Assembly: GCA_938023075.1 (NCBI GenBank)
Contig: CALHDG010000034.1
Location: 37,518-101,517, forward strand
Length of the DNA stretch: 64,000 nucleotides
DNA from: an uncultured Chitinophagales bacterium
GTDB taxonomy: Bacteria; Bacteroidota; Bacteroidia; Chitinophagales; JAHDHT01
Reading direction: 5' to 3'
Shown: positions 1-64,000 of the stretch, piece after piece
Layout: each line of letters begins with the position of its first letter
Numbering within the stretch: the first letter of the stretch is position 1
Translations under genes and position numbers: made by a program
Notes under the pieces: model-generated
What the model was told of the DNA's origin: nothing
The model's input: only the letters and a program-made list of their open reading frames with translations
The model's database searches: none

Positions 1-140
1 CCAGTAAAAGCCAATTCTTCAAGATCAAAATCGTTAGATTCGTAGTTTGTTAAATAATCATTTACCGCAATTTCACGAGGACATTGCGCTAGTGTTATTA
101 ATGAACAAATGCATAAAAGAAAAGTTAATTGTATATTCAT
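1..140 (-). CDS. N-terminal part of a secreted protein, truncated by the window edge
   Basis: Reverse-strand translation MNIQLTFLLCICSLITLAQCPREIAVNDYLTNYESNDFDLEELAFTG... is a signal peptide followed by an open frame to base 1; not in the ORF track. Confidence 0.6.
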   Translation of the reverse strand, partial: MNIQLTFLLCICSLITLAQCPREIAVNDYLTNYESNDFDLEELAFT

Positions 141-599
141 GTTGGAATGAAGAATTTGATACGGTTAGTAAATAGTTTGTGGGAAAGACCGAACTAACAA
201 GAGGTTTTAAAGCAGATCAATCAGTAGAAATGCAATATTATCATTAAACGTATTTATGAATAAAGGGTTGCCAATTTTTAATCTTTTTTCGATTAAACAA
301 GCTGTTGCAATTTAACCTAACTCTAATTTTGTTAAGCTAACAAACGGATTATCAAAGCTTCAGTGCACCTAAAAATGTCAAATACCTGCTGGCTCTTTAT
401 GCTTAAAAATATTGTTTCGAGGTTACTTATCTCATTAAAATCATTTTTAGCAAGCTAATTTTATCGTTACTCTTCAAGCTGCAATAGGTCTCCCAATATT
501 AAAACTGAATTTGTGTTTCGATTTATGGTCAATTTGGTATCAGTTACCTCCTTAAATTAACTTAACACTGTATGAAACCTATTTTTAGATAGTATTTAT

Positions 600-607
600 T
601 ACTTTTG
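600..607 (+). promoter_or_regulatory. Bacteroidota -7-like box TACTTTTG upstream of the thioredoxin-like gene
   Basis: Matches the TAnnTTTG consensus about 28 nt before the ATG at 635. Confidence 0.45.
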
Positions 608-634
608 CACTTTAAAAGAAAAAAATAAATCATC

Positions 635-1321
635 ATGAGATACTTACTTTTACTTTTTAGTACGATCTTTATAATTAGTTGTGCAGATAATGCTGTAAAA
701 ACAGAAACTAAAGTGCCAGAAGCTAGCGCTGTTAAAGCAAAAGCGAATAAAGTAAACGGGCAAAATCAAATTGCACAAAACAGTCAACAAAAAAATGAGT
801 CGGCGCAAGAGCTTCAACGAAAAAAGATACAAGAACAAATACAACAACAGTTAAAGCAACGTCAACAGCAGCAACAACAGCAAACTAAAAGCCAACCTGT
901 TGCTAATGGACCAGAAATAGAATGGGTTAAAATTGGCAATGTAGAATCTTTAATAAAAAAGCAACCTAAAAAAGTGGTAGTTGATGTTTACACCAGTTGG
1001 TGTGGACCTTGTAAAATGTTAGATCGAACCACCTTTAGAGATCCTGAAATTGTGAAGTTAATGACGGATAAATTTTACCCGGTGAAATTTAATGCCGAAG
1101 GACCTGATCCAGTAACTTTTAAAGGAAAGCAATATTCAAATCCAAGATATAATCCTGCCAAAACCAGAGGTAGAAATGGACAACATACCTTAACACCAAC
1201 TTTTGGTATTCGAGGCTATCCTTCTATTATAATTATGGATGAAAATATGAAGATTATTGACAAAGCTTCCGGTTATTTAAAACCGGCACAAATGAAGGCT
1301 TTCTTAAGTAAGCACGTTTAA
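635..1321 (+). CDS. Thioredoxin-fold lipoprotein with a Gln-rich linker
   Basis: Lipobox-like LFSTIFIISC; redox motif TSWCGPCKMLD; PTFGIRGYPS cis-Pro region. Confidence 0.85.
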   Translation: MRYLLLLFSTIFIISCADNAVKTETKVPEASAVKAKANKVNGQNQIAQNSQQKNESAQELQRKKIQEQIQQQLKQRQQQQQQQTKSQPVANGPEIEWVKIGNVESLIKKQPKKVVVDVYTSWCGPCKMLDRTTFRDPEIVKLMTDKFYPVKFNAEGPDPVTFKGKQYSNPRYNPAKTRGRNGQHTLTPTFGIRGYPSIIIMDENMKIIDKASGYLKPAQMKAFLSKHV

Positions 1322-1344
1322 AATTATAGAGATCCCTTCAAACT

Positions 1345-2301
1345 TTGTTAAAAAAAATTCTCTTTGGTTTTATAGTTCTACTTGCAGCAATTATTGCGAG
1401 TAGTTGCGAAAAAGAAATCAGCAATGAACTTCCTGAACAGGAAAGCCAAATTGTTGTAGAGGGTTCTATCGAAAATGGGCAAGCTCCCATCATATTTTTA
1501 AGCCAAAGTTTTTCTTTTTTTAGTAGTCTTAATTTTGAAGATATTGTTAATAATTTTATCAGTGGGGCTTCGGTAAGCATAACGGTAGATAATAAAACCA
1601 TTGACATCAATGAAATTTGCTACTCCGATCTAAATGATTTTTCTAAGAGCCTGCTTTTAAAAAGTTTGGGTGTTGCCAATGAAGATAGCCTGAGCAATGA
1701 ATTTGATTTTTGTGTATACACGCCAATAAAAAGTGATAACATTTTTGAACTACCTTATTTATTGGGAGAAGCCGGTAAAACCTATCAACTACATGTAGAA
1801 TACGAAGGTAAGAAGCTGCAATCTAGCACCACTATTCCCAACATTGTTCCATTAGATTCTGTGTACGTTCAGGTGCATCCAAACATTGATACCTTATTTC
1901 GTTTATTTGCTGTTTTAGATGAACCCCCTGAATTGGGTAATTTTTACAGGTATTTCACACAACAAAATAACAATCCGATGTATCCAGGCTTATCCTCTGT
2001 TTTTGATGATCTGTTTACCAATGGACGAGAATTTTTCTTTCCGTTAGATAAAGCACAACCAAGAAGTGAAGAATTTATACTAGATACTTATGGATATTTT
2101 ACTTTGCACGACACAATTACTCTAAAATTCTGTTCTATTGATAAGCCGCATTATGATTTTTGGCGCACCCTTGAGTTTAGTGCCGATGCTGTTGGACCAT
2201 TTTCTGGTGCCATTGATGTTGCTTTCAATATTGAAGGTGAAGGGGGTATTGGCAATTGGGGAGGTTATGCAGCATATGAAACGCAGATAGTTGCAAAGTG
2301 A
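1345..2301 (+). CDS. DUF4249-like lipoprotein
   Basis: Signal/lipobox ASSCEKEISNELPEQESQIVVEGSIENGQAPIIFLSQS typical of the DUF4249 N-terminus; TTG start. Confidence 0.7.
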   Translation: MLKKILFGFIVLLAAIIASSCEKEISNELPEQESQIVVEGSIENGQAPIIFLSQSFSFFSSLNFEDIVNNFISGASVSITVDNKTIDINEICYSDLNDFSKSLLLKSLGVANEDSLSNEFDFCVYTPIKSDNIFELPYLLGEAGKTYQLHVEYEGKKLQSSTTIPNIVPLDSVYVQVHPNIDTLFRLFAVLDEPPELGNFYRYFTQQNNNPMYPGLSSVFDDLFTNGREFFFPLDKAQPRSEEFILDTYGYFTLHDTITLKFCSIDKPHYDFWRTLEFSADAVGPFSGAIDVAFNIEGEGGIGNWGGYAAYETQIVAK

Positions 2302-2459
2302 ACGGGACCGTAAATAATATGGTTCCTCAATAAATTTATTGTCGTACAATCTTTTCTTTTTTACTATCTTTACCAGTTAAATATAAAATTAAGTTTTGTT
2401 ACGATCTCAAATACATAGCTTATGAACTTTTTAACAAAACAAACCGTTAATTTAGTTGC

Positions 2460-3251
2460 GTGAAATTGTTTAAATTGAATATAAAGCAAAGCATAATTAT
2501 TATTGGATGCTGTTTTTGGGCTTCAATAATGTTTGCTCAGGGTCCACCAATAATAACCGACAAACCCATTATGATTGGCGAAAAGCGATTTGTATTGAAG
2601 ACTTTAAGCCGGGTAGAAGTAAGGGAAAATGCTACGTTTTACAAAATACCTATAATGGGCCACTACGTAATTAAGCCAAACTTATTGGTGGTTGCTCATA
2701 TACCCTTTGCCGGCTATACCTCTAATGTTGGTGAAGGTTTTAAAAAAAATGGGCTTGGCGATGTGAATATTCAAATGAAATATCAATTTTTTAGGTGGGA
2801 TGAAAGCCGGAAAACCGCTAGAGCAGCCGTAAAAGTTCAACAGTTTTTTCCAACAGGCATACAAACCGGCAATTATGAAATAAGTATACACGAATGGCAA
2901 ACTTTTGCAGGGCTAACTTTTGGCTATGAGGCTTTGCGCTATGGTCTTGGGGCTAATATTGGCTATCATTATGTAGCTAATCAAGCCGATTTTTTTCATT
3001 ATAAAATAAGCACCGGAGTACCTTTAATGCCATTAGTTTATCCGCCCAAGCAAATTAATTTGTATTTTGAGTACGATGGTGAAGTTAATTTAAGCGAAGG
3101 ACATCATGCCTTGTTTATGGCTCAAGGCATACAATATGCTATTAAACGGCTCACCTTCGAAATGGCTGTTAGGTTTCCCATCATTCAAAATATGCCAGCT
3201 ATTGAACGACAAAAATATACCTTACTTTTTGGCACGCGTTTTATTATTTAA
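2460..3251 (+). CDS. Outer-membrane beta-barrel transporter-like protein
   Basis: Signal peptide, alternating hydrophobic strands, terminal aromatic (FGTRFII); GTG start. Confidence 0.5.
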   Translation: MKLFKLNIKQSIIIIGCCFWASIMFAQGPPIITDKPIMIGEKRFVLKTLSRVEVRENATFYKIPIMGHYVIKPNLLVVAHIPFAGYTSNVGEGFKKNGLGDVNIQMKYQFFRWDESRKTARAAVKVQQFFPTGIQTGNYEISIHEWQTFAGLTFGYEALRYGLGANIGYHYVANQADFFHYKISTGVPLMPLVYPPKQINLYFEYDGEVNLSEGHHALFMAQGIQYAIKRLTFEMAVRFPIIQNMPAIERQKYTLLFGTRFII

Positions 3252-3348
3252 ATTTGTGGCATCCATATTAAAATTTGACTTAGAAAACAGCTAAACTTCT
3301 GTTACAAAAAAACATCTAACCAAAAGAAATAAATAAAAATTAACAAAT

Positions 3349-4065
3349 ATGAAGCATATAATAAAGTTAAGTTTATTCATCGTATTAAGTGTGTTTATCG
3401 GAATCCCGATGAATGCCCAAAACAAAAAAAACAAAGATAAAAAAGATGGTATTGTAGATAAATTTACGGTTCAGGTAGATGGCTTAGGCTGCCCATTTTG
3501 TGCCTATGGTTTAGAAAAGAAAATGCAGGAAATGAAAGGAGTGAAAAAATTTAAAATTGAAATGGAAAGCGGTTTAACCAGCTTTACTTATCCTGCTGAA
3601 AAAATGCTAAGTTTAGCAGAGGTGAAAGCCCAAGTAGACAAAGCCGGCTATACGCCAATGGATTTAAAAGTAGAACGTGCGGATGGCACCCTTGAACACG
3701 AATCGTTAGAAACACCTGAAATTGATTATGAAGCTAACCAAAGTATAGATTTTGCCGTAAATGGAAACTGCAATATGTGTGAAGGACGTATCGAACGGGC
3801 GGCTTTGGCTTTATATGGGGTTTCTTCGGCAGAGTGGTCGAAAAAGAAAAAGCGTCTTAAAGTTAAATATTTGGATACCGAAGTGGACGAAAAAGCCATA
3901 CATTTTGCCATTAACCAGGCAGGCTACGATACCGAAAAAGCCAAAGCCACTCAAGAGGCATACGATAAATTGCCAGGCTGTTGTCAATACGAGCGGATGA
4001 AAGTGGACGTTCAATTTAAACCTATCAACAATAATGCGAAAGAAGAGGCTAATACGCCAGAATAG
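3349..4065 (+). CDS. Exported protein with two heavy-metal-associated (HMA) domains
   Basis: Signal peptide, then two ferredoxin-like HMA units with CxxC motifs (GLGCPFCAYGLEKK and NGNCNMCEGRIE). Confidence 0.75.
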   Translation: MKHIIKLSLFIVLSVFIGIPMNAQNKKNKDKKDGIVDKFTVQVDGLGCPFCAYGLEKKMQEMKGVKKFKIEMESGLTSFTYPAEKMLSLAEVKAQVDKAGYTPMDLKVERADGTLEHESLETPEIDYEANQSIDFAVNGNCNMCEGRIERAALALYGVSSAEWSKKKKRLKVKYLDTEVDEKAIHFAINQAGYDTEKAKATQEAYDKLPGCCQYERMKVDVQFKPINNNAKEEANTPE

Positions 4066-4873
4066 TCTGTCAATTTATGTTTTGCTGTTTACGTTGAGTA
4101 TATGCTTGGTAACTTGCAATACTAATACGGAATGGCAGTTGGAAGAAACGATTCCTTTAGGCGACATTACTCCAATTGGTATTGCTTATGATGGAGCCCA
4201 TTTTTGGATGAGTGACGGAGACCATAATCAAGTAGTAAAAGTAAATAAAACAGGAAAAGTTTTGGAAACTTTAAATAACTTCCGCCGGCCTATGCATATT
4301 GCTTTTGATCAGCAGAAATTATACATACCAGAATATGGTAAAGATAGCATTGCCGTTATTGATGGGAAAAAGACCGGCTTTCTTAATGTTGCCTTTGAAT
4401 TAGATGCGCCTGCAGGTATTGCGCTTTCTGAAACGGGAGATGTGGCAGTTGCTGATTTTTATAATCATCGATTATTATTAAGACGCGAAGGTACTTGGAA
4501 AAGTGTGGGTAAAAAAGGAAGAAATGCTGCTGGCGAATTTCATTATCCTACCGATGTTCATTTTACCAGCAATGCGCTATACGTTGCCGACGCTTACAAT
4601 AACCGCATTCAGGTTTTTGATTTGGAGGGTACTCATCAACTAACCTTTGGACGACCTGATAAAATGAATGCCGCCACCGGTATTTATGTTTGGAACGATC
4701 AGGTTTTTGTTACCGATTTTGAAAATGACCGTGTCTTGATTTATGATACCGAAGGCACACTGCTACAAACCTTAACCGAAGGCTTTAGTAATCCCACTGA
4801 TTTAATTGTGGTAGATAACCAGTTGTATGTGATTAATTATAAGGGGCGGAATATGGTTCGGTTTGGGATGTGA
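4034..4873 (+). CDS. NHL-repeat beta-propeller protein, exported
   Basis: Repeats such as GEFHYPTDVHFTSNALYVADAYNNRIQVFD and NDQVFVTDFENDRVLIYD; overlaps the preceding CDS by ~32 nt. Confidence 0.75.
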   Translation: MRKKRLIRQNSLSIYVLLFTLSICLVTCNTNTEWQLEETIPLGDITPIGIAYDGAHFWMSDGDHNQVVKVNKTGKVLETLNNFRRPMHIAFDQQKLYIPEYGKDSIAVIDGKKTGFLNVAFELDAPAGIALSETGDVAVADFYNHRLLLRREGTWKSVGKKGRNAAGEFHYPTDVHFTSNALYVADAYNNRIQVFDLEGTHQLTFGRPDKMNAATGIYVWNDQVFVTDFENDRVLIYDTEGTLLQTLTEGFSNPTDLIVVDNQLYVINYKGRNMVRFGM

Positions 4874-5129
4874 ATGTTCAAAATTTTTCTATTGAATTGA
4901 GAATTGCCGAAATTCAGGTTTTAACATTATGGTCGTTAGCGTGTAAAAATTTCAATATTTTTTTGTATCTTAAAAAAATGTGATGTATATTTGTATAAAT
5001 TAAAGTAAAATAAACACTGTTGAAATGAAAAAATTCTATACAATCCGTCACTACCTTTTAAGTCTTTTCATTTTTGAACTTTCTTCGAAAGTTCTTATAT
5101 ATCCAATATTATTTTTTAGATAAGAAACT

Positions 5130-5288
5130 GAAGAATGCGGAAAAAATAATTTATCTATTTGGGTAGATTATTGTTTCTTGTCTTGGCGAAAACCAAGAAC
5201 TCCAGAAACTTGGAGAAATCCAAAGTTTTTAAAAAAATCTGGAGAGAAAGATCTATACAGATATTAAATTATTTTTATAGCATTCTTC
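5130..5288. repeat. MITE-like ~159-bp element with 24-bp imperfect terminal inverted repeats (copy 1)
   Basis: Left arm GAAGAATGCGGAAAAAATAATTTA, right arm TAAATTATTTTTATAGCATTCTTC; interior aligns with the reverse complement of 27962-28122. Confidence 0.65.
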
Positions 5289-5543
5289 ATAGAGGTCAAT
5301 TACATTAAATGACTGTTAAACGTATTCATATTATGTATCAAATACTATTGATACTATATTATCTATTATAATACTTTCTTATCAATCATTTAAAAAACTC
5401 AAATAATCAATTTTCATAAAATATGTTTATATACAATGTATTGATTTAGAAGTAACTTTCATCTCACATAAAAATAAATAATCAATTTGTTGGAGAAAAT
5501 TCTCCTTTATTTTAAAATTTAATTCATTAAAAATTATTTAATT

Positions 5544-8492
5544 ATGTTAAAAATCATTTACACAAAAATTATTGTAATAACAATAATTTTACTATCAAAT
5601 GTTGATCTTCAAGCTACTCATTTTAGATATGGTCATATCACTTGGGAAATAGTTGATTCTACCCAGGCAGGAATTGAGGTAAAGTTTACAGTACAAACAG
5701 CCTGGAGGATAACCTATTTTACAGAAGATCTTTATAGCTATGGTTATTTCGATTATAATACCCTTAGCTTGGGTCAAAAGTTCGTTTCAGGTGATTTCTT
5801 CTTCGGAGATGGAGAAGAATTACCCTTGGTACTAACAGTTACATCACTGAATTCAGCTGATGATTGGGTATATGGAGTGGCTGAATTTACCCACATCTAC
5901 ACCGAAAGTTCGCCATATACAGCTTACATTGAAGGCTGTTGCCGGTTAGAAAATGTGAACAACATTAATTACTATAATCCTGATTATCTCGTTTCAACCT
6001 TATTAGATTTATCTATCAATAATCGTCCGCCAATAAGTAATTTGCCGGCTATTGTTAATGTTCCATCCAACCAAGACTCTATTAGTTTTTACATAACCGC
6101 TTTTGATGAAGATGCTGATCCCATTCGGTTTAGGTTAGCAACCCCAGCTGAAGTGGGTACTTACACCTATTCAGTTCCACCAAATTTAACACTTGATAGT
6201 AATACAGGTTTGGTAACATGGAATCCCTTACCGGGGGGCGAAAGCTCACTATGGACATTGTCGGTTATCATAGAAGACCTAGACGAATATGGAGATCCAA
6301 AAAGCTTTACCCAATTAGATTTTTTTGTAAATGTAACCGGCGAATCATTCCCACCTCAATTTGTTGGAGCTACACCCCCCAATAATATTGTATACGAACT
6401 TTTACCTGGAGATACTATAAATTTTGTTATTGAGGCATTGGATGCTGATACCATATTTAACAATGTAACAATTAATGCAACTGGTATACCAGAAAGTGCC
6501 ATATTTAGTTTTGAACCTTTGCTTCCCACTCCAGGCTCAAACCCTGTTTCCACAGAATTTACCTGGATTCCTACTACAGATGACCTGGGTACTTATGCCA
6601 TAAATTTTACTGCTACCGACGAAACTGGTAGCCAAGCCTTAACTGTAATAAACATTGATGTTGGCTTTGAGCCGGTTTTCATTGAACCTACGCCAGGTAA
6701 CAATAGCCTCTTTTGCTACTCTGATGGAGATTATTTCAATCAAGAATATATAATTATAGATTTGGACTCTACCGATCAAGTTAATCTTCAATTAAGTTTA
6801 GATACCAATTTGGTTAACACAACGAACCCACCTCCGTTCACCCCTGGAGGCGGTTTTCCGCTAACCGATGTATTCCCAAGTTCACTTACTTTTAATCCTT
6901 CTTTACCACTATCCTTTGGTAATCCGGTATCTACCAATTTAACCGGTACAATAAATGAAAGGGATTGGGGTATTTACATTTTAAACTTCGTTTCAACCGA
7001 CACCGATAACGACAAGACCTTTTTAACCAATTACTTAATTATTGATCAAGCCCCCTATTTCACTACCCAAGTTCCAAATGTTATAAACTGGCCTGTTGGT
7101 ATTCCATTTGATATTGTTATTTCGGCAAATGATGATGATCTTATTTATGGAGATAGAATTGCCTTTGCAGATTCATCTAAATCTTACGTAACCATTCCAA
7201 AATGGTTAAATGTCGTAGATGATTTAAATGGTAATCTAAACTTAACTGGCACCCCAGCGTTATCTCAACAAGGATTTCATAATGTAAGAATAGAGCTTCA
7301 TGATAGAACCACGCATTTTTTACATCAACATTGTACACAAGAATTTCTTGAATTCAGGATTAACGTGAGGCCAATTAGATTATTAGTTGAACCCGGTCCG
7401 CCAAATCTTGTTGTTGGAACAGAATTGTGTACTACCATAACGGTTACAGATGATGAAAATAATGTTTTAGAAGGAATTGAAGTAAACATATCTAGTGCTG
7501 CCGATAATCCGAACGCATATAGTGAAACCTTAACTACTAATGCAGATGGACAGGTAGAATTTTGCTATACGGGTACTATGGTTGGTTATGACGAATGTAT
7601 TATAACAGCCGGTGATCAAAGTCAAACATATGGAGTAAACTGGACGAGTACAGGCTCTACCGATTGTAATAATGTTGCCGGTTTAATGCAAACCTCCCAT
7701 TCTTTTGTTTGCCACGAAAACTCTTTATATGTTGGCTCAGCATTTTCTAATGTTGATGCAAATTCGGTAAAAGCTTATGTATTACACGAAGGAGAAGAAT
7801 TTGATGGTTTAACTTTTCTTACCATAAATAAAAGTGGAATTTTTGAAAGTTTAGGTGAGGGCTATACAAACAGACCTTTATACATTTCGGCTGTTATTGG
7901 TGTGCCAGATGCTTCCGGCTATCCAAATTTTGATGATGCTTGCACAGTATGGACTCCCTACGGAGCTTATGTTGTATTTTTTGATCCGCTTAGCATTAAT
8001 ATTGTAGAAGATAGATGTGAAAGCGGTCAATACTATATAGATTTAACTATAACAGGCGGCGTTGGTGGTATTTCGTCTGGTTATGCCTATCCAGTAGTAT
8101 CAGATGGACAAACAGAACATCAAAAAGTCTTTCCCAATGAAGTGATTACTTTTGGACCGTATACGGGCAATGGTGTATTTACTATAGAAACTGCTGGAGT
8201 AAAAAATTGTAAGAGTAGTTTAACAAACAGCTATTCTTGCGAAGCGGTATTTCAGGTTTCAGCATCAAAATCAAATACTTATCAAATAATTTATCCAGAA
8301 CCATTTAAGCAAGCTATTGAAATACTAGCAGTAAAAATTTATAATGCTAATGCTCAGGTAATTCCGGGTAATATATTAGTTGATAAAAACAGTTGCGAAA
8401 TTGAAGTTAACCAAGAGGTAACTGGTATTTTACTTGTTGAGTTAATATTTTCAAACAATCAAAAAGACTACGTAAAAATTTTAAAACAATAA
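5544..8492 (+). CDS. Large secreted cadherin/Ig-like multidomain protein with a C-terminal sorting-like domain
   Basis: Signal peptide; repeated Ig/cadherin-type segments (DEDADPIRFRLA..., NLTLDSNTGLVTWNP); basic C-terminus DYVKILKQ typical of T9SS cargo. Confidence 0.65.
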   Translation: MLKIIYTKIIVITIILLSNVDLQATHFRYGHITWEIVDSTQAGIEVKFTVQTAWRITYFTEDLYSYGYFDYNTLSLGQKFVSGDFFFGDGEELPLVLTVTSLNSADDWVYGVAEFTHIYTESSPYTAYIEGCCRLENVNNINYYNPDYLVSTLLDLSINNRPPISNLPAIVNVPSNQDSISFYITAFDEDADPIRFRLATPAEVGTYTYSVPPNLTLDSNTGLVTWNPLPGGESSLWTLSVIIEDLDEYGDPKSFTQLDFFVNVTGESFPPQFVGATPPNNIVYELLPGDTINFVIEALDADTIFNNVTINATGIPESAIFSFEPLLPTPGSNPVSTEFTWIPTTDDLGTYAINFTATDETGSQALTVINIDVGFEPVFIEPTPGNNSLFCYSDGDYFNQEYIIIDLDSTDQVNLQLSLDTNLVNTTNPPPFTPGGGFPLTDVFPSSLTFNPSLPLSFGNPVSTNLTGTINERDWGIYILNFVSTDTDNDKTFLTNYLIIDQAPYFTTQVPNVINWPVGIPFDIVISANDDDLIYGDRIAFADSSKSYVTIPKWLNVVDDLNGNLNLTGTPALSQQGFHNVRIELHDRTTHFLHQHCTQEFLEFRINVRPIRLLVEPGPPNLVVGTELCTTITVTDDENNVLEGIEVNISSAADNPNAYSETLTTNADGQVEFCYTGTMVGYDECIITAGDQSQTYGVNWTSTGSTDCNNVAGLMQTSHSFVCHENSLYVGSAFSNVDANSVKAYVLHEGEEFDGLTFLTINKSGIFESLGEGYTNRPLYISAVIGVPDASGYPNFDDACTVWTPYGAYVVFFDPLSINIVEDRCESGQYYIDLTITGGVGGISSGYAYPVVSDGQTEHQKVFPNEVITFGPYTGNGVFTIETAGVKNCKSSLTNSYSCEAVFQVSASKSNTYQIIYPEPFKQAIEILAVKIYNANAQVIPGNILVDKNSCEIEVNQEVTGILLVELIFSNNQKDYVKILKQ

Positions 8493-8521
8493 TTACTTAA
8501 TATTAAAATATTTTATTATTG

Positions 8522-8558
8522 ATATGACATTTCATCGAAGAAATGTCATATTTTTTTA
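8522..8558 (+). terminator. Rho-independent terminator
   Basis: ATGACATTTC-ATCGAA-GAAATGTCAT stem followed by ATTTTTTT just after the 5544-8492 CDS. Confidence 0.75.
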
Positions 8559-8615
8559 TTGAATAAACCTTATATTAAAACTGGAAGACTGCTACTTTTT
8601 ACGAGTAATTTGGTA

Positions 8616-8623
8616 TAAATTTG
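8616..8623 (+). promoter_or_regulatory. Bacteroidota -7-like box TAAATTTG
   Basis: TAnnTTTG match upstream of ATG at 8645; it overlaps the TTG called as start in the ORF track. Confidence 0.5.
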
Positions 8624-8644
8624 CACTTTAATTCAATCTATCAA

Positions 8645-9286
8645 ATGAAATTATATTTTAGTATTGGGAGCTTACTTGCCCTGCTTATTTTATCTGGTTG
8701 CTATCGCGGTCCGGAAGATTTACCGAAGCTGAAAAAGAAGTTCCGCTCACAAATCAATCAATTTGAAAATCAAAAAGAAAATACCGATGATAAAGTGGAG
8801 GTTGCGGTTGAGAAATTAACTTCCTTTCAACAGGCGATTGCCAATGCTGAAAATGCCGATAGTGAGTTTAAACGGGTATATAATCAATGGCATAAAGTAA
8901 ACAAAGAAGTAGAAGATTTAAATAATGAATACAATAAGCTAAAGGAAGACGCCGACAATTTGTTTAACGCCATGCAAGCTCAAACCGAAGGCTTAAAAGA
9001 TGCTACTACCAAAGGAGAGCTGATGGGAGCCATCAACAAAACGCGTAACAGCTACAGCAAAACTTTGCTTAACACACAAAAAGCAGTAGAAAGTTTGAAT
9101 GGTTTACATGGTGAAGCCTTAGAAATTATTAAAGCCTTAGAAGTTGCGGTAGCCGTTGGTGAAATTGCCAACATTAATACCGGCTTAAAAAACATTGAAA
9201 GCCGGGTTGATAAAATTATGAATGAACTTAATGTGACTATTGCCGAAAGTAAAGACTTATACGAAACTCGTATTGGGGCGTTTTGA
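8645..9286 (+). CDS. Coiled-coil lipoprotein
   Basis: MKLYFSIGSLLALLILSGC lipobox followed by long heptad-rich helices; start moved to ATG 8645. Confidence 0.65.
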   Translation: MKLYFSIGSLLALLILSGCYRGPEDLPKLKKKFRSQINQFENQKENTDDKVEVAVEKLTSFQQAIANAENADSEFKRVYNQWHKVNKEVEDLNNEYNKLKEDADNLFNAMQAQTEGLKDATTKGELMGAINKTRNSYSKTLLNTQKAVESLNGLHGEALEIIKALEVAVAVGEIANINTGLKNIESRVDKIMNELNVTIAESKDLYETRIGAF

Positions 9287-9351
9287 AATTATTAATTCAA
9301 CTCTTATACTAACCTATTGGCAATGTATTTGGAAGGTATTTAAAAAGCGAT

Positions 9352-9493
9352 GAGGTTGGAAGTTTAGCCCCGATAGGGGTGTTTGAGTGGTTATGCTGCT
9401 TGAAGCGTTTGCCCTTGTGCATTGGCGCAGCATTTGAACGGATAGCGGGAAGCCCCTTTCTAAATGGTTTCCACCGTTTCGCTGCAAAAAAAA
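9352..9493 (+). repeat. Interspersed hairpin element, family 1, copy A
   Basis: GAGGTTGG...TAGCCCCGAT...GGTTATGCTGC...GCAGCATTTGA..GCGGGA...GTTTCGCTGC-polyA; shared by 10811-10953, 12571-12702 and 46151-46278. Confidence 0.8.
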
Positions 9494-9560
9494 TAGTTAT
9501 TTATACGCCAAGTTAATAAGTTGTATTATAGTATAACTTGGTGTTGAGTAGGTCAATCAA

Positions 9561-10589
9561 TTACTTTACATTTCTATATTGAATATAATGCTCCCACTTA
9601 TCTAATACGGTTTGCATATCATTGGGTAGGTCAGAGTTAAAGTGCATGTCTTCATTGGTTTCAGGGTGAATAAAGCCTAGGGTTTTAGCATGTAATGCCT
9701 GTCGGGGAATGATTTTAAAACAGTTATCAATGTATTGTTTGTATTTGGTAAAAACGGTGCCTTTCACAATTTTATCACCGCCATATAGCGCATCTCCAAA
9801 CAAGGGATGTTTAATATATGAAAAATGCACTCGTATCTGATGCGTCCTTCCGGTTTCTAATTTACATTCTACTAAGGTAACGTAACCAAAACGTTTTAAA
9901 ACGGTATAATGCGTAACCGAATGTTTGCCATAATCCTCATCGGTAAACACGTGCATTTTTTTACGGTTCTTTAAATTTCTACCAATGTTGCCTTCAATAG
10001 TGCCATCTTCACTTAAATCGCCCCATACCAAAGCATAGTAGCGACGGTTGACTGTTCGATCAAAAAATTGTTTTGCCAAATGACTCATGGCATATTCGGT
10101 TTTGGCAGCTACCATTAAGCCGGTGGTTAACTTATCTAAACGGTGCACCAAACCCGGTCGACTATCAAAATCTTTATTTTGCGGTAAATTTTTAAAATGA
10201 TAAATCAATCCATTTACCAAGGTGCCTGTGTAGTTTCCATGTCCCGGATGTACCACTAAGCCTGCTTGTTTATTCACTACAATTACAGTATCATCTTCAT
10301 AAACAATATCTAAGGGGATGTCTTCGGCAATTAATTCTAAAGTTCTAGGCTCATTAGGTAATAGCACCTTTACCGTATCGCCCGGTTTAATTTTATAATT
10401 GGGTTTAACGGCTTTTTTATTTACTACAACACAACCCGCACGCGCCGCATTTTGAATTTTGTTTCTACTCGTCTTTTCAAGTTTGTTCATTAAAAACTTA
10501 TCCACACGTAATATCTCTTGTCCTTTATCTACGGTAATAGTAAAATGTTCAAACAACTGGTCTTTATCTAATGGTGTATCCATTGGCAC
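9561..10589 (-). CDS. rluD: RluA/RluD family 23S rRNA pseudouridine synthase
   Basis: S4-like N-terminus, catalytic motif RPGLVHRLDKLTTGLMVAAKT, downstream GRTHQIRVHF. Confidence 0.9.
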   Translation of the reverse strand: MPMDTPLDKDQLFEHFTITVDKGQEILRVDKFLMNKLEKTSRNKIQNAARAGCVVVNKKAVKPNYKIKPGDTVKVLLPNEPRTLELIAEDIPLDIVYEDDTVIVVNKQAGLVVHPGHGNYTGTLVNGLIYHFKNLPQNKDFDSRPGLVHRLDKLTTGLMVAAKTEYAMSHLAKQFFDRTVNRRYYALVWGDLSEDGTIEGNIGRNLKNRKKMHVFTDEDYGKHSVTHYTVLKRFGYVTLVECKLETGRTHQIRVHFSYIKHPLFGDALYGGDKIVKGTVFTKYKQYIDNCFKIIPRQALHAKTLGFIHPETNEDMHFNSDLPNDMQTVLDKWEHYIQYRNVK

Positions 10590-10810
10590 AAAGCTACATA
10601 ACTAATGTAAGTAAAGCGAACATTAACCCATATTCCAAACAACAGCATTTATAAAGTCAGCATTTCATTACATGGTAGAATTTATGAAGAAGGAAAATAA
10701 ATCAATTACAAAATGGCTTTAGAGCCACGTATGGCATTGCCTAATGGCATTTTTAAAAAATTTTTGACAAGTTTATCTAAACGATAAAGTAGTTGACACT
10801 TTTGTATAGA

Positions 10811-10953
10811 TTTTTTTTTGAAGCGAAACATTTTAACTTTATAAAACATCTGTCCCGCTTTTCGCTCAAATGCTGCGGCTGCGCTTCAAAATCTAACGCT
10901 TCAGGCAGCATAACCACTGCAATCGGGGCTAGATTGGTCAATTTGCTCCTTCG
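10811..10953 (-). repeat. Interspersed hairpin element, family 1, copy B
   Basis: Reverse complement reads TAGCCCCGATTGCAGTGGTTATGCTGCCTGAAGCG...GCAGCATTTGAGCGAAAAGCGGGAC...GTTTCGCTTC-polyA. Confidence 0.8.
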
Positions 10954-11022
10954 TTAGCTGGCTATTTTTTGTGCGTTACAAGCGCACTTCTTGGGCAGTC
11001 TCGTTGCAAACGAGGATGAGGG

Positions 11023-11724
11023 TTATTCTTGGTAGTTTTCAATAATTAGTTTTTTATCAGTAAAGGGGAAGGTGACTAAACCCCATATAATAATACCAAC
11101 CGATAAGGTAACTCCCATAAACATTAAAATAGTATTAAATAGTGTGACAATGTACTTAGCAGTGTCGCCTAAGGTGCCCACTTCTAACCAACCATGCCGG
11201 TTTACTTCGGTTACAAAACGTATCCAAAAACGGAATAATATAAAGAGGTTAAATAAAGCCAAACCGACCAATAACATTACAGCTTTTTTGCCCCAAGCCT
11301 TTGGGCTTTTCCAATTGATTGGGGTGGCTAAAATTAAAGCCATTAAAAATATCATAGGTATTACAGCATATTGCCATGTGTTGACATAAAATTCGGCATG
11401 ACCAACGTTAACACTTCTCAATTTACGGCGTTTAGCGTCCGCAACAGCATTATCAATTTGCTGTTGATTCATCATTTTGATCAACACATCATCATCATAT
11501 TTTTTAAATGGATGACGTTGATAGGTACTGGTATTACTTTTGGCTTCTAAAAATTCGACTTTACCATGGTTGCCGTAATCTTTGTATAACGATTGATTTA
11601 TGCTAATAAAAGTTTTATAGTAACTCCTATCTAAACCGGTTGTTGGTAAAAACCAAGTTAAAAAAATATAGAAGATGAAAAATAGAGCAACTGATATAAT
11701 TAAATTTTTGGTATTTAAGATCAT
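11023..11724 (-). CDS. Multi-pass membrane protein adjacent to the exosortase family gene
   Basis: Several TM segments; stop/start spacing of 15 nt from the upstream exosortase gene suggests co-transcription. Confidence 0.5.
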   Translation of the reverse strand: MILNTKNLIISVALFFIFYIFLTWFLPTTGLDRSYYKTFISINQSLYKDYGNHGKVEFLEAKSNTSTYQRHPFKKYDDDVLIKMMNQQQIDNAVADAKRRKLRSVNVGHAEFYVNTWQYAVIPMIFLMALILATPINWKSPKAWGKKAVMLLVGLALFNLFILFRFWIRFVTEVNRHGWLEVGTLGDTAKYIVTLFNTILMFMGVTLSVGIIIWGLVTFPFTDKKLIIENYQE

Positions 11725-11739
11725 TTATTGAACCCTCCT

Positions 11740-12378
11740 TTATTGTTGTGCTTTTGCTTTTTGTAAACTATTTATCCATACGGCTAACAAAATTAAGGCA
11801 CAGATAATTACCACCGCTTGCCAAAATTCTTCGTGAAAAAACTCAAAATAATTTGGCATATACACACCAGAAATATATAAATGGACTACTCTAATAATGT
11901 TTAATACAAACAATGAACCGATGCCAAACAACAAGCCTTTAAATTTATTTACTAACGGCGCAGTGTAGGCAATTACGCCTGAGCCAAATATCGCCATAGC
12001 CTCTAAACCATCGCAACCGGTTTTTACATTTAAGGTCATCGCATCTGAGGAGATTTGATAACCTTTTGTTACCGTTCCCCAACCAAAAATATTTAAGATG
12101 ATACTGGCAATTTTAGCATCAAGTTGAGTAATAAATGCCACAAAATATTCGTGAAACCAATTGGTTGTCCATAAAAAGAGATAGAAGGCACCGATTAATA
12201 GGGCAAATGTTAACACAAAACGCGTTACCTGTGAAAGGCTTTTCCATCTTTTGATAGGATTAAAGCCCCCACCTTCACCACTACTTGTTGAATTTTTTCT
12301 GGTTTCTGGAGCAGCAGCCTGTTGTGATTGCTCCTTTTGGGCTTTAGCTTGATTCTTTTTTCTTGATTTTTTCCCCAT
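11740..12378 (-). CDS. Exosortase/archaeosortase family protein
   Basis: Membrane protein with conserved TGCDG (Cys), NIIRV (Arg) and FFHEEFW (His) motifs of the exosortase family. Confidence 0.8.
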   Translation of the reverse strand: MGKKSRKKNQAKAQKEQSQQAAAPETRKNSTSSGEGGGFNPIKRWKSLSQVTRFVLTFALLIGAFYLFLWTTNWFHEYFVAFITQLDAKIASIILNIFGWGTVTKGYQISSDAMTLNVKTGCDGLEAMAIFGSGVIAYTAPLVNKFKGLLFGIGSLFVLNIIRVVHLYISGVYMPNYFEFFHEEFWQAVVIICALILLAVWINSLQKAKAQQ

Positions 12379-12570
12379 AGCGTGGAATAACTAATTGTAT
12401 TATGGTTTGATGACAAATTTGCCTAAAAAATGGCAGTTTTTAAAACTTTTGCGAAATAATAAGTTTGAAGATGTCGAAAAATACAACTTATACACTTGAC
12501 TTTTGAAACTATTATGTAAATAGCTAAAGGCAAGTTCACTCGGAATATGAACAAGTTTTTAAACCCGGGC

Positions 12571-12702
12571 GAGGTTGGCAAACTAGCCCCGATGGTAGCG
12601 GTTATGCTGCCTGAAGCGTTGGCATTGAAGCCAAGCAGCAGCATTTGAGTGGACAGCGGGCAGCCCATTTGAAAACACGGCAAGGGTTTCGCTTCTAAAA
12701 AA
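12571..12702 (+). repeat. Interspersed hairpin element, family 1, copy C
   Basis: GAGGTTGGCAAACTAGCCCCGATGGTAGCGGTTATGCTGCCTGAAGCG...GCAGCATTTGAGTGGACAGCGGGCAGCCC...GTTTCGCTTC. Confidence 0.8.
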
Positions 12703-12748
12703 TTTAAATGTGCTTATTCTGGGTAAAAAATTCGTCTATAATTTACTT

Positions 12749-14470
12749 CTATTTTTTTGCCAGGTTTTTAGCTTGCCCTACCCAATTGTCTCGCTTAATT
12801 CTGCCAGGAAAAAATTCAATAGCGTCATTCACTTTATCAATATCATCTCCTGATAAATTAGCGACCTGCCCGAAATTGTAAATGCCCAATGCATTCAGCT
12901 TTTTCTCTACAAACTCGCCAATGCCTTTTATTTGCTTTAAGTCATCCTTTTTTGTTGGATCTCCCTTACCTATTTTGGTAAAGTTGATGTTGGCAGCTTT
13001 GCTTTTAATTCTTTCCATAATGTCGTGAGAAGAATCGACCGGCGTACTTTTTTGTTTTTGTATGTCGGCTGCTTGTTTGGCTTTTAATTCGGCTGCCTTT
13101 TTCAATTCTGCTTCTTGCTTGGCTCTTAATTCTTGGGCGGCTTTGGCTTGCGCAGTTTGCTTGGCTTTTTCTTCAGCTAATCGTTTTGCTTCGGTTTCTT
13201 GCTTGGCTTTTTCTTCGGTTATTTTTTTGGCTTCTGCTGCTTTTTTAGCTTCCTGTTGGGCTTTTTCTTCCGCTAATCGTTTTGCTTCGGCTTCTTGTTT
13301 GGCTTTTTCTTCGCCTATTTTTTTGGCTTCCGCAGCTTTGCGCTCTGCCGCTAATTTTTCTTTTTCTGCAGCTTCTTTTGCTTGTGCTTCTTTTAATTGT
13401 TGGGTTGCTTTTTCGTTCCGGTTTTCAATTTGTTTTGCCAGCGTGTTTAGCTTATCTTCTAATATCGTTTTCTCTTTCGTACAATCTGCCAACAAAGCCG
13501 TTTTGTTTTTTAACTCCGCCTCAAAAGTATCTTTTTTTGCTGTCGAAACTAAACTTTGTATTTCGGCAGAGAGTTTGTTGTTTTTAATTTCAACTTGTTC
13601 AAATTTAGCGGCTAAATCAGTGTACTGAACCTTAAAATCTCCATTGCTTTTCAATTTGGTCTGTAAAGTACTCCTTCGTGTATTGGCTTCTTCTAATTGC
13701 TTGATAATTTTACCATTGTATACTTCTAATTCTTGAATGCGCTTTAATAAATCTTGTCCGGTTATGCGCGCTTCGGTTAACGATTGGGTATATTTTTCAG
13801 CCTCGCTCTTATTCACTACTATGGTTTCGGCAGGCTTTTCTACAACTGTTTTTACTTCAACCGGTTTGTTTTCTAGTTCAATTACTTTATTTTTTAAAGA
13901 TAAATTTTCGTCTTCTAATTTTTCATTACTGCTTAACAATCGATCGACTAAATTATTGGTAGCTTTCAGCTTCTCTTCTATGCTAATGGACTGCACTTCT
14001 GCCAATCCAACTTCTTCACCAATGGGTTGCTTGGTGCTAAATACATCTCTAATTTTATCAATCCATCTTTTGTTCGTAATCGCTTCACCATCAACTTCTC
14101 CTTCGGTTAATACAAGTGCTTCTGCTGATTCTTCTGCCATAACGGCTCCATCATTTTTATTATTCGCCAGTTTTAATTTAAGGCTTTCCACTTCATCGCT
14201 CAGGCTTCTTATCTTATTGTTAAAAATGGCTTCTTCTTCTTCTCTTGATGAAAGTAAATTTAAATTATTTTTATAATTAGTATTTAACCGTTTATACTCT
14301 GCATCTTTTTCAGCCAATAAATTTCGTAAGCTACGTACTTTAAACGATCGCAATATCCATCCGATGATAAAGCTCAGTAAGCTTGCTACGCCCAACAAAA
14401 TTAAAATTTCACTCCAGTCTTGCTTAGTCAATTCGCTAAATGAACCCCAAAATTCTTGAATTATTTCCAT
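12749..14470 (-). CDS. Membrane-anchored coiled-coil protein with TolA-like Ala/Lys/Glu-rich repeats and a C-terminal helix-hairpin-helix module
   Basis: N-terminal TM; repeated EAKKIxEEKAKQExEAKRLAEEKA; C-terminus LKQIKGIGEFVEKKLNALGIYNFGQVANLSGDDIDKV. Confidence 0.7.
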   Translation of the reverse strand: MEIIQEFWGSFSELTKQDWSEILILLGVASLLSFIIGWILRSFKVRSLRNLLAEKDAEYKRLNTNYKNNLNLLSSREEEEAIFNNKIRSLSDEVESLKLKLANNKNDGAVMAEESAEALVLTEGEVDGEAITNKRWIDKIRDVFSTKQPIGEEVGLAEVQSISIEEKLKATNNLVDRLLSSNEKLEDENLSLKNKVIELENKPVEVKTVVEKPAETIVVNKSEAEKYTQSLTEARITGQDLLKRIQELEVYNGKIIKQLEEANTRRSTLQTKLKSNGDFKVQYTDLAAKFEQVEIKNNKLSAEIQSLVSTAKKDTFEAELKNKTALLADCTKEKTILEDKLNTLAKQIENRNEKATQQLKEAQAKEAAEKEKLAAERKAAEAKKIGEEKAKQEAEAKRLAEEKAQQEAKKAAEAKKITEEKAKQETEAKRLAEEKAKQTAQAKAAQELRAKQEAELKKAAELKAKQAADIQKQKSTPVDSSHDIMERIKSKAANINFTKIGKGDPTKKDDLKQIKGIGEFVEKKLNALGIYNFGQVANLSGDDIDKVNDAIEFFPGRIKRDNWVGQAKNLAKK

Positions 14471-14493
14471 TATATTTAGTCTGTATTTTTTTA

Positions 14494-15462
14494 TTAAAAT
14501 GATATGTCTACCCGGCGATTTCTCTTTCTGCCTTCGGTGGTATTATTATCAGCAATAGGTTTGTCGGGTCCTTCTGAACTTGCCCTTACCTGATTTTGGT
14601 TAATGCCATTTCCGGTAAGATACTCTTTTACATAAATAGCCCGCTTTAAACCCAACTCTTTATTTTTTATAGGACTACCAATATTATCCGTATGTCCAAT
14701 TACTCTTATTTTTTTGCCGGGGTTGGCTTTTAAGTATACTTTTAAGTTTTCAACGTACTGCTTCAAATCAGCCGTTTTGATGATTTTACTGCTGTTGGTT
14801 TGAAAATAAACCGTTTTTGGCGCCGCTTTAATTTGATCTTCAATGTCTTTTAATGCCACTTCTTTTTCTTTAACGGCAGGTTTAGGCAACTCCGTGATCT
14901 TCGCAGCAATTACGCCGGTCAATTTATCTTCAAAAGTAGCTAAAGCACGATTTGATAACTGACCTTTTGTAAGAACTTGCGCTTCTTTTACCCCTACCTT
15001 TAATAACTGCAATTTCGTATTTTCTGCCCTTGCCACACCCAAATTATCATAAGATGACGGTTTGTCATCAGCAGCCGTATACAAACCGGTTACTTCAATG
15101 GCTTTGTTGGGGTTTTTGTCTAAATACGTTTTAATTTCTTGAAATTGATTTCTTAAAGCCTCTGGAACAACCGGAAAAGCTGCATTTCTTCCACTCTGAT
15201 TAAAGTAAAAATTTTCACCTGATTTGTTGATAAAAGGCATCCCCGCAATACTAAATGGAACCGAATTTTTAGGTGCAGGTTTAACCGGCTTGGGTTCCAC
15301 TATTTTTTTGGGTGCTTTGGGTACCGGTTTTTCTTTAACGACTACCGTTTGTTCGGCACATTTATTTTTAATTTTACAAACATACCAATAGCCAGAGACG
15401 GCATACCACAAACCCAATAAAAGCAATAGCAAAAAAAGAAAACCACGCATAACCTTAAACAA
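14494..15462 (-). CDS. OmpA-family protein with C-terminal peptidoglycan-binding domain
   Basis: VYFQTNSSKIIKTADLKQYVENLKVYLKANPGKKIRVIGHTDNIGSPIKNKELGLKRAIYVKEYL...GRKRNRRVDISF. Confidence 0.85.
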   Translation of the reverse strand: MFKVMRGFLFLLLLLLGLWYAVSGYWYVCKIKNKCAEQTVVVKEKPVPKAPKKIVEPKPVKPAPKNSVPFSIAGMPFINKSGENFYFNQSGRNAAFPVVPEALRNQFQEIKTYLDKNPNKAIEVTGLYTAADDKPSSYDNLGVARAENTKLQLLKVGVKEAQVLTKGQLSNRALATFEDKLTGVIAAKITELPKPAVKEKEVALKDIEDQIKAAPKTVYFQTNSSKIIKTADLKQYVENLKVYLKANPGKKIRVIGHTDNIGSPIKNKELGLKRAIYVKEYLTGNGINQNQVRASSEGPDKPIADNNTTEGRKRNRRVDISF

Positions 15463-15831
15463 TTAAAAATAGCTTGAAATGAAAATCAACCAAGTGCATT
15501 AATAACGATCTTTTGACTAATGCCAAAACATCAAGTCACTAAAAACACGGCGAAGTTACGGGAGTTTGCTTGAATTACCAATTGTGGGGGAACTTGCTTA
15601 TGAAAGCCATAAAATCCCTCAATTTCATGAGATGGTGAAATAATTTCCAATCCAATATCCATTAAAGGTAGTTTTCGGCTGATGAACTGCACCATTAAAA
15701 TGATGAACCGTTTGAATAACTACAACATATGTGTTATTTTGGGATGGTTAAATTGTGCTAAACGACCATAATGTTAACCATCAAAGTCCTTTCATAATCG
15801 GAAAGACGACCACGAACAAAAACGAAATACC

Positions 15832-16557
15832 GTGAAAATATTTATTTCATACGCCCACGAAGATGAGTACTACAAAGATGAATTGCTTAAAAGGCTGAAA
15901 CCTTTTGAGAGTAAAGGGAAGATTAAATGTTGGCATGATAAATTAATTGATCCTGGAGAAAATAGAATAAATTGTATCATTAAGGCAATTAACGATTGTG
16001 AACTAATCCTGTTTTTAGTTAGTCCTGACTTTTTAAGTTCTGACCATATTGAAAACATAGAAAAAAAGATTGCTCTTGAAAGAAATAATGAAGGAGAAGT
16101 GCGCATTATACCTGTAATTTTGCGGCATTGTACTTTAACTGATTCGGGGTTAAGCAAATTTCAAGCTTTGCCAAAAAATGGAAAAGTCTTGTCTACATTG
16201 GAATCTTTGGACGAGGGATTATTCAATATTGTTGAAGAAATCGCCAAACTTGTCAAAATAAATAATAAAAAAGCTATTGAAAAAAATCAAAAAATATGGG
16301 CATCAGGATTAAGATATGCACTACTTAAGCATCCTATCGCTGTAAAAAATAATGCTACAGCCATATATCAACATTTTGGCTGGTTAATAGAAATCTTTTT
16401 ACAAAAAATGAGCACTGATGTTGGCATGGATAAAACGCTTCGTCGACTATCATTTATGGCAGAAGTTTTTCAAAGCAGCATGCGCTATTTATGCTACATA
16501 CAAATTGCCCAAATATTAAAAAATAAAAAACAAACAGAAATACTTAACTCCAATTAA
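15832..16557 (+). CDS. TIR-domain protein
   Basis: MKIFISYAHEDEYYKDELLKRL...CWHDKLIDPGE...ILFLVSPDFLSSDHI...IIPVIL; C-terminal helical segment continues in frame past the stop. Confidence 0.8.
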   Translation: MKIFISYAHEDEYYKDELLKRLKPFESKGKIKCWHDKLIDPGENRINCIIKAINDCELILFLVSPDFLSSDHIENIEKKIALERNNEGEVRIIPVILRHCTLTDSGLSKFQALPKNGKVLSTLESLDEGLFNIVEEIAKLVKINNKKAIEKNQKIWASGLRYALLKHPIAVKNNATAIYQHFGWLIEIFLQKMSTDVGMDKTLRRLSFMAEVFQSSMRYLCYIQIAQILKNKKQTEILNSN

Positions 16558-16611
16558 AATTTTTTTGAGTTAAGCAAAACAGATTTAGCTGCTTTTAATT
16601 GGCTTGATTTT

Positions 16612-17355
16612 TTGAAGAATAATGATTTAATCAAACGTGATGAAAATTTTGTGTCCGAAATATCCAATCTCGTAAACAAACTCAAACAACCAGGTAGCGA
16701 CTTATATCGTTCGGCTTCCTTTTTAAAAGAAAAACGTTTACAACTATTAAATGGCGAACTTCCCGAAGATGAACAATTCAATCAATTATTAGAAGAATAT
16801 TTGAAAGAATTGGGTTGTTGGTTAAAAGAAATTAGTTTTTTGGCAAATTACCGTTTAGCATCAATTAAAGGAATCGATCTGGACTATTGGCTCGGGTCGG
16901 CTAAAAATTTTGTACATACCTATGGTGAATTACACGGTGTTTACAATCAACATAATAGCGAACAAAAAGACTTAATGACTCAATCTATTAAGGATGTTTT
17001 TACTTACAGTAGAAGTGTGTTGTTCTTTAAAGGTAATAATATTGCTGATTGCTTGAATCAAATTAAAGGTAACACTGAGGATGAAAATAAGCATTTCCTG
17101 TCTTTATCTCCTTTAATTATTGACCATAGTGTACTTGTTGAAAAAGAAGAAACAAAGAAGCAAACTCCAGAGATCTACTATTATACTGGTTATGAAAGTA
17201 ATACCTATCATTTTAGCTATTATAAAAATGAATTAGTTTATAAAACTTGTGGAGAACTCAGTTCAAACAAAAGTATAGTAGTAAAAAAACAAAATGATAA
17301 CCTACCTAAATTTGATGAGTTATTTGCCCAATTAGAACAAATTAGAACAAATTAG
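16612..17355 (+). CDS. Helical protein of unknown function, in frame with and probably continuous with the TIR ORF
   Basis: Same frame as 15832-16557 with no intervening stop other than TAA 16555-16557; TTG at 16612 lies inside coding-like sequence. Confidence 0.6.
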   Translation: MKNNDLIKRDENFVSEISNLVNKLKQPGSDLYRSASFLKEKRLQLLNGELPEDEQFNQLLEEYLKELGCWLKEISFLANYRLASIKGIDLDYWLGSAKNFVHTYGELHGVYNQHNSEQKDLMTQSIKDVFTYSRSVLFFKGNNIADCLNQIKGNTEDENKHFLSLSPLIIDHSVLVEKEETKKQTPEIYYYTGYESNTYHFSYYKNELVYKTCGELSSNKSIVVKKQNDNLPKFDELFAQLEQIRTN

Positions 17356-17360
17356 AACAA
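17331..17360 (+). repeat. 10-bp tandem repeat (ATTAGAACAA)x3
   Basis: Direct reading of 17331-17360; the stop codon of the 16612 ORF lies inside it. Confidence 0.9.
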
Positions 17361-17388
17361 ATTATACGACCAAATAAAGTAGTTTACT

Positions 17389-19245
17389 ATGAAAGAACAT
17401 AGTCCATTTAAGTTTTTAGATGCCTACCAAAAAGACGACTACCAAGTTTTTTTTGGAAGGGAAAAAGAAACCGAAAGATTGTATAAGGCTCTTAGCGGAG
17501 TAAAACACTTGTTGGTTTATGGACCTTCGGGAGCAGGTAAAACCAGCTTAATTGAATGTGGATTGCGTAATCAATTTTCGGATGCTGATTGGTTTGCATT
17601 GAGCATAAGGCGGGGTGATAATATTAATGAATCCGTCTTTTCGTGCATCAATGAAGTTTTGGAACAAAAAATAATCCTTGATCCCGCAAGTCGTCTGCCA
17701 GAAGATAAAAGTATAAAGTTTGGACAGGCTATTGAACAGCTTTTTGAAGAACGTTTTCAACCAGTTTATTTATTATTTGATCAATTTGAAGAACTGCTCA
17801 TTTTAGGTAAAGAATCTGAACAAGAATCCTTTTTTAGCAATTTAGAAAAATTGATAAGTTACAAAATTCCGTGTCGAATTTTGCTTATTATGCGGGAGGA
17901 GTTTATTGGACATTTATCTGAATTTGAAAACATTTGCCCTACTATTTTTAAACATCGCTTTCGTTTGGAGAAGATGCGTAAACATAAAGTTGGTGAAGTA
18001 ATTGAACAAATATTGGAAGCACCTGTATATTCTAGTTTTTATATTATGAAAGATTGTAAAGCTCTTTCGAAAGCTATTCATAGAAATTTACCTGATGAAA
18101 AACATGAAATAGAATTGACACATGTACAAGTCTTTTTGAGTGAGCTTTGGTATTGTGCTAAGAAGGAAACTAAAGACCTTCAAAAACCGTTATTACATCT
18201 TGATTTGGTAAATCAAATTGGTAATTTGAAAGTTATATTGAATAATTTCCTAAAAAAACAATTGCATGCACTAGACAAGAAATATGGAAAAAATAATGCT
18301 TTAGAAGTTTTGGAATCTATGATTTCTGAAAAACACACTAAACTGCAAATGAGTGACCTTCTTATTTCCAAAGAATTACATTATAAGAAAATAACAGTCG
18401 AACTCCCGTATTTATTAAAAGATTTGGAACAATATCGTATAATTCGTTCTAAGAAGGCGGGTGGACAAATTCAATATGAAATTAGTCACGATCTTTTGGC
18501 GCAAGCAGTTGGGCAAAATTTGTCTGAAGAAATGCAATTGCGTAAAAAAGCAGAGGAAGTTTACAAAGTTTATGAAGAAGGAAAGAGTATGTTTAATCAA
18601 GATGATATTGACTACTTGAATCGATTTAAAGAATATAAAGATTATCCAACAACACTAAAAGATAAGATTAGAAGCAGTGAAGTGTTTTTAAAAAAGAAAC
18701 AAGATCAAAAATTAGACGAGGCAGAAGAAATAGCAGAAAAAGAACGACAATTGCGGAACAAGGCAGAGTTAAATACTAAAAAAGCAAAACATAGAACTAA
18801 TATTGCTTACTTCATTACACTAATTGCTGTATTTACGGCCGCAGCGGCTTTTAATTACTATAGAGAAGCCCAAGAACAATTTAAGAATGCCGAACAAAAA
18901 GAATTAGAAGCATTAGAAGCCAAACATAAAGAAGAACAGGAAAGAAAAAAGTCGGATAGCCTTCTTGTAATTAAAGAAAATATATTAAAAGATTTACAAA
19001 ATCAAATCATTCTTACAGAAGAAAAAGAAATTGAACGACAAAAAGAAGAAAAAAAGCGTAAAGCTTCAGAAGTTGGTAGAAAAAATGAAAAAATAGTTCA
19101 AAAAATAAATCTTGCCAAGAGTTATATGAATAATGAAGGCTACGACTTAGCTTTAAAAGAGCTAAAAAAATTATTAAAATTAGCTCCAAATCATGTTGAA
19201 GCTATAGAATTAATTCAAAATTGTGAAGATAAACTTAAACGATAA
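17389..19245 (+). CDS. nSTAND-type NTPase with a TM segment and C-terminal coiled coil/TPR
   Basis: SPFKFLDAYQKDDYQVFFGREKE; Walker A GPSGAGKTSL; Walker B YLLFDQFEELL; TM AYFITLIAVFTAAAAFNYY; C-terminal AKSYMNNEGYDLALKELKKLLKLAPNHVEAIELI. Confidence 0.8.
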   Translation: MKEHSPFKFLDAYQKDDYQVFFGREKETERLYKALSGVKHLLVYGPSGAGKTSLIECGLRNQFSDADWFALSIRRGDNINESVFSCINEVLEQKIILDPASRLPEDKSIKFGQAIEQLFEERFQPVYLLFDQFEELLILGKESEQESFFSNLEKLISYKIPCRILLIMREEFIGHLSEFENICPTIFKHRFRLEKMRKHKVGEVIEQILEAPVYSSFYIMKDCKALSKAIHRNLPDEKHEIELTHVQVFLSELWYCAKKETKDLQKPLLHLDLVNQIGNLKVILNNFLKKQLHALDKKYGKNNALEVLESMISEKHTKLQMSDLLISKELHYKKITVELPYLLKDLEQYRIIRSKKAGGQIQYEISHDLLAQAVGQNLSEEMQLRKKAEEVYKVYEEGKSMFNQDDIDYLNRFKEYKDYPTTLKDKIRSSEVFLKKKQDQKLDEAEEIAEKERQLRNKAELNTKKAKHRTNIAYFITLIAVFTAAAAFNYYREAQEQFKNAEQKELEALEAKHKEEQERKKSDSLLVIKENILKDLQNQIILTEEKEIERQKEEKKRKASEVGRKNEKIVQKINLAKSYMNNEGYDLALKELKKLLKLAPNHVEAIELIQNCEDKLKR

Positions 19246-19247
19246 AT

Positions 19248-20627
19248 ATGCAACACTTGCTTACAACGGTTTTAGTTATTTTATTTGGTTATGTGCTAAT
19301 ACAAGCACAAGATTGTGAAGCCTACAGTCGCTTAATTAAAGAAGCCAAAAGTGCTCGCAAAAGCCAAGACTACAAAACTGCCATAAAAAAATATAATCTT
19401 GCAATGCTAAATTGTCCAGATAGTCTAAAGCTAATTCAACAAGAATTTTTAACAACGTTTAATAAAATTGATAGTATAAAAGAAAAAGCCGAACGTGAAA
19501 AAACGAAAGCCGACAGTGCCTTAGTTATGCTTTTGAATGAACAAAGTAAAAATAAGAAATTCATTGATGAGATTTATTTCTATAAAGATCAGTTTGCATT
19601 ATCTTATAAAGACGGAAAATACGGACTTGTCAATAAATTTGATGAAGCTCCGATAAAATACAAATACTCAAGCGCAGAACAATTTGATACAACCGGTTTT
19701 GCAAAAGTAAAAATTAAAGATCAAAATTATACAATAGACTATCTAATAGATACCGCAGGAAAAGAATACACAGTCGCTTACAACATCGAAAATTTAAATA
19801 ATAGTACCGAGGTGTTAGATTTAAGATCAGATAAATCGACCCATTTCCCAGTTGAAATTTTCAAACATAAACAACTTCAAGATGTGATATTAGGTAGTAA
19901 TATGAACTCTCTTGAACTAAGAGGCAACAAAAGTAAAAAACTGAGTAGCTTACCAAAAAGGCTTGTACAATTCAACAACTTAGTGGAGCTAAATGTAAGC
20001 AATAATGAACTCAGTAGTTTACCAGAAAAATTTGGTGAATTGAGTAATTTAAAAATACTTAATTTAAGTAAAAATGAACTAAGCAGTTTGCCAAAGACAC
20101 TTGAAAATTTACAAAACTTACAGATTTTGGATTTAAGCCATAATAAATTAGAAACCTTAAATGAAGCATTTGGTAAATTTAAACTCTTAGTAACTCTAAA
20201 TTTAAGTAATAATAAAATGGGCAAGCTGCCAAATATATTCGAGCATCTAGATAGTTTAAAAAATATAAACTTAAGTAATAATCAGTTAAACGATTTACCA
20301 TCTACATTTAGTAAATTAATCAACCTAACAAATCTTAATTTAATAGGCAACCAATTCAATACTTTACCAAAATCAATTAGTCAATTAAAAAACTTAACCG
20401 AACTTAGCTTAAATGGAAATCAATTAGTCAACTTACCTCCATCTATCGGGAGATTAAAAAACTTAGAATACCTTAACTTAAGCAACAACAAGAAATTAAC
20501 GAATCTACCTTCTGAAATAGATCAGCTAAAAAATTTAGTGTTACTTGATTTGAGTGGAACACGCATTAATGCATTTAAAGTTAAGCAATTACAAAATAAA
20601 CTTCCAGACTGCTCAATTAGATGGTAG
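19248..20627 (+). CDS. Exported TPR / WG-like / leucine-rich repeat protein
   Basis: Signal peptide MQHLLTTVLVILFGYVLIQAQ; TPR-like helices; WG-like DGKYGLVNK; about nine 23-aa LRRs (LSSLPEKFGELSNLKILNLSKNE...). Confidence 0.85.
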   Translation: MQHLLTTVLVILFGYVLIQAQDCEAYSRLIKEAKSARKSQDYKTAIKKYNLAMLNCPDSLKLIQQEFLTTFNKIDSIKEKAEREKTKADSALVMLLNEQSKNKKFIDEIYFYKDQFALSYKDGKYGLVNKFDEAPIKYKYSSAEQFDTTGFAKVKIKDQNYTIDYLIDTAGKEYTVAYNIENLNNSTEVLDLRSDKSTHFPVEIFKHKQLQDVILGSNMNSLELRGNKSKKLSSLPKRLVQFNNLVELNVSNNELSSLPEKFGELSNLKILNLSKNELSSLPKTLENLQNLQILDLSHNKLETLNEAFGKFKLLVTLNLSNNKMGKLPNIFEHLDSLKNINLSNNQLNDLPSTFSKLINLTNLNLIGNQFNTLPKSISQLKNLTELSLNGNQLVNLPPSIGRLKNLEYLNLSNNKKLTNLPSEIDQLKNLVLLDLSGTRINAFKVKQLQNKLPDCSIRW

Positions 20628-21082
20628 TTTGTTATTTCAAATTGATCATGTAAGTTTTCTGAAAGTACCAATTATGCCAAAATAAATTTTTGTAGCAAAT
20701 TGTGAAAATCAGAACTCTGAACCAATAAAATGAAGTGCCACATCAAACAGATTCATCAGAGTCTTCTGCTAGGGATTTAGACAGGGGGAGGTGAGATTTT
20801 TTGGAAAAGGTGTCATCTCTAAAATCAAAATATAAGCGTGTTCACTTTATGAAAGCAACGGTTGTAACTGTTGATTTTCTGGTTGGAATTGGAGTTTTTG
20901 ACCTTTGACAATCAAGCTCGGCGAGATGTGCAATCTCGTTGTATCTTTATTCTAAAAAATGAATGCAAGCATTTTTAATGCGGAAAGTTTGCATTATAGT
21001 ATTATTGATTATCCCTATTCTTTCGGAAATGCATAAGTATTTAAATCCTCAGAATCATCAATCTACTTCAACTTCAATTGAT

Positions 21083-21165
21083 ATAACCAACACACTTTTT
21101 CAATCCAACAGATTCTGAGCAAGCTGCTTCACTGCGTTTAGCATCTTCTCAGAATGACGGTTTTT
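21083..21165 (+). repeat. Interspersed 83-bp element, family 2, copy 1
   Basis: Aligns with the reverse complement of 32621-32703 at about 72/83 positions by hand. Confidence 0.75.
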
Positions 21166-21256
21166 GTTTGAGGGGTAATCTGCTTTGAATTTAAATGATT
21201 TCAAAATAGTTGAACCTTTTAAATCAGGTCATCCTAAACCATTTTAAAACAAACCT

Positions 21257-22603
21257 CTAGCCACCAAAATCATCAAAAGCAATATTCTCATCGGGCACGC
21301 CCAAATCATCTAAGGCTTTTATAACGGAGGCATTCATTAAGGGTGGACCGCAAAAATAGTATTCAATTTCTTCTGGTTCTGGATGATGCTTTAAATACAT
21401 ATCATAACAAACCGGCATAATGAAGCCTTTAAAACCATCGCCTTCCTCGTTAAGGGCTTTCTTTTCTTGCCAGTTATCTTCAGGTAAAGGATTATCTAAA
21501 GCTACGTGAAATTTAAAGTTGGGAAACTCTCTTTCTAAAGCTCTAAATTCATCTATATAGAACAACTCGCGTTTGGTTCTACCACCATACCAGTAAGAAA
21601 TTTTACGGTCGGATGTGCGCAATGTTTGTAACAAATGAAACAAATGAGAACGAAGTGGCGCCATACCAGCACCGCCGCCAATATACACCATTTCTTTTTT
21701 GGTATCCTTAATAAAAAATTCTCCATATGGACCAGAAACGACAACCTTATCGCCCGGCTTACAATCGAAAATATAAGAAGAACAAATACCAGGGTTCACA
21801 TCCATCCAACCGTTTTTGGCTCTGTCCCAAGGCGGTGTGGCTACACGAATGTTCAGTTTTACAATGTTACCTTCGGCAGGGTGGTTAGCCATAGAATAGG
21901 CTCTAAAAATGGGTTCTTCATTCACCATCTTCAAATCCCATAGTTGAAACTTATCCCATTCCGATTGGTATTTATCTTTCCCCGCCGGATCGTTTGGCAA
22001 AGGCGCAATATCAATATTTTTATAATCAACAGTACACTCCGGCACATCAATTTGTATGTAACCTCCCGATTCAAAATCTAACTCCTCCCCTTCTGGTAGC
22101 TTTACTACAAACTCTTTAATAAAGGAAGCAACATTATAGTTAGAAACTACTTCACACTCCCATTTTTTGATACCAAATACTTCTTCCGGTACCGCTAAAA
22201 CCATATCGTTTTTCACCTTAACCTGACAAGCGAGTCGCCAATTTTCTTTGGCTTCTTTGCGGCTCAAGTGGTTCATTTCGGTAGGTAGTACATCCCCTCC
22301 CCCATCAAAAATCTGACATTTACACATGGCACATGTGCCACCGCCACCACAGGCAGAAGGCAAAAACAAATCGTTTTCTGATAAAGCCGTTAACAAGTTA
22401 GCACCGGGTTTGGTTATGATGGGTTTTGCTTCATCTCCATTAACAATTAAAGAAACATCACCTGAAGGAACCAAACGAGATTTTGCCAACATTAATGATC
22501 CTACCAAAAATAAAATGATGGTTAAGAAAGCCATTACAGCTGCCATAACCAAGGTGCCGGTAGCAACCCACAATAAAATACTACACGTGATTATTGATAT
22601 CAT
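21257..22603 (-). CDS. nqrF: Na+-translocating NADH:quinone reductase subunit F
   Basis: 2Fe-2S motif [18 protein letters not shown] reductase motifs RAYSMANHP and [12 protein letters not shown]. Confidence 0.95.
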
Positions 22604-22612
22604 AATTTAATT

Positions 22613-23224
22613 TTAGAGTTTAATACCCATAAAGCTCATAAAGGCAACGCCCATTAAGCCGGTTATAATAAAAGCAATACCCAAACCTCTTAAAGGAGCC
22701 GGTACGGCACTGTAACGTAATTTTTCGCGAATAGCTGCTAAGGCAACAATGGCAAGAAAGAAACCAAAACCGCTACCCAAACCATAAGGAATACTTTCGG
22801 CAAAGTTGTAATCTTTTGAGATCATAAATAAAGTACCGCCCAAAATGGCGCAGTTTACCGTTATTAAAGGTAAGAAAATACCCAGCGAGGTATATAAAGG
22901 TGGAAAGAATTTTTCAATCACCATTTCTACCAATTGCACAAAAGAAGCAATTACCGCGATGTATACTATTAAGCCGAGAAAAGTCAAATCGACCTCCGCA
23001 AAAGAAGGACTGATCCAAGCTAAGGCTCCTTCGTTTAATAAATTGGTTTTAATAATATAATTGATGGGTGTAGTTAAAGCCAATACGAAAATGACGGCTA
23101 AACCTAAACCAAAGGCTGTTTTTACCGTTTTGGAAACCGCCAAAAAAGAGCACATCCCCAAAAAATAGGCAAGTACCATATTTTCGATAAAAGCTGATTG
23201 TACAAATATATTTAAATAATGCAT
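22613..23224 (-). CDS. nqrE: Na+-NQR subunit E
   Basis: Membrane subunit sequence and operon position ([26 protein letters not shown]). Confidence 0.93.
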
Positions 23225-23247
23225 TATTGTTTTATTTTATAAGATGT

Positions 23248-23937
23248 TTACGAAATGTCAATTAATTCAGGTTTGCGGGCACGTTGCCACCAAATAAAAA
23301 TACCAATTAAAAACATAGCGGCTGCTGGTGTAAGCATTAAACCGTTGTTTACATAACCCAAATCATATACAAATTGTGGTATTAGTTGTACTTTAAATAA
23401 AGAACCTGAACCGAACAACTCACGAGCTACTGCCACAAAAATTAAAATTACTCCGTAGCCTACTCCGTTACCAAGACCATCGAGAAAAGATTGCCATGGT
23501 TTGTTTGCCATCGCAAAGGCTTCTAAGCGCCCCATAACCATGCAGTTGGTAATGATTAAACCAATGTAAACTGATAATTCTTTACTTAATGCATATTGGT
23601 AGGCTTTTAAAACCTCAGAAACTACGGTAACCAAACTGGCAATTACAACCAATTGAACAATCATCCGAATGCTGGAAGGAATGGTGTTACGCAATAAAGA
23701 GATGACCAGATTAGCAAAACCACAAACGAATATTACACACAAAGTCATTACAAAAGCAGGTTTAACTTGTGTAGTTACCGCCAATGCCGAGCAGATTCCA
23801 AGAACCTGTACGGTAATTGGATTCGATTCGTCTAATGGATCGGTTAATACTTTTCTATCTTTTTTTGATAGAAAGGGTTTCCGCTTTTTGGGAATATTTT
23901 TTACTTCTTCAGAAACTTCTGCTGTAGCAGTACTCAT
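23248..23937 (-). CDS. nqrD: Na+-NQR subunit D
   Basis: NPITVQVLGICSALAVT; ITNCMVMGRLEAFAM; operon position. Confidence 0.93.
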   Translation of the reverse strand: MSTATAEVSEEVKNIPKKRKPFLSKKDRKVLTDPLDESNPITVQVLGICSALAVTTQVKPAFVMTLCVIFVCGFANLVISLLRNTIPSSIRMIVQLVVIASLVTVVSEVLKAYQYALSKELSVYIGLIITNCMVMGRLEAFAMANKPWQSFLDGLGNGVGYGVILIFVAVARELFGSGSLFKVQLIPQFVYDLGYVNNGLMLTPAAAMFLIGIFIWWQRARKPELIDIS

Positions 23938-23972
23938 AATATATTATTTAATTTCTGTTTATTATTTTAATA

Positions 23973-25049
23973 TTAATTCAGCAATTCAAATTCAATTCTG
24001 TCACTCGTATCTCTATCTTTAATGCCATTGAAACTCAATTGATTTTCATTGGCTCCGTGTTGTAAAGCATAGGTATACAAAGCTTGTGCTCTTCTTGCCG
24101 AAAGGGCATCATCTTTCCGGTCGTTTACTATAATCTTCACTTTTTTAGCAGGTGATCCATTTAAAAAAGAAACCAACGATTGTATTTGTGCTAAAGAAGC
24201 ATCCGATACAATAGAGGTTCTACCTTGAAATTCAATTTGGTTTGCCAGTTTATTTTTGCCGAGCTTAAAAAAGCCTTTTGCTTTTTCCATCGCCTCTGTA
24301 CTCCAAAGGTTAGTTAAGCCATTCGATTTTTTTGTCGGGCGGCTTTCCATTTGCTGTTTTTCTGTCTTATTAAAATATTGTGTATATCCTCCAATATCTT
24401 CTGACATCATCGCATTTACACCATCGCAGGTTATGGTTGAACCGGTTATGCCATCTACGGTATAATCGTTTAATGAATTACCAACACCTTTCAATACTTT
24501 AAACGCAAATTTGCCGGTAGCATCTTTAATACTTTTATTTTTAAATTGACTCTGAAACCAATCGGCAGTAATCTCTGCGCCAAGCCCCGGCGTTTCACCT
24601 ACGTGGGTGAAAGTCGCTCCATCAACGGTATTAAAATCATCTTTTATAGCAATAAAGCCACCTATCTGATCCCAAAGTCCCATTCCGTTCATCGGGATAA
24701 TGAATTTTTCCTTCTTGGTATCGGCAGTGTACACATAAAGCGGATACAGTCGTTCTTCAACCGGCTTTTTCCCTTCTTTATACAAATCAATATCAAAAGC
24801 TTTCTTACCCTCAACAGCTTCACCTTTAGCATTGATAACGATTTCTTTTATCCGTTCGGCATATTCTGCTTCAGGGTCCATATCATCATTATACTCTACT
24901 GCTTTTAAAATGTTTACTTTTTTATCGCGGTCTTCTTGTACCTTTTGAATAGGTCGAAGAAACGAAGTTAAGGTAGCCAATACTAAGGCTACTATTAAAG
25001 TCATTACCGCTGCATATAGTATAGTTTTAATGTTATCCGACACGAGCAA
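23973..25049 (-). CDS. nqrC: Na+-NQR subunit C with an OmpA-like C-terminal extension
   Basis: Flavinylation-type motif DGITGSTITCDGVNAM; C-terminal SLAQIQSLVSFLNGSPAKKVKIIVNDRKDDALSARRAQALYTYALQHGANENQLSFNG...RIEFELLN resembles OmpA. Confidence 0.88.
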   Translation of the reverse strand: MLVSDNIKTILYAAVMTLIVALVLATLTSFLRPIQKVQEDRDKKVNILKAVEYNDDMDPEAEYAERIKEIVINAKGEAVEGKKAFDIDLYKEGKKPVEERLYPLYVYTADTKKEKFIIPMNGMGLWDQIGGFIAIKDDFNTVDGATFTHVGETPGLGAEITADWFQSQFKNKSIKDATGKFAFKVLKGVGNSLNDYTVDGITGSTITCDGVNAMMSEDIGGYTQYFNKTEKQQMESRPTKKSNGLTNLWSTEAMEKAKGFFKLGKNKLANQIEFQGRTSIVSDASLAQIQSLVSFLNGSPAKKVKIIVNDRKDDALSARRAQALYTYALQHGANENQLSFNGIKDRDTSDRIEFELLN

Positions 25050-26298
25050 CCCTCCTTTTTATATTTCTGTTTATAATTACATGGTCAATTAATGGTGCAA
25101 ACACGTTCAATAATAAAATTGCCAACATCCATCCTTCTGGATAAGCTGGGTTTAATACTCTGATAATCATACCACTCACCCCAATTAAAAAACCGTAGAC
25201 CCATTTACCGGCATCGGTTTGCGCACCCGTAACCGGATCGGTTGCCATAAAAGCCATCGCAAACAAAAAACTACCCATAATAATGTGATAATACCAAGGC
25301 ACTTGTAAGAAAAGATTATCAGCAAATTGACCACCTAAGGCATTAATAATAATACCCATCACAATGGCTCCTATTAACATACTCAACATAATTCTCCAAC
25401 TGGCAATACCCGATATGGCTAAAAAAAATGCTCCAATTACAATAATGATCTTATTCATTTCGCCCACCGAACCTGGTATGAAACCAACAATCATATCTTT
25501 AATGGTATAATGTTGCAAGACTGACTCCCAACCACCTTTGGCAGCTAAACCAAGCGGGGTAGCTCCTGTAAATCCATCGACAATTAAAGATTTCCAACCA
25601 CCTTCATACGGTACTCTATCTAAACCAAGTGCATCTAAGGTGTGCGCTTTTACACCTGCTAAAGTATGTAATAAATTATAATCTTGCGAAACCCAACATT
25701 CATCGCCCGACATAAAAGTAGGATGGGCAAAGAACACAAACACTCTGGCAGTTAAGGCAATGTTTAAGATGTTCATTCCGGTTCCACCAAATGCTTCTTT
25801 GGCTATAATTACTGCAAAGGCTGTTGCCACGGCAACCATCCACAACGGGATATCTGGCGGCATAATTAAGGGAATTAAAAAGCCGGATACCAGAAAACCT
25901 TCTTCAATCGCGTGCCCTTTTTTAGCGGCGAAAAAGAATTCTATACCGAGACCTACCAAGTGCACCACTACAAAAACGGGTATAAACTGACAGATACCAT
26001 ACAGTGCTTTCCAAAGCAAACCATCGGTTAAGTTAGGGTATAAACCCAATGCATTATAATGTTGATGCCCAATATTGAAAATACCGTGTAAAGCACACAA
26101 AGTCATACCCAACACCACATATACCATCGTACGTTTTAAATCAATACCATCCTTAATATGTGTTCGGGAAGCTGTTGTTTCATCGGGTGCAAACAAAAAA
26201 GTATCAAATCCATCAAACACGGTATGTAGCAATTTATTATTTTCTACATACGGTTTTAATTTATCTACTTGCTTTCGTAAAAAACTCGCTTTTCGCAT
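25033..26298 (-). CDS. nqrB: Na+-NQR subunit B
   Basis: FMN-attachment motif GFTGATPLG; multi-TM; operon position. Confidence 0.94.
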   Translation of the reverse strand: MRKASFLRKQVDKLKPYVENNKLLHTVFDGFDTFLFAPDETTASRTHIKDGIDLKRTMVYVVLGMTLCALHGIFNIGHQHYNALGLYPNLTDGLLWKALYGICQFIPVFVVVHLVGLGIEFFFAAKKGHAIEEGFLVSGFLIPLIMPPDIPLWMVAVATAFAVIIAKEAFGGTGMNILNIALTARVFVFFAHPTFMSGDECWVSQDYNLLHTLAGVKAHTLDALGLDRVPYEGGWKSLIVDGFTGATPLGLAAKGGWESVLQHYTIKDMIVGFIPGSVGEMNKIIIVIGAFFLAISGIASWRIMLSMLIGAIVMGIIINALGGQFADNLFLQVPWYYHIIMGSFLFAMAFMATDPVTGAQTDAGKWVYGFLIGVSGMIIRVLNPAYPEGWMLAILLLNVFAPLIDHVIINRNIKRRVARVG

Positions 26299-26380
26299 TT
26301 ATATTCTTAAATTCCAATTATTAAAAATCCAAATTCCAACCATAATTAATATCTTATATAATTAATCAGTTGAAAATTCA

Positions 26381-27757
26381 TTAGCCTTGTTCTCTCATAT
26401 AATTTAAGCCCTCGCGTAGAGTATCTTGCACATCAAATTTTGAAGTACAAACAAACTCGCATAAAGCAAGATCTTCTTCTACTACTTCATAAATACCCAA
26501 GCCTTCCATCAAATCATAATCTCTGCTTAAAATGGCTTTTAGTAAATGAACCGGATAAATATCCATAGGCAACACTTTTTCGTATTGACCACTCATTACA
26601 AAAGCCCGTTTTTCGCCGTGGGTATTGGTATTTACGTTAAAGCGATCTACTTTTTGTACAAAGGGCAATTTAGAGGTCAACTCAACCGGTGGTATAGTTG
26701 GTGAAATACTCGGTCGGGCATAACTCGGTAAAATCCAACCAAACAATTCATGAAAATCACCTTCTTCTAAAATAGATAATTGATAATCGAAAGCACCAAG
26801 ATGTCCGTTCTCATCCATTACTCTACCTGAAATAGGTGTACCGCTCACTAAGCGAATATTTTCAGTAGTTATATTATTATGTATGGCAGATTTTATTCCT
26901 GTACCAAGGTAAGATTTAAAATTAGCGGCATAATGCACCGGCGGTCCACCTAAAGTAAACATGCGTTGCGTGTTAAATACACCATTAATAAACAATCTTC
27001 CAATGGCTACTACATCATAAGGGTGTACTGTCCAAACTACCTCACCTTTATTAATGGGTTTGGTATGATGAATTTGAACCCCCACATTGCCGGCAGGATG
27101 CGGACCGGTAAAGCTGTTGAATTCTGCTTTGGTAATACCTGAAAATACACTGCGATCTAACTTACCGTTTACTCCCAAATGTACAAAACCATCGGTCAAT
27201 TTATCCAATACATCTACACCGGCTTGAAAGGCATCTACATCATCTCTTAAGGTAAATTCTAAATCAGGCGCTAGCGTGTTGGTATCAAAGCAAGAAATAA
27301 AAATATCTCGTGGTTTAATGGTTGGATCGGCAATGATGTTAAAGGGCCGTTGACGAAGAAAAGTCCAGCAACCCGACTGCATTAATTTTTCACGAATACG
27401 CTCTTCAGAGATTTTGTTCGGATGCTCAGCGCCAAAATCTCTGAATCGAATCTCTTCATCCGCCAGAATGACTACTTCTTCTATCGCTCTTTTTTCGCCT
27501 CTTCTGATCTCTACAACTTCCCCACTTACCGGAGAGCAAAACGCAATATCCGGGTTGGGTTTATCAAAAAAGAGTTGATCTCCAGCAAGTACTTCATCCC
27601 CAATTTGAACCGTTAATTTTGGTATCGGTTTCAAACTCATGTAGTCCGGCGGTCTAACCGCAAAAGTACTGGACTTAAAGTTTTCAATATACTTATGTTC
27701 GGGTGTGCCGTATAGTTTAATATCGAAGCCTTTTTTCAGCTTAATTGTTTTACCCAT
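26381..27757 (-). CDS. nqrA: Na+-NQR subunit A
   Basis: IKLKKGFDIKLYG...; GPHPAGNVGVQIHH; operon position. Confidence 0.94.
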   Translation of the reverse strand: MGKTIKLKKGFDIKLYGTPEHKYIENFKSSTFAVRPPDYMSLKPIPKLTVQIGDEVLAGDQLFFDKPNPDIAFCSPVSGEVVEIRRGEKRAIEEVVILADEEIRFRDFGAEHPNKISEERIREKLMQSGCWTFLRQRPFNIIADPTIKPRDIFISCFDTNTLAPDLEFTLRDDVDAFQAGVDVLDKLTDGFVHLGVNGKLDRSVFSGITKAEFNSFTGPHPAGNVGVQIHHTKPINKGEVVWTVHPYDVVAIGRLFINGVFNTQRMFTLGGPPVHYAANFKSYLGTGIKSAIHNNITTENIRLVSGTPISGRVMDENGHLGAFDYQLSILEEGDFHELFGWILPSYARPSISPTIPPVELTSKLPFVQKVDRFNVNTNTHGEKRAFVMSGQYEKVLPMDIYPVHLLKAILSRDYDLMEGLGIYEVVEEDLALCEFVCTSKFDVQDTLREGLNYMREQG

Positions 27758-27790
27758 TTTTTATTTTAGATATCGTCCTAAAATTTGCCG

Positions 27791-27798
27791 CAAAGGTA
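27791..27798 (-). promoter_or_regulatory. Bacteroidota -7-like box TACCTTTG upstream of nqrA
   Basis: Reverse complement TACCTTTG matches TAnnTTTG ~35 nt before the nqrA start. Confidence 0.5.
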
Positions 27799-27961
27799 GC
27801 AATAAGCATGATAAATTGCATTGTTTGTTTCAGCATTTTTCCACATTTATTGTTTTGTAATCGGATTGTTTAAAAAATGAATTATATTATAGTTGAGATA
27901 CTTTTTAATATTTTATTGGATTAAAAATACTTCTAATCATTAATCTTAAATTTTAACTACA

Positions 27962-28122
27962 AGGAATGCTACAAAAATAAATTTACCATCTGTACTGATT
28001 CTTTTTCTCCCTGTCTTCGTTGAAAAGCCTCGTCTTAGCCTTGGCTAAGCCTACGTTTTTCGCCTTGACATGAAAAAAAATAATCTACTCCAAATTGATA
28101 AATTTATTTTCTACGCATTCCT
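27962..28122. repeat. MITE-like ~161-bp element with 24-bp imperfect terminal inverted repeats (copy 2)
   Basis: AGGAATGCTACAAAAATAAATTTA ... TAAATTTATTTTCTACGCATTCCT; internal hairpin CTTAGCC-TT-GGCTAAG. Confidence 0.75.
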
Positions 28123-28373
28123 AAATGATGAAATACAAGTTCAATTTGTAGCAAGGAATTTTTTTTGATATTTGAGTTAAAATATGAACGCTTGTTTAAA
28201 GATTAAAATAAGAAATTTTAAATTGATTTGAGAAAAGCGAAAAACTCATCCTTCTGTTCTATTCATTCCCATATTTTTTTTGAAAATGTATGAATTTAAA
28301 TTACATTCGATTGTCATTATGTTAAATAAATAAATCTGAAAACAATGTAGTCGCTTCATTAAGCTACAATAAG

Positions 28374-29354
28374 TTGGTTGATCAAATATCAAAAACTTAT
28401 CAATCAAGTAAGCAGAAAGTGCTGTCTGTAATTAACCGCCAATTGGTAGAAACTTACTGGCAAGTTGGTCAACATATTGTTGAGTATGAGCAAGGTGGTG
28501 ATGTTAAGGCGCAATATGGAACCAAGCTGATCGAAAAGCTATCTGCAGATTTATCTATGCTGCACGGAAAAGGTTTTAGTATAAGTAATCTAAAAAGAAT
28601 GCGGCAATTTTATGTTGAATTTCCAATTACAATTGGTGCGACAGTGTCGCACCAATTGAGTTGGTCGCATTATGTTGAGTTATTAAAAATTGACGACAAA
28701 CTCGAACGCAGTTTTTATGAGCAACAATCACAAATAGAAAACTGGTCGATAAGAGAATTAAAAAGACAAAAGAAAGCGTCATTATTTTTGCGTTTGGCAG
28801 CAACCAAAGATAAAAAAGGCATACTTAAGTTGGCGAAAGAAGGACAAGTAATAGAAAAACCTGCCGATTTAATAAGAGAACCCTATGTATTGGATTTTTT
28901 GCAAATACCAGAACCAAATCATTTTAATGAAACCGACATAGAAAAGCGAATTATCGATAGTTTGCAACATTTTTTATTAGAATTAGGAAAAGGCTTTGCG
29001 TTTATTGGAAGACAATACCGAATTACTTTAGGAAATCGTCATTTCAAAATTGATTTGGTCTTCTATCATCGCATATTAAAGTGTTTTGTTTTAATAGATC
29101 TTAAAAAAGAAGAAGCCGGTTATGAAGACATTGGACAAATGAATATGTATATGGGGTATTTTGAAAAAGAGGAAAATACGGAAGGGGATAATCCACCAAT
29201 AGGCATTGTGCTTTCAAAAAACAAAGATGAATTGTTAATAAAATATGCTATGAATAATGTGAATTCACAACTTTTTGTATCGAAATATCAACTTTATTTA
29301 CCAGATAAAGAGGAACTAAAAAATCTAATTGAAAAGCAGTTAGAAGCTAAGTAA
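28374..29354 (+). CDS. DUF1016/YhcG-family PDDEXK nuclease
   Basis: N-terminal LVETYWQVGQHIVEYEQGG...YGTKLIEKLSADLS; C-terminal FIGRQYRITLGNRHFKIDLVFYHRILKCFVLIDLKKEEAGYEDIGQMNMYMGYF. Confidence 0.85.
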   Translation: MVDQISKTYQSSKQKVLSVINRQLVETYWQVGQHIVEYEQGGDVKAQYGTKLIEKLSADLSMLHGKGFSISNLKRMRQFYVEFPITIGATVSHQLSWSHYVELLKIDDKLERSFYEQQSQIENWSIRELKRQKKASLFLRLAATKDKKGILKLAKEGQVIEKPADLIREPYVLDFLQIPEPNHFNETDIEKRIIDSLQHFLLELGKGFAFIGRQYRITLGNRHFKIDLVFYHRILKCFVLIDLKKEEAGYEDIGQMNMYMGYFEKEENTEGDNPPIGIVLSKNKDELLIKYAMNNVNSQLFVSKYQLYLPDKEELKNLIEKQLEAK

Positions 29355-29415
29355 AAAGAGTAAATAAAATGTAACAATTCTAAAATCTTATGATAGATAG
29401 CTGCTGTTAGCTAAT

Positions 29416-29706
29416 CTATAATACCTCAATCACTTTGCCATACACTTGTTTAGTCCAACCATTTACATTGCCTTTGTTATTGGCAATTAAGCAGCCTTTG
29501 GTTGCTTGAATTGCTTTGCAAAGATGGGTGTAAAAGTTCCCTCTAACTTTGCAATATACGATGTCTCCCGGCTTTACTTCTTGCCAGGTAATTGGGCTTA
29601 ACTTGTGTGGTTGATTTGATTTTAGCAGTGGAACCATAGAATTTCCTTTTTCTTTGGTGATAATAGTTTCCCCATTTTGTAGCCGCTCTAATTTAAAATT
29701 CCGCAT
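29416..29706 (-). CDS. S24/S26-like peptidase-fold protein
   Basis: KGNSMVPLLKSNQPHKLSPITWQEVKPGDIVYCKVRGNFYTHLCKAI; start moved to ATG at 29706. Confidence 0.65.
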   Translation of the reverse strand: MRNFKLERLQNGETIITKEKGNSMVPLLKSNQPHKLSPITWQEVKPGDIVYCKVRGNFYTHLCKAIQATKGCLIANNKGNVNGWTKQVYGKVIEVL

Positions 29707-29797
29707 CCCTTCAAAAGTATAAAAACTACTGATTTTTTTGTTGAAAACAAGTCTCTTACTACTTGTTAAATTCATCGTTTTTCAGGCATGTTTTCTG

Positions 29798-29805
29798 TAT
29801 CTTCG
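29798..29805 (+). promoter_or_regulatory. -7-like box TATCTTCG before gyrA
   Basis: Near-match to TAnnTTTG 15 nt before the gyrA ATG. Confidence 0.35.
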
Positions 29806-29819
29806 CGCATCAAAATATT

Positions 29820-32294
29820 ATGGCTGAAGATAGAATTATTAAGATTAACATAGAAGATGAAATGAAGACTGCCTACATTGATTATTCAATGTCGGTCATC
29901 GTTTCAAGAGCAATACCCGATGTACGAGATGGATTAAAACCGGTTCACCGCCGCGTATTATATGGCATGCAAGATTTGGGTTTGCAGCCCAACAAATCGC
30001 ACAAAAAATCGGCAAGAATAGTTGGGGAAGTATTGGGTAAATACCATCCGCACGGCGATGGTTCGGTATACGATGCGATGGTGCGTTTAGCGCAAGAATG
30101 GAGTATGCGCTATATGTTGGTAGACGGGCAGGGAAACTACGGTTCTATGGACGGAGATCCGCCAGCGGCTATGCGGTACACCGAAGCAAGGTTGCGCCAA
30201 TATAGCACCGATATGTTAGCCGATTTGGATAAAGAAACGGTGGACTTTCAGTTGAATTTTGATGACACCTTAGAAGAACCAACTGTTTTACCTACTAAAA
30301 TACCGAATTTATTGGTAAACGGTGCCAGCGGTATTGCCGTTGGTATGGCAACCAATATGTTGCCACATAACTTAACTGAATCGATTGACGGTTGTTTAGC
30401 TTATATTGAAAATCCAGATATTGATGTAAGTGGTTTGATGCAGCATGTAAAAGCACCTGACTTTCCTACGGGTGGTATTATTTATGGCTATGATGGCATT
30501 AAACAAGCCTATGAAACCGGCAGGGGCAGAGTGGTTTTGCGAGCTAAATGCGATATTGAAGAGCACAAAGGAAGGGAGCGCATTATAGTTTCTGAAGTGC
30601 CTTATCAAATCAACAAAGCGTTGATGATTAAGAAGATTGCCGATATGGTGAATGAAAAAAGAATCGAAGGTATTTCTGGTATTGATGATTTTTCTGATAG
30701 ACGAGGTTTGCGTATTGTGATTGATATTAAACGCGATGCCAATGCCACCATTGTTTTAAATAAATTATATCAACTATCTCAGCTACAAACTTCTTATGGT
30801 ATTAATAACATTGCCTTAGTAAAAGGCAGACCTAAATTGTTAAGCCTTAAAGAGATTATTTCCAATTTTATCGAGTTTAGGCATGAGGTTGTTGTTAGAA
30901 GAACAGAATATGAATTAAAGCAAGCCCAAAAGCGGGCGCATATTTTAGAAGGTTTAATTATTGCCGTTGATAACTTAGATGAGGTTATACAAATAATTAG
31001 AAGTTCAGCAACACCCGATGAAGCCAGAGAGCGGTTAATGACTCGCTTTGAATTAAGTGAGATACAGGCAAGGGCAATTTTAGATATGCGTTTGCAGCAG
31101 TTAACCGGTTTACAAATTGATAAGTTACGCAAAGAGTATGAAGAGTTAATGAAGCACATTGAGCATTTAAAAACCATTTTAGGTGATAAACAAATGCGCA
31201 TGGACATCATTAAAGAGGAGCTTTTAGAGATTAAGCAAAAATATGGAGACGAGCGACGGTCGGAAATTGATATTAGCGGTGGTTCAATAGATATTGAAGA
31301 TTTAATACCGAATGATCAGGTGGTGGTTACCATTTCTCATTTGGGTTATATTAAGCGTACTACTTTAGAAGATTATAAAGTGCAAGGTAGAGGTGGCAAA
31401 GGTTCGAGAGGGGCAACAACGCGTGATGAAGATTATACCGAATACATTTTTGTGCCCAAAACCCATGATTATTTGTTGATATTTACCGAACAAGGCAGGT
31501 GCTATTGGATGCGGGTTTATCAAATACCCGAAGGCAGCAAAACTTCTAAAGGCAGAGCTATTCAAAACTTAATCAGCTTACCGAAAGATGATAATTTGAA
31601 AGCCTTTATTCCGGTATCTAATTTTAAAGATGAAGAGTATTTAAACAATAATTATGTGGTGTTCTGTACGAAAAAAGGCATCATTAAAAAAACCTTGTTA
31701 GAACAGTTTAGCCGCCCAAGAGTAAATGGCGTAAATGCGATTACCATAAAAGAAGACGACCAATTGTTAGAGGTAAAATTAACTAATGGCAATTGCGAAA
31801 TTATCATCGCCAAAAAATCGGGTAAGGCAATTCGTTTTAACGAGCAAAAGGTTCGCTCTATGGGTAGAACGGCTGCCGGCGTAAAAGGCGTTACTTTAGA
31901 AAGCGATACTGATGAAGCAATTGGTATGGTTTGTATTGATGCGAATGATAAAGATCGTACTGTTTTGGTGCTCTCGGAAAAAGGTTACGGCAAACGATCT
32001 GAGTTAGATGAATATAGAATGACCAACCGGGGTGGAAAAGGTGTTAAAACTTTGAGTGTCACTGAAAAAACGGGCAGTTTAATTGGTATACGAGATGTTA
32101 CCGAAGATGATCATTTGTTGATAATCAACAAAAGTGGCTTAACCATTCGTTTAACGGTAGATAAGGTGAATTTACAAGGCAGAGCAACACAAGGTGTCCG
32201 CTTAATCAAGTTGAATGAAAATGATGAGATTGCCGGAATTGCTAAGTTTGAGTATGATGAGGAACAGGCTAAGTTTGGGGAAGAAGAAGAATAG
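29820..32294 (+). CDS. gyrA: DNA gyrase subunit A
   Basis: [50 protein letters not shown]; active-site [11 protein letters not shown]-terminal beta-pinwheel repeats. Confidence 0.96.
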
Positions 32295-32620
32295 AGTAAC
32301 TTCAATATCAATCAGCAATGTGTGATAATTTGCTACCTATTTTAAAGCCGGGTAAAATTGTATTTCATTCAAGTTGCAGATATATAGGATAGAGAGTTTT
32401 TGCGTAAAATTTCAATAAAACAATGGCTAAAAATGAGTCTTTGCTTGCATTAGAATTCTGATCCTATGTAGCAAAATCAATACTTCTATCACTCGAATTG
32501 TTAAAAACAATATATAGCACAATGATCGTAAAATTGATACTTCGCTAATCTTTTATCTTTATTATTTTTGATAAAAGATTTCTCCATTCGGAAGAAATGC
32601 TACCCCCTCTAATACCGGAC

Positions 32621-32703
32621 AAAAACCATCATTCAGAGAAGATGCTGAACGAAGTGAAGTAGCTTGCACAGAATCTCTCAGATTGAAAAAGAGTATTGGT
32701 TAT
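32621..32703 (-). repeat. Interspersed 83-bp element, family 2, copy 2
   Basis: Reverse complement aligns with 21083-21165. Confidence 0.75.
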
Positions 32704-32951
32704 ACCAACTATGGTAGAAGTGGTAGAAGTAATTTGGAGATACTGAGCATTTATTCCGCTTTGCTCCATAAATCTTAGTATGACGCGGGTGTCCGAGCTT
32801 AGACGGGTAGCCGGCTAAAAGGACAGGCATATCCTATATATAGTTTACTTCCACTATTGTTATGATGTTGAGTTATTATATTAACTAAGAAAAAGGAATC
32901 AAAAAATAAATCTTATATAATTATTATTATTTTATATTTTATCTAGTAAAA

Positions 32952-33098
32952 CTAAAGGACTTCTCCTATTATATTTTTTCCTTTTCCAGAGATTATAGTA
33001 GAATAACCCGCCACAATGCCTTTCACATCAGTTAATGAATTTAGTTTGTATGTTTTACCAGTAAAGGGAATTCCTAAACATCTTGGTTTTTGTGCCAT
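32952..33098 (-). pseudogene. N-terminal remnant of a P1-family (DmpA-like) peptidase
   Basis: MAQKPRCLGIPFTGKTYKLNSLTDVKGIVAGYSTIISGKGKNIIGEVL* resembles the DmpA N-terminus (LGIPF.G.....N.ITDV.GV.VG..T.I.G.G) and then stops. Confidence 0.6.
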
Positions 33099-33182
33099 AA
33101 TGTCTATTTTTATAATTGTCTCTTGTTTTTTATTTACTTGATGAAAACGCTTAATACGCGTTTTGGTAATAGTTTTTATTTG

Positions 33183-33587
33183 CTACTGCTCACATAACTG
33201 CTTCACTTTGTTCAACCAATTGTTCCAAACCACTTTTTGAGTTTCAAAATCGGCAGTGTACGGTCCGGCATAAATGGATAGTTTAGCAGTTGAATTATTT
33301 GTTTCAATGCTATATTTTTCTACATAGTCGAAATCTGGAAAATCATAATCGACTTGAATAAGTTTATGTTCTTCCAATTTCCCAATTGTTCCGGTGCTTA
33401 CAATTCTATCAGGTTCATATTTAAAATGAACCTCAGAGCCGAGCTTCCAGTCCGATTCAACAAAAGCATGTTTATCAAATACATTACCCAATTCTTTTGC
33501 AAAATCTTTATTGGTAATCACCTCCCAAACTTTTGATGGTTTGGCATCGATATCAATACTAATCGACACTATTTTAGATTCTTCCAT
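33183..33587 (-). CDS. SRPBCC/AHSA1-like domain protein
   Basis: ISIDIDAKPSKVWEVITNKDFAKELG... and C-terminal WNNWLNKVKQLCEQ helix. Confidence 0.7.
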   Translation of the reverse strand: MEESKIVSISIDIDAKPSKVWEVITNKDFAKELGNVFDKHAFVESDWKLGSEVHFKYEPDRIVSTGTIGKLEEHKLIQVDYDFPDFDYVEKYSIETNNSTAKLSIYAGPYTADFETQKVVWNNWLNKVKQLCEQ

Positions 33588-34033
33588 ATTACTGCTGATT
33601 TAAAAGCCTTTATAAAAATGGATGTTATTGTTAAGGTTACTAGTATATGAATTCATTTTAATTGTTCGTTCAGATACCTGCAATTATCGATAAATCTTTT
33701 ATAACAATAACCATCATTAGTAATTTTTATTTCTTCTTTCCTTTCCAAAATTCTGTTACTTTACACTATTCTTTTCTTGATTTCGGTTGTAACCATTCAT
33801 CGAAGCCTGTGTGTAATCAACTTTATGCCACCCAACCTCTTATAAAATCAACTAGTGTTACTTTAGCGGAAATTCGACAAACTCAGAACTCCAGACCTGA
33901 TTTCATTTGAAAATGTACAAGAACTTTTTAAAGTTGAAGTTTGGGAAGTCTACTTATAAGATTTGTTGAATAGTTTAGGCTAATAGCTAGTTCATATTTT
34001 AATGTGTCAATCTAAAGAAGTACGTTATTCAAA

Positions 34034-34494
34034 CTATTGTTCGTATATCTTAATCCAGATAGGCTTACAATGTTCCATATCTGAAATTAACGCTTCATCA
34101 CCTTCTATTTGATTATTATGCTCATCCCAAAAATGCCATTTTTCTTTTTTAATAATTCCTTTTTTCACTTCAAAAGTACAACCTCCTATTCCTTCAACTT
34201 TTTCTATGCCTGTTTGATAAGTTCCTGTTGCAATCATGCTACCATTCAAATTCCAATAGGTCCACTTTCCTTTTTTATAAATATAGTTAGACTCGACGGG
34301 TACAATTGAGCAAAACCATGAGAATCGGATTGAATTTGCCCTTTCGCAAAAAACTTATCGCATAACATATTGGCATCTTCAGGCGCATTGCTTTTCTTTT
34401 TCGAATTACAAGAAAAAGACGTTAAAATTATCAGCACAGCAAAAAAGATGCTCTTTTCTAAAAACATATGCCAACTCCTTTCAGTTAAATTCAT
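34034..34494 (-). pseudogene. MORN-repeat-like lipoprotein split by a frameshift
   Basis: Upstream ORF 34246-34494 has a lipobox; the second frame reads NYIYKKGKWTYWNLNGSMIATGTYQTG...KEKWHFWDEHNNQ, continuous with ORF 34034-34249. Confidence 0.6.
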
Positions 34495-34510
34495 TATTTG
34501 ATAGATATTA

Positions 34511-34545
34511 AAAAGCCCCGAAGAAATAAATCTTCGGGGCTTTGA
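34511..34545 (-). terminator. Rho-independent terminator (probably for the 2256-aa gene)
   Basis: AAGCCCCGAAGA-AATAAA-TCTTCGGGGCTT hairpin with flanking T/A tracts. Confidence 0.8.
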
Positions 34546-34568
34546 TCTTTTTGTATCTTAAAAAAGAA

Positions 34569-37500
34569 TTATTCTTTTATAAATTTCTGTGAAACAATAC
34601 TATCACCTGTTTGCATACGGATAAAGTATACACCTGCAGGTAAATCAGCTACCTCAATATTTAAGGAATTGATACCACCTTGTTGATCTGTTTTCTGAAC
34701 CTGCATTAAAGAATGACCGATTAAGTCAAGTACTTCAATTTGTGTTGGCGTATTTTCACTGGCAGTATAGGTTAACTGTAAGTTATCAATTACAGGTACT
34801 GGATTCAGTGAAATGATGCCTAAAGCACTTTCACCTCTAATTATCTGTACAATGCCAACTTCAACGGTTGTGCCATCAATGTCGGTTTGCGATAAACGGT
34901 AGTAACTTAATCCGCCTAAAGCAGTTCTATGTAAGAAACTGTATTTATTATTGACTAATGAGGTACCCGCACCTTTTACAGTTGCAATGCTTTCAAAATG
35001 AGTACCATCTGTTGATACCTCAAGCGTAAAGTAATCATTATCGGTTTCTGTTGCAGTAACCCATTTTAGTAAGTTACCATCATCCTTAGCTTCACCATCA
35101 TAGCTCAATAAGGTAATCGGTAATTTTACACATTCAACTACTTCGGTAAAAGTACCCGTACATCCACCAGCATCCGAAACGTAAATTTCATAACTAGTAT
35201 CAGAAATTGGACCAAAGGTAATTGGGGTATTCGCTGAAACATTTGAACTATAATCGCCTGTAACATTATAGGTTTGGCTTGGATCAAAACCAGGCAAACC
35301 ACCAGTAATGGTAAAGGTAACCGTGTATTCTTCTGTTGAAGCATCACAAGTATAATCCGCACTAATTGCAATAGGATCTAAGAATACCAAAATAGCAGCA
35401 TTCGATAAATCACAAACTACTGGCAATTCACTTGGTACTGGCTTCTCTGGACCTACTAAAGTTTGTACCACCAATGGTGTATTGGTTGGATAGCCACTTA
35501 CATTAAAGATACCTGTTGTATTAATTTCTATGATATTGCCAAAGTTGTCGGCATCTCCATCGTGTAAAATATAAACAAATTCAAAACCTTCTGGAATTAC
35601 CGCGCCGGTAGCAGAAACACTAATTATACCACCTGCACAAGAATATAAGTTAGTTGGTAATACCCCAGCATCACAAAGTTGCGATAAAACGGTAATGATG
35701 GCTGGATCGGCATCATCCTCATCGGTTGCGGCAACGCCATCACCTTGTCCTCCAGTTCCGTCACCATCAATGTAGTCATCTGCTGGAGTACCTGGAGCAC
35801 CACCGGCATCATTACCTACTGATGAGTCAAAATTGGAATCAATATCATTAACTGGATTACCATCACCATCAGTTGCAAATTGAATTTCGGCAACGTTAAC
35901 AATATCTTTGCTGTGGAATAAATCAGGATCTACCACAAAAGTGATATCGACGGTGGCTGTTGCTCCTGGAGCAATAGGACCAGCGATAACGGTAGAGGCT
36001 TGGTTATTTGCCAATGCCATCCAATCCGGATCATCTAAAAACAGAGCACTTGGCGCATAATCAATGATACCTACATTGGTAGCCGTTACATTACCCTGGT
36101 TATAAACCGTTATGGTAAAGGTTACCTGTTCACCTGCTCCAAACGGACCTGTTTGACCCGCTGCAAGACCCTTAGTTAAGGCTAAATCAAAACCATCACC
36201 TAGTGCGCAATCTTCTAATACAGTTATTTCTTCTACATCATGATCGTCTTCTGCTTCAGCATCGTTATTAGGATCTGTATCCGGTGTGCTGTCGATATCA
36301 TTACCATCACTACTACTAATTTCAGCAATGTTTAAAACTGAACCACCCGGATGATCAGAACCAATAGTTAATAATATTGGAACATTAACAGATTCGCCTG
36401 CACCTAAAAAGGTAATAATATTCATAGCTATGATACCATTTGTAGTCCAACCATTAATATCATTTGTACTTAAGCTAAAACCTTCTGGTAAATAATCGGT
36501 AATTTCTGTATTGTATGCTGATACATTGCCTTGGTTGGTTACTGTAATAACAAACATGACATCTTCACCAGGACAGTATTCACCTGTACCAACACCTGTT
36601 CTAACTTTAGTCAATGCCAAATCATGTACTGCATCAGGATCGCATAAGTAAATGATATCTCCATCATGATCATCTTCATCAATCCCACCTTTTACGCCGT
36701 TAATATCATTATCTGTCGGAGTATTTGGCACACCGCCTGCATCGTTACCTAGAATATTATCTGCATTACTATCAAAATCATCTCCATTATCACCACTAAT
36801 TTCTGCATAGTTTTCTAAGGTTGCTCCTGTATAATCTTCATCAATAGTTAAAAATATAGTTAAGCCAACTACACCGCCATTGGCTTCAATAAATGGTATA
36901 GTAGTTATTGCCATAGAACCATTAACTAACCATATATCGTTTTGAGGATTATCACTTAATGACATACCATCTGGAATATAGTCAGTTATTTCTATATCAA
37001 TAGCTGACAAATCACCTTGATTGAATACAGCAATAGAAAACCGCACCTCATCACCTGGGCAATAAATATCCATATTGGCATTGGTTAAGTTTGGTGAAAT
37101 ATCTTTGATTAAGGCTAAATCAAATACTTCGCAAGGTTGACACGAACCATTATCGCAATTTGCAGATGCATTAAAGTTACAAGCATCAGCATCGGTACAA
37201 CCTAATACTTGTGGTGTAACTAATTCACAGCTACAACTTTCTGCACTAGGTGCGGTAATATCTCCTAAACAAGGATCGGTATTACAAGTTGGCACTGCAA
37301 TACAAGTTCCATTATCTATACAAGCTTCTGGATTGTAGTTACATGCATTCGGATCGGTACAGCCCGGTGTTGGATTACAAGGATTTGTTGGACAAGTGGT
37401 ATCTCCGAAATCACAAGTTCCATTATCTACACAAGCATTGGGATCATAATTACAAGCAGCAGGATCGGTACAACCTGGTGCAGGATTACAAGGATCGGCG

Positions 37501-40500
37501 CAAGCCTGATTACCAAAATCACAGGTTCCATTATCTTCACAGGCATTGGGATCAAAGTTACAAGCATTAGGATTATTACAACCTGGTACTGGATTACAAG
37601 GATCGGCACAAGTTAAATTACCTAATTCGCAAGTACCATTGTCTACGCAAGCATTTGGATCGTAGTTACAAGCATTAGGATTAATACAACCTGGTGTTGG
37701 ATTACAAGGATTACTAGTACAAGTTAGATCGCCAAAATCACAAGAATCATTATCTTCACATGCATTCGGATCGAAATTGCAAGCTGCCGGATCAGTACAT
37801 CCAGGAACTGGATTACAAGGATCGGCACATGCTGAATTTCCATATTCACATAAGCTATTGTCTTCACAATTGGCATTGGTATCGAAATTACAGGCATTCA
37901 TATCCATACATCCTAATACAGTTGGTAAAGAAATAATGCAACTGCATTCGGTTGGACTCCACACCTCAAGGTCTCCAAGTGTACAATCGGTATTACAATC
38001 AGTATTATATGGCTCACAAGAACCATCATTTACTTCCGCTGTAGCATCATAATTTGGTGCACAAGGATCGGTACAACCCATAGCAATAGAAGTCATTACT
38101 TCTATTTGAGCCGGATCATGATCATCTTCGTCGGTTCCACCTTTGGTACCATCGGTACTGTCATCAGTAGATGAGTTTGGAATACCACCGGCGTCATTAC
38201 CTACATCTTGATCTGTATTACTATCTACATCTTCACCATCATCTCCACTAATTTCTGCATAATTTACAATAGTTCCATCTGGTTGTCCAGCATCTATACT
38301 TAACACAATATTTACTGATGCGTTTCCACCTGCAGGAATACTTGCTATGTTAACCGTAACTAAAGAACCATTCACTATCCAACCATTGTTATCGTTTACA
38401 CTTAAACTTAAACTAGCTGGTATATAATCGGTAATTTCAACATTACTGGCATCAACATCACCTTGATTAAATACTTGAATGGTAAAAACAACATCGCTGC
38501 CTGGCGCATAAGGCTGAGCATTGTATACTGTTTTAATTAAAGCTAAATCGTAAATGGCAGGAACGGTAACATCAATTTGAGCCGGATCGTGATCATCTTC
38601 ATCTGTACCACCTTTTGTACCATCTGTACTGTTATCTGTGGAAGAGTTGGGCAGGCCACCAGCATCGTTACTCACATCCTGGTCTGTATTACTATCGGCA
38701 TCATCACCATCATCGGCACTAATCTCGGCATAGTTCACTAATGAACCTGCGCTTTGAGTAGTATCAATAGTTAATATTATATCTAAAGTAGCACTTGCTC
38801 CGGCAGCAACACTAGCGATGGTAGCCGTAGCATTTGAACCACTTACAACCCAACCATTATTATCGGCTGTGCTTAAGCTCATACCACCTGGTATGTAATC
38901 TGTAATTTCTATATTATTGGCATCAACACCACCTTGATTAATTACCTCAATGGTGAAGGTAACATCATCGCCTGGCATAAACGGACCAGTTGAAGCTACT
39001 GTTTTAACTAAGGCTAAATCGTAAACGGCAGGTATGGTTACATCAATTAAAGCCGGATCGTGATCATCTTCATCAATGCCTCCTGCTATTCCATTTCCAT
39101 TAATACTATTGTCTGTAGAAGAATTTGGTTCACCGCCCACATCGTTACCAATATCTTGATCAGTTATACTATCTATATCATCTCCATCATCGGCACTAAT
39201 TTCTGCATAATTCACAAGTGAACCTTCACCTTGACTAGCATCTATAGTTAATAAGATACTTAAGATTGCTGTTGAACCAGCTGGTATTGATGAAACTGTT
39301 GTAGTAGCATTAGAGCCACTTGCAATCCAACCATTGTTATCATTTGCACTTAAGGTCATTCCTGCTGGAATATAATCTGTAATTTCAACATTATTAGCAT
39401 CTGTATTTCCTTGATTTACCACTTGAATAGTAAATAAAACATCGCTACCAGGTGTATATGGACCTGGAGAGGCTACCGTTTTGGTTAAAGCTAAATCATA
39501 AATACCGCAATCAGCAGTACCAGTTACAGCATCATCTAATGAACAACCTTTACCATCTTCTACTACATTAAATGAATAGGTGTAATTAGAATCAAAAGGT
39601 CCGAGAACCAACGTTTCGTCAGTTTCTACTTCACCTTCAAAGTCTCCACTTAGTGTATATGCATGTCCAACAAAAAACTCAGGACCACCACCTGAAATAT
39701 TTACCTCTACTGTATATTGACCGGTTTGGTCATCACAAATTTCTGTTGTTTCAACATTTATAGGATCTAAAAATACAACTTGAAAACAATTGGATATATC
39801 AAAACATCCACCCGAACCAGAATCTAAAGGAATACCTTCAGGACTAACATCATCACCTACAATGGCTGTAATACAAAGTGTTACATTAGTAGGGATGGTG
39901 CCATCACTCATAAACACTCCATCTAAAGAGGTTTGATAAATATTGTCGCCAATTGCATCGCTTGAGCCATCGTGCAATAAATATGCTAATGCTCCATCAT
40001 TTGGAAGCTCTGAATTTAATGTATTAGCCACTACAAATTCTCCCTCACACACAAATGCGTTGCCGCCAAGTATGCCAGCGTCACAATCTGGAGTAATTTC
40101 ACAAGTAGTTGAACCTTCGAACGAAACATTACAACCTTTACCATCATCTGTAATATCAAATGAATAAGTATCGCCTGAATCAAAAGGACCAAAAGTGTAG
40201 AATTGAGAAGCTAAAATTTCACCAGAAAGATTACCAGTGACAGTATATGAATGTCCGTCAAAGAAATCAGGACCACCGCCATTTATCATAACTTGAACAT
40301 TGAATTGTCCAGTTTGAGGATCACATATTTCACTTGCACTTATTGTAATAGTTTCAAGAAAGACAACTTCTTGGCATTCATCGGATATATCATAACACCC
40401 AGTTGTTAAAGGTAATCCGCTTGCATCTAACTGGTCACCAACTACTGCTGAAAAACATAATGATTCATTTGTGGGGAAAGAACCATCATTAAGTATAGGA

Positions 40501-41339
40501 TCTCCAGGTCCAACAATGGCGTAAACATTAGGTCCAATTTCATCACTACCACCATCGTGAATTACATACACAAGTGTACTTCCATCGTCTACAGTTGCAC
40601 CATTATCTATTGGTGAAACTAAGAAATCACCAATTCCACATAAAAATGTACTACCGCCCATATTGCCAGCGAAATTTCCACAAGGATCTGAACAATTATA
40701 ATCATATTCGATAAAACCATCTAAGGATCCAGGACAGGGAATAAAGCCTATTTTATCGATGTAAGTATATTCTACCCTCCAAGTTCCTGATTCACCAGGA
40801 TTTGCTGTATAACTGTCGGGTTCTACAATATCAACAAAAACTAATCCATCTGGGTCAGTACAAGCTTCCGATAAACCAACAGAGACGGAACAATCATCAC
40901 CCTCAACGGTAATAAATTCTTCGATGTTGGAAGGATATACTGTAATGTCTTCGGTTTGCAGGGCTGATGTTGAACCGTCATCTTCACATAATAAGCGAAT
41001 TAAAAAAGATTGCGTTTCTGGATAACAGCCTTGGTTATCCAATGTAAGTGAGCCGGTGTAAAGCCCGCTGGGATTCGGGCCAGTTAAAGTGGGGATTAAC
41101 ACATTTCCAGAACCTAACTCTACTGTTAGATTTCCGTTTTGTGCATCCGCCGGATTAAGTATAGCCGTAAACGTTACCTGATCGCCTGAACAAGCAACAT
41201 TTGTTGTGGCTGACGTATTAAACAATGTAGGACATTGCGCGTAGGACTGTGTAATAAAAAAAGTAAATAGCAATATAAAGGCGAAACCCTTATATCTTGT
41301 TGTTAAGTTATGTTTCATATTATGATAATTTCTAAACAT
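34569..41339 (-). CDS. Giant T9SS-secreted protein with DUF11-type repeats and Cys-rich repeats
   Basis: Signal peptide; about six DLALxKT...VxFTIxVxNQGxxxAxNVEITDYxP units; about seven PGCTDPxACNxDPNACxDNGTC units; C-terminal T9SS type A-like domain ending VYFIRMQTGDSIVSQKFIKE. Confidence 0.85.
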   Translation of the reverse strand: MFRNYHNMKHNLTTRYKGFAFILLFTFFITQSYAQCPTLFNTSATTNVACSGDQVTFTAILNPADAQNGNLTVELGSGNVLIPTLTGPNPSGLYTGSLTLDNQGCYPETQSFLIRLLCEDDGSTSALQTEDITVYPSNIEEFITVEGDDCSVSVGLSEACTDPDGLVFVDIVEPDSYTANPGESGTWRVEYTYIDKIGFIPCPGSLDGFIEYDYNCSDPCGNFAGNMGGSTFLCGIGDFLVSPIDNGATVDDGSTLVYVIHDGGSDEIGPNVYAIVGPGDPILNDGSFPTNESLCFSAVVGDQLDASGLPLTTGCYDISDECQEVVFLETITISASEICDPQTGQFNVQVMINGGGPDFFDGHSYTVTGNLSGEILASQFYTFGPFDSGDTYSFDITDDGKGCNVSFEGSTTCEITPDCDAGILGGNAFVCEGEFVVANTLNSELPNDGALAYLLHDGSSDAIGDNIYQTSLDGVFMSDGTIPTNVTLCITAIVGDDVSPEGIPLDSGSGGCFDISNCFQVVFLDPINVETTEICDDQTGQYTVEVNISGGGPEFFVGHAYTLSGDFEGEVETDETLVLGPFDSNYTYSFNVVEDGKGCSLDDAVTGTADCGIYDLALTKTVASPGPYTPGSDVLFTIQVVNQGNTDANNVEITDYIPAGMTLSANDNNGWIASGSNATTTVSSIPAGSTAILSILLTIDASQGEGSLVNYAEISADDGDDIDSITDQDIGNDVGGEPNSSTDNSINGNGIAGGIDEDDHDPALIDVTIPAVYDLALVKTVASTGPFMPGDDVTFTIEVINQGGVDANNIEITDYIPGGMSLSTADNNGWVVSGSNATATIASVAAGASATLDIILTIDTTQSAGSLVNYAEISADDGDDADSNTDQDVSNDAGGLPNSSTDNSTDGTKGGTDEDDHDPAQIDVTVPAIYDLALIKTVYNAQPYAPGSDVVFTIQVFNQGDVDASNVEITDYIPASLSLSVNDNNGWIVNGSLVTVNIASIPAGGNASVNIVLSIDAGQPDGTIVNYAEISGDDGEDVDSNTDQDVGNDAGGIPNSSTDDSTDGTKGGTDEDDHDPAQIEVMTSIAMGCTDPCAPNYDATAEVNDGSCEPYNTDCNTDCTLGDLEVWSPTECSCIISLPTVLGCMDMNACNFDTNANCEDNSLCEYGNSACADPCNPVPGCTDPAACNFDPNACEDNDSCDFGDLTCTSNPCNPTPGCINPNACNYDPNACVDNGTCELGNLTCADPCNPVPGCNNPNACNFDPNACEDNGTCDFGNQACADPCNPAPGCTDPAACNYDPNACVDNGTCDFGDTTCPTNPCNPTPGCTDPNACNYNPEACIDNGTCIAVPTCNTDPCLGDITAPSAESCSCELVTPQVLGCTDADACNFNASANCDNGSCQPCEVFDLALIKDISPNLTNANMDIYCPGDEVRFSIAVFNQGDLSAIDIEITDYIPDGMSLSDNPQNDIWLVNGSMAITTIPFIEANGGVVGLTIFLTIDEDYTGATLENYAEISGDNGDDFDSNADNILGNDAGGVPNTPTDNDINGVKGGIDEDDHDGDIIYLCDPDAVHDLALTKVRTGVGTGEYCPGEDVMFVITVTNQGNVSAYNTEITDYLPEGFSLSTNDINGWTTNGIIAMNIITFLGAGESVNVPILLTIGSDHPGGSVLNIAEISSSDGNDIDSTPDTDPNNDAEAEDDHDVEEITVLEDCALGDGFDLALTKGLAAGQTGPFGAGEQVTFTITVYNQGNVTATNVGIIDYAPSALFLDDPDWMALANNQASTVIAGPIAPGATATVDITFVVDPDLFHSKDIVNVAEIQFATDGDGNPVNDIDSNFDSSVGNDAGGAPGTPADDYIDGDGTGGQGDGVAATDEDDADPAIITVLSQLCDAGVLPTNLYSCAGGIISVSATGAVIPEGFEFVYILHDGDADNFGNIIEINTTGIFNVSGYPTNTPLVVQTLVGPEKPVPSELPVVCDLSNAAILVFLDPIAISADYTCDASTEEYTVTFTITGGLPGFDPSQTYNVTGDYSSNVSANTPITFGPISDTSYEIYVSDAGGCTGTFTEVVECVKLPITLLSYDGEAKDDGNLLKWVTATETDNDYFTLEVSTDGTHFESIATVKGAGTSLVNNKYSFLHRTALGGLSYYRLSQTDIDGTTVEVGIVQIIRGESALGIISLNPVPVIDNLQLTYTASENTPTQIEVLDLIGHSLMQVQKTDQQGGINSLNIEVADLPAGVYFIRMQTGDSIVSQKFIKE
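37140..37920 (-). repeat. Tandem ~105-nt coding repeats (Cys-rich units)
   Basis: Seven imperfect units of ~35 aa read from the translation. Confidence 0.8.
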
Positions 41340-41439
41340 ATTAAGCCTGCAAAATAACGTTTTATTCAGTTATTTTACATTTTTTTGATCATTTAATTTT
41401 TTATTTGATTATTTGTCAGCTAATACGTTATTTTACTGA

Positions 41440-42255
41440 ATGAATAAACAAATATTAAGTAATAAAAGAGGGATAATTTTTGGCGCATTGGATGAACATT
41501 CTATTGCTTGGCAAGTAGCTTTAGCCTGTCACCATGCAGGGGCAAAATTTGTGTTAACAAATGCGCCGGTAGCTTTACGAATGGGGCAAATTAATGTATT
41601 AGCTGAGCAATGTTCGAGTAAGGTTATTGCAGCGGATGCTACGAATACAGAAGACCTTAAAAATCTAATAAATTCTTCTGTAAAATATTTGGACGGTAAG
41701 ATTGATTTTTTGTTACATTCTGTTGGGATGTCTCCAAATGTACGAAAAAAGAAAGCATATACCGATTTGAACTATAACTTTTTACAGAAAACCATGGATA
41801 TTTCGGCTCTTTCGTTTCATAAAGTTTTACAAACTGCATGGAAAGAGGATGCTTTGAATGATTGGGCTTCGGTAATAGGCTTAACTTACATTGCCGCTCA
41901 AAGAACTTTTCCTGGTTATGGGGATATGGCTGAAGCAAAAGCTACTTTAGAGTCGATTGCCCGCAGTTTTGGTTATCATTATGGTATACATAAAAAGGTA
42001 CGGATAAATACCATCTCACAGTCGCCTACTAAAACAACCGCAGGGTCGGGTGTAAGTGGTTTCGATCAATTTTTTGATTATGCCGATCAGCTTTCGCCAT
42101 TGGGTAATGCTTCTGCTAAAGATTGTGCTAATTTTTGTGTGATGCTTTTTTCAGATTATACCAAAATGGTAACTATGCAAAATTTATTTCACGATGGTGG
42201 ATTTTCTTCTATGGGGATGAGTGATGCGATTATTAATTTAATTGATAAAAAATAG
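41440..42255 (+). CDS. fabI: Enoyl-ACP reductase (FabI-type SDR)
   Basis: GIIFGALDEHSIAWQVALACHHAGAKFVLTNAP; LLHSVGMSPN; YGDMAEAKATLESIARSFGYHYG; NTISQSPTKTTAGSGVSGF. Confidence 0.88.
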   Translation: MNKQILSNKRGIIFGALDEHSIAWQVALACHHAGAKFVLTNAPVALRMGQINVLAEQCSSKVIAADATNTEDLKNLINSSVKYLDGKIDFLLHSVGMSPNVRKKKAYTDLNYNFLQKTMDISALSFHKVLQTAWKEDALNDWASVIGLTYIAAQRTFPGYGDMAEAKATLESIARSFGYHYGIHKKVRINTISQSPTKTTAGSGVSGFDQFFDYADQLSPLGNASAKDCANFCVMLFSDYTKMVTMQNLFHDGGFSSMGMSDAIINLIDKK

Positions 42256-42510
42256 TTTGCTATGTTTGAGTTTGATAATGATACAATATCATATTTGGAA
42301 ATTTACTTGCTTAACTCTGTTTTTTTATAATAAAGACGTGAAAAATTTAAACAAAAGAAGAGTGTAAATGAATATGATGCCTATTGAAATGTATAAAAAA
42401 ATATCTCAAACGTGGTAAAGATTTAATGAAAGAAAGCAATTATTAAACCAAAATTGTATTAAATTATAGCCAATATGCGAGTGAACACATCAAAAATAAA
42501 TCGTTATTTA

Positions 42511-42837
42511 TTATTCTCCACCAGTCGGATCATAATTATTAACATCAAAATCTTTAATCGACTCGTTGAGCTCAGTATTATTTTCAGAACCGGTTAAACT
42601 GCTACTTCTGTTGGGTATTACAGTAACAGATAAGAGGCTAAAAACCAATAGCGCTATAATTAAGCCCCAAGTCGTTTTCTCTAAAAAATCGGCGGCATTT
42701 TTTGCTCCACCAAGATTATTACTAGATACGCCTCCAAAAGTACCACCAAGTCCGCCGCCTTTAGGGTCTTGCACTAAAACAACTAATAATATTAATAAAC
42801 AAATTAGTATGATAATTACCGTTATAATAGAATACAT
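42511..42837 (-). CDS. secG: Preprotein translocase subunit SecG
   Basis: LLVVLVQDPKGGGLGGTFGG...LGGAKNAADFLEKTTWGLI. Confidence 0.92.
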   Translation of the reverse strand: MYSIITVIIILICLLILLVVLVQDPKGGGLGGTFGGVSSNNLGGAKNAADFLEKTTWGLIIALLVFSLLSVTVIPNRSSSLTGSENNTELNESIKDFDVNNYDPTGGE

Positions 42838-42840
42838 GTG

Positions 42841-43171
42841 TTAAAAATTTTGCTTCAATTCTTTAATTCGCTCGGCAAAGTAAACGTTTTTTTCGGGATA
42901 TTTCAAAGATAATTTATTGTATATCTTAATCGATTTTAAAAAGTAGCCTTGATATTCGTAAATTCGGGCAAGGGTTTCTGATACAATCTCGTGATCCTCA
43001 TCTAAACTTCTGGCAGCAATTTCTTTAACAGAAAAACCGGGTATAAAGCGAAGCGTAGTTTCTTTTGGTTTTTCTGTAGTGCCAAGAAATTGGTGTATAT
43101 CATTAATGTTATCTACATCTGCTTTTACTAAATTGGGGGTGGGTTGATTAAATCGTTGGCTAATAGATTTT
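42841..43171 (-). pseudogene. Out-of-frame conserved C-terminal TPR-like tail of the 43128-44342 protein
   Basis: Hand translation SISQRFNQPTPNLVKADVDNINDIHQFLGTTEKPKETTLRFIPGFSVKEIAARSLDEDHEIVSETLARIYEYQGYFLKSIKIYNKLSLKYPEKNVYFAERIKELKQNF*, in the -1 frame after an A10 tract. Confidence 0.7.
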
Positions 43172-44342
43172 TTTTTTCATCCTTTGTATTACTTGTGCGA
43201 TTCATTTTGGCTAACCAATCTCTAAACGATTCGCGCGCTTGTTCTGTTATATTATCATTATCTTGATTGATCATTGAGGCATTCGCAGTCATTCCTATGC
43301 CACGTTTCAAATTTTTATGTGCTTCAACCTTAGCTTTTAAACGGCTTATTTCATTGTCTTCAACAATATTTTCCTCTAAATTTTGGTCCGTTAATAATTC
43401 TTGTTCTTTCAATTTAGATTTTGCTTGTTGAACCCATTCATCTCTTTCAATTCTATCGGGGAAATAATCAATTATTTCTGTCAATGTTTCAATATCAGTT
43501 TTTTCTAACAAAGCCAATTGCTGAAAACTCAATATCCCTGCTTCATGCAGCTTAGATTCTAATATGGAACCAATACCACTTATTTTTTGTAAGTCATTCT
43601 TATCTTTGTTTAAGGCTAATCCAATTTTTTCTATTAATAAACGGCGGTACTTGTTCTCAAATAAAACTGTACATTCTTCTGTCCATCCACCTACTCGATC
43701 TTCGGATATACCTGTTAGTTTAGCAAGTAGGTTAATTTCTTCTTGTTCATCTAATTTTTTTAACTGACTATACGTATATAAGCCTGCACTATTTAAAAGT
43801 ACTTGTTCATCAGATTGTATGAAAGAAATCAAGGTCAAATCATCTGCCTCATTAGAATTGGCTAAGCCGGCTTTTTTTAATAAATAGGCAATATCTTCTT
43901 CTACTATTTCTTCGGGTACTTTTAAGGATTTAGCTTGTTTTTCTGGCTCTTCAAAAACAGCATTTTTCAAGTCGTTATTTTTAGTAGCCTTAAACGATTC
44001 ATCATCAAAAGGTAAATGACTTTCTTCTTCTTCTAATTGCTCAAATTCATCATCGTTATCATCATGGTCATTTTCAATTTCATTGTTGTCATAACTTTCT
44101 TCTTCTAAAAATTCTAAGCCATCTTCTTCTTTTTTGTTATCTAAGATATTTCCTTTATCGCTATTTTCATTTGGCTTTGATGAATTTATAGATTCTTTTT
44201 TTGAATGAAGCAACACTTGTAGTTTAATAAAATAAGGATATTTATCAACCAATTCCTCCAATTGTTCAATACTTACTTTGTTGAGTTGACCGGGTTCTGA
44301 TAAAAGTTTGATGACCGCTTCTTTTTCCATACTCCTTACCAA
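43128..44342 (-). CDS. HHH-module/TPR-type protein upstream of secG, apparently shortened by a frameshift at A10
   Basis: N-terminus IEQLEELVDKYPYFIKLQVLLH; HHH module LQKISGIGSILESKLHEAGILSFQQLALLEKTDIETLTEIIDYFPDRIERDEW. Confidence 0.7.
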   Translation of the reverse strand: MVRSMEKEAVIKLLSEPGQLNKVSIEQLEELVDKYPYFIKLQVLLHSKKESINSSKPNENSDKGNILDNKKEEDGLEFLEEESYDNNEIENDHDDNDDEFEQLEEEESHLPFDDESFKATKNNDLKNAVFEEPEKQAKSLKVPEEIVEEDIAYLLKKAGLANSNEADDLTLISFIQSDEQVLLNSAGLYTYSQLKKLDEQEEINLLAKLTGISEDRVGGWTEECTVLFENKYRRLLIEKIGLALNKDKNDLQKISGIGSILESKLHEAGILSFQQLALLEKTDIETLTEIIDYFPDRIERDEWVQQAKSKLKEQELLTDQNLEENIVEDNEISRLKAKVEAHKNLKRGIGMTANASMINQDNDNITEQARESFRDWLAKMNRTSNTKDEKKNLLANDLINPPPI

Positions 44343-44839
44343 TTAACCAATGCTTTATTAAATATTTTATCGATGAGGCGTTCATTAATCTCTTCCACCA
44401 ATCCGGCTTCGGCTTCAATAAAATTTATCGACATATCAAAGCGCGCAAAATCAGAAAATTGGCTTTCAAAGCTTTTATCTGGCTCAATTTCGTTGGTGAA
44501 GGTTACTTTGATATCAATAACCAATTCGCTTTCAGATGCCATGCTTGCCGAGGTGTTCGCAACCGGACGAACTGAATAACGGGTTACTTCTCCGGTAAAC
44601 TTAATATCGCCATCTAAAGCAACCGGCGATAAATTAATAGAAGAACTTATCCGGTCAACTAAAGCCTCTGTTAGCAATTGCCTTAAATTAGGGTTTTCTA
44701 ATAGATTATCTTCAAAAGTTTGCACACTAAAAGTCTTTACCTCAGGAGAAACCGACGCACCCGTAAAAGAATAAATTCCGCAACTTGAAAGCAACAACAT
44801 TAAAACGAAGGTAAGTATGTTTGTTAACAATTTATCCAC
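44336..44839 (-). CDS. lptE: LptE-family LPS assembly lipoprotein
   Basis: Lipobox LLLSSCGIYSFTGASVSPEVKTFSVQTFEDNL..NPNLRQLLTEALVDRI; neighbourhood. Confidence 0.8.
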   Translation of the reverse strand: MDKLLTNILTFVLMLLLSSCGIYSFTGASVSPEVKTFSVQTFEDNLLENPNLRQLLTEALVDRISSSINLSPVALDGDIKFTGEVTRYSVRPVANTSASMASESELVIDIKVTFTNEIEPDKSFESQFSDFARFDMSINFIEAEAGLVEEINERLIDKIFNKALVNW

Positions 44840-44851
44840 ATCAGTGCAATT

Positions 44852-46132
44852 TTATTCTTCAATTTTATATTCTTTAATCTTTCGGTAAAGCGTCCGTTCA
44901 GAAATACCCAAATCTAAAGCGGCATCTCTCCGTTTACCTTTGTGTTTTGCAAGTGCTTTTCTTATCAATTCTTGTTCTTTATCATCAATAGAAAGCGATT
45001 CTTCCACCTCTTCGTGTTGCTGAACCTCAGGCTTTTGTATAATAACCGGATTATTTGCCGTATTAATTCGAACGGCATGCTGATCTAAAAAAGCAGCCTC
45101 CCTTACATTTTCGCTCGCATATTGAACCGCAAATTCACGAGCCAAATCGGTTTGTTCAACTTTATCATTACCACTTTGTACTATCTGATATAAAATTTTC
45201 TTTAGATCATTGATGTCATTTTTCATATCAAACATAATCTTGTACAACAGTTCTCTTTCCGAATAAGAATCGCCTCCATTAGATTGCCCGTTTCCATTTT
45301 CAATCAATGCCGGTAAACGACTCGCTCTTGACTTTGGCAAAAAGCCCAACAACACTTCTTTGGTCACTATATTATCCATCGACAATACCGAAACTTGCTC
45401 GGCAATATTTTTCAACTCTCTAACATTACCGGGCCAATGATAACTCATCAATAATTGTTGCGCTTCTTCATCTAACCTAACTGTGTCTGTTCTATACTTA
45501 TTGCTAAAGTCAGCCGCAAACTTTCTGAATAACAAGCTAATGTCTTCCGGTCGTTCACGCAAAGGAGGCACTTTTATGGGCACCGTACCAAGCCGGTAAT
45601 ATAAATCCTCTCTAAATTTACCGTGTTTAATATCTTGAAACAAATCTTTATTGGTAGCCGCCACTAAGCGCACATCCGTTTTTAAAACTTTTGATGAGCC
45701 AACTTTTATAAACTCGCCGGTTTCTAAAACCCGCAATAATCTTGCTTGCGTTCCCAACGGTATTTCACCAACTTCATCTAAAAACAAGGTGCCTTTGTCA
45801 GCCGTTTCAAAATAGCCTTTGCGTTTATCGCTTGCCCCGGTAAAGGCACCTTTTTCGTGTCCAAACAATTCACTGTCAATCGTTCCTTCAGGTATAGCAC
45901 CACTATTTACCGCAATAAAAGCATTGTGCTTTCGCGGACTTAAGGAATGGATAATTTGCGAAAACACCTCCTTCCCTGCCCCACTCTCTCCGGTTATTAA
46001 AACCGTTAAATTGGTGGGTGCTACCCGCATAGCCACCTTAAGCGCATTGTTGTAGGCATCAGAATTTCCGATGATGCCAAACCGTTGCTTTATTGATTTT
46101 AAATCGCTGATCTTTTTAAATTTATTGATAAT
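44852..46132 (-). CDS. Sigma-54-dependent AAA+ regulator, Fis-type C-terminus; N-terminal extension lacks a canonical start
   Basis: LITGESGAGKEVFSQIIH, GAFTGA, GNVRELKN, ALDLGISERTLYRKIKEY; upstream in-frame NKFKKISDLKSIKQRFGIIGNSDAYNNALK precedes the GTG called at 46036. Confidence 0.85.
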   Translation of the reverse strand: MINKFKKISDLKSIKQRFGIIGNSDAYNNALKVAMRVAPTNLTVLITGESGAGKEVFSQIIHSLSPRKHNAFIAVNSGAIPEGTIDSELFGHEKGAFTGASDKRKGYFETADKGTLFLDEVGEIPLGTQARLLRVLETGEFIKVGSSKVLKTDVRLVAATNKDLFQDIKHGKFREDLYYRLGTVPIKVPPLRERPEDISLLFRKFAADFSNKYRTDTVRLDEEAQQLLMSYHWPGNVRELKNIAEQVSVLSMDNIVTKEVLLGFLPKSRASRLPALIENGNGQSNGGDSYSERELLYKIMFDMKNDINDLKKILYQIVQSGNDKVEQTDLAREFAVQYASENVREAAFLDQHAVRINTANNPVIIQKPEVQQHEEVEESLSIDDKEQELIRKALAKHKGKRRDAALDLGISERTLYRKIKEYKIEE

Positions 46133-46150
46133 TAATTAATAAATTTGTAA

Positions 46151-46278
46151 TTTTTTTTTGAAGCGAAACAGCATTACTCGCAATAAGGGCAGTCCCGCTT
46201 TCCGCTCAAATGTTGCTCCACTTCGTTCCACAACATAACCGCTGCAATCGGGGCTAGTTTGCTAACTTCGCTTCTTCG
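46151..46278 (-). repeat. Interspersed hairpin element, family 1, copy D
   Basis: Reverse complement ACTAGCCCCGATTGCAGCGGTTATGTTGTGG...GAGCAACATTTGAGCGGAAAGCGGGACTGCCC...GTTTCGCTTC-polyA. Confidence 0.8.
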
Positions 46279-46383
46279 TAAACCATATTGATCAATTAAT
46301 AATTAAACAACATTCATTATTCGTTAATCGATATTCGATATTCATTAAATAATCATCCAAAAAATATCGAATATTGAATATTG

Positions 46384-46404
46384 AACACCCAACACCCAAC
46401 ACCC
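46384..46404 (+). repeat. 7-bp tandem repeat (AACACCC)x3
   Basis: Direct reading. Confidence 0.85.
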
Positions 46405-46502
46405 AATTTAGAATGACGAATTTATCTATTCAAAAAACAACACACAATTCAACATTTTCCTGAACAAATAAATTTGGTCTAAAAAATTATTTAGGCAAAA
46501 TT

Positions 46503-46910
46503 TTAATGCTTAGGAGTCTCTTGTTCTTTAGTTGTTCCACTTTTCTTGTTTTTTATTCTTCCGGTTCTCCGCTTCAACATGCCTTTTTCTAATTTAATCT
46601 GGTCGAAAAGAGCTCTTAACTCTTCTGCAATTTCTTCAGGTGGATAGCCAAGTAATCCATTGGCTACCATTTTTTCTGCCTCTATAAACAAATTGGCATT
46701 CAAAGCTAACGAACCTGCACTTCTATAAAGTATTGACCGTGAAGGTTCATTTTTTTTATCAATTGGAATTAAATCTGCTGCTTTTTTTTCTAACTCATAT
46801 GCCTTGTAAAATTCCTCAATAGATCGATCTGTCATGCCTTCTTTTTTAAGTGTAAAAGCAAGTTCAGCAATTTCTAATGCGCTGTTATGTAAAGATTTAA
46901 CGCTTTTCAT
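46503..46910 (-). CDS. Small helical/TPR-like protein of unknown function
   Basis: AELAFTLKKEGMTDRSIEEFYKAYELEKKAADLIP...EPSRSILYRSAGSLALNANLFIEAEKMVANGLLGYPPEEIAEELRALFDQI; overlaps the upstream gene by 4 nt. Confidence 0.6.
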   Translation of the reverse strand: MKSVKSLHNSALEIAELAFTLKKEGMTDRSIEEFYKAYELEKKAADLIPIDKKNEPSRSILYRSAGSLALNANLFIEAEKMVANGLLGYPPEEIAEELRALFDQIKLEKGMLKRRTGRIKNKKSGTTKEQETPKH

Positions 46911-47437
46911 CTTTTTATTAAAGTCGCTTTAGGTGATTGAAATTCAATAACCGCAATATATGCTGGAATATTCGTATTGTCGGATTGTTCAGTTTGTTTT
47001 TTCTTCTTTCTTATTCTACGTCTGTAATCACTATCATTTTTATACAGCAATCCCGATATTTCTAATCTTGCTGAGTTTTGGAACGGCAAAATTGAATCTT
47101 TTTCTGACAACCAATAATCTATACCACTTCCTTTAGCCGAACGTTGAACAATTTTATAATTGGTTAAATAAGAAACCAATAAGACTGCAATACCTTCGGC
47201 TCCTTTTTCTGTTACCTCTTGAAGATCTTTCCACGTATTTCTCATCTTTAAGGTAATCTTATTCTTCCAATTAAGCATAAAATCAATCTTATTTTGCCCT
47301 TCAACTTTTAAATTAACAGGGCTTTTATGTTGATGATAATCTAAACAAATTAAGGTCGCCTCCAACCTTGTTTCTCCCCAACTTTTTGTTAAACCCGGAA
47401 CTTCCTTTTTTATGTCATTTAACTTAATAGACCTCAT
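46907..47437 (-). CDS. Protein of unknown function, paired with 46503-46910
   Basis: Clean 176-codon ORF; ATGA-type overlap with the downstream gene. Confidence 0.6.
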   Translation of the reverse strand: MRSIKLNDIKKEVPGLTKSWGETRLEATLICLDYHQHKSPVNLKVEGQNKIDFMLNWKNKITLKMRNTWKDLQEVTEKGAEGIAVLLVSYLTNYKIVQRSAKGSGIDYWLSEKDSILPFQNSARLEISGLLYKNDSDYRRRIRKKKKQTEQSDNTNIPAYIAVIEFQSPKATLIKR

Positions 47438-47462
47438 ATTTCATTGATTCGATCTTGAGTCG

Positions 47463-48896
47463 TTACACGATCACCCCTTTCAAGGTAGCTGCACTGCACT
47501 CCGTAATTTTTACGTTAACATAATTACCCGGCTTCGAATCTCCTTTCGGGAAAATCACCATTTTATTTTGATCGTTTCTTCCACACATATCCTCTTCCGA
47601 TCGCTTCGACGTTTTTTCTACCAATACCTTCACGATCTTACCAATATCTTGTTTATTTTTTTCTAAAGAATGTTTCATTTGCAAAGCAATTATTGCTTGC
47701 AACCGCTTCTTTTTGGTCGCTAAAGGTATGTCGTCTTCATATTTTCGGGCAGCCAAGGTGCCGGGGCGTTCTGAATAGAAAAACATGTACGCCAAATCAT
47801 ATTTCACCAATTCCATAATACTTAAAGTATCTTGATGTTCTTCTTCGGTTTCGCTACAAAAGCCGGTAATAACATCGGTTGAAATACCACAATCGGGTAT
47901 AATTCGATTAATCGCCTCAATCCTATTCATATACCATTCCCGGTCATAAGTACGATTCATTTTTTCTAAAATTCGGGAGTTGCCCGATTGAACCGGCAAA
48001 TGAATATAATTGCAAATGTTTTCGTATCTCGCCATAGTATGCAACACATCATCTAACATATCTTTAGGGTGTGAAGTCGAAAAACGTACTCTCAACAAAG
48101 GATCAACTTCGGCAACCATGGCGAGCAATTGCGCAAAAGAGATGTTTTCTTCTTGCTCGTTTTTCCATCTATAAGAATCTACATTTTGTCCTAACAAAGT
48201 AACCTCTCTATATCCTCTGTTAAATAAATCTTGCGCTTCTTTAACAATGGTTAACGCATTGCGACTGCGTTCTCTGCCCCTAGTAAACGGAACTACGCAA
48301 AACGAACACATATTATCGCAACCCCGCATAATAGAGATAAAGGCACTCACTCCATTTACATCTAACCTTACCGGGCTAATATCCGCATAGGTCTCTTCTC
48401 TACTTAACAAAACATTTACTGCTTTTTGCCCACCTTCCGCTTCGGCAATTAAAGTAGGCAACGATCTATAAGCATCCGGACCACAAACAATATCTACCAA
48501 TTGTTCTTGTTCTAACAATTTATCTTTTAGACGTTCTGCCATACAACCCAACACGCCAATTATAGCAGATGGATTGGCTTTTTTAATATGATGAAAATCT
48601 TTTAACCGGTTACGAACCCGGTCTTCCGCATTTTCACGGATAGAACAAGTATTCATAAAAATCATGTCGGCAGATTTATAATCTTTATTAAGCCGATACC
48701 CTTGTTCGCCCAAAACAGAAGCTACAATTTCACTATCACTAAAATTCATTTGGCAACCATAACTTTCAATGTAAAAGGTTTTGCCATTATGTACTTCCTG
48801 CTTAATCGCTACATTTTCAAGCACTTCGCCTTGTCTATTTTCTTCTAAGGGAATATTAACAGAAGTTCTGTCTTTTACCAAACTGTTTTCACTCAT
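47463..48896 (-). CDS. miaB: tRNA-2-methylthio-N6-dimethylallyladenosine synthase
   Basis: [15 protein letters not shown]; radical SAM motif [25 protein letters not shown]-like C-terminus. Confidence 0.94.
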
Positions 48897-49055
48897 TTGT
48901 TCACTGTAAGTTGCAAAGATACTAAAAATTGTGAGACACTGACAGATTGGCAGCTATAAGAAATGTGAAAATTACAAAACCTATTTCTAAGTGTTAAAAG
49001 GGAATGGTAAAATAAAATAATTTGACGTAGTATGCTTTTGAGTATGTATTCAAAA

Positions 49056-49868
49056 TCAATAAACCCGCTTACCCATTGAAGCCTTAATGTATAAGTTAGG
49101 ATAGATAAAATGATTATTATTAGATGGCATAATAGGAAGCATAATAGGCACTCTTTTATAATAGGCATTAACCATAATACCAAATTCAACAGCTTGTACT
49201 AAGTCATCAAAAACAGCAAAGTCAATATTAAAACCTATTTTACCTTGTAAACCAGGATAGAGCTTAATTTCCGTCCAACCTAATCGTGCCGGACCACGAC
49301 TAATTAAACGGTCAGGCGGATCTAAAAATAAATCTGCTGTTTTGTCTTCATATTTGATAGGCAGCGGATTATTACAATTACTAAATTCATTGCAATAAGC
49401 CAAATAGTAAGGTTTTACTATACCTAATGACACCCCATAGCTATATAACCAAGATAGTTCTACACCATTTTTTCTGCCTTTATCGGCAATTAGATTCATT
49501 TGTCCACGGGCAGCATTAATGGTATAAAAACTGTTGATCTTACCAAAAACATAAGGCTTTTGATCGCTTAAAAAATTGGCTCCAAAACCTGTTCTATTTT
49601 TGTATTGTTTCGGATGTTTAATATTCATAATATCGAAGCGTAAAAACTTGCGCTTATAATAATTTGTGGTGTTAATGTAATCTGCACTAATGCCAAAGCC
49701 ATTGCCATGTAATTGAACACCATAACTAGTTGCTTTGCGATAGATCAGTTTTGTTCTTTCTTGCTGAAGTAAACCAACTTCATCATTTTTTGGAGGATCT
49801 GCATAAGTAACAATTGTACCAATTAGCAAAAAGGCACAAAAGCATAGGATATGTAATTTAAAATGCAT
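49056..49868 (-). CDS. Putative outer-membrane protein
   Basis: Signal peptide MHFKLHILCFCAFLLIGTIVTYA; beta-rich sequence. Confidence 0.5.
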   Translation of the reverse strand: MHFKLHILCFCAFLLIGTIVTYADPPKNDEVGLLQQERTKLIYRKATSYGVQLHGNGFGISADYINTTNYYKRKFLRFDIMNIKHPKQYKNRTGFGANFLSDQKPYVFGKINSFYTINAARGQMNLIADKGRKNGVELSWLYSYGVSLGIVKPYYLAYCNEFSNCNNPLPIKYEDKTADLFLDPPDRLISRGPARLGWTEIKLYPGLQGKIGFNIDFAVFDDLVQAVEFGIMVNAYYKRVPIMLPIMPSNNNHFIYPNLYIKASMGKRVY

Positions 49869-49922
49869 AGATTTGATTAGATCACTCATTTAAAACTTCT
49901 AAGTTAAATAAAAATTTTGTAA

Positions 49923-50324
49923 ATGACTTCAATTGTTGATTATAAAGGCAAATTGCGGACAGTTTCTACGCACGTAAAATCTGGCGAACAAATTATTACC
50001 GACGCACCGGTTGATAACAATGGCAAAGGTGAAGCATTTTCGCCTACCGATATGGTTGCCAATAGTGTTGCCACTTGCATGTTAACCGTTATGGGTATAG
50101 CTGCTGAAAAGAAAGATATTAGTATTGAAGGGGCTAAGGCAGAAGTAGAAAAAATAATGGCCTCAAACCCAAGAAGAATTGCGGCTATAAATGTAAAGGT
50201 TACCATGCCTCAAATTCCTTATGAAAATGCCCACAAAAAACTATTGGAAAAAGTTGCCGGAACTTGCCCGGTTTTGCAAAGCATTCATCCAGAAATTAAG
50301 AAGAAATTGGAGTTTGTTTGGTAA
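49923..50324 (+). CDS. OsmC-family protein
   Basis: FSPTDMVANSVATCMLTVMGIAAEKK and conserved second Cys in AGTCPVLQSIHPEIK. Confidence 0.85.
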   Translation: MTSIVDYKGKLRTVSTHVKSGEQIITDAPVDNNGKGEAFSPTDMVANSVATCMLTVMGIAAEKKDISIEGAKAEVEKIMASNPRRIAAINVKVTMPQIPYENAHKKLLEKVAGTCPVLQSIHPEIKKKLEFVW

Positions 50325-50325
50325 A

Positions 50326-50664
50326 TTATAAATCCAAACCCTTCTTAATGTCATCTACTTTAATGGCATGATGCGAGGCATCCATCACTACTTCACCATC
50401 TTTTAAAAGCAAAACCTGTGGCGATTGATGATAAATACCGGTAGCTTCTGCAATGTAATTAGATACTGAACGGTAGGTCAATAAATCCAAATAATGAACA
50501 TCTAATGAAGCTGAATCAATATCCCATGATTGTTCTAATTGAGCTTTCATCATAGCCGAAATACCACAACTAGTGCTGTGCTTAAAAATCAATTGTGGCT
50601 TTTCAACAGAACCTTGTATGATACGATCAACTTGATCAATATCGCTTAATGCTATCCAATTCAT
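50326..50664 (-). CDS. ytxJ: YtxJ-like monothiol bacilliredoxin-type protein
   Basis: LIFKHSTSCGISAMMKAQLE...HQSPQVLLLKDGEVVMDASHHAI; start moved to MNWIAL. Confidence 0.75.
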   Translation of the reverse strand: MNWIALSDIDQVDRIIQGSVEKPQLIFKHSTSCGISAMMKAQLEQSWDIDSASLDVHYLDLLTYRSVSNYIAEATGIYHQSPQVLLLKDGEVVMDASHHAIKVDDIKKGLDL

Positions 50665-50668
50665 CAAA

Positions 50669-50815
50669 CTAACAGTGGCTATCTTGTTGACTAACTTCTT
50701 GATCGTTTTGTATTTGGTTTGGGCAACCATATCGATGACACGAAGTTAAACTTACCGAAATAAAGGCAACTAACATCAATAAGGCAGACCACTTTTTTAC
50801 ATTCTTTTTACTCAT
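50669..50815 (-). CDS. Small Cys-containing lipoprotein upstream of ytxJ
   Basis: MSKKNVKKWSALLMLVAFISVSLTSCHRYGCPNQIQNDQEVSQQDSHC*; lipobox; 4 nt before the ytxJ start; absent from the ORF track. Confidence 0.7.
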   Translation of the reverse strand: MSKKNVKKWSALLMLVAFISVSLTSCHRYGCPNQIQNDQEVSQQDSHC

Positions 50816-51134
50816 AGTATTTACTTTTTTTAAAGTGTATTATATTGACTGTTTTTCTATGAAAAGATAACATCTTAATTATCGAACCACAATAATAATG
50901 CTAAACTACCAAAAGCTAAACATTATTGTTAACCAACGGATAATTTGTTAAAAAAATGAAGAACAAAGCACAATTAAAGGTCATTTATAGTAACTTGAAA
51001 GATGATAAAATATGATTAACCTCGTGAATTATTTTTTAATTTTGTTAATACCCTTCTATTTTTAACATATTTTTATAGATATTTGTTAGTGATTAGAATC
51101 AAATCACACATTATTTTTAATCACATTTAATTAT

Positions 51135-54100
51135 ATGAATAATTTCAACCTTAATAAAGGTATACCCTTTTGCTTTCTTCTGCTTTTTTTAGCAACTAGT
51201 AAAAATGCAGACGCTTATTCTGCAGGACCGCCCAACGGCTATACAGGACAACCTCCAGAGCGTTCCACCTGTGCATTGTCCCGAGCATGCCATATTGCAG
51301 ATCTTAGTGATGCTGCGGGAATTGAAATCAGCTTAAAAGACAATCCAGAAATATTTGTTAGTGGCCAAACCTATGAAGTGACGGTGAAGGTATCTGATCC
51401 CATAGCGGATTGTTTTGGTTTTCAAATAGGCGTTCAATTTGAGGCAGACCGTTCCAATGCAGGAGACTTTACTTTACCGGCAGGAGCGGAAGGTTACATA
51501 AAAACCAATACGGGTTCTTATCAATATATTGAACACAACACACCCAGTTCAAGCGGTACATGGAATTTTGAATGGACTGCACCAAGTGACAATAGAGGCT
51601 CAAATATTATTTTTTACGCTGCCGGTATTGCAGCTATGTGCGATGGAGACCCTAATACTGATGCAACTTATTTGACTACCAAAATGCTTTCTTCCTCATG
51701 TGGTGGTATTTCTATTAATGAAAATGTTAATGGATACGTAATTGATGCCTTTTGCGATTTTACTGAAATAGAGCCAAGAGTAGCACTTAATCTAGAATCT
51801 ATTACCGGAGGTTCAGGTTCGTATACAATAGAAACTTTTGGAAATAGTTCGGTCAGTAATGCTAATGTAAGTGAAAATGAACCGTTTACTTACTTTTTTA
51901 GTGAAGATGATGCGCTACAAAATACAGTTGGTTTTGAAGTGAAAGATGGTTCAGGCAGTGTTTGCCGCTTAGATGAGGAAACAATATCAGGCTTAATTGG
52001 TTTTATAGCCTTATGCAATCGTCCTTGTACAGCTCCAATTGAGGTAAGCTTTCAACAAGGCGTGGTTGATGAGTTTAATTGTAATGGAAGCACTGAAATT
52101 AGTATTGATGTGAGTAATATCGAAGGTGGAACAGGACAATATTATTTAAGCACCTTAGGCTTTGGAACGCTTTCAAATGAAGTGGTTTCTTCTCGAGGTT
52201 TTACCTATTCTTTTAACTTAGAAGAGGCATCCGGTGAAACTATTGGTTTCATCATTAATGATCAAAATGGTTGCGTTCAGCAATTTGATTATACCCAAAA
52301 TTTTCCATACGATGAATTACTCAGTTTATGCTCAGCTACTTGCACTTCTAATATAGAAATTACCGTTGCAGGTGGCTTAGATGAACCCATAATTGGCTGC
52401 GATAATACCAATCCTACCGATGTACTTTATTCAATTAATGTAGAATCAATAATTGGCGGCAATGGAAACTATGAAGTACTAACCTTAGGTGGTTTGGTTA
52501 GCCCACAAAGTTTTAGAATTGAAGATGGCTTCTATTATATTTTTACTCAACAAATTGTTGATGATGAAGCCGCCATATTTAATATTACGGATAATGAATT
52601 TTGCAACCAGGAGTTTAATTTTACTGATTATTTTAGTTCGCTAGCTTTAGAAGAATTATGTGAATGTTCAATTGAAGGATGTTTAGATGAAACTGCTTGT
52701 AATTATAACCCAATGGCTTGTATAGACGATGGAAGTTGTTTAGCGACAGGTTGTGACCCTGGTTGTACAGATATTTGTGCACCCAATTACAACCCACAGG
52801 CTGATGAAGATGATGGAAGCTGTGAAACCTATGATACCACTTGCAATAGCGATTGTTTGCTTGCAGATATTGAAAGTTGGGATGCTGATATTTGTACCTG
52901 TGTACCTGTTGCCGAAAGTATAATCGGTTGTACTAATGTTTATGCCAGCAACTATAACCCTAACGCTACTTGTGATGATGGCAGTTGTAATTTTACCGGT
53001 TGTACCGATAAGTGTGCCCCCAACTACAACCCTGATGTAGTTGAAGACGATGGAAGCTGTGATACTTATGATACAACGTGCAATAACGATTGTACTTTGG
53101 GCAATTTAGAGATTTGGGACGCAAATGCTTGCCGTTGCGCACTTGCCTCACAAAGCATAGTAGGTTGTACAAATGTTACCGCATTAAACTACAACCCCCT
53201 TGCAAACTGCAACGATGACAGTTGCTTTTTTAACGAATTGACCGGATGTACCGATCCTTGTTCGGCAAATTATAATCCTGATGTAACCTTAGATGATGGA
53301 ACCTGTGAAGCCTACAACAGCACCTGTAACACCAATTGTGCCTATGGAGATATTGAAGCTTGGGACCCCGTTAATTGCGAATGTGTAGTAGTTGATATTT
53401 GTACCGAAACCTGTGATGCTAGTGCCGGAGAATTGCGTCCTATACAGTTTGATACTTTTTGTACTTTATCTGCTATGGTTACCTTACCAGTGCAGTTTGG
53501 CTATAATATAAATTTAGAATATATCTTCTTAATCACCAATGAAAATTTGGATATTGTAGCGCAGTCCAGCGGTTTCAGAACTGATTTAACTGGTTTAGCA
53601 CCTGGTAAATATTGTATCTATGGTATGTCGTATGATAGTGATAATGCCCCTGATTTAACTGTTAGTAATGTTGAAAATATAATTATGCAAAGTTCAGCTT
53701 GTTTTAGTATTACACGAGATTGTATTCTTTTAACTATTCAATCAGAAGCGGAAGTTAATCCTTTTGCGCCCCTTAGTTCAACAGATACGATCTTTTTATG
53801 CACCGGTTATACCGTTCCTATTGATTTTTGTATTGATATTCAAGATGAAGATGGGGGGCAACCTTTTTTGGTAGACATTATTTCATTTTGCAACCCTAGC
53901 ATTGAAGGAGATAGTTGTGTCCATTATCCTCCTTTACCTGGTTTGTTGCCTGGTGATACCGAAATAATATCTCTAATTTATTGTGATGATGACTGTCCTC
54001 AATTATGCGACACTAGCTATGCGGCTATTTCTATATTAGATGATTGTAACAATTTTATGCAACCCGATACCACAGATATGACCATAAATTGCCTTGTAGA

Positions 54101-55187
54101 TACAATTTTAACTTGTGCCACACCAGAAATTCCAATTGAATTATGCTTAGATTGTTCGTATGCTACAACCGAATATTTTATTAACAACATTAGTTCTATA
54201 GGTAACCCAACTTTAGAAGTACAATCTGGCAATTGCATCAATTACATAGCCGATGAAAGTTTAGCATACGATTCGTTAATTGTTGAATTATGTAGTTGGG
54301 AAATTACCCACTGCATCAAAAGTTTATTTGTTATTGATATTGGTGATTGCACAACAGAGGAGAAATGCCCACAACTATTTGCTTGTACTCCACCAAAAGT
54401 AGAACAACGAATTTGTTTGGAATGTGAAGCTTCAAATAACCCGAACGCTGTTATTACCAATATAAAAACAAAATTTGATGAATGTGTGATCAACTTGGTA
54501 GATCAAATGTGTTTTGATTATATACCCTTGCCACTTATGAATATTATTGAAACGGATACTGCCATAATAACCTATTGTGACGAGTTAACAGGTGATTGCT
54601 TTGAAACCGATGTAATAATTACCTACAGCAATTGTGACGAAGGAGGCTTGCAATTAGTTGCAACTAACGACTATTTTGAAGCTTTCGAAAATGAAATAGT
54701 TGAGCTCCCGGTTTTAGAAAATGATGTAAATACAAGTTCAACCATTATAAATATTATTAACCAACCGGCAAATGGGCAAATATTTATTACTGATAATCAG
54801 GTTATTGAATATACACCCGAAGAAAATTTTACAGGAACTGACCAATTAACCTATGAAATTTGTATCTTTGACCAGTGTAATCAAGCAGAAGTTTTCATAG
54901 AAGTATATCCTGAACAACGGACATTACAATATCAACAATTAATACACGCTTATCCAAATCCGGCAAGTAATCAATTAACGGTTGAGTTTGATCTTCAATT
55001 TGATAACACATATGTGTTCATTTCGATGTATAATGCACTTGGAGAGGCAATTTATAACTCAAAAGAGTTAACAAATGCTGGTTTTCAAAAATATATTATA
55101 GATGTAACACAATTTAACAAAGGAATTTACATTATTAATGTATCTTTGGGTCTTAAAAAACAATCTCTAAAAATATTGGTTGATTAA
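51135..55187 (+). CDS. Secreted Reeler-like (choice-of-anchor V type) protein with Cys-rich repeats and T9SS C-terminal domain
   Basis: SAGPPNGYTGQPPERSTCALSRACH; GCLDETACNYNPMACIDDGSC units; C-terminus AYPNPASNQLTVEF...GIYIINVSLGLKKQSLKILVD. Confidence 0.75.
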   Translation: MNNFNLNKGIPFCFLLLFLATSKNADAYSAGPPNGYTGQPPERSTCALSRACHIADLSDAAGIEISLKDNPEIFVSGQTYEVTVKVSDPIADCFGFQIGVQFEADRSNAGDFTLPAGAEGYIKTNTGSYQYIEHNTPSSSGTWNFEWTAPSDNRGSNIIFYAAGIAAMCDGDPNTDATYLTTKMLSSSCGGISINENVNGYVIDAFCDFTEIEPRVALNLESITGGSGSYTIETFGNSSVSNANVSENEPFTYFFSEDDALQNTVGFEVKDGSGSVCRLDEETISGLIGFIALCNRPCTAPIEVSFQQGVVDEFNCNGSTEISIDVSNIEGGTGQYYLSTLGFGTLSNEVVSSRGFTYSFNLEEASGETIGFIINDQNGCVQQFDYTQNFPYDELLSLCSATCTSNIEITVAGGLDEPIIGCDNTNPTDVLYSINVESIIGGNGNYEVLTLGGLVSPQSFRIEDGFYYIFTQQIVDDEAAIFNITDNEFCNQEFNFTDYFSSLALEELCECSIEGCLDETACNYNPMACIDDGSCLATGCDPGCTDICAPNYNPQADEDDGSCETYDTTCNSDCLLADIESWDADICTCVPVAESIIGCTNVYASNYNPNATCDDGSCNFTGCTDKCAPNYNPDVVEDDGSCDTYDTTCNNDCTLGNLEIWDANACRCALASQSIVGCTNVTALNYNPLANCNDDSCFFNELTGCTDPCSANYNPDVTLDDGTCEAYNSTCNTNCAYGDIEAWDPVNCECVVVDICTETCDASAGELRPIQFDTFCTLSAMVTLPVQFGYNINLEYIFLITNENLDIVAQSSGFRTDLTGLAPGKYCIYGMSYDSDNAPDLTVSNVENIIMQSSACFSITRDCILLTIQSEAEVNPFAPLSSTDTIFLCTGYTVPIDFCIDIQDEDGGQPFLVDIISFCNPSIEGDSCVHYPPLPGLLPGDTEIISLIYCDDDCPQLCDTSYAAISILDDCNNFMQPDTTDMTINCLVDTILTCATPEIPIELCLDCSYATTEYFINNISSIGNPTLEVQSGNCINYIADESLAYDSLIVELCSWEITHCIKSLFVIDIGDCTTEEKCPQLFACTPPKVEQRICLECEASNNPNAVITNIKTKFDECVINLVDQMCFDYIPLPLMNIIETDTAIITYCDELTGDCFETDVIITYSNCDEGGLQLVATNDYFEAFENEIVELPVLENDVNTSSTIINIINQPANGQIFITDNQVIEYTPEENFTGTDQLTYEICIFDQCNQAEVFIEVYPEQRTLQYQQLIHAYPNPASNQLTVEFDLQFDNTYVFISMYNALGEAIYNSKELTNAGFQKYIIDVTQFNKGIYIINVSLGLKKQSLKILVD

Positions 55188-55198
55188 TATGTGAAAGA

Positions 55199-55229
55199 GG
55201 GATTACCGATTCTGGTGATCCCTTTTTTT
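55199..55229 (+). terminator. Rho-independent terminator
   Basis: GGGATTACC-GATTCT-GGTGATCCC followed by T7. Confidence 0.85.
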
Positions 55230-55329
55230 AATTTTATAGACTCTCAATTAAGTTGAACCAATTAATTATTGTTTTGAATAAACTAAAATGTTGATAATCA
55301 CCATTTAAAAAAAATAAAAATTAACGGAG

Positions 55330-56373
55330 TTGAATTTTAAAACCATTTTCATTCTTTTTTTTATTGGAATTCTTTCCACTTCTATCGCTCACAGTCAAAT
55401 TTCAAAAAAAAACAACCACCTATTTATTTGGGATGTTACCCTTTCTATGAAAGGATACAACAATGCACCCAATATTTATGATGATGTAGTGCAGGTGATG
55501 GTTAATACTTTATCTAATATTGAGGAAGATGGAAGTGATATTAATATTATTCCTTTTCAAGATGAAGTTTTGCAAACCTATACCCAAAAAGCAACTGCCC
55601 ATGGTAAACAACAAGCAATTGACTTTGTACAATCTTTTAATAACGAAAAGGTAACCTTTACTAATATATGTGTTGCTTGGGAAAAAGCGATGCAACTAAT
55701 CAACAATCAACAAAAAAACTTTTTGTACTTGTTTACTGACGGTGAGCAAAGTGACCTTTCAAAAAAAGATGCCCGTTATGGAAAAACTTGTTTAGATAAG
55801 ATTATTGACCAATACTGTGCTTTAATTAACAATACGCAAAATGCCTATACTTTTTATATTTCATTAAATACCAATTTACCAACCGCATTAAAGCAAAAGT
55901 TTAAAAGCAGTTGTCCTGAATATTTACGCTTAATTGAAGGTACCCCTCCTACTCAAATTACCAGCATACAGCCCACTACTAATATACAAATTGTTAACCT
56001 GCAAGAAGACGATTTAAGTTTTACACAATACTTTGATATTTCGGGTAATTTACCGGCTAATTTTAAGTTTGATGTATTGTTAGATGCTAAGGGTATTAGT
56101 TTACCTTCGGGCATCCAATTAAAAATTAAAGACCATCAAAATAGAAAAATTCAAAATGGGAAAGCCGTGTTTGAATTAGCCTTAACTTATGATGATGTTC
56201 AACGATTAAAAAAAGTAATGCCCGAAGAAATGACGGCAAGTTTAGTATACAGTAAACAAAATTTACAAAGTTTAGGATTAGACGATCAAATTATCGAATT
56301 TACGCCAGATAGAACGAAACTAAAAATCAGAAATAAAAAAGAAAAAACGCTTAAAATTAAAATTATAGAATGA
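55330..56373 (+). CDS. Exported von Willebrand A-like domain protein
   Basis: Signal peptide; HLFIWDVTLSMKGYNN...INIIPFQDEV...FLYLFTDGEQSD; TTG start. Confidence 0.65.
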   Translation: MNFKTIFILFFIGILSTSIAHSQISKKNNHLFIWDVTLSMKGYNNAPNIYDDVVQVMVNTLSNIEEDGSDINIIPFQDEVLQTYTQKATAHGKQQAIDFVQSFNNEKVTFTNICVAWEKAMQLINNQQKNFLYLFTDGEQSDLSKKDARYGKTCLDKIIDQYCALINNTQNAYTFYISLNTNLPTALKQKFKSSCPEYLRLIEGTPPTQITSIQPTTNIQIVNLQEDDLSFTQYFDISGNLPANFKFDVLLDAKGISLPSGIQLKIKDHQNRKIQNGKAVFELALTYDDVQRLKKVMPEEMTASLVYSKQNLQSLGLDDQIIEFTPDRTKLKIRNKKEKTLKIKIIE

Positions 56374-57305
56374 GGCATTTAATATTGGTCATTTCCATTT
56401 TAATTGTTGTTTTTAATACATCGTGCAACAAAAATAAATCGAAGCTTGCCGCCATTCAATTTGGAGAGGTTAAAAAGTATAAGCCATCCTTTGGCAGCAA
56501 TCCATACCAAAAAATTTTAAATGTAGCTGTGGAGTTACAGTTTAACAAACACGCGGTTGAAAAAAATAGTTTTGTTGAGTTAGAATGGGTTAATGAAAAC
56601 GGTGGTCAACCAAAAGATTTCACTTTTTATGTAAACGGCACCAAAATGTTAGACAACAGCATCCGGTTTAATGCAAGAGATTATGCGGCAAACCCAAAAG
56701 TAGAACTCGGTTTACAGTTTAAAGAAGGAAGCACAGAAGATAAGTACAAAGGTTATCTAAAAGTAAAAAAATCGGATTTAGATCGTATAGATAATGCCGA
56801 CTTGATTGCACAAATCACTCCTGAAATATTTAGATGGCAGGCAAAATTTTCCGAAACTTTACATCCTATAATAAAAGGCTTAATTGCAGCCTTAATTGCT
56901 TTTATTAGTTTTCATATCCTGTGGTTTTTATTGGCAAAACCCTTGTTTTTTCCATCATTTAAAAGAGGAGAATTTGAAGTGTTAGAACCTGCATATAATA
57001 CCATTAAGTTAAAAGGCTACAAACAATTTCATTTGGGTAGTAAGCAAAAAATTCGTCAAGGTTTCTTATCAAAATTTTATACTGGTAAAATTGGTCAGGC
57101 TATGCGCGAATATGATTTTAACATCACCTTAAAACCTTTTAGAAGAAGAGGAAACATATGGTGCAGAATAAAAGCAGATGCCGAAGTGGACGTTGACCCT
57201 AGAAGAGGAACGATTTATAATTTCGATGAATTGGATATTAAAACCGCAACGAAAGATAACATTAAAATGGTTTATAAAAACAGTAAAAACAATAAAAGAG
57301 CTTAA
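56370..57305 (+). CDS. Membrane lipoprotein paired with the vWA-like gene
   Basis: N-terminal lipobox VFNTSC, internal TM IIKGLIAALIAFISFHILWFLLAKPLFF; 4-nt overlap with the upstream CDS. Confidence 0.55.
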   Translation: MRHLILVISILIVVFNTSCNKNKSKLAAIQFGEVKKYKPSFGSNPYQKILNVAVELQFNKHAVEKNSFVELEWVNENGGQPKDFTFYVNGTKMLDNSIRFNARDYAANPKVELGLQFKEGSTEDKYKGYLKVKKSDLDRIDNADLIAQITPEIFRWQAKFSETLHPIIKGLIAALIAFISFHILWFLLAKPLFFPSFKRGEFEVLEPAYNTIKLKGYKQFHLGSKQKIRQGFLSKFYTGKIGQAMREYDFNITLKPFRRRGNIWCRIKADAEVDVDPRRGTIYNFDELDIKTATKDNIKMVYKNSKNNKRA

Positions 57306-57346
57306 TATTTTAATTGCTGATTAGCAGTTAATTAATTACAAACAAT

Positions 57347-58123
57347 ATGAACAATCCCTTAATACTGGTAACCAATGATGATGGTATTGGAGCCAATGGC
57401 ATTCGTGCCTTAGTTGAAGTGGCAAAAGAATTTGGCGAAACAGTAGTAGTTGCGCCCGATTCGCCCCAAAGTGGAATGGGGCACGCCATTACCTTGAAAA
57501 AACCCTTGCGCTTAAAAGAAGTTTCTATTTTTGAGAATGTTAAAGCCTTTAAATGCAGTGGCACACCAGTAGATTGTGTAAAAATTGCGGTTGATGTAGT
57601 GTTAGCCCGTAAGCCAGATTTGTGTGTTTCGGGTATCAATCATGGACCAAATTCTTCCATTAATGTTGTTTATTCTGGTACGATGTCTGCCGCTATGGAA
57701 GCTGCTATTGAAGGGATTAACTCCATTGGTTTTTCTTTACTAAATTTTAGTGCCAACGCGAATATGGATACCTCAAAAATAGTAGCCCGAAAAATTATTG
57801 AACAAACCTTGAAAAATAATTTACCACAGCAAAAATTGATCAATGTTAATATTCCTGATGTAGATGTTAGCCTACTACAAGGCTTTAAAATTTGCCGGCA
57901 GGCAAAAGGCAGATGGACAGAAGAGTTTGATAAACGCACCGATCCTTTTGGTAGAGACTATTATTGGTTAACCGGACGATATGATTGCGAAGACAAAGGA
58001 CAAGATACCGACATTTGGGCATTAGAGCACAACTATGTCAGCATTGTACCGGTTAAGCACGATTTAACAGAGTACGAAGGATTACCTTTTTTAAATGAGC
58101 ATTGGCAGTTGGATAGTTTGTAA
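57347..58123 (+). CDS. surE: 5'/3'-nucleotidase SurE
   Basis: LVTNDDGIGANGIRAL...VVAPDSPQSGMGHAIT...SGINHGPN...VYSGTMSAAMEA. Confidence 0.95.
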   Translation: MNNPLILVTNDDGIGANGIRALVEVAKEFGETVVVAPDSPQSGMGHAITLKKPLRLKEVSIFENVKAFKCSGTPVDCVKIAVDVVLARKPDLCVSGINHGPNSSINVVYSGTMSAAMEAAIEGINSIGFSLLNFSANANMDTSKIVARKIIEQTLKNNLPQQKLINVNIPDVDVSLLQGFKICRQAKGRWTEEFDKRTDPFGRDYYWLTGRYDCEDKGQDTDIWALEHNYVSIVPVKHDLTEYEGLPFLNEHWQLDSL

Positions 58124-58217
58124 GTTTACCATTAACATCTTGTATAATACCAAATTGGTATAATTCATTTTTTTGCGCTTCTAACAAAAATTATTATCTA
58201 AACAAGCAATAAATGGC

Positions 58218-58225
58218 TATTTTTG
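58218..58225 (+). promoter_or_regulatory. -7-like box TATTTTTG
   Basis: TAnnTTTG match ~22 nt before the S41 peptidase GTG start. Confidence 0.4.
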
Positions 58226-58247
58226 CAAACAACATAAGGAAAAATAA

Positions 58248-59897
58248 GTGAGTTTGAAAGACAATAAAAAACTAATCATATTTCAACCATTGATTTATGC
58301 ACTTATTATGATGATGGGCATGGTATTGGGTTTTAAATTATACCAATCGCTCGGCTCAAATGTACAGCTATTACCATCTACAAGCCCTCAGTCTAATACG
58401 CTTTCTCAAATAAACGATGTATTAAATTTTGTAGAGTATAATTATGTAGACACCATAGATACCGAAGACTTGGTAGGCGACGCCATTAGAGAAATCCTTA
58501 AAAATTTAGACCCCCACTCTATTTATATTCCGCCTGAAGATATGAAGGCGACCACAGAAAATCTACAAGGCAATTTTGAAGGTATTGGGGTTGAATTTTT
58601 TATTGTGGATGATACCATTTCGGTGATTACCCCTATTGCCGGTGGTCCTTCTGAAGCATTGGGTATTTTATCAGGCGACAAAATTGTAACTATTGAAAAC
58701 GATACGGTTGCCGGTATTGGCATTACCAACAGAGATGTGATAAAAAAACTACGAGGCAAAAAAGGCACCAAAGTAAAAGTAGGCATTAACCGGCATGGAA
58801 TAAATGAATTACTCAGCTTTAATATAAAAAGAGATAAAATACCATTAAACAGTGTAGATGTTGGTTATATGATGGATGAGCAGGTCGGTTTTATTAAAAT
58901 TAACCGCTTTAGCGAAACCACTTACAACGAATTTTCGGAGCAATTGATTAAATTAAAAAGCAAGGGCATGGAAGACTTGGTGATTGATTTAAGACAAAAC
59001 CCGGGCGGTTATCTCGTAGCAGCTACCAACATTATTGATGAGCTATTGGGCGACAAAAGATTAATAGTATACACCGAAGGCAGAAGCCACAAACGAAGTG
59101 AATACAAAGCCCGCCGGAATGGAATTTTTGAAGATGGACGCTTAGTGGTTTTGATTGATGAAGGTTCAGCTTCTGCCAGCGAAATTTTAGCCGGAGCTGT
59201 TCAAGATTGGGATAGAGGCACTATTGTGGGTAGACGATCGTTTGGAAAAGGTTTAGTGCAAGAGCAGTTTGCGCTAAAAAACGGAGGCGCACTTCGCTTA
59301 ACTGTTGCCCGTTATTATACACCGGCAGGAAGATCTATTCAAAAACCCTATAAACCGGGTGAAGGCGAAAATTACGATAATGAATTAGTGGAACGCTTTG
59401 ATAAGGGCGAGATGCTTAACGAAGATAGTATTGAAAATGATAACCGCACAGCCTACAAAACCGCTTTAGGCAGAACGGTGTATGGCGGCGGAGGTATTAC
59501 ACCGGATATCTTTACTCCTATTGATACGATAAATAATGATCTAAATACCATCTTCGCGAACTCCCAAATTCCGTCTTTTACCTATAATTATTTTAGTAAA
59601 CATCGGGATGACTTTACCAACTTTGAATCATTTACAGATTTTAAAGATACTTATCAAGTGCCTCAATCTATTTTTGATGAGTTCTATACTTTTGTAAAGG
59701 AGAAAAGAGCATCAGTTACTCCAAACGTTTTGTTGGATAACGAGTTTCTATTCAAAACTAAAATTAAAGCCTACTTTGCCAAACAAGTATGGAAAAATGA
59801 AGGCTATTATTCTATTATTAGAGAAATTGATACGGAAATACAAAAAGCCTACGACTTTATTAAAAATGACAACATGGTGCTTAATAGTTCCGAATAA
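58248..59897 (+). CDS. S41 family C-terminal processing peptidase with PDZ domain
   Basis: LDPHSIYIPPEDM; PDZ GGPSEALGILSGDKIV; DLRQNPGGYL; DEGSASASEILAGAVQDWDRGTIVGRRSFGKGLVQ. Confidence 0.92.
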   Translation: MSLKDNKKLIIFQPLIYALIMMMGMVLGFKLYQSLGSNVQLLPSTSPQSNTLSQINDVLNFVEYNYVDTIDTEDLVGDAIREILKNLDPHSIYIPPEDMKATTENLQGNFEGIGVEFFIVDDTISVITPIAGGPSEALGILSGDKIVTIENDTVAGIGITNRDVIKKLRGKKGTKVKVGINRHGINELLSFNIKRDKIPLNSVDVGYMMDEQVGFIKINRFSETTYNEFSEQLIKLKSKGMEDLVIDLRQNPGGYLVAATNIIDELLGDKRLIVYTEGRSHKRSEYKARRNGIFEDGRLVVLIDEGSASASEILAGAVQDWDRGTIVGRRSFGKGLVQEQFALKNGGALRLTVARYYTPAGRSIQKPYKPGEGENYDNELVERFDKGEMLNEDSIENDNRTAYKTALGRTVYGGGGITPDIFTPIDTINNDLNTIFANSQIPSFTYNYFSKHRDDFTNFESFTDFKDTYQVPQSIFDEFYTFVKEKRASVTPNVLLDNEFLFKTKIKAYFAKQVWKNEGYYSIIREIDTEIQKAYDFIKNDNMVLNSSE

Positions 59898-59914
59898 TAA
59901 ATCGTGCATGTTGA

Positions 59915-62509
59915 ATGAGACATCAGTTTATCATTTATGGTCTGTTCATTTTCACATTATCTCAAGGCTATGCAGCAGTAAACTTTAGTGTTGTACGAGG
60001 TTATTATGCGGATTCTATTCAATTAACTTTGTCCTCCACCTTATCCAATTCACAAATTATTTATACTACCGACAATAGCAAACCTACCTTAACAAATGGC
60101 TTGATTTATGATGATGAACCTATTTCAATATCATCAAGCAAAACCATAAAAGCTGTTAGTATAAATGCAACAGATATTGATCAAGTAGTTGCTCATACCT
60201 ATATTTTTTTAAAAGATATTTTACAGGCAAACTATATGGACACTTCGATTACTAAAAGTGAACAATACGAAAGTTTAATGGAAGAAAGTTTTCTATCTCT
60301 GCCGGTTATTTCAATTAGTTCAGATTTAATAACTGTTGGAGAAAATTTTGAACCGGATGTTGAAGCTGCTGTTGAACTATTTAACATCAATAATGAAACA
60401 GCGTTTCAAGTAAATTGCGGTATCGAAACTTGGGGTGGTAGTAAATTCAATTTAAAAAAGCATTACCGTTTAGAATTTAAAACCAAATACGGAGCGGATG
60501 AATTAGAGTATCCCCTATTTGATGATATAAATTATCCTATAAAACCGGTACAAAATTTTAACCGTTTATTGTTGCGTTCCGGCAGTCAAGATGGCTTAAA
60601 TTGTGAGTTTTGTGATGAATCAAAAGCCCTGTTTATAAGAACGCGCGTGATGATGGATTTGCAAATGCAGATGGGTTATACGGCACCGCATGGCAGGTTT
60701 GTTCATGTTTTTATTAATCAGCAATATGAAGGGGTTTATCATTTAATGGAACGACCCGATCAAGATTTTTTTCAAGATTACTATTTTAATGATATAGCTA
60801 AAAGTGAAATTGAGGTTAGAAAAAACAGTGGTTTTTGGCAAGCACCCATTTATCCTACTTTATATCATCAATTAGAAGAAGTCGGTAAAAGTGATCTGTC
60901 CGATGTTGAAAATTATGTAAATCTTACCAAGCACATAGACGTTGAACAAACCGCTGCTTACCTATTATTGAATGATTATGGCGGCAACTTCGATTGGAGC
61001 ATAGATCGCAATAATTTGGGTGCTGCTGCAGCAACACACCCGTACAAATTTATTTTGTGGGATGTAGATTTAACCTTAAACAATGAAGGCGTTTTTGAAG
61101 AGACTTATGGCGATCAACTGAGTTTCAATAGTCTTGGTTTTACCGGTCCAATACCAGAACTCATTGTTGAAAATGAAAATTTTAAGCTCCAACTCGCCGA
61201 TGCGATGCAATGTAATTGTTTTGAAAATGGAGCTTTGCAAGCACAGCAAGTGGAAGCGGTATTTACAAAAAGAGCGAATCAAATAGAAAAAGCGTTGATC
61301 GCAGAATCTGCTCGTTGGGGCAATGTTGATTTTGAATTTAATGGCAGTATTGGACATCAACAAAACAATAATTGGGATGTATATGATGAATGGGTAAATG
61401 CTAAAAATGAAACTTTAAAACAATTTATCGCTAATCGAACAGACACCTTAATAGCTCAATACCAAGCAGCCGGTATTTTTCCTCTTATTCAAGCAGTACA
61501 GTTCGTTCAAGAAAATAATCTTTTTCTTCAGGAAAAAATTGAGTTGATTAATCCCAACGAAATAGGAGAAATTTATTACACCACCAACGGACAAGATCCC
61601 AGAAGTTTTAATAGCTCTGTTGCCGAGTCTGCTATACTTTATGATGCACCAATTACAGTATCAAAACCAACTAGCATTAAAGCAAGAGTATTTGCTGATA
61701 GTGTTTGGAGTGCGATGTGTCCAAAGAAATATTATCCTACTCAAGCCTATAAAAAACTGATCATTAATGAAATTCATTTTCAACCTTTAGATTCTATTAC
61801 CTCAAATTCTGATACTATAGTCGGTAAGCATTTTGAATTTATCGAATTGTATAACAAGGGTACAGAAGCGATTGACCTTACCGATGTAAACTTTTCAGAT
61901 GGTATTCAATATCAATTTAAAAACAATGCCGTAATTGAATCGGAAGAATATATAGTAATTGCCTCAGATAGTTTGATGTTTATTGACCGCTATGGCTTCT
62001 TTCCTTTTGGCGTTTATCAAGGCAATCTATCTAATGAAGGAGAAACTATTCAAATCAACAATCCATTTAATGAAAGTATACAAGAAATAAGTTATGCTTT
62101 AGATTTTCCATGGCAAAGTGCTTTTAATCAATTGGGACATTCATTAAGTTTGAAACAAGTGGATTTATATCTGACAGAGCCTTCTAATTGGATGTATTCA
62201 ACAGAAACAGGTGGCACTCCGGGTAAAATTAATTTTATGGGTACTTCAATATCCAATATAGATAATAAAGATATTGATTTCGTTACGTGTATTATTAATC
62301 CCTTTTCTAAGCAACTTACAATTATTAGTATCAAGCAATCGCTTAAAAGCTTACAAATTTATACGGTTCAAAACCAGTTGGTTTATACCCAAACTATACC
62401 AATAAACGAAGCAATGCAGATAATTGATTATGGTTTTCTATCTTCTGGTTTATATGTTTTTGTGCTAAGTGATGAAACACACTTGAAATTTGGTAAAATG
62501 GTTCGATAG
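59915..62509 (+). CDS. CotH-kinase-type secreted protein with chitobiase-like and lamin-tail-like domains
   Basis: NCGIETWGGSKFNLKKHYRLEFK...RLLLRSGSQDG...VFINQQYEGVYHLMERPDQDFFQ...FILWDVDLTL; IYYTTNGQDPRSF; HFEFIELYNKGTEAIDLTDVNFSDG. Confidence 0.8.
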   Translation: MRHQFIIYGLFIFTLSQGYAAVNFSVVRGYYADSIQLTLSSTLSNSQIIYTTDNSKPTLTNGLIYDDEPISISSSKTIKAVSINATDIDQVVAHTYIFLKDILQANYMDTSITKSEQYESLMEESFLSLPVISISSDLITVGENFEPDVEAAVELFNINNETAFQVNCGIETWGGSKFNLKKHYRLEFKTKYGADELEYPLFDDINYPIKPVQNFNRLLLRSGSQDGLNCEFCDESKALFIRTRVMMDLQMQMGYTAPHGRFVHVFINQQYEGVYHLMERPDQDFFQDYYFNDIAKSEIEVRKNSGFWQAPIYPTLYHQLEEVGKSDLSDVENYVNLTKHIDVEQTAAYLLLNDYGGNFDWSIDRNNLGAAAATHPYKFILWDVDLTLNNEGVFEETYGDQLSFNSLGFTGPIPELIVENENFKLQLADAMQCNCFENGALQAQQVEAVFTKRANQIEKALIAESARWGNVDFEFNGSIGHQQNNNWDVYDEWVNAKNETLKQFIANRTDTLIAQYQAAGIFPLIQAVQFVQENNLFLQEKIELINPNEIGEIYYTTNGQDPRSFNSSVAESAILYDAPITVSKPTSIKARVFADSVWSAMCPKKYYPTQAYKKLIINEIHFQPLDSITSNSDTIVGKHFEFIELYNKGTEAIDLTDVNFSDGIQYQFKNNAVIESEEYIVIASDSLMFIDRYGFFPFGVYQGNLSNEGETIQINNPFNESIQEISYALDFPWQSAFNQLGHSLSLKQVDLYLTEPSNWMYSTETGGTPGKINFMGTSISNIDNKDIDFVTCIINPFSKQLTIISIKQSLKSLQIYTVQNQLVYTQTIPINEAMQIIDYGFLSSGLYVFVLSDETHLKFGKMVR

Positions 62510-62597
62510 TTTAGATCAGGGTAATTTTTGCATCTATCTACTGAAATTAGTAATTTAGCGTTATCAAACGAAAATTTTCAAATCATTAATTTTTTTT

Positions 62598-63155
62598 ATG
62601 AACTCAAAAACAGTAGCAACTCCAAAGCAAAAAAAGCATGATAAATTTTATGATGTTTTGGATAGAATTATTCAAAAAGACAAACCAACATTAAAGACTA
62701 AAGTAGAAAGAAAGAAAAATGGTGGCGGTATAGTAGTGAGTTCACATTCAACAAAGGAAAAAGCATATTCAAAACTTTCAATCTCTCCTATCAATACAAT
62801 TCAATCCGTTAGGAGTGGTGTCAATTTTGATGACTTTAAACAAGTTTACGATTTAGTAAAACTGACCAATAACAAATGGGCTGAAATAATGGGTATTAGT
62901 GAACGGACAATGCAAAGTGTTTTAAAAGAAAAGAAAAATCTCGATCAAAATAAATCAGAAAAATTAATTGCCTTTTTATTGCTTGTGGAATATGCTATGG
63001 AGGTTTTAGGTAATCATAATTATATGATGGAGTGGCTTAAATATAAATCGCCGGCTTTACTAGGGAATGCTCCTGTAGATTATTTAGATACCTTTCAGGG
63101 AATTACGATGCTGAAAGAACAATTATTTAAAATTGAAACAGGCAACTTGGTATGA
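62598..63155 (+). CDS. Xre/MbcA/ParS-type antitoxin
   Basis: KLTNNKWAEIMGISERTMQSVLKEKKNLDQNKSEKLIAFLLLVEYAMEVLGNHNYMMEWLKYKSPALLGNAPVDYL. Confidence 0.85.
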   Translation: MNSKTVATPKQKKHDKFYDVLDRIIQKDKPTLKTKVERKKNGGGIVVSSHSTKEKAYSKLSISPINTIQSVRSGVNFDDFKQVYDLVKLTNNKWAEIMGISERTMQSVLKEKKNLDQNKSEKLIAFLLLVEYAMEVLGNHNYMMEWLKYKSPALLGNAPVDYLDTFQGITMLKEQLFKIETGNLV

Positions 63156-63610
63156 TCGTTTTCAGGGTTTGCAATCCAAAATACGCTAATAATATTTCTG
63201 GAGAAAATGCCCGCAAACAAACTACCAACCGTTGGAATTCATTTGGTACACCAATGCTTTACACCTCAGATAGTCCGGCATTGTGTGCGGTGGAAATACA
63301 TCAATATGTACCCCCAACATTTACTCCGCTTCAATATGCTTTGTTAGCCATCGAAATTCCTACGTGTAAACCCTTGCTTATTGATGAAGAATTTTTTGAA
63401 GAAGCAAACTGTATTATGGATTTGGCAACTACGCAAGCTATGGGCGACTACTTTATCAACGAAAATGAATTTTTGGTTTTAAAAGTACCTTCAGCTATGA
63501 TTACGGCATGTTGGAATTTTTTAATTAACCCAAACCATAAAGATTTTAAAAAAGTGACAATCAAAAACGTCCTTGCCTTTCCGTTAGGTGGAAAGTTATT
63601 CAAAAAATAA
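63152..63610 (+). CDS. RES-domain toxin
   Basis: FRVCNPKYANNISGENARKQTTNRWNSFGTPMLYTSDSPALCAVEI; 4-nt overlap with the antitoxin. Confidence 0.87.
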   Translation: MIVFRVCNPKYANNISGENARKQTTNRWNSFGTPMLYTSDSPALCAVEIHQYVPPTFTPLQYALLAIEIPTCKPLLIDEEFFEEANCIMDLATTQAMGDYFINENEFLVLKVPSAMITACWNFLINPNHKDFKKVTIKNVLAFPLGGKLFKK

Positions 63611-64000
63611 AAATTCAGTTATATAGATGATAACTCAAGTTTCGGTAGTAGTATTTTGTTTCATAATAGTTTGATTATAAATTATTTATTAAAATTAAAG
63701 TATTCAATAACATTAAATCAACTTAATTAGGGTCTCCTCAAAAAATCAAAATTGATTTTCCAAATGTTAAAATTGCTATTTTAACTCAGAAATCAGTTGT
63801 AAGATTTCATAAAGTCTAAAAAAAATCTTATCTTAATATAATTCATAATATCTTTTAATCTGTTAATCATATAAAATACACAGCTTTAGTAAAAAATTAA
63901 TTTTTTTGGTAGAATGTCTTAATAATCAAGACATACATATGAAAATTATGTATAATTGACGAAATGCAAAGTTATTTTTGAATCTCCCATAAAAACCTTG

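Follow-up and report, generated by a model that had tools for sequence, protein, structure and literature searches.

Organization of the locus

What does it mean when the conserved tail of a protein lies in another frame than the rest of its gene, behind a run of ten A residues: is the frameshift programmed, or is the frame simply off by one accidental base? This question is raised by a locus in the stretch of 64,000 nucleotides that we analysed (hereafter, the window), which belongs to an uncultured Chitinophagales bacterium (assembly GCA_938023075.1). The frame breaks at an A10 homopolymer located at positions 43168-43177 of the window, on the minus strand, where the coding strand reads, in the 0 frame, GAT GAA AAA AAA AAT CTA. 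The locus is organized as follows:

44336..44839, minus strand: lptE, the neighbour upstream of the broken gene
43128..44330, minus strand: upstream ORF (0 frame), 400 aa from ATG
42841..43176, minus strand: predicted TPR-like C-terminal tail (-1 frame), 111 codons followed by a TAA (42841-42843)
42511..42837, minus strand: secG, beginning 3 nt past the tail stop and 290 nt past the 0-frame stop

In the 0 frame, translation stops at a TAG (43128-43130), and the last 13 residues (NLLANDLINPPPI), which lie beyond the A10, are in an unnatural frame. The preliminary description had placed the start of this ORF at a TTG (44342); the ORF itself, the A10 and the 0-frame stop stand as described, but the true N-terminal start is probably the ATG at 44330, right after the lptE stop. 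We confirmed that a -1 shift at the A10 opens the tail down to 42841, as had been proposed. In this -1 frame, a TGA (43177-43179) is found immediately 5' of the A10, and none of the first 90 tail codons is an ATG, GTG or TTG. Hence, the expression of the tail needs a change of frame at the A10.

The window has a GC content of 35%, and the A10 sits in a lysine-rich linker; among the A/T runs of at least 8 nucleotides found in the window, it is the only one that breaks a gene. The window also carries, at 34569-41339 on the minus strand, a gene for a secreted-looking protein of 2256 aa, whose internal repeats measure about 470 nt and about 110 nt.

Identity of the gene and of its tail

The N-terminal part of the protein presents a Pfam match to the helix-hairpin-helix family HHH_5 (PF14520; E 1.1e-7, residues 246-286) and a sub-threshold match to DUF4332, and the flanking genes are identified in the same way as LptE (PF04390) and SecG (PF03840). 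A conserved F..WL motif, here SFRDWL, is found in the 0 frame shortly before the A10. The tail alone has no match in Pfam or NCBIfam. On the other hand, a profile built from 13 tail sequences matches consensus TPR proteins (8bu0 at E 6e-16), and in the structural model the C-terminal helices are well predicted (block pLDDT 94-98) and superpose on single TPRs with an rmsd of 1.4-1.7 over 46-50 residues. The Foldseek E-values obtained with this model are all above 0.5, so that by fold alone the TPR likeness is weak. Taken together, the profile match and the helical-hairpin model support the prediction of a TPR-like tail, and the term used in the preliminary description holds in this sense.

A single gene in relatives

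We searched the order with the joined tail and found it in 288 of 299 genomes (E<=1e-3), which is far beyond chance, and nearly all of the tail matches listed lie in an open frame of more than 200 aa. The open frame of G004 is given as 54 aa in this search but reaches 273 codons once the DNA is read. The genome studied here (G000) has a single copy of the tail, i.e., the broken one. In all 30 relatives whose locus was read from the DNA (L028-L056, L094), the tail and the upstream part share one frame, of 256-589 codons, and lptE and secG adjoin the gene in most of them. This bears out the view, already put forward for this locus, of an ancestral gene in one piece, located before secG and ending in a conserved tail. 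In most of the relatives read, the F..WL motif is located 51-127 residues before the SETLA of the tail. In G000, SFRDWL is found at -83 from SETLA, the former in the 0 frame, upstream of the A10, and the latter in the -1 frame; both sides of the break thus correspond to one ancestral protein.

The A10 is positioned in the variable, poorly conserved linker between the F..WL motif and the tail. Some relatives have in-frame A7-A9 runs at this linker, and the longest A run among the 30 relatives is nine nucleotides, in frame. On the 55-column core of the tail, 23 of the 25 conserved positions agree in G000 (92%), and the intact relatives score between 75 and 100% on the same core. The tail is thus undecayed, so the break is recent, tolerated or compensated, or artificial. 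Only one other genome of the same family is available; it is 83% complete and lacks both the tail and secG, which probably reflects an assembly gap. A contig search for close relatives returned only distant HhH matches.

These data also bear on the idea of a gene loss under way or of a gene split, in which the tail would be a pseudogene or a separate gene. The stop encountered 13 residues past the A10 would fit such a process, but the conserved tail positions are intact, the 111 codons of the tail are free of stops, and a separate gene would be left without a usable start codon; we consider this reading highly improbable.

The proposed programmed ribosomal frameshift

One of the possibilities raised by the preliminary description is a -1 ribosomal frameshift programmed at the heptamer A_AAA_AAA. 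This heptamer is indeed present in the phase that was claimed, but the phase is uninformative: the four heptamers contained in an A10 cover all three phases, and every A run of at least nine necessarily contains one in phase. The RNA downstream of the site is no more structured than shuffled sequences (z = 0.44; 124 of 200 shuffles fold equally well), so that no stimulatory structure is seen there. An AGGA is found about 3 nt from the heptamer, whereas the typical spacing for -1 sites is 10-14 nt. None of the 30 relatives uses the heptamer. A conserved frame break at the same site, as expected for a programmed frameshift gene, is not observed: the 30 relatives are single-framed with no A run longer than nine, which is what the preliminary description had named as a refutation. 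The programmed half of the earlier proposal is thus not supported, a ribosomal frameshift of this kind being extremely improbable here.

The dnaX gene resembles our case in that a poly-A is the site of the frame change (A9 in Thermus; A10 clusters in PMC3711429), but different genera share the dnaX site, while the A10 described here is without conservation.

Possible transcriptional slippage and phase variation

Another way to restore the frame is through the RNA polymerase, which may add an A at the A10 in some transcripts, the tailed and tail-less forms of the protein both being used. The site has one of the features of productive transcriptional slippage, an A/T run of at least nine nucleotides at the frame junction; an A10 is long enough for slippage, as known in enterobacteria, and the direction fits, since an added A restores the tail frame. 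Slippage has been reported at A10 in Shigella spa13 and Buchnera mur genes and at A11 in lacZ (PMC6260861), and reaches 20-25% at the A11 of Citrobacter rodentium tssM (PMC4256274). Slippage at our A10 is hence physically plausible and would go in the right direction. The intact tail (23 of 25 positions), devoid of a separate start, is also in keeping with a maintained use of both forms. Against it, the frame break is not conserved (none in 30 relatives), the polymerase of E. coli is less prone to slip on A runs than on T runs (PMC6260861), and nothing marks the A10 as selected in its lysine-rich linker and AT-rich window. Overall, we consider that a maintained slippage is unlikely. If the indel is real, a partial rescue by slippage is likely, but rescue is not programming.

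The closest likeness is with C. rodentium tssM1 (PMC4256274), where a conserved C-terminal domain is also found in the other frame behind a poly-A, without a downstream stimulator, and where an added A restores the frame. The tract of tssM1 is, in contrast, an A11, and its case was established by DNA re-sequencing, mass spectrometry of RT-PCR products and the function of both forms, whereas our A10 is known from the sequence of one assembly. Blochmannia and Buchnera offer a second likeness, i.e., otherwise intact genes with one poly-A indel and no decay (Tamas 2008 and Wernegreen 2010, as cited in PMC3017870), and the single poly-A indels of Blochmannia are treated as possibly corrected by slippage. 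These are reduced, very AT-rich symbiont genomes in which some breaks are common to species, in contrast to the 6.1 Mb genome studied here, where the break is found once.

Homopolymers can also act at the DNA level, by phase variation, in which some cells would carry A10 and others A11, with the tail switched off or on accordingly. The tract does lie inside a gene, and poly-A tracts are capable of such variation, as for Mycoplasma p78 (according to a citation in PMC3711429). Such a regime would be surprising for an order-wide gene between lptE and secG with no sign of a surface antigen, and no relative has a tract of at least ten at this site; we regard it as very unlikely.

Long homopolymers in this genome

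We then considered how such runs behave elsewhere in the genome, in a census that rests on fetched pieces of it. These pieces contain 61 distinct A runs of at least ten; most of them do not lie in genes, and a dispersed repeat contains many of them. We counted 36 distinct copies of this intergenic repeat, GCATTTGAGCGGAAAGCGGGAC-N~24-GTTTCGCTTC-A(3-14), in the same pieces, three of them in the window (including 10810-10876 and 46150-46216), and its GTTTCGCTTC-A(n) end accounts for many of the long A runs of the genome.

Inside genes, three A10 (L123, L111, L131) and three T10 (L078, L103, L106) stay in frame. We also sampled 63 A9/T9 runs, of which about 24-26 are covered by a spanning frame, with no convincing break; this test is a mechanical stop-to-stop one and some of the in-frame counts may not be genes. 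The in-gene A9/T9 runs and the six A10/T10 runs in frame imply that runs of this kind are not a general weakness of the assembly, and a single assembly error at our A10 is possible. Breaks appear only at runs of at least ten, in the gene described here, probably in L067 and perhaps in L128, and the difference between these runs and those of nine is not significant (Fisher test, p = 0.06-0.23).

L067 carries an A12 (1501-1512; G000:C13:4033-4044) in a barrel-like protein, with a 93-codon frame continuing in -1. It has no homologue in 59 other genomes of the order, and its A12 is possibly a second homopolymer -1 break. In L128 (1507-1516; G000:C219), an A10 lies between a frame with an EAD11 domain and a second frame that starts with an ATG and shows weak HEAT similarity; it is perhaps an overlap of two genes, or a break. 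Two other candidates were rejected: L086 (histidine kinase/response regulator) corresponds to two overlapping genes, and the A10 of L131 stays in frame.

A probable one-base slip

The gene is single in relatives, it is broken at the A10 in G000, and its tail is not decayed; the cause of the break and any rescue by slippage are what we infer. Most likely, there is one gene here for the HhH protein and its TPR-like tail, between lptE and secG, with a frame that is off by one base at the A10 in a non-programmed way. The break is found in one genome only, at a homopolymer, with intact orthologues, and by the rule of PMC3711429 a shift seen in one genome and absent from the family most likely reflects an indel or an error of sequencing; in that work, single (i.e., unclustered) frameshifted genes are also held to be likely indels or sequencing errors. 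Longer repeats are, in addition, more often sites where indels form and are bypassed (PMC3812077). The most likely origin of the break is thus an ordinary one-base homopolymer slip, either a real indel or a sequencing or assembly error, and the "sequence error" of the preliminary description has to be widened to include a genuine indel. One A may have been lost by replication slippage in the cell, or the error may have arisen during library preparation or assembly. In the case of a real indel, the main product would end past the F..WL motif, and RNA polymerase slippage at the A10 would probably give a minority of full-length protein. Against a one-base slip, the six other in-gene A10/T10 runs of this genome are in frame, and the tail shows none of the decay that a long-standing loss would have brought about.

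Consequences for annotation and possible consequences for SecG

It would be misleading to annotate the gene as truncated or in two pieces. More generally, in any AT-rich genome a lysine-rich linker that contains a long A run will look convincingly like a "programmed" site, and with nine or more A residues the phase says nothing.

Of the 25 relatives whose secG was located by script, 21 have the tail stop and the secG start -1 to 10 nt apart, and in G000 the distance is 3 nt (42837-42843). This conserved stop-start contact suggests a translational coupling of the tail gene and secG. That the A10 would be maintained in the lineage as a slippage site, setting how much of the protein is made without and with the tail and, because the tail stop abuts the secG start, the level of secG translation, like a coupling switch, is in our view very improbable. 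Translation of the broken frame stops 290 nt short of secG, and a real break could then lower SecG synthesis. If the break is real, this lowered supply of SecG would be its main biological consequence.
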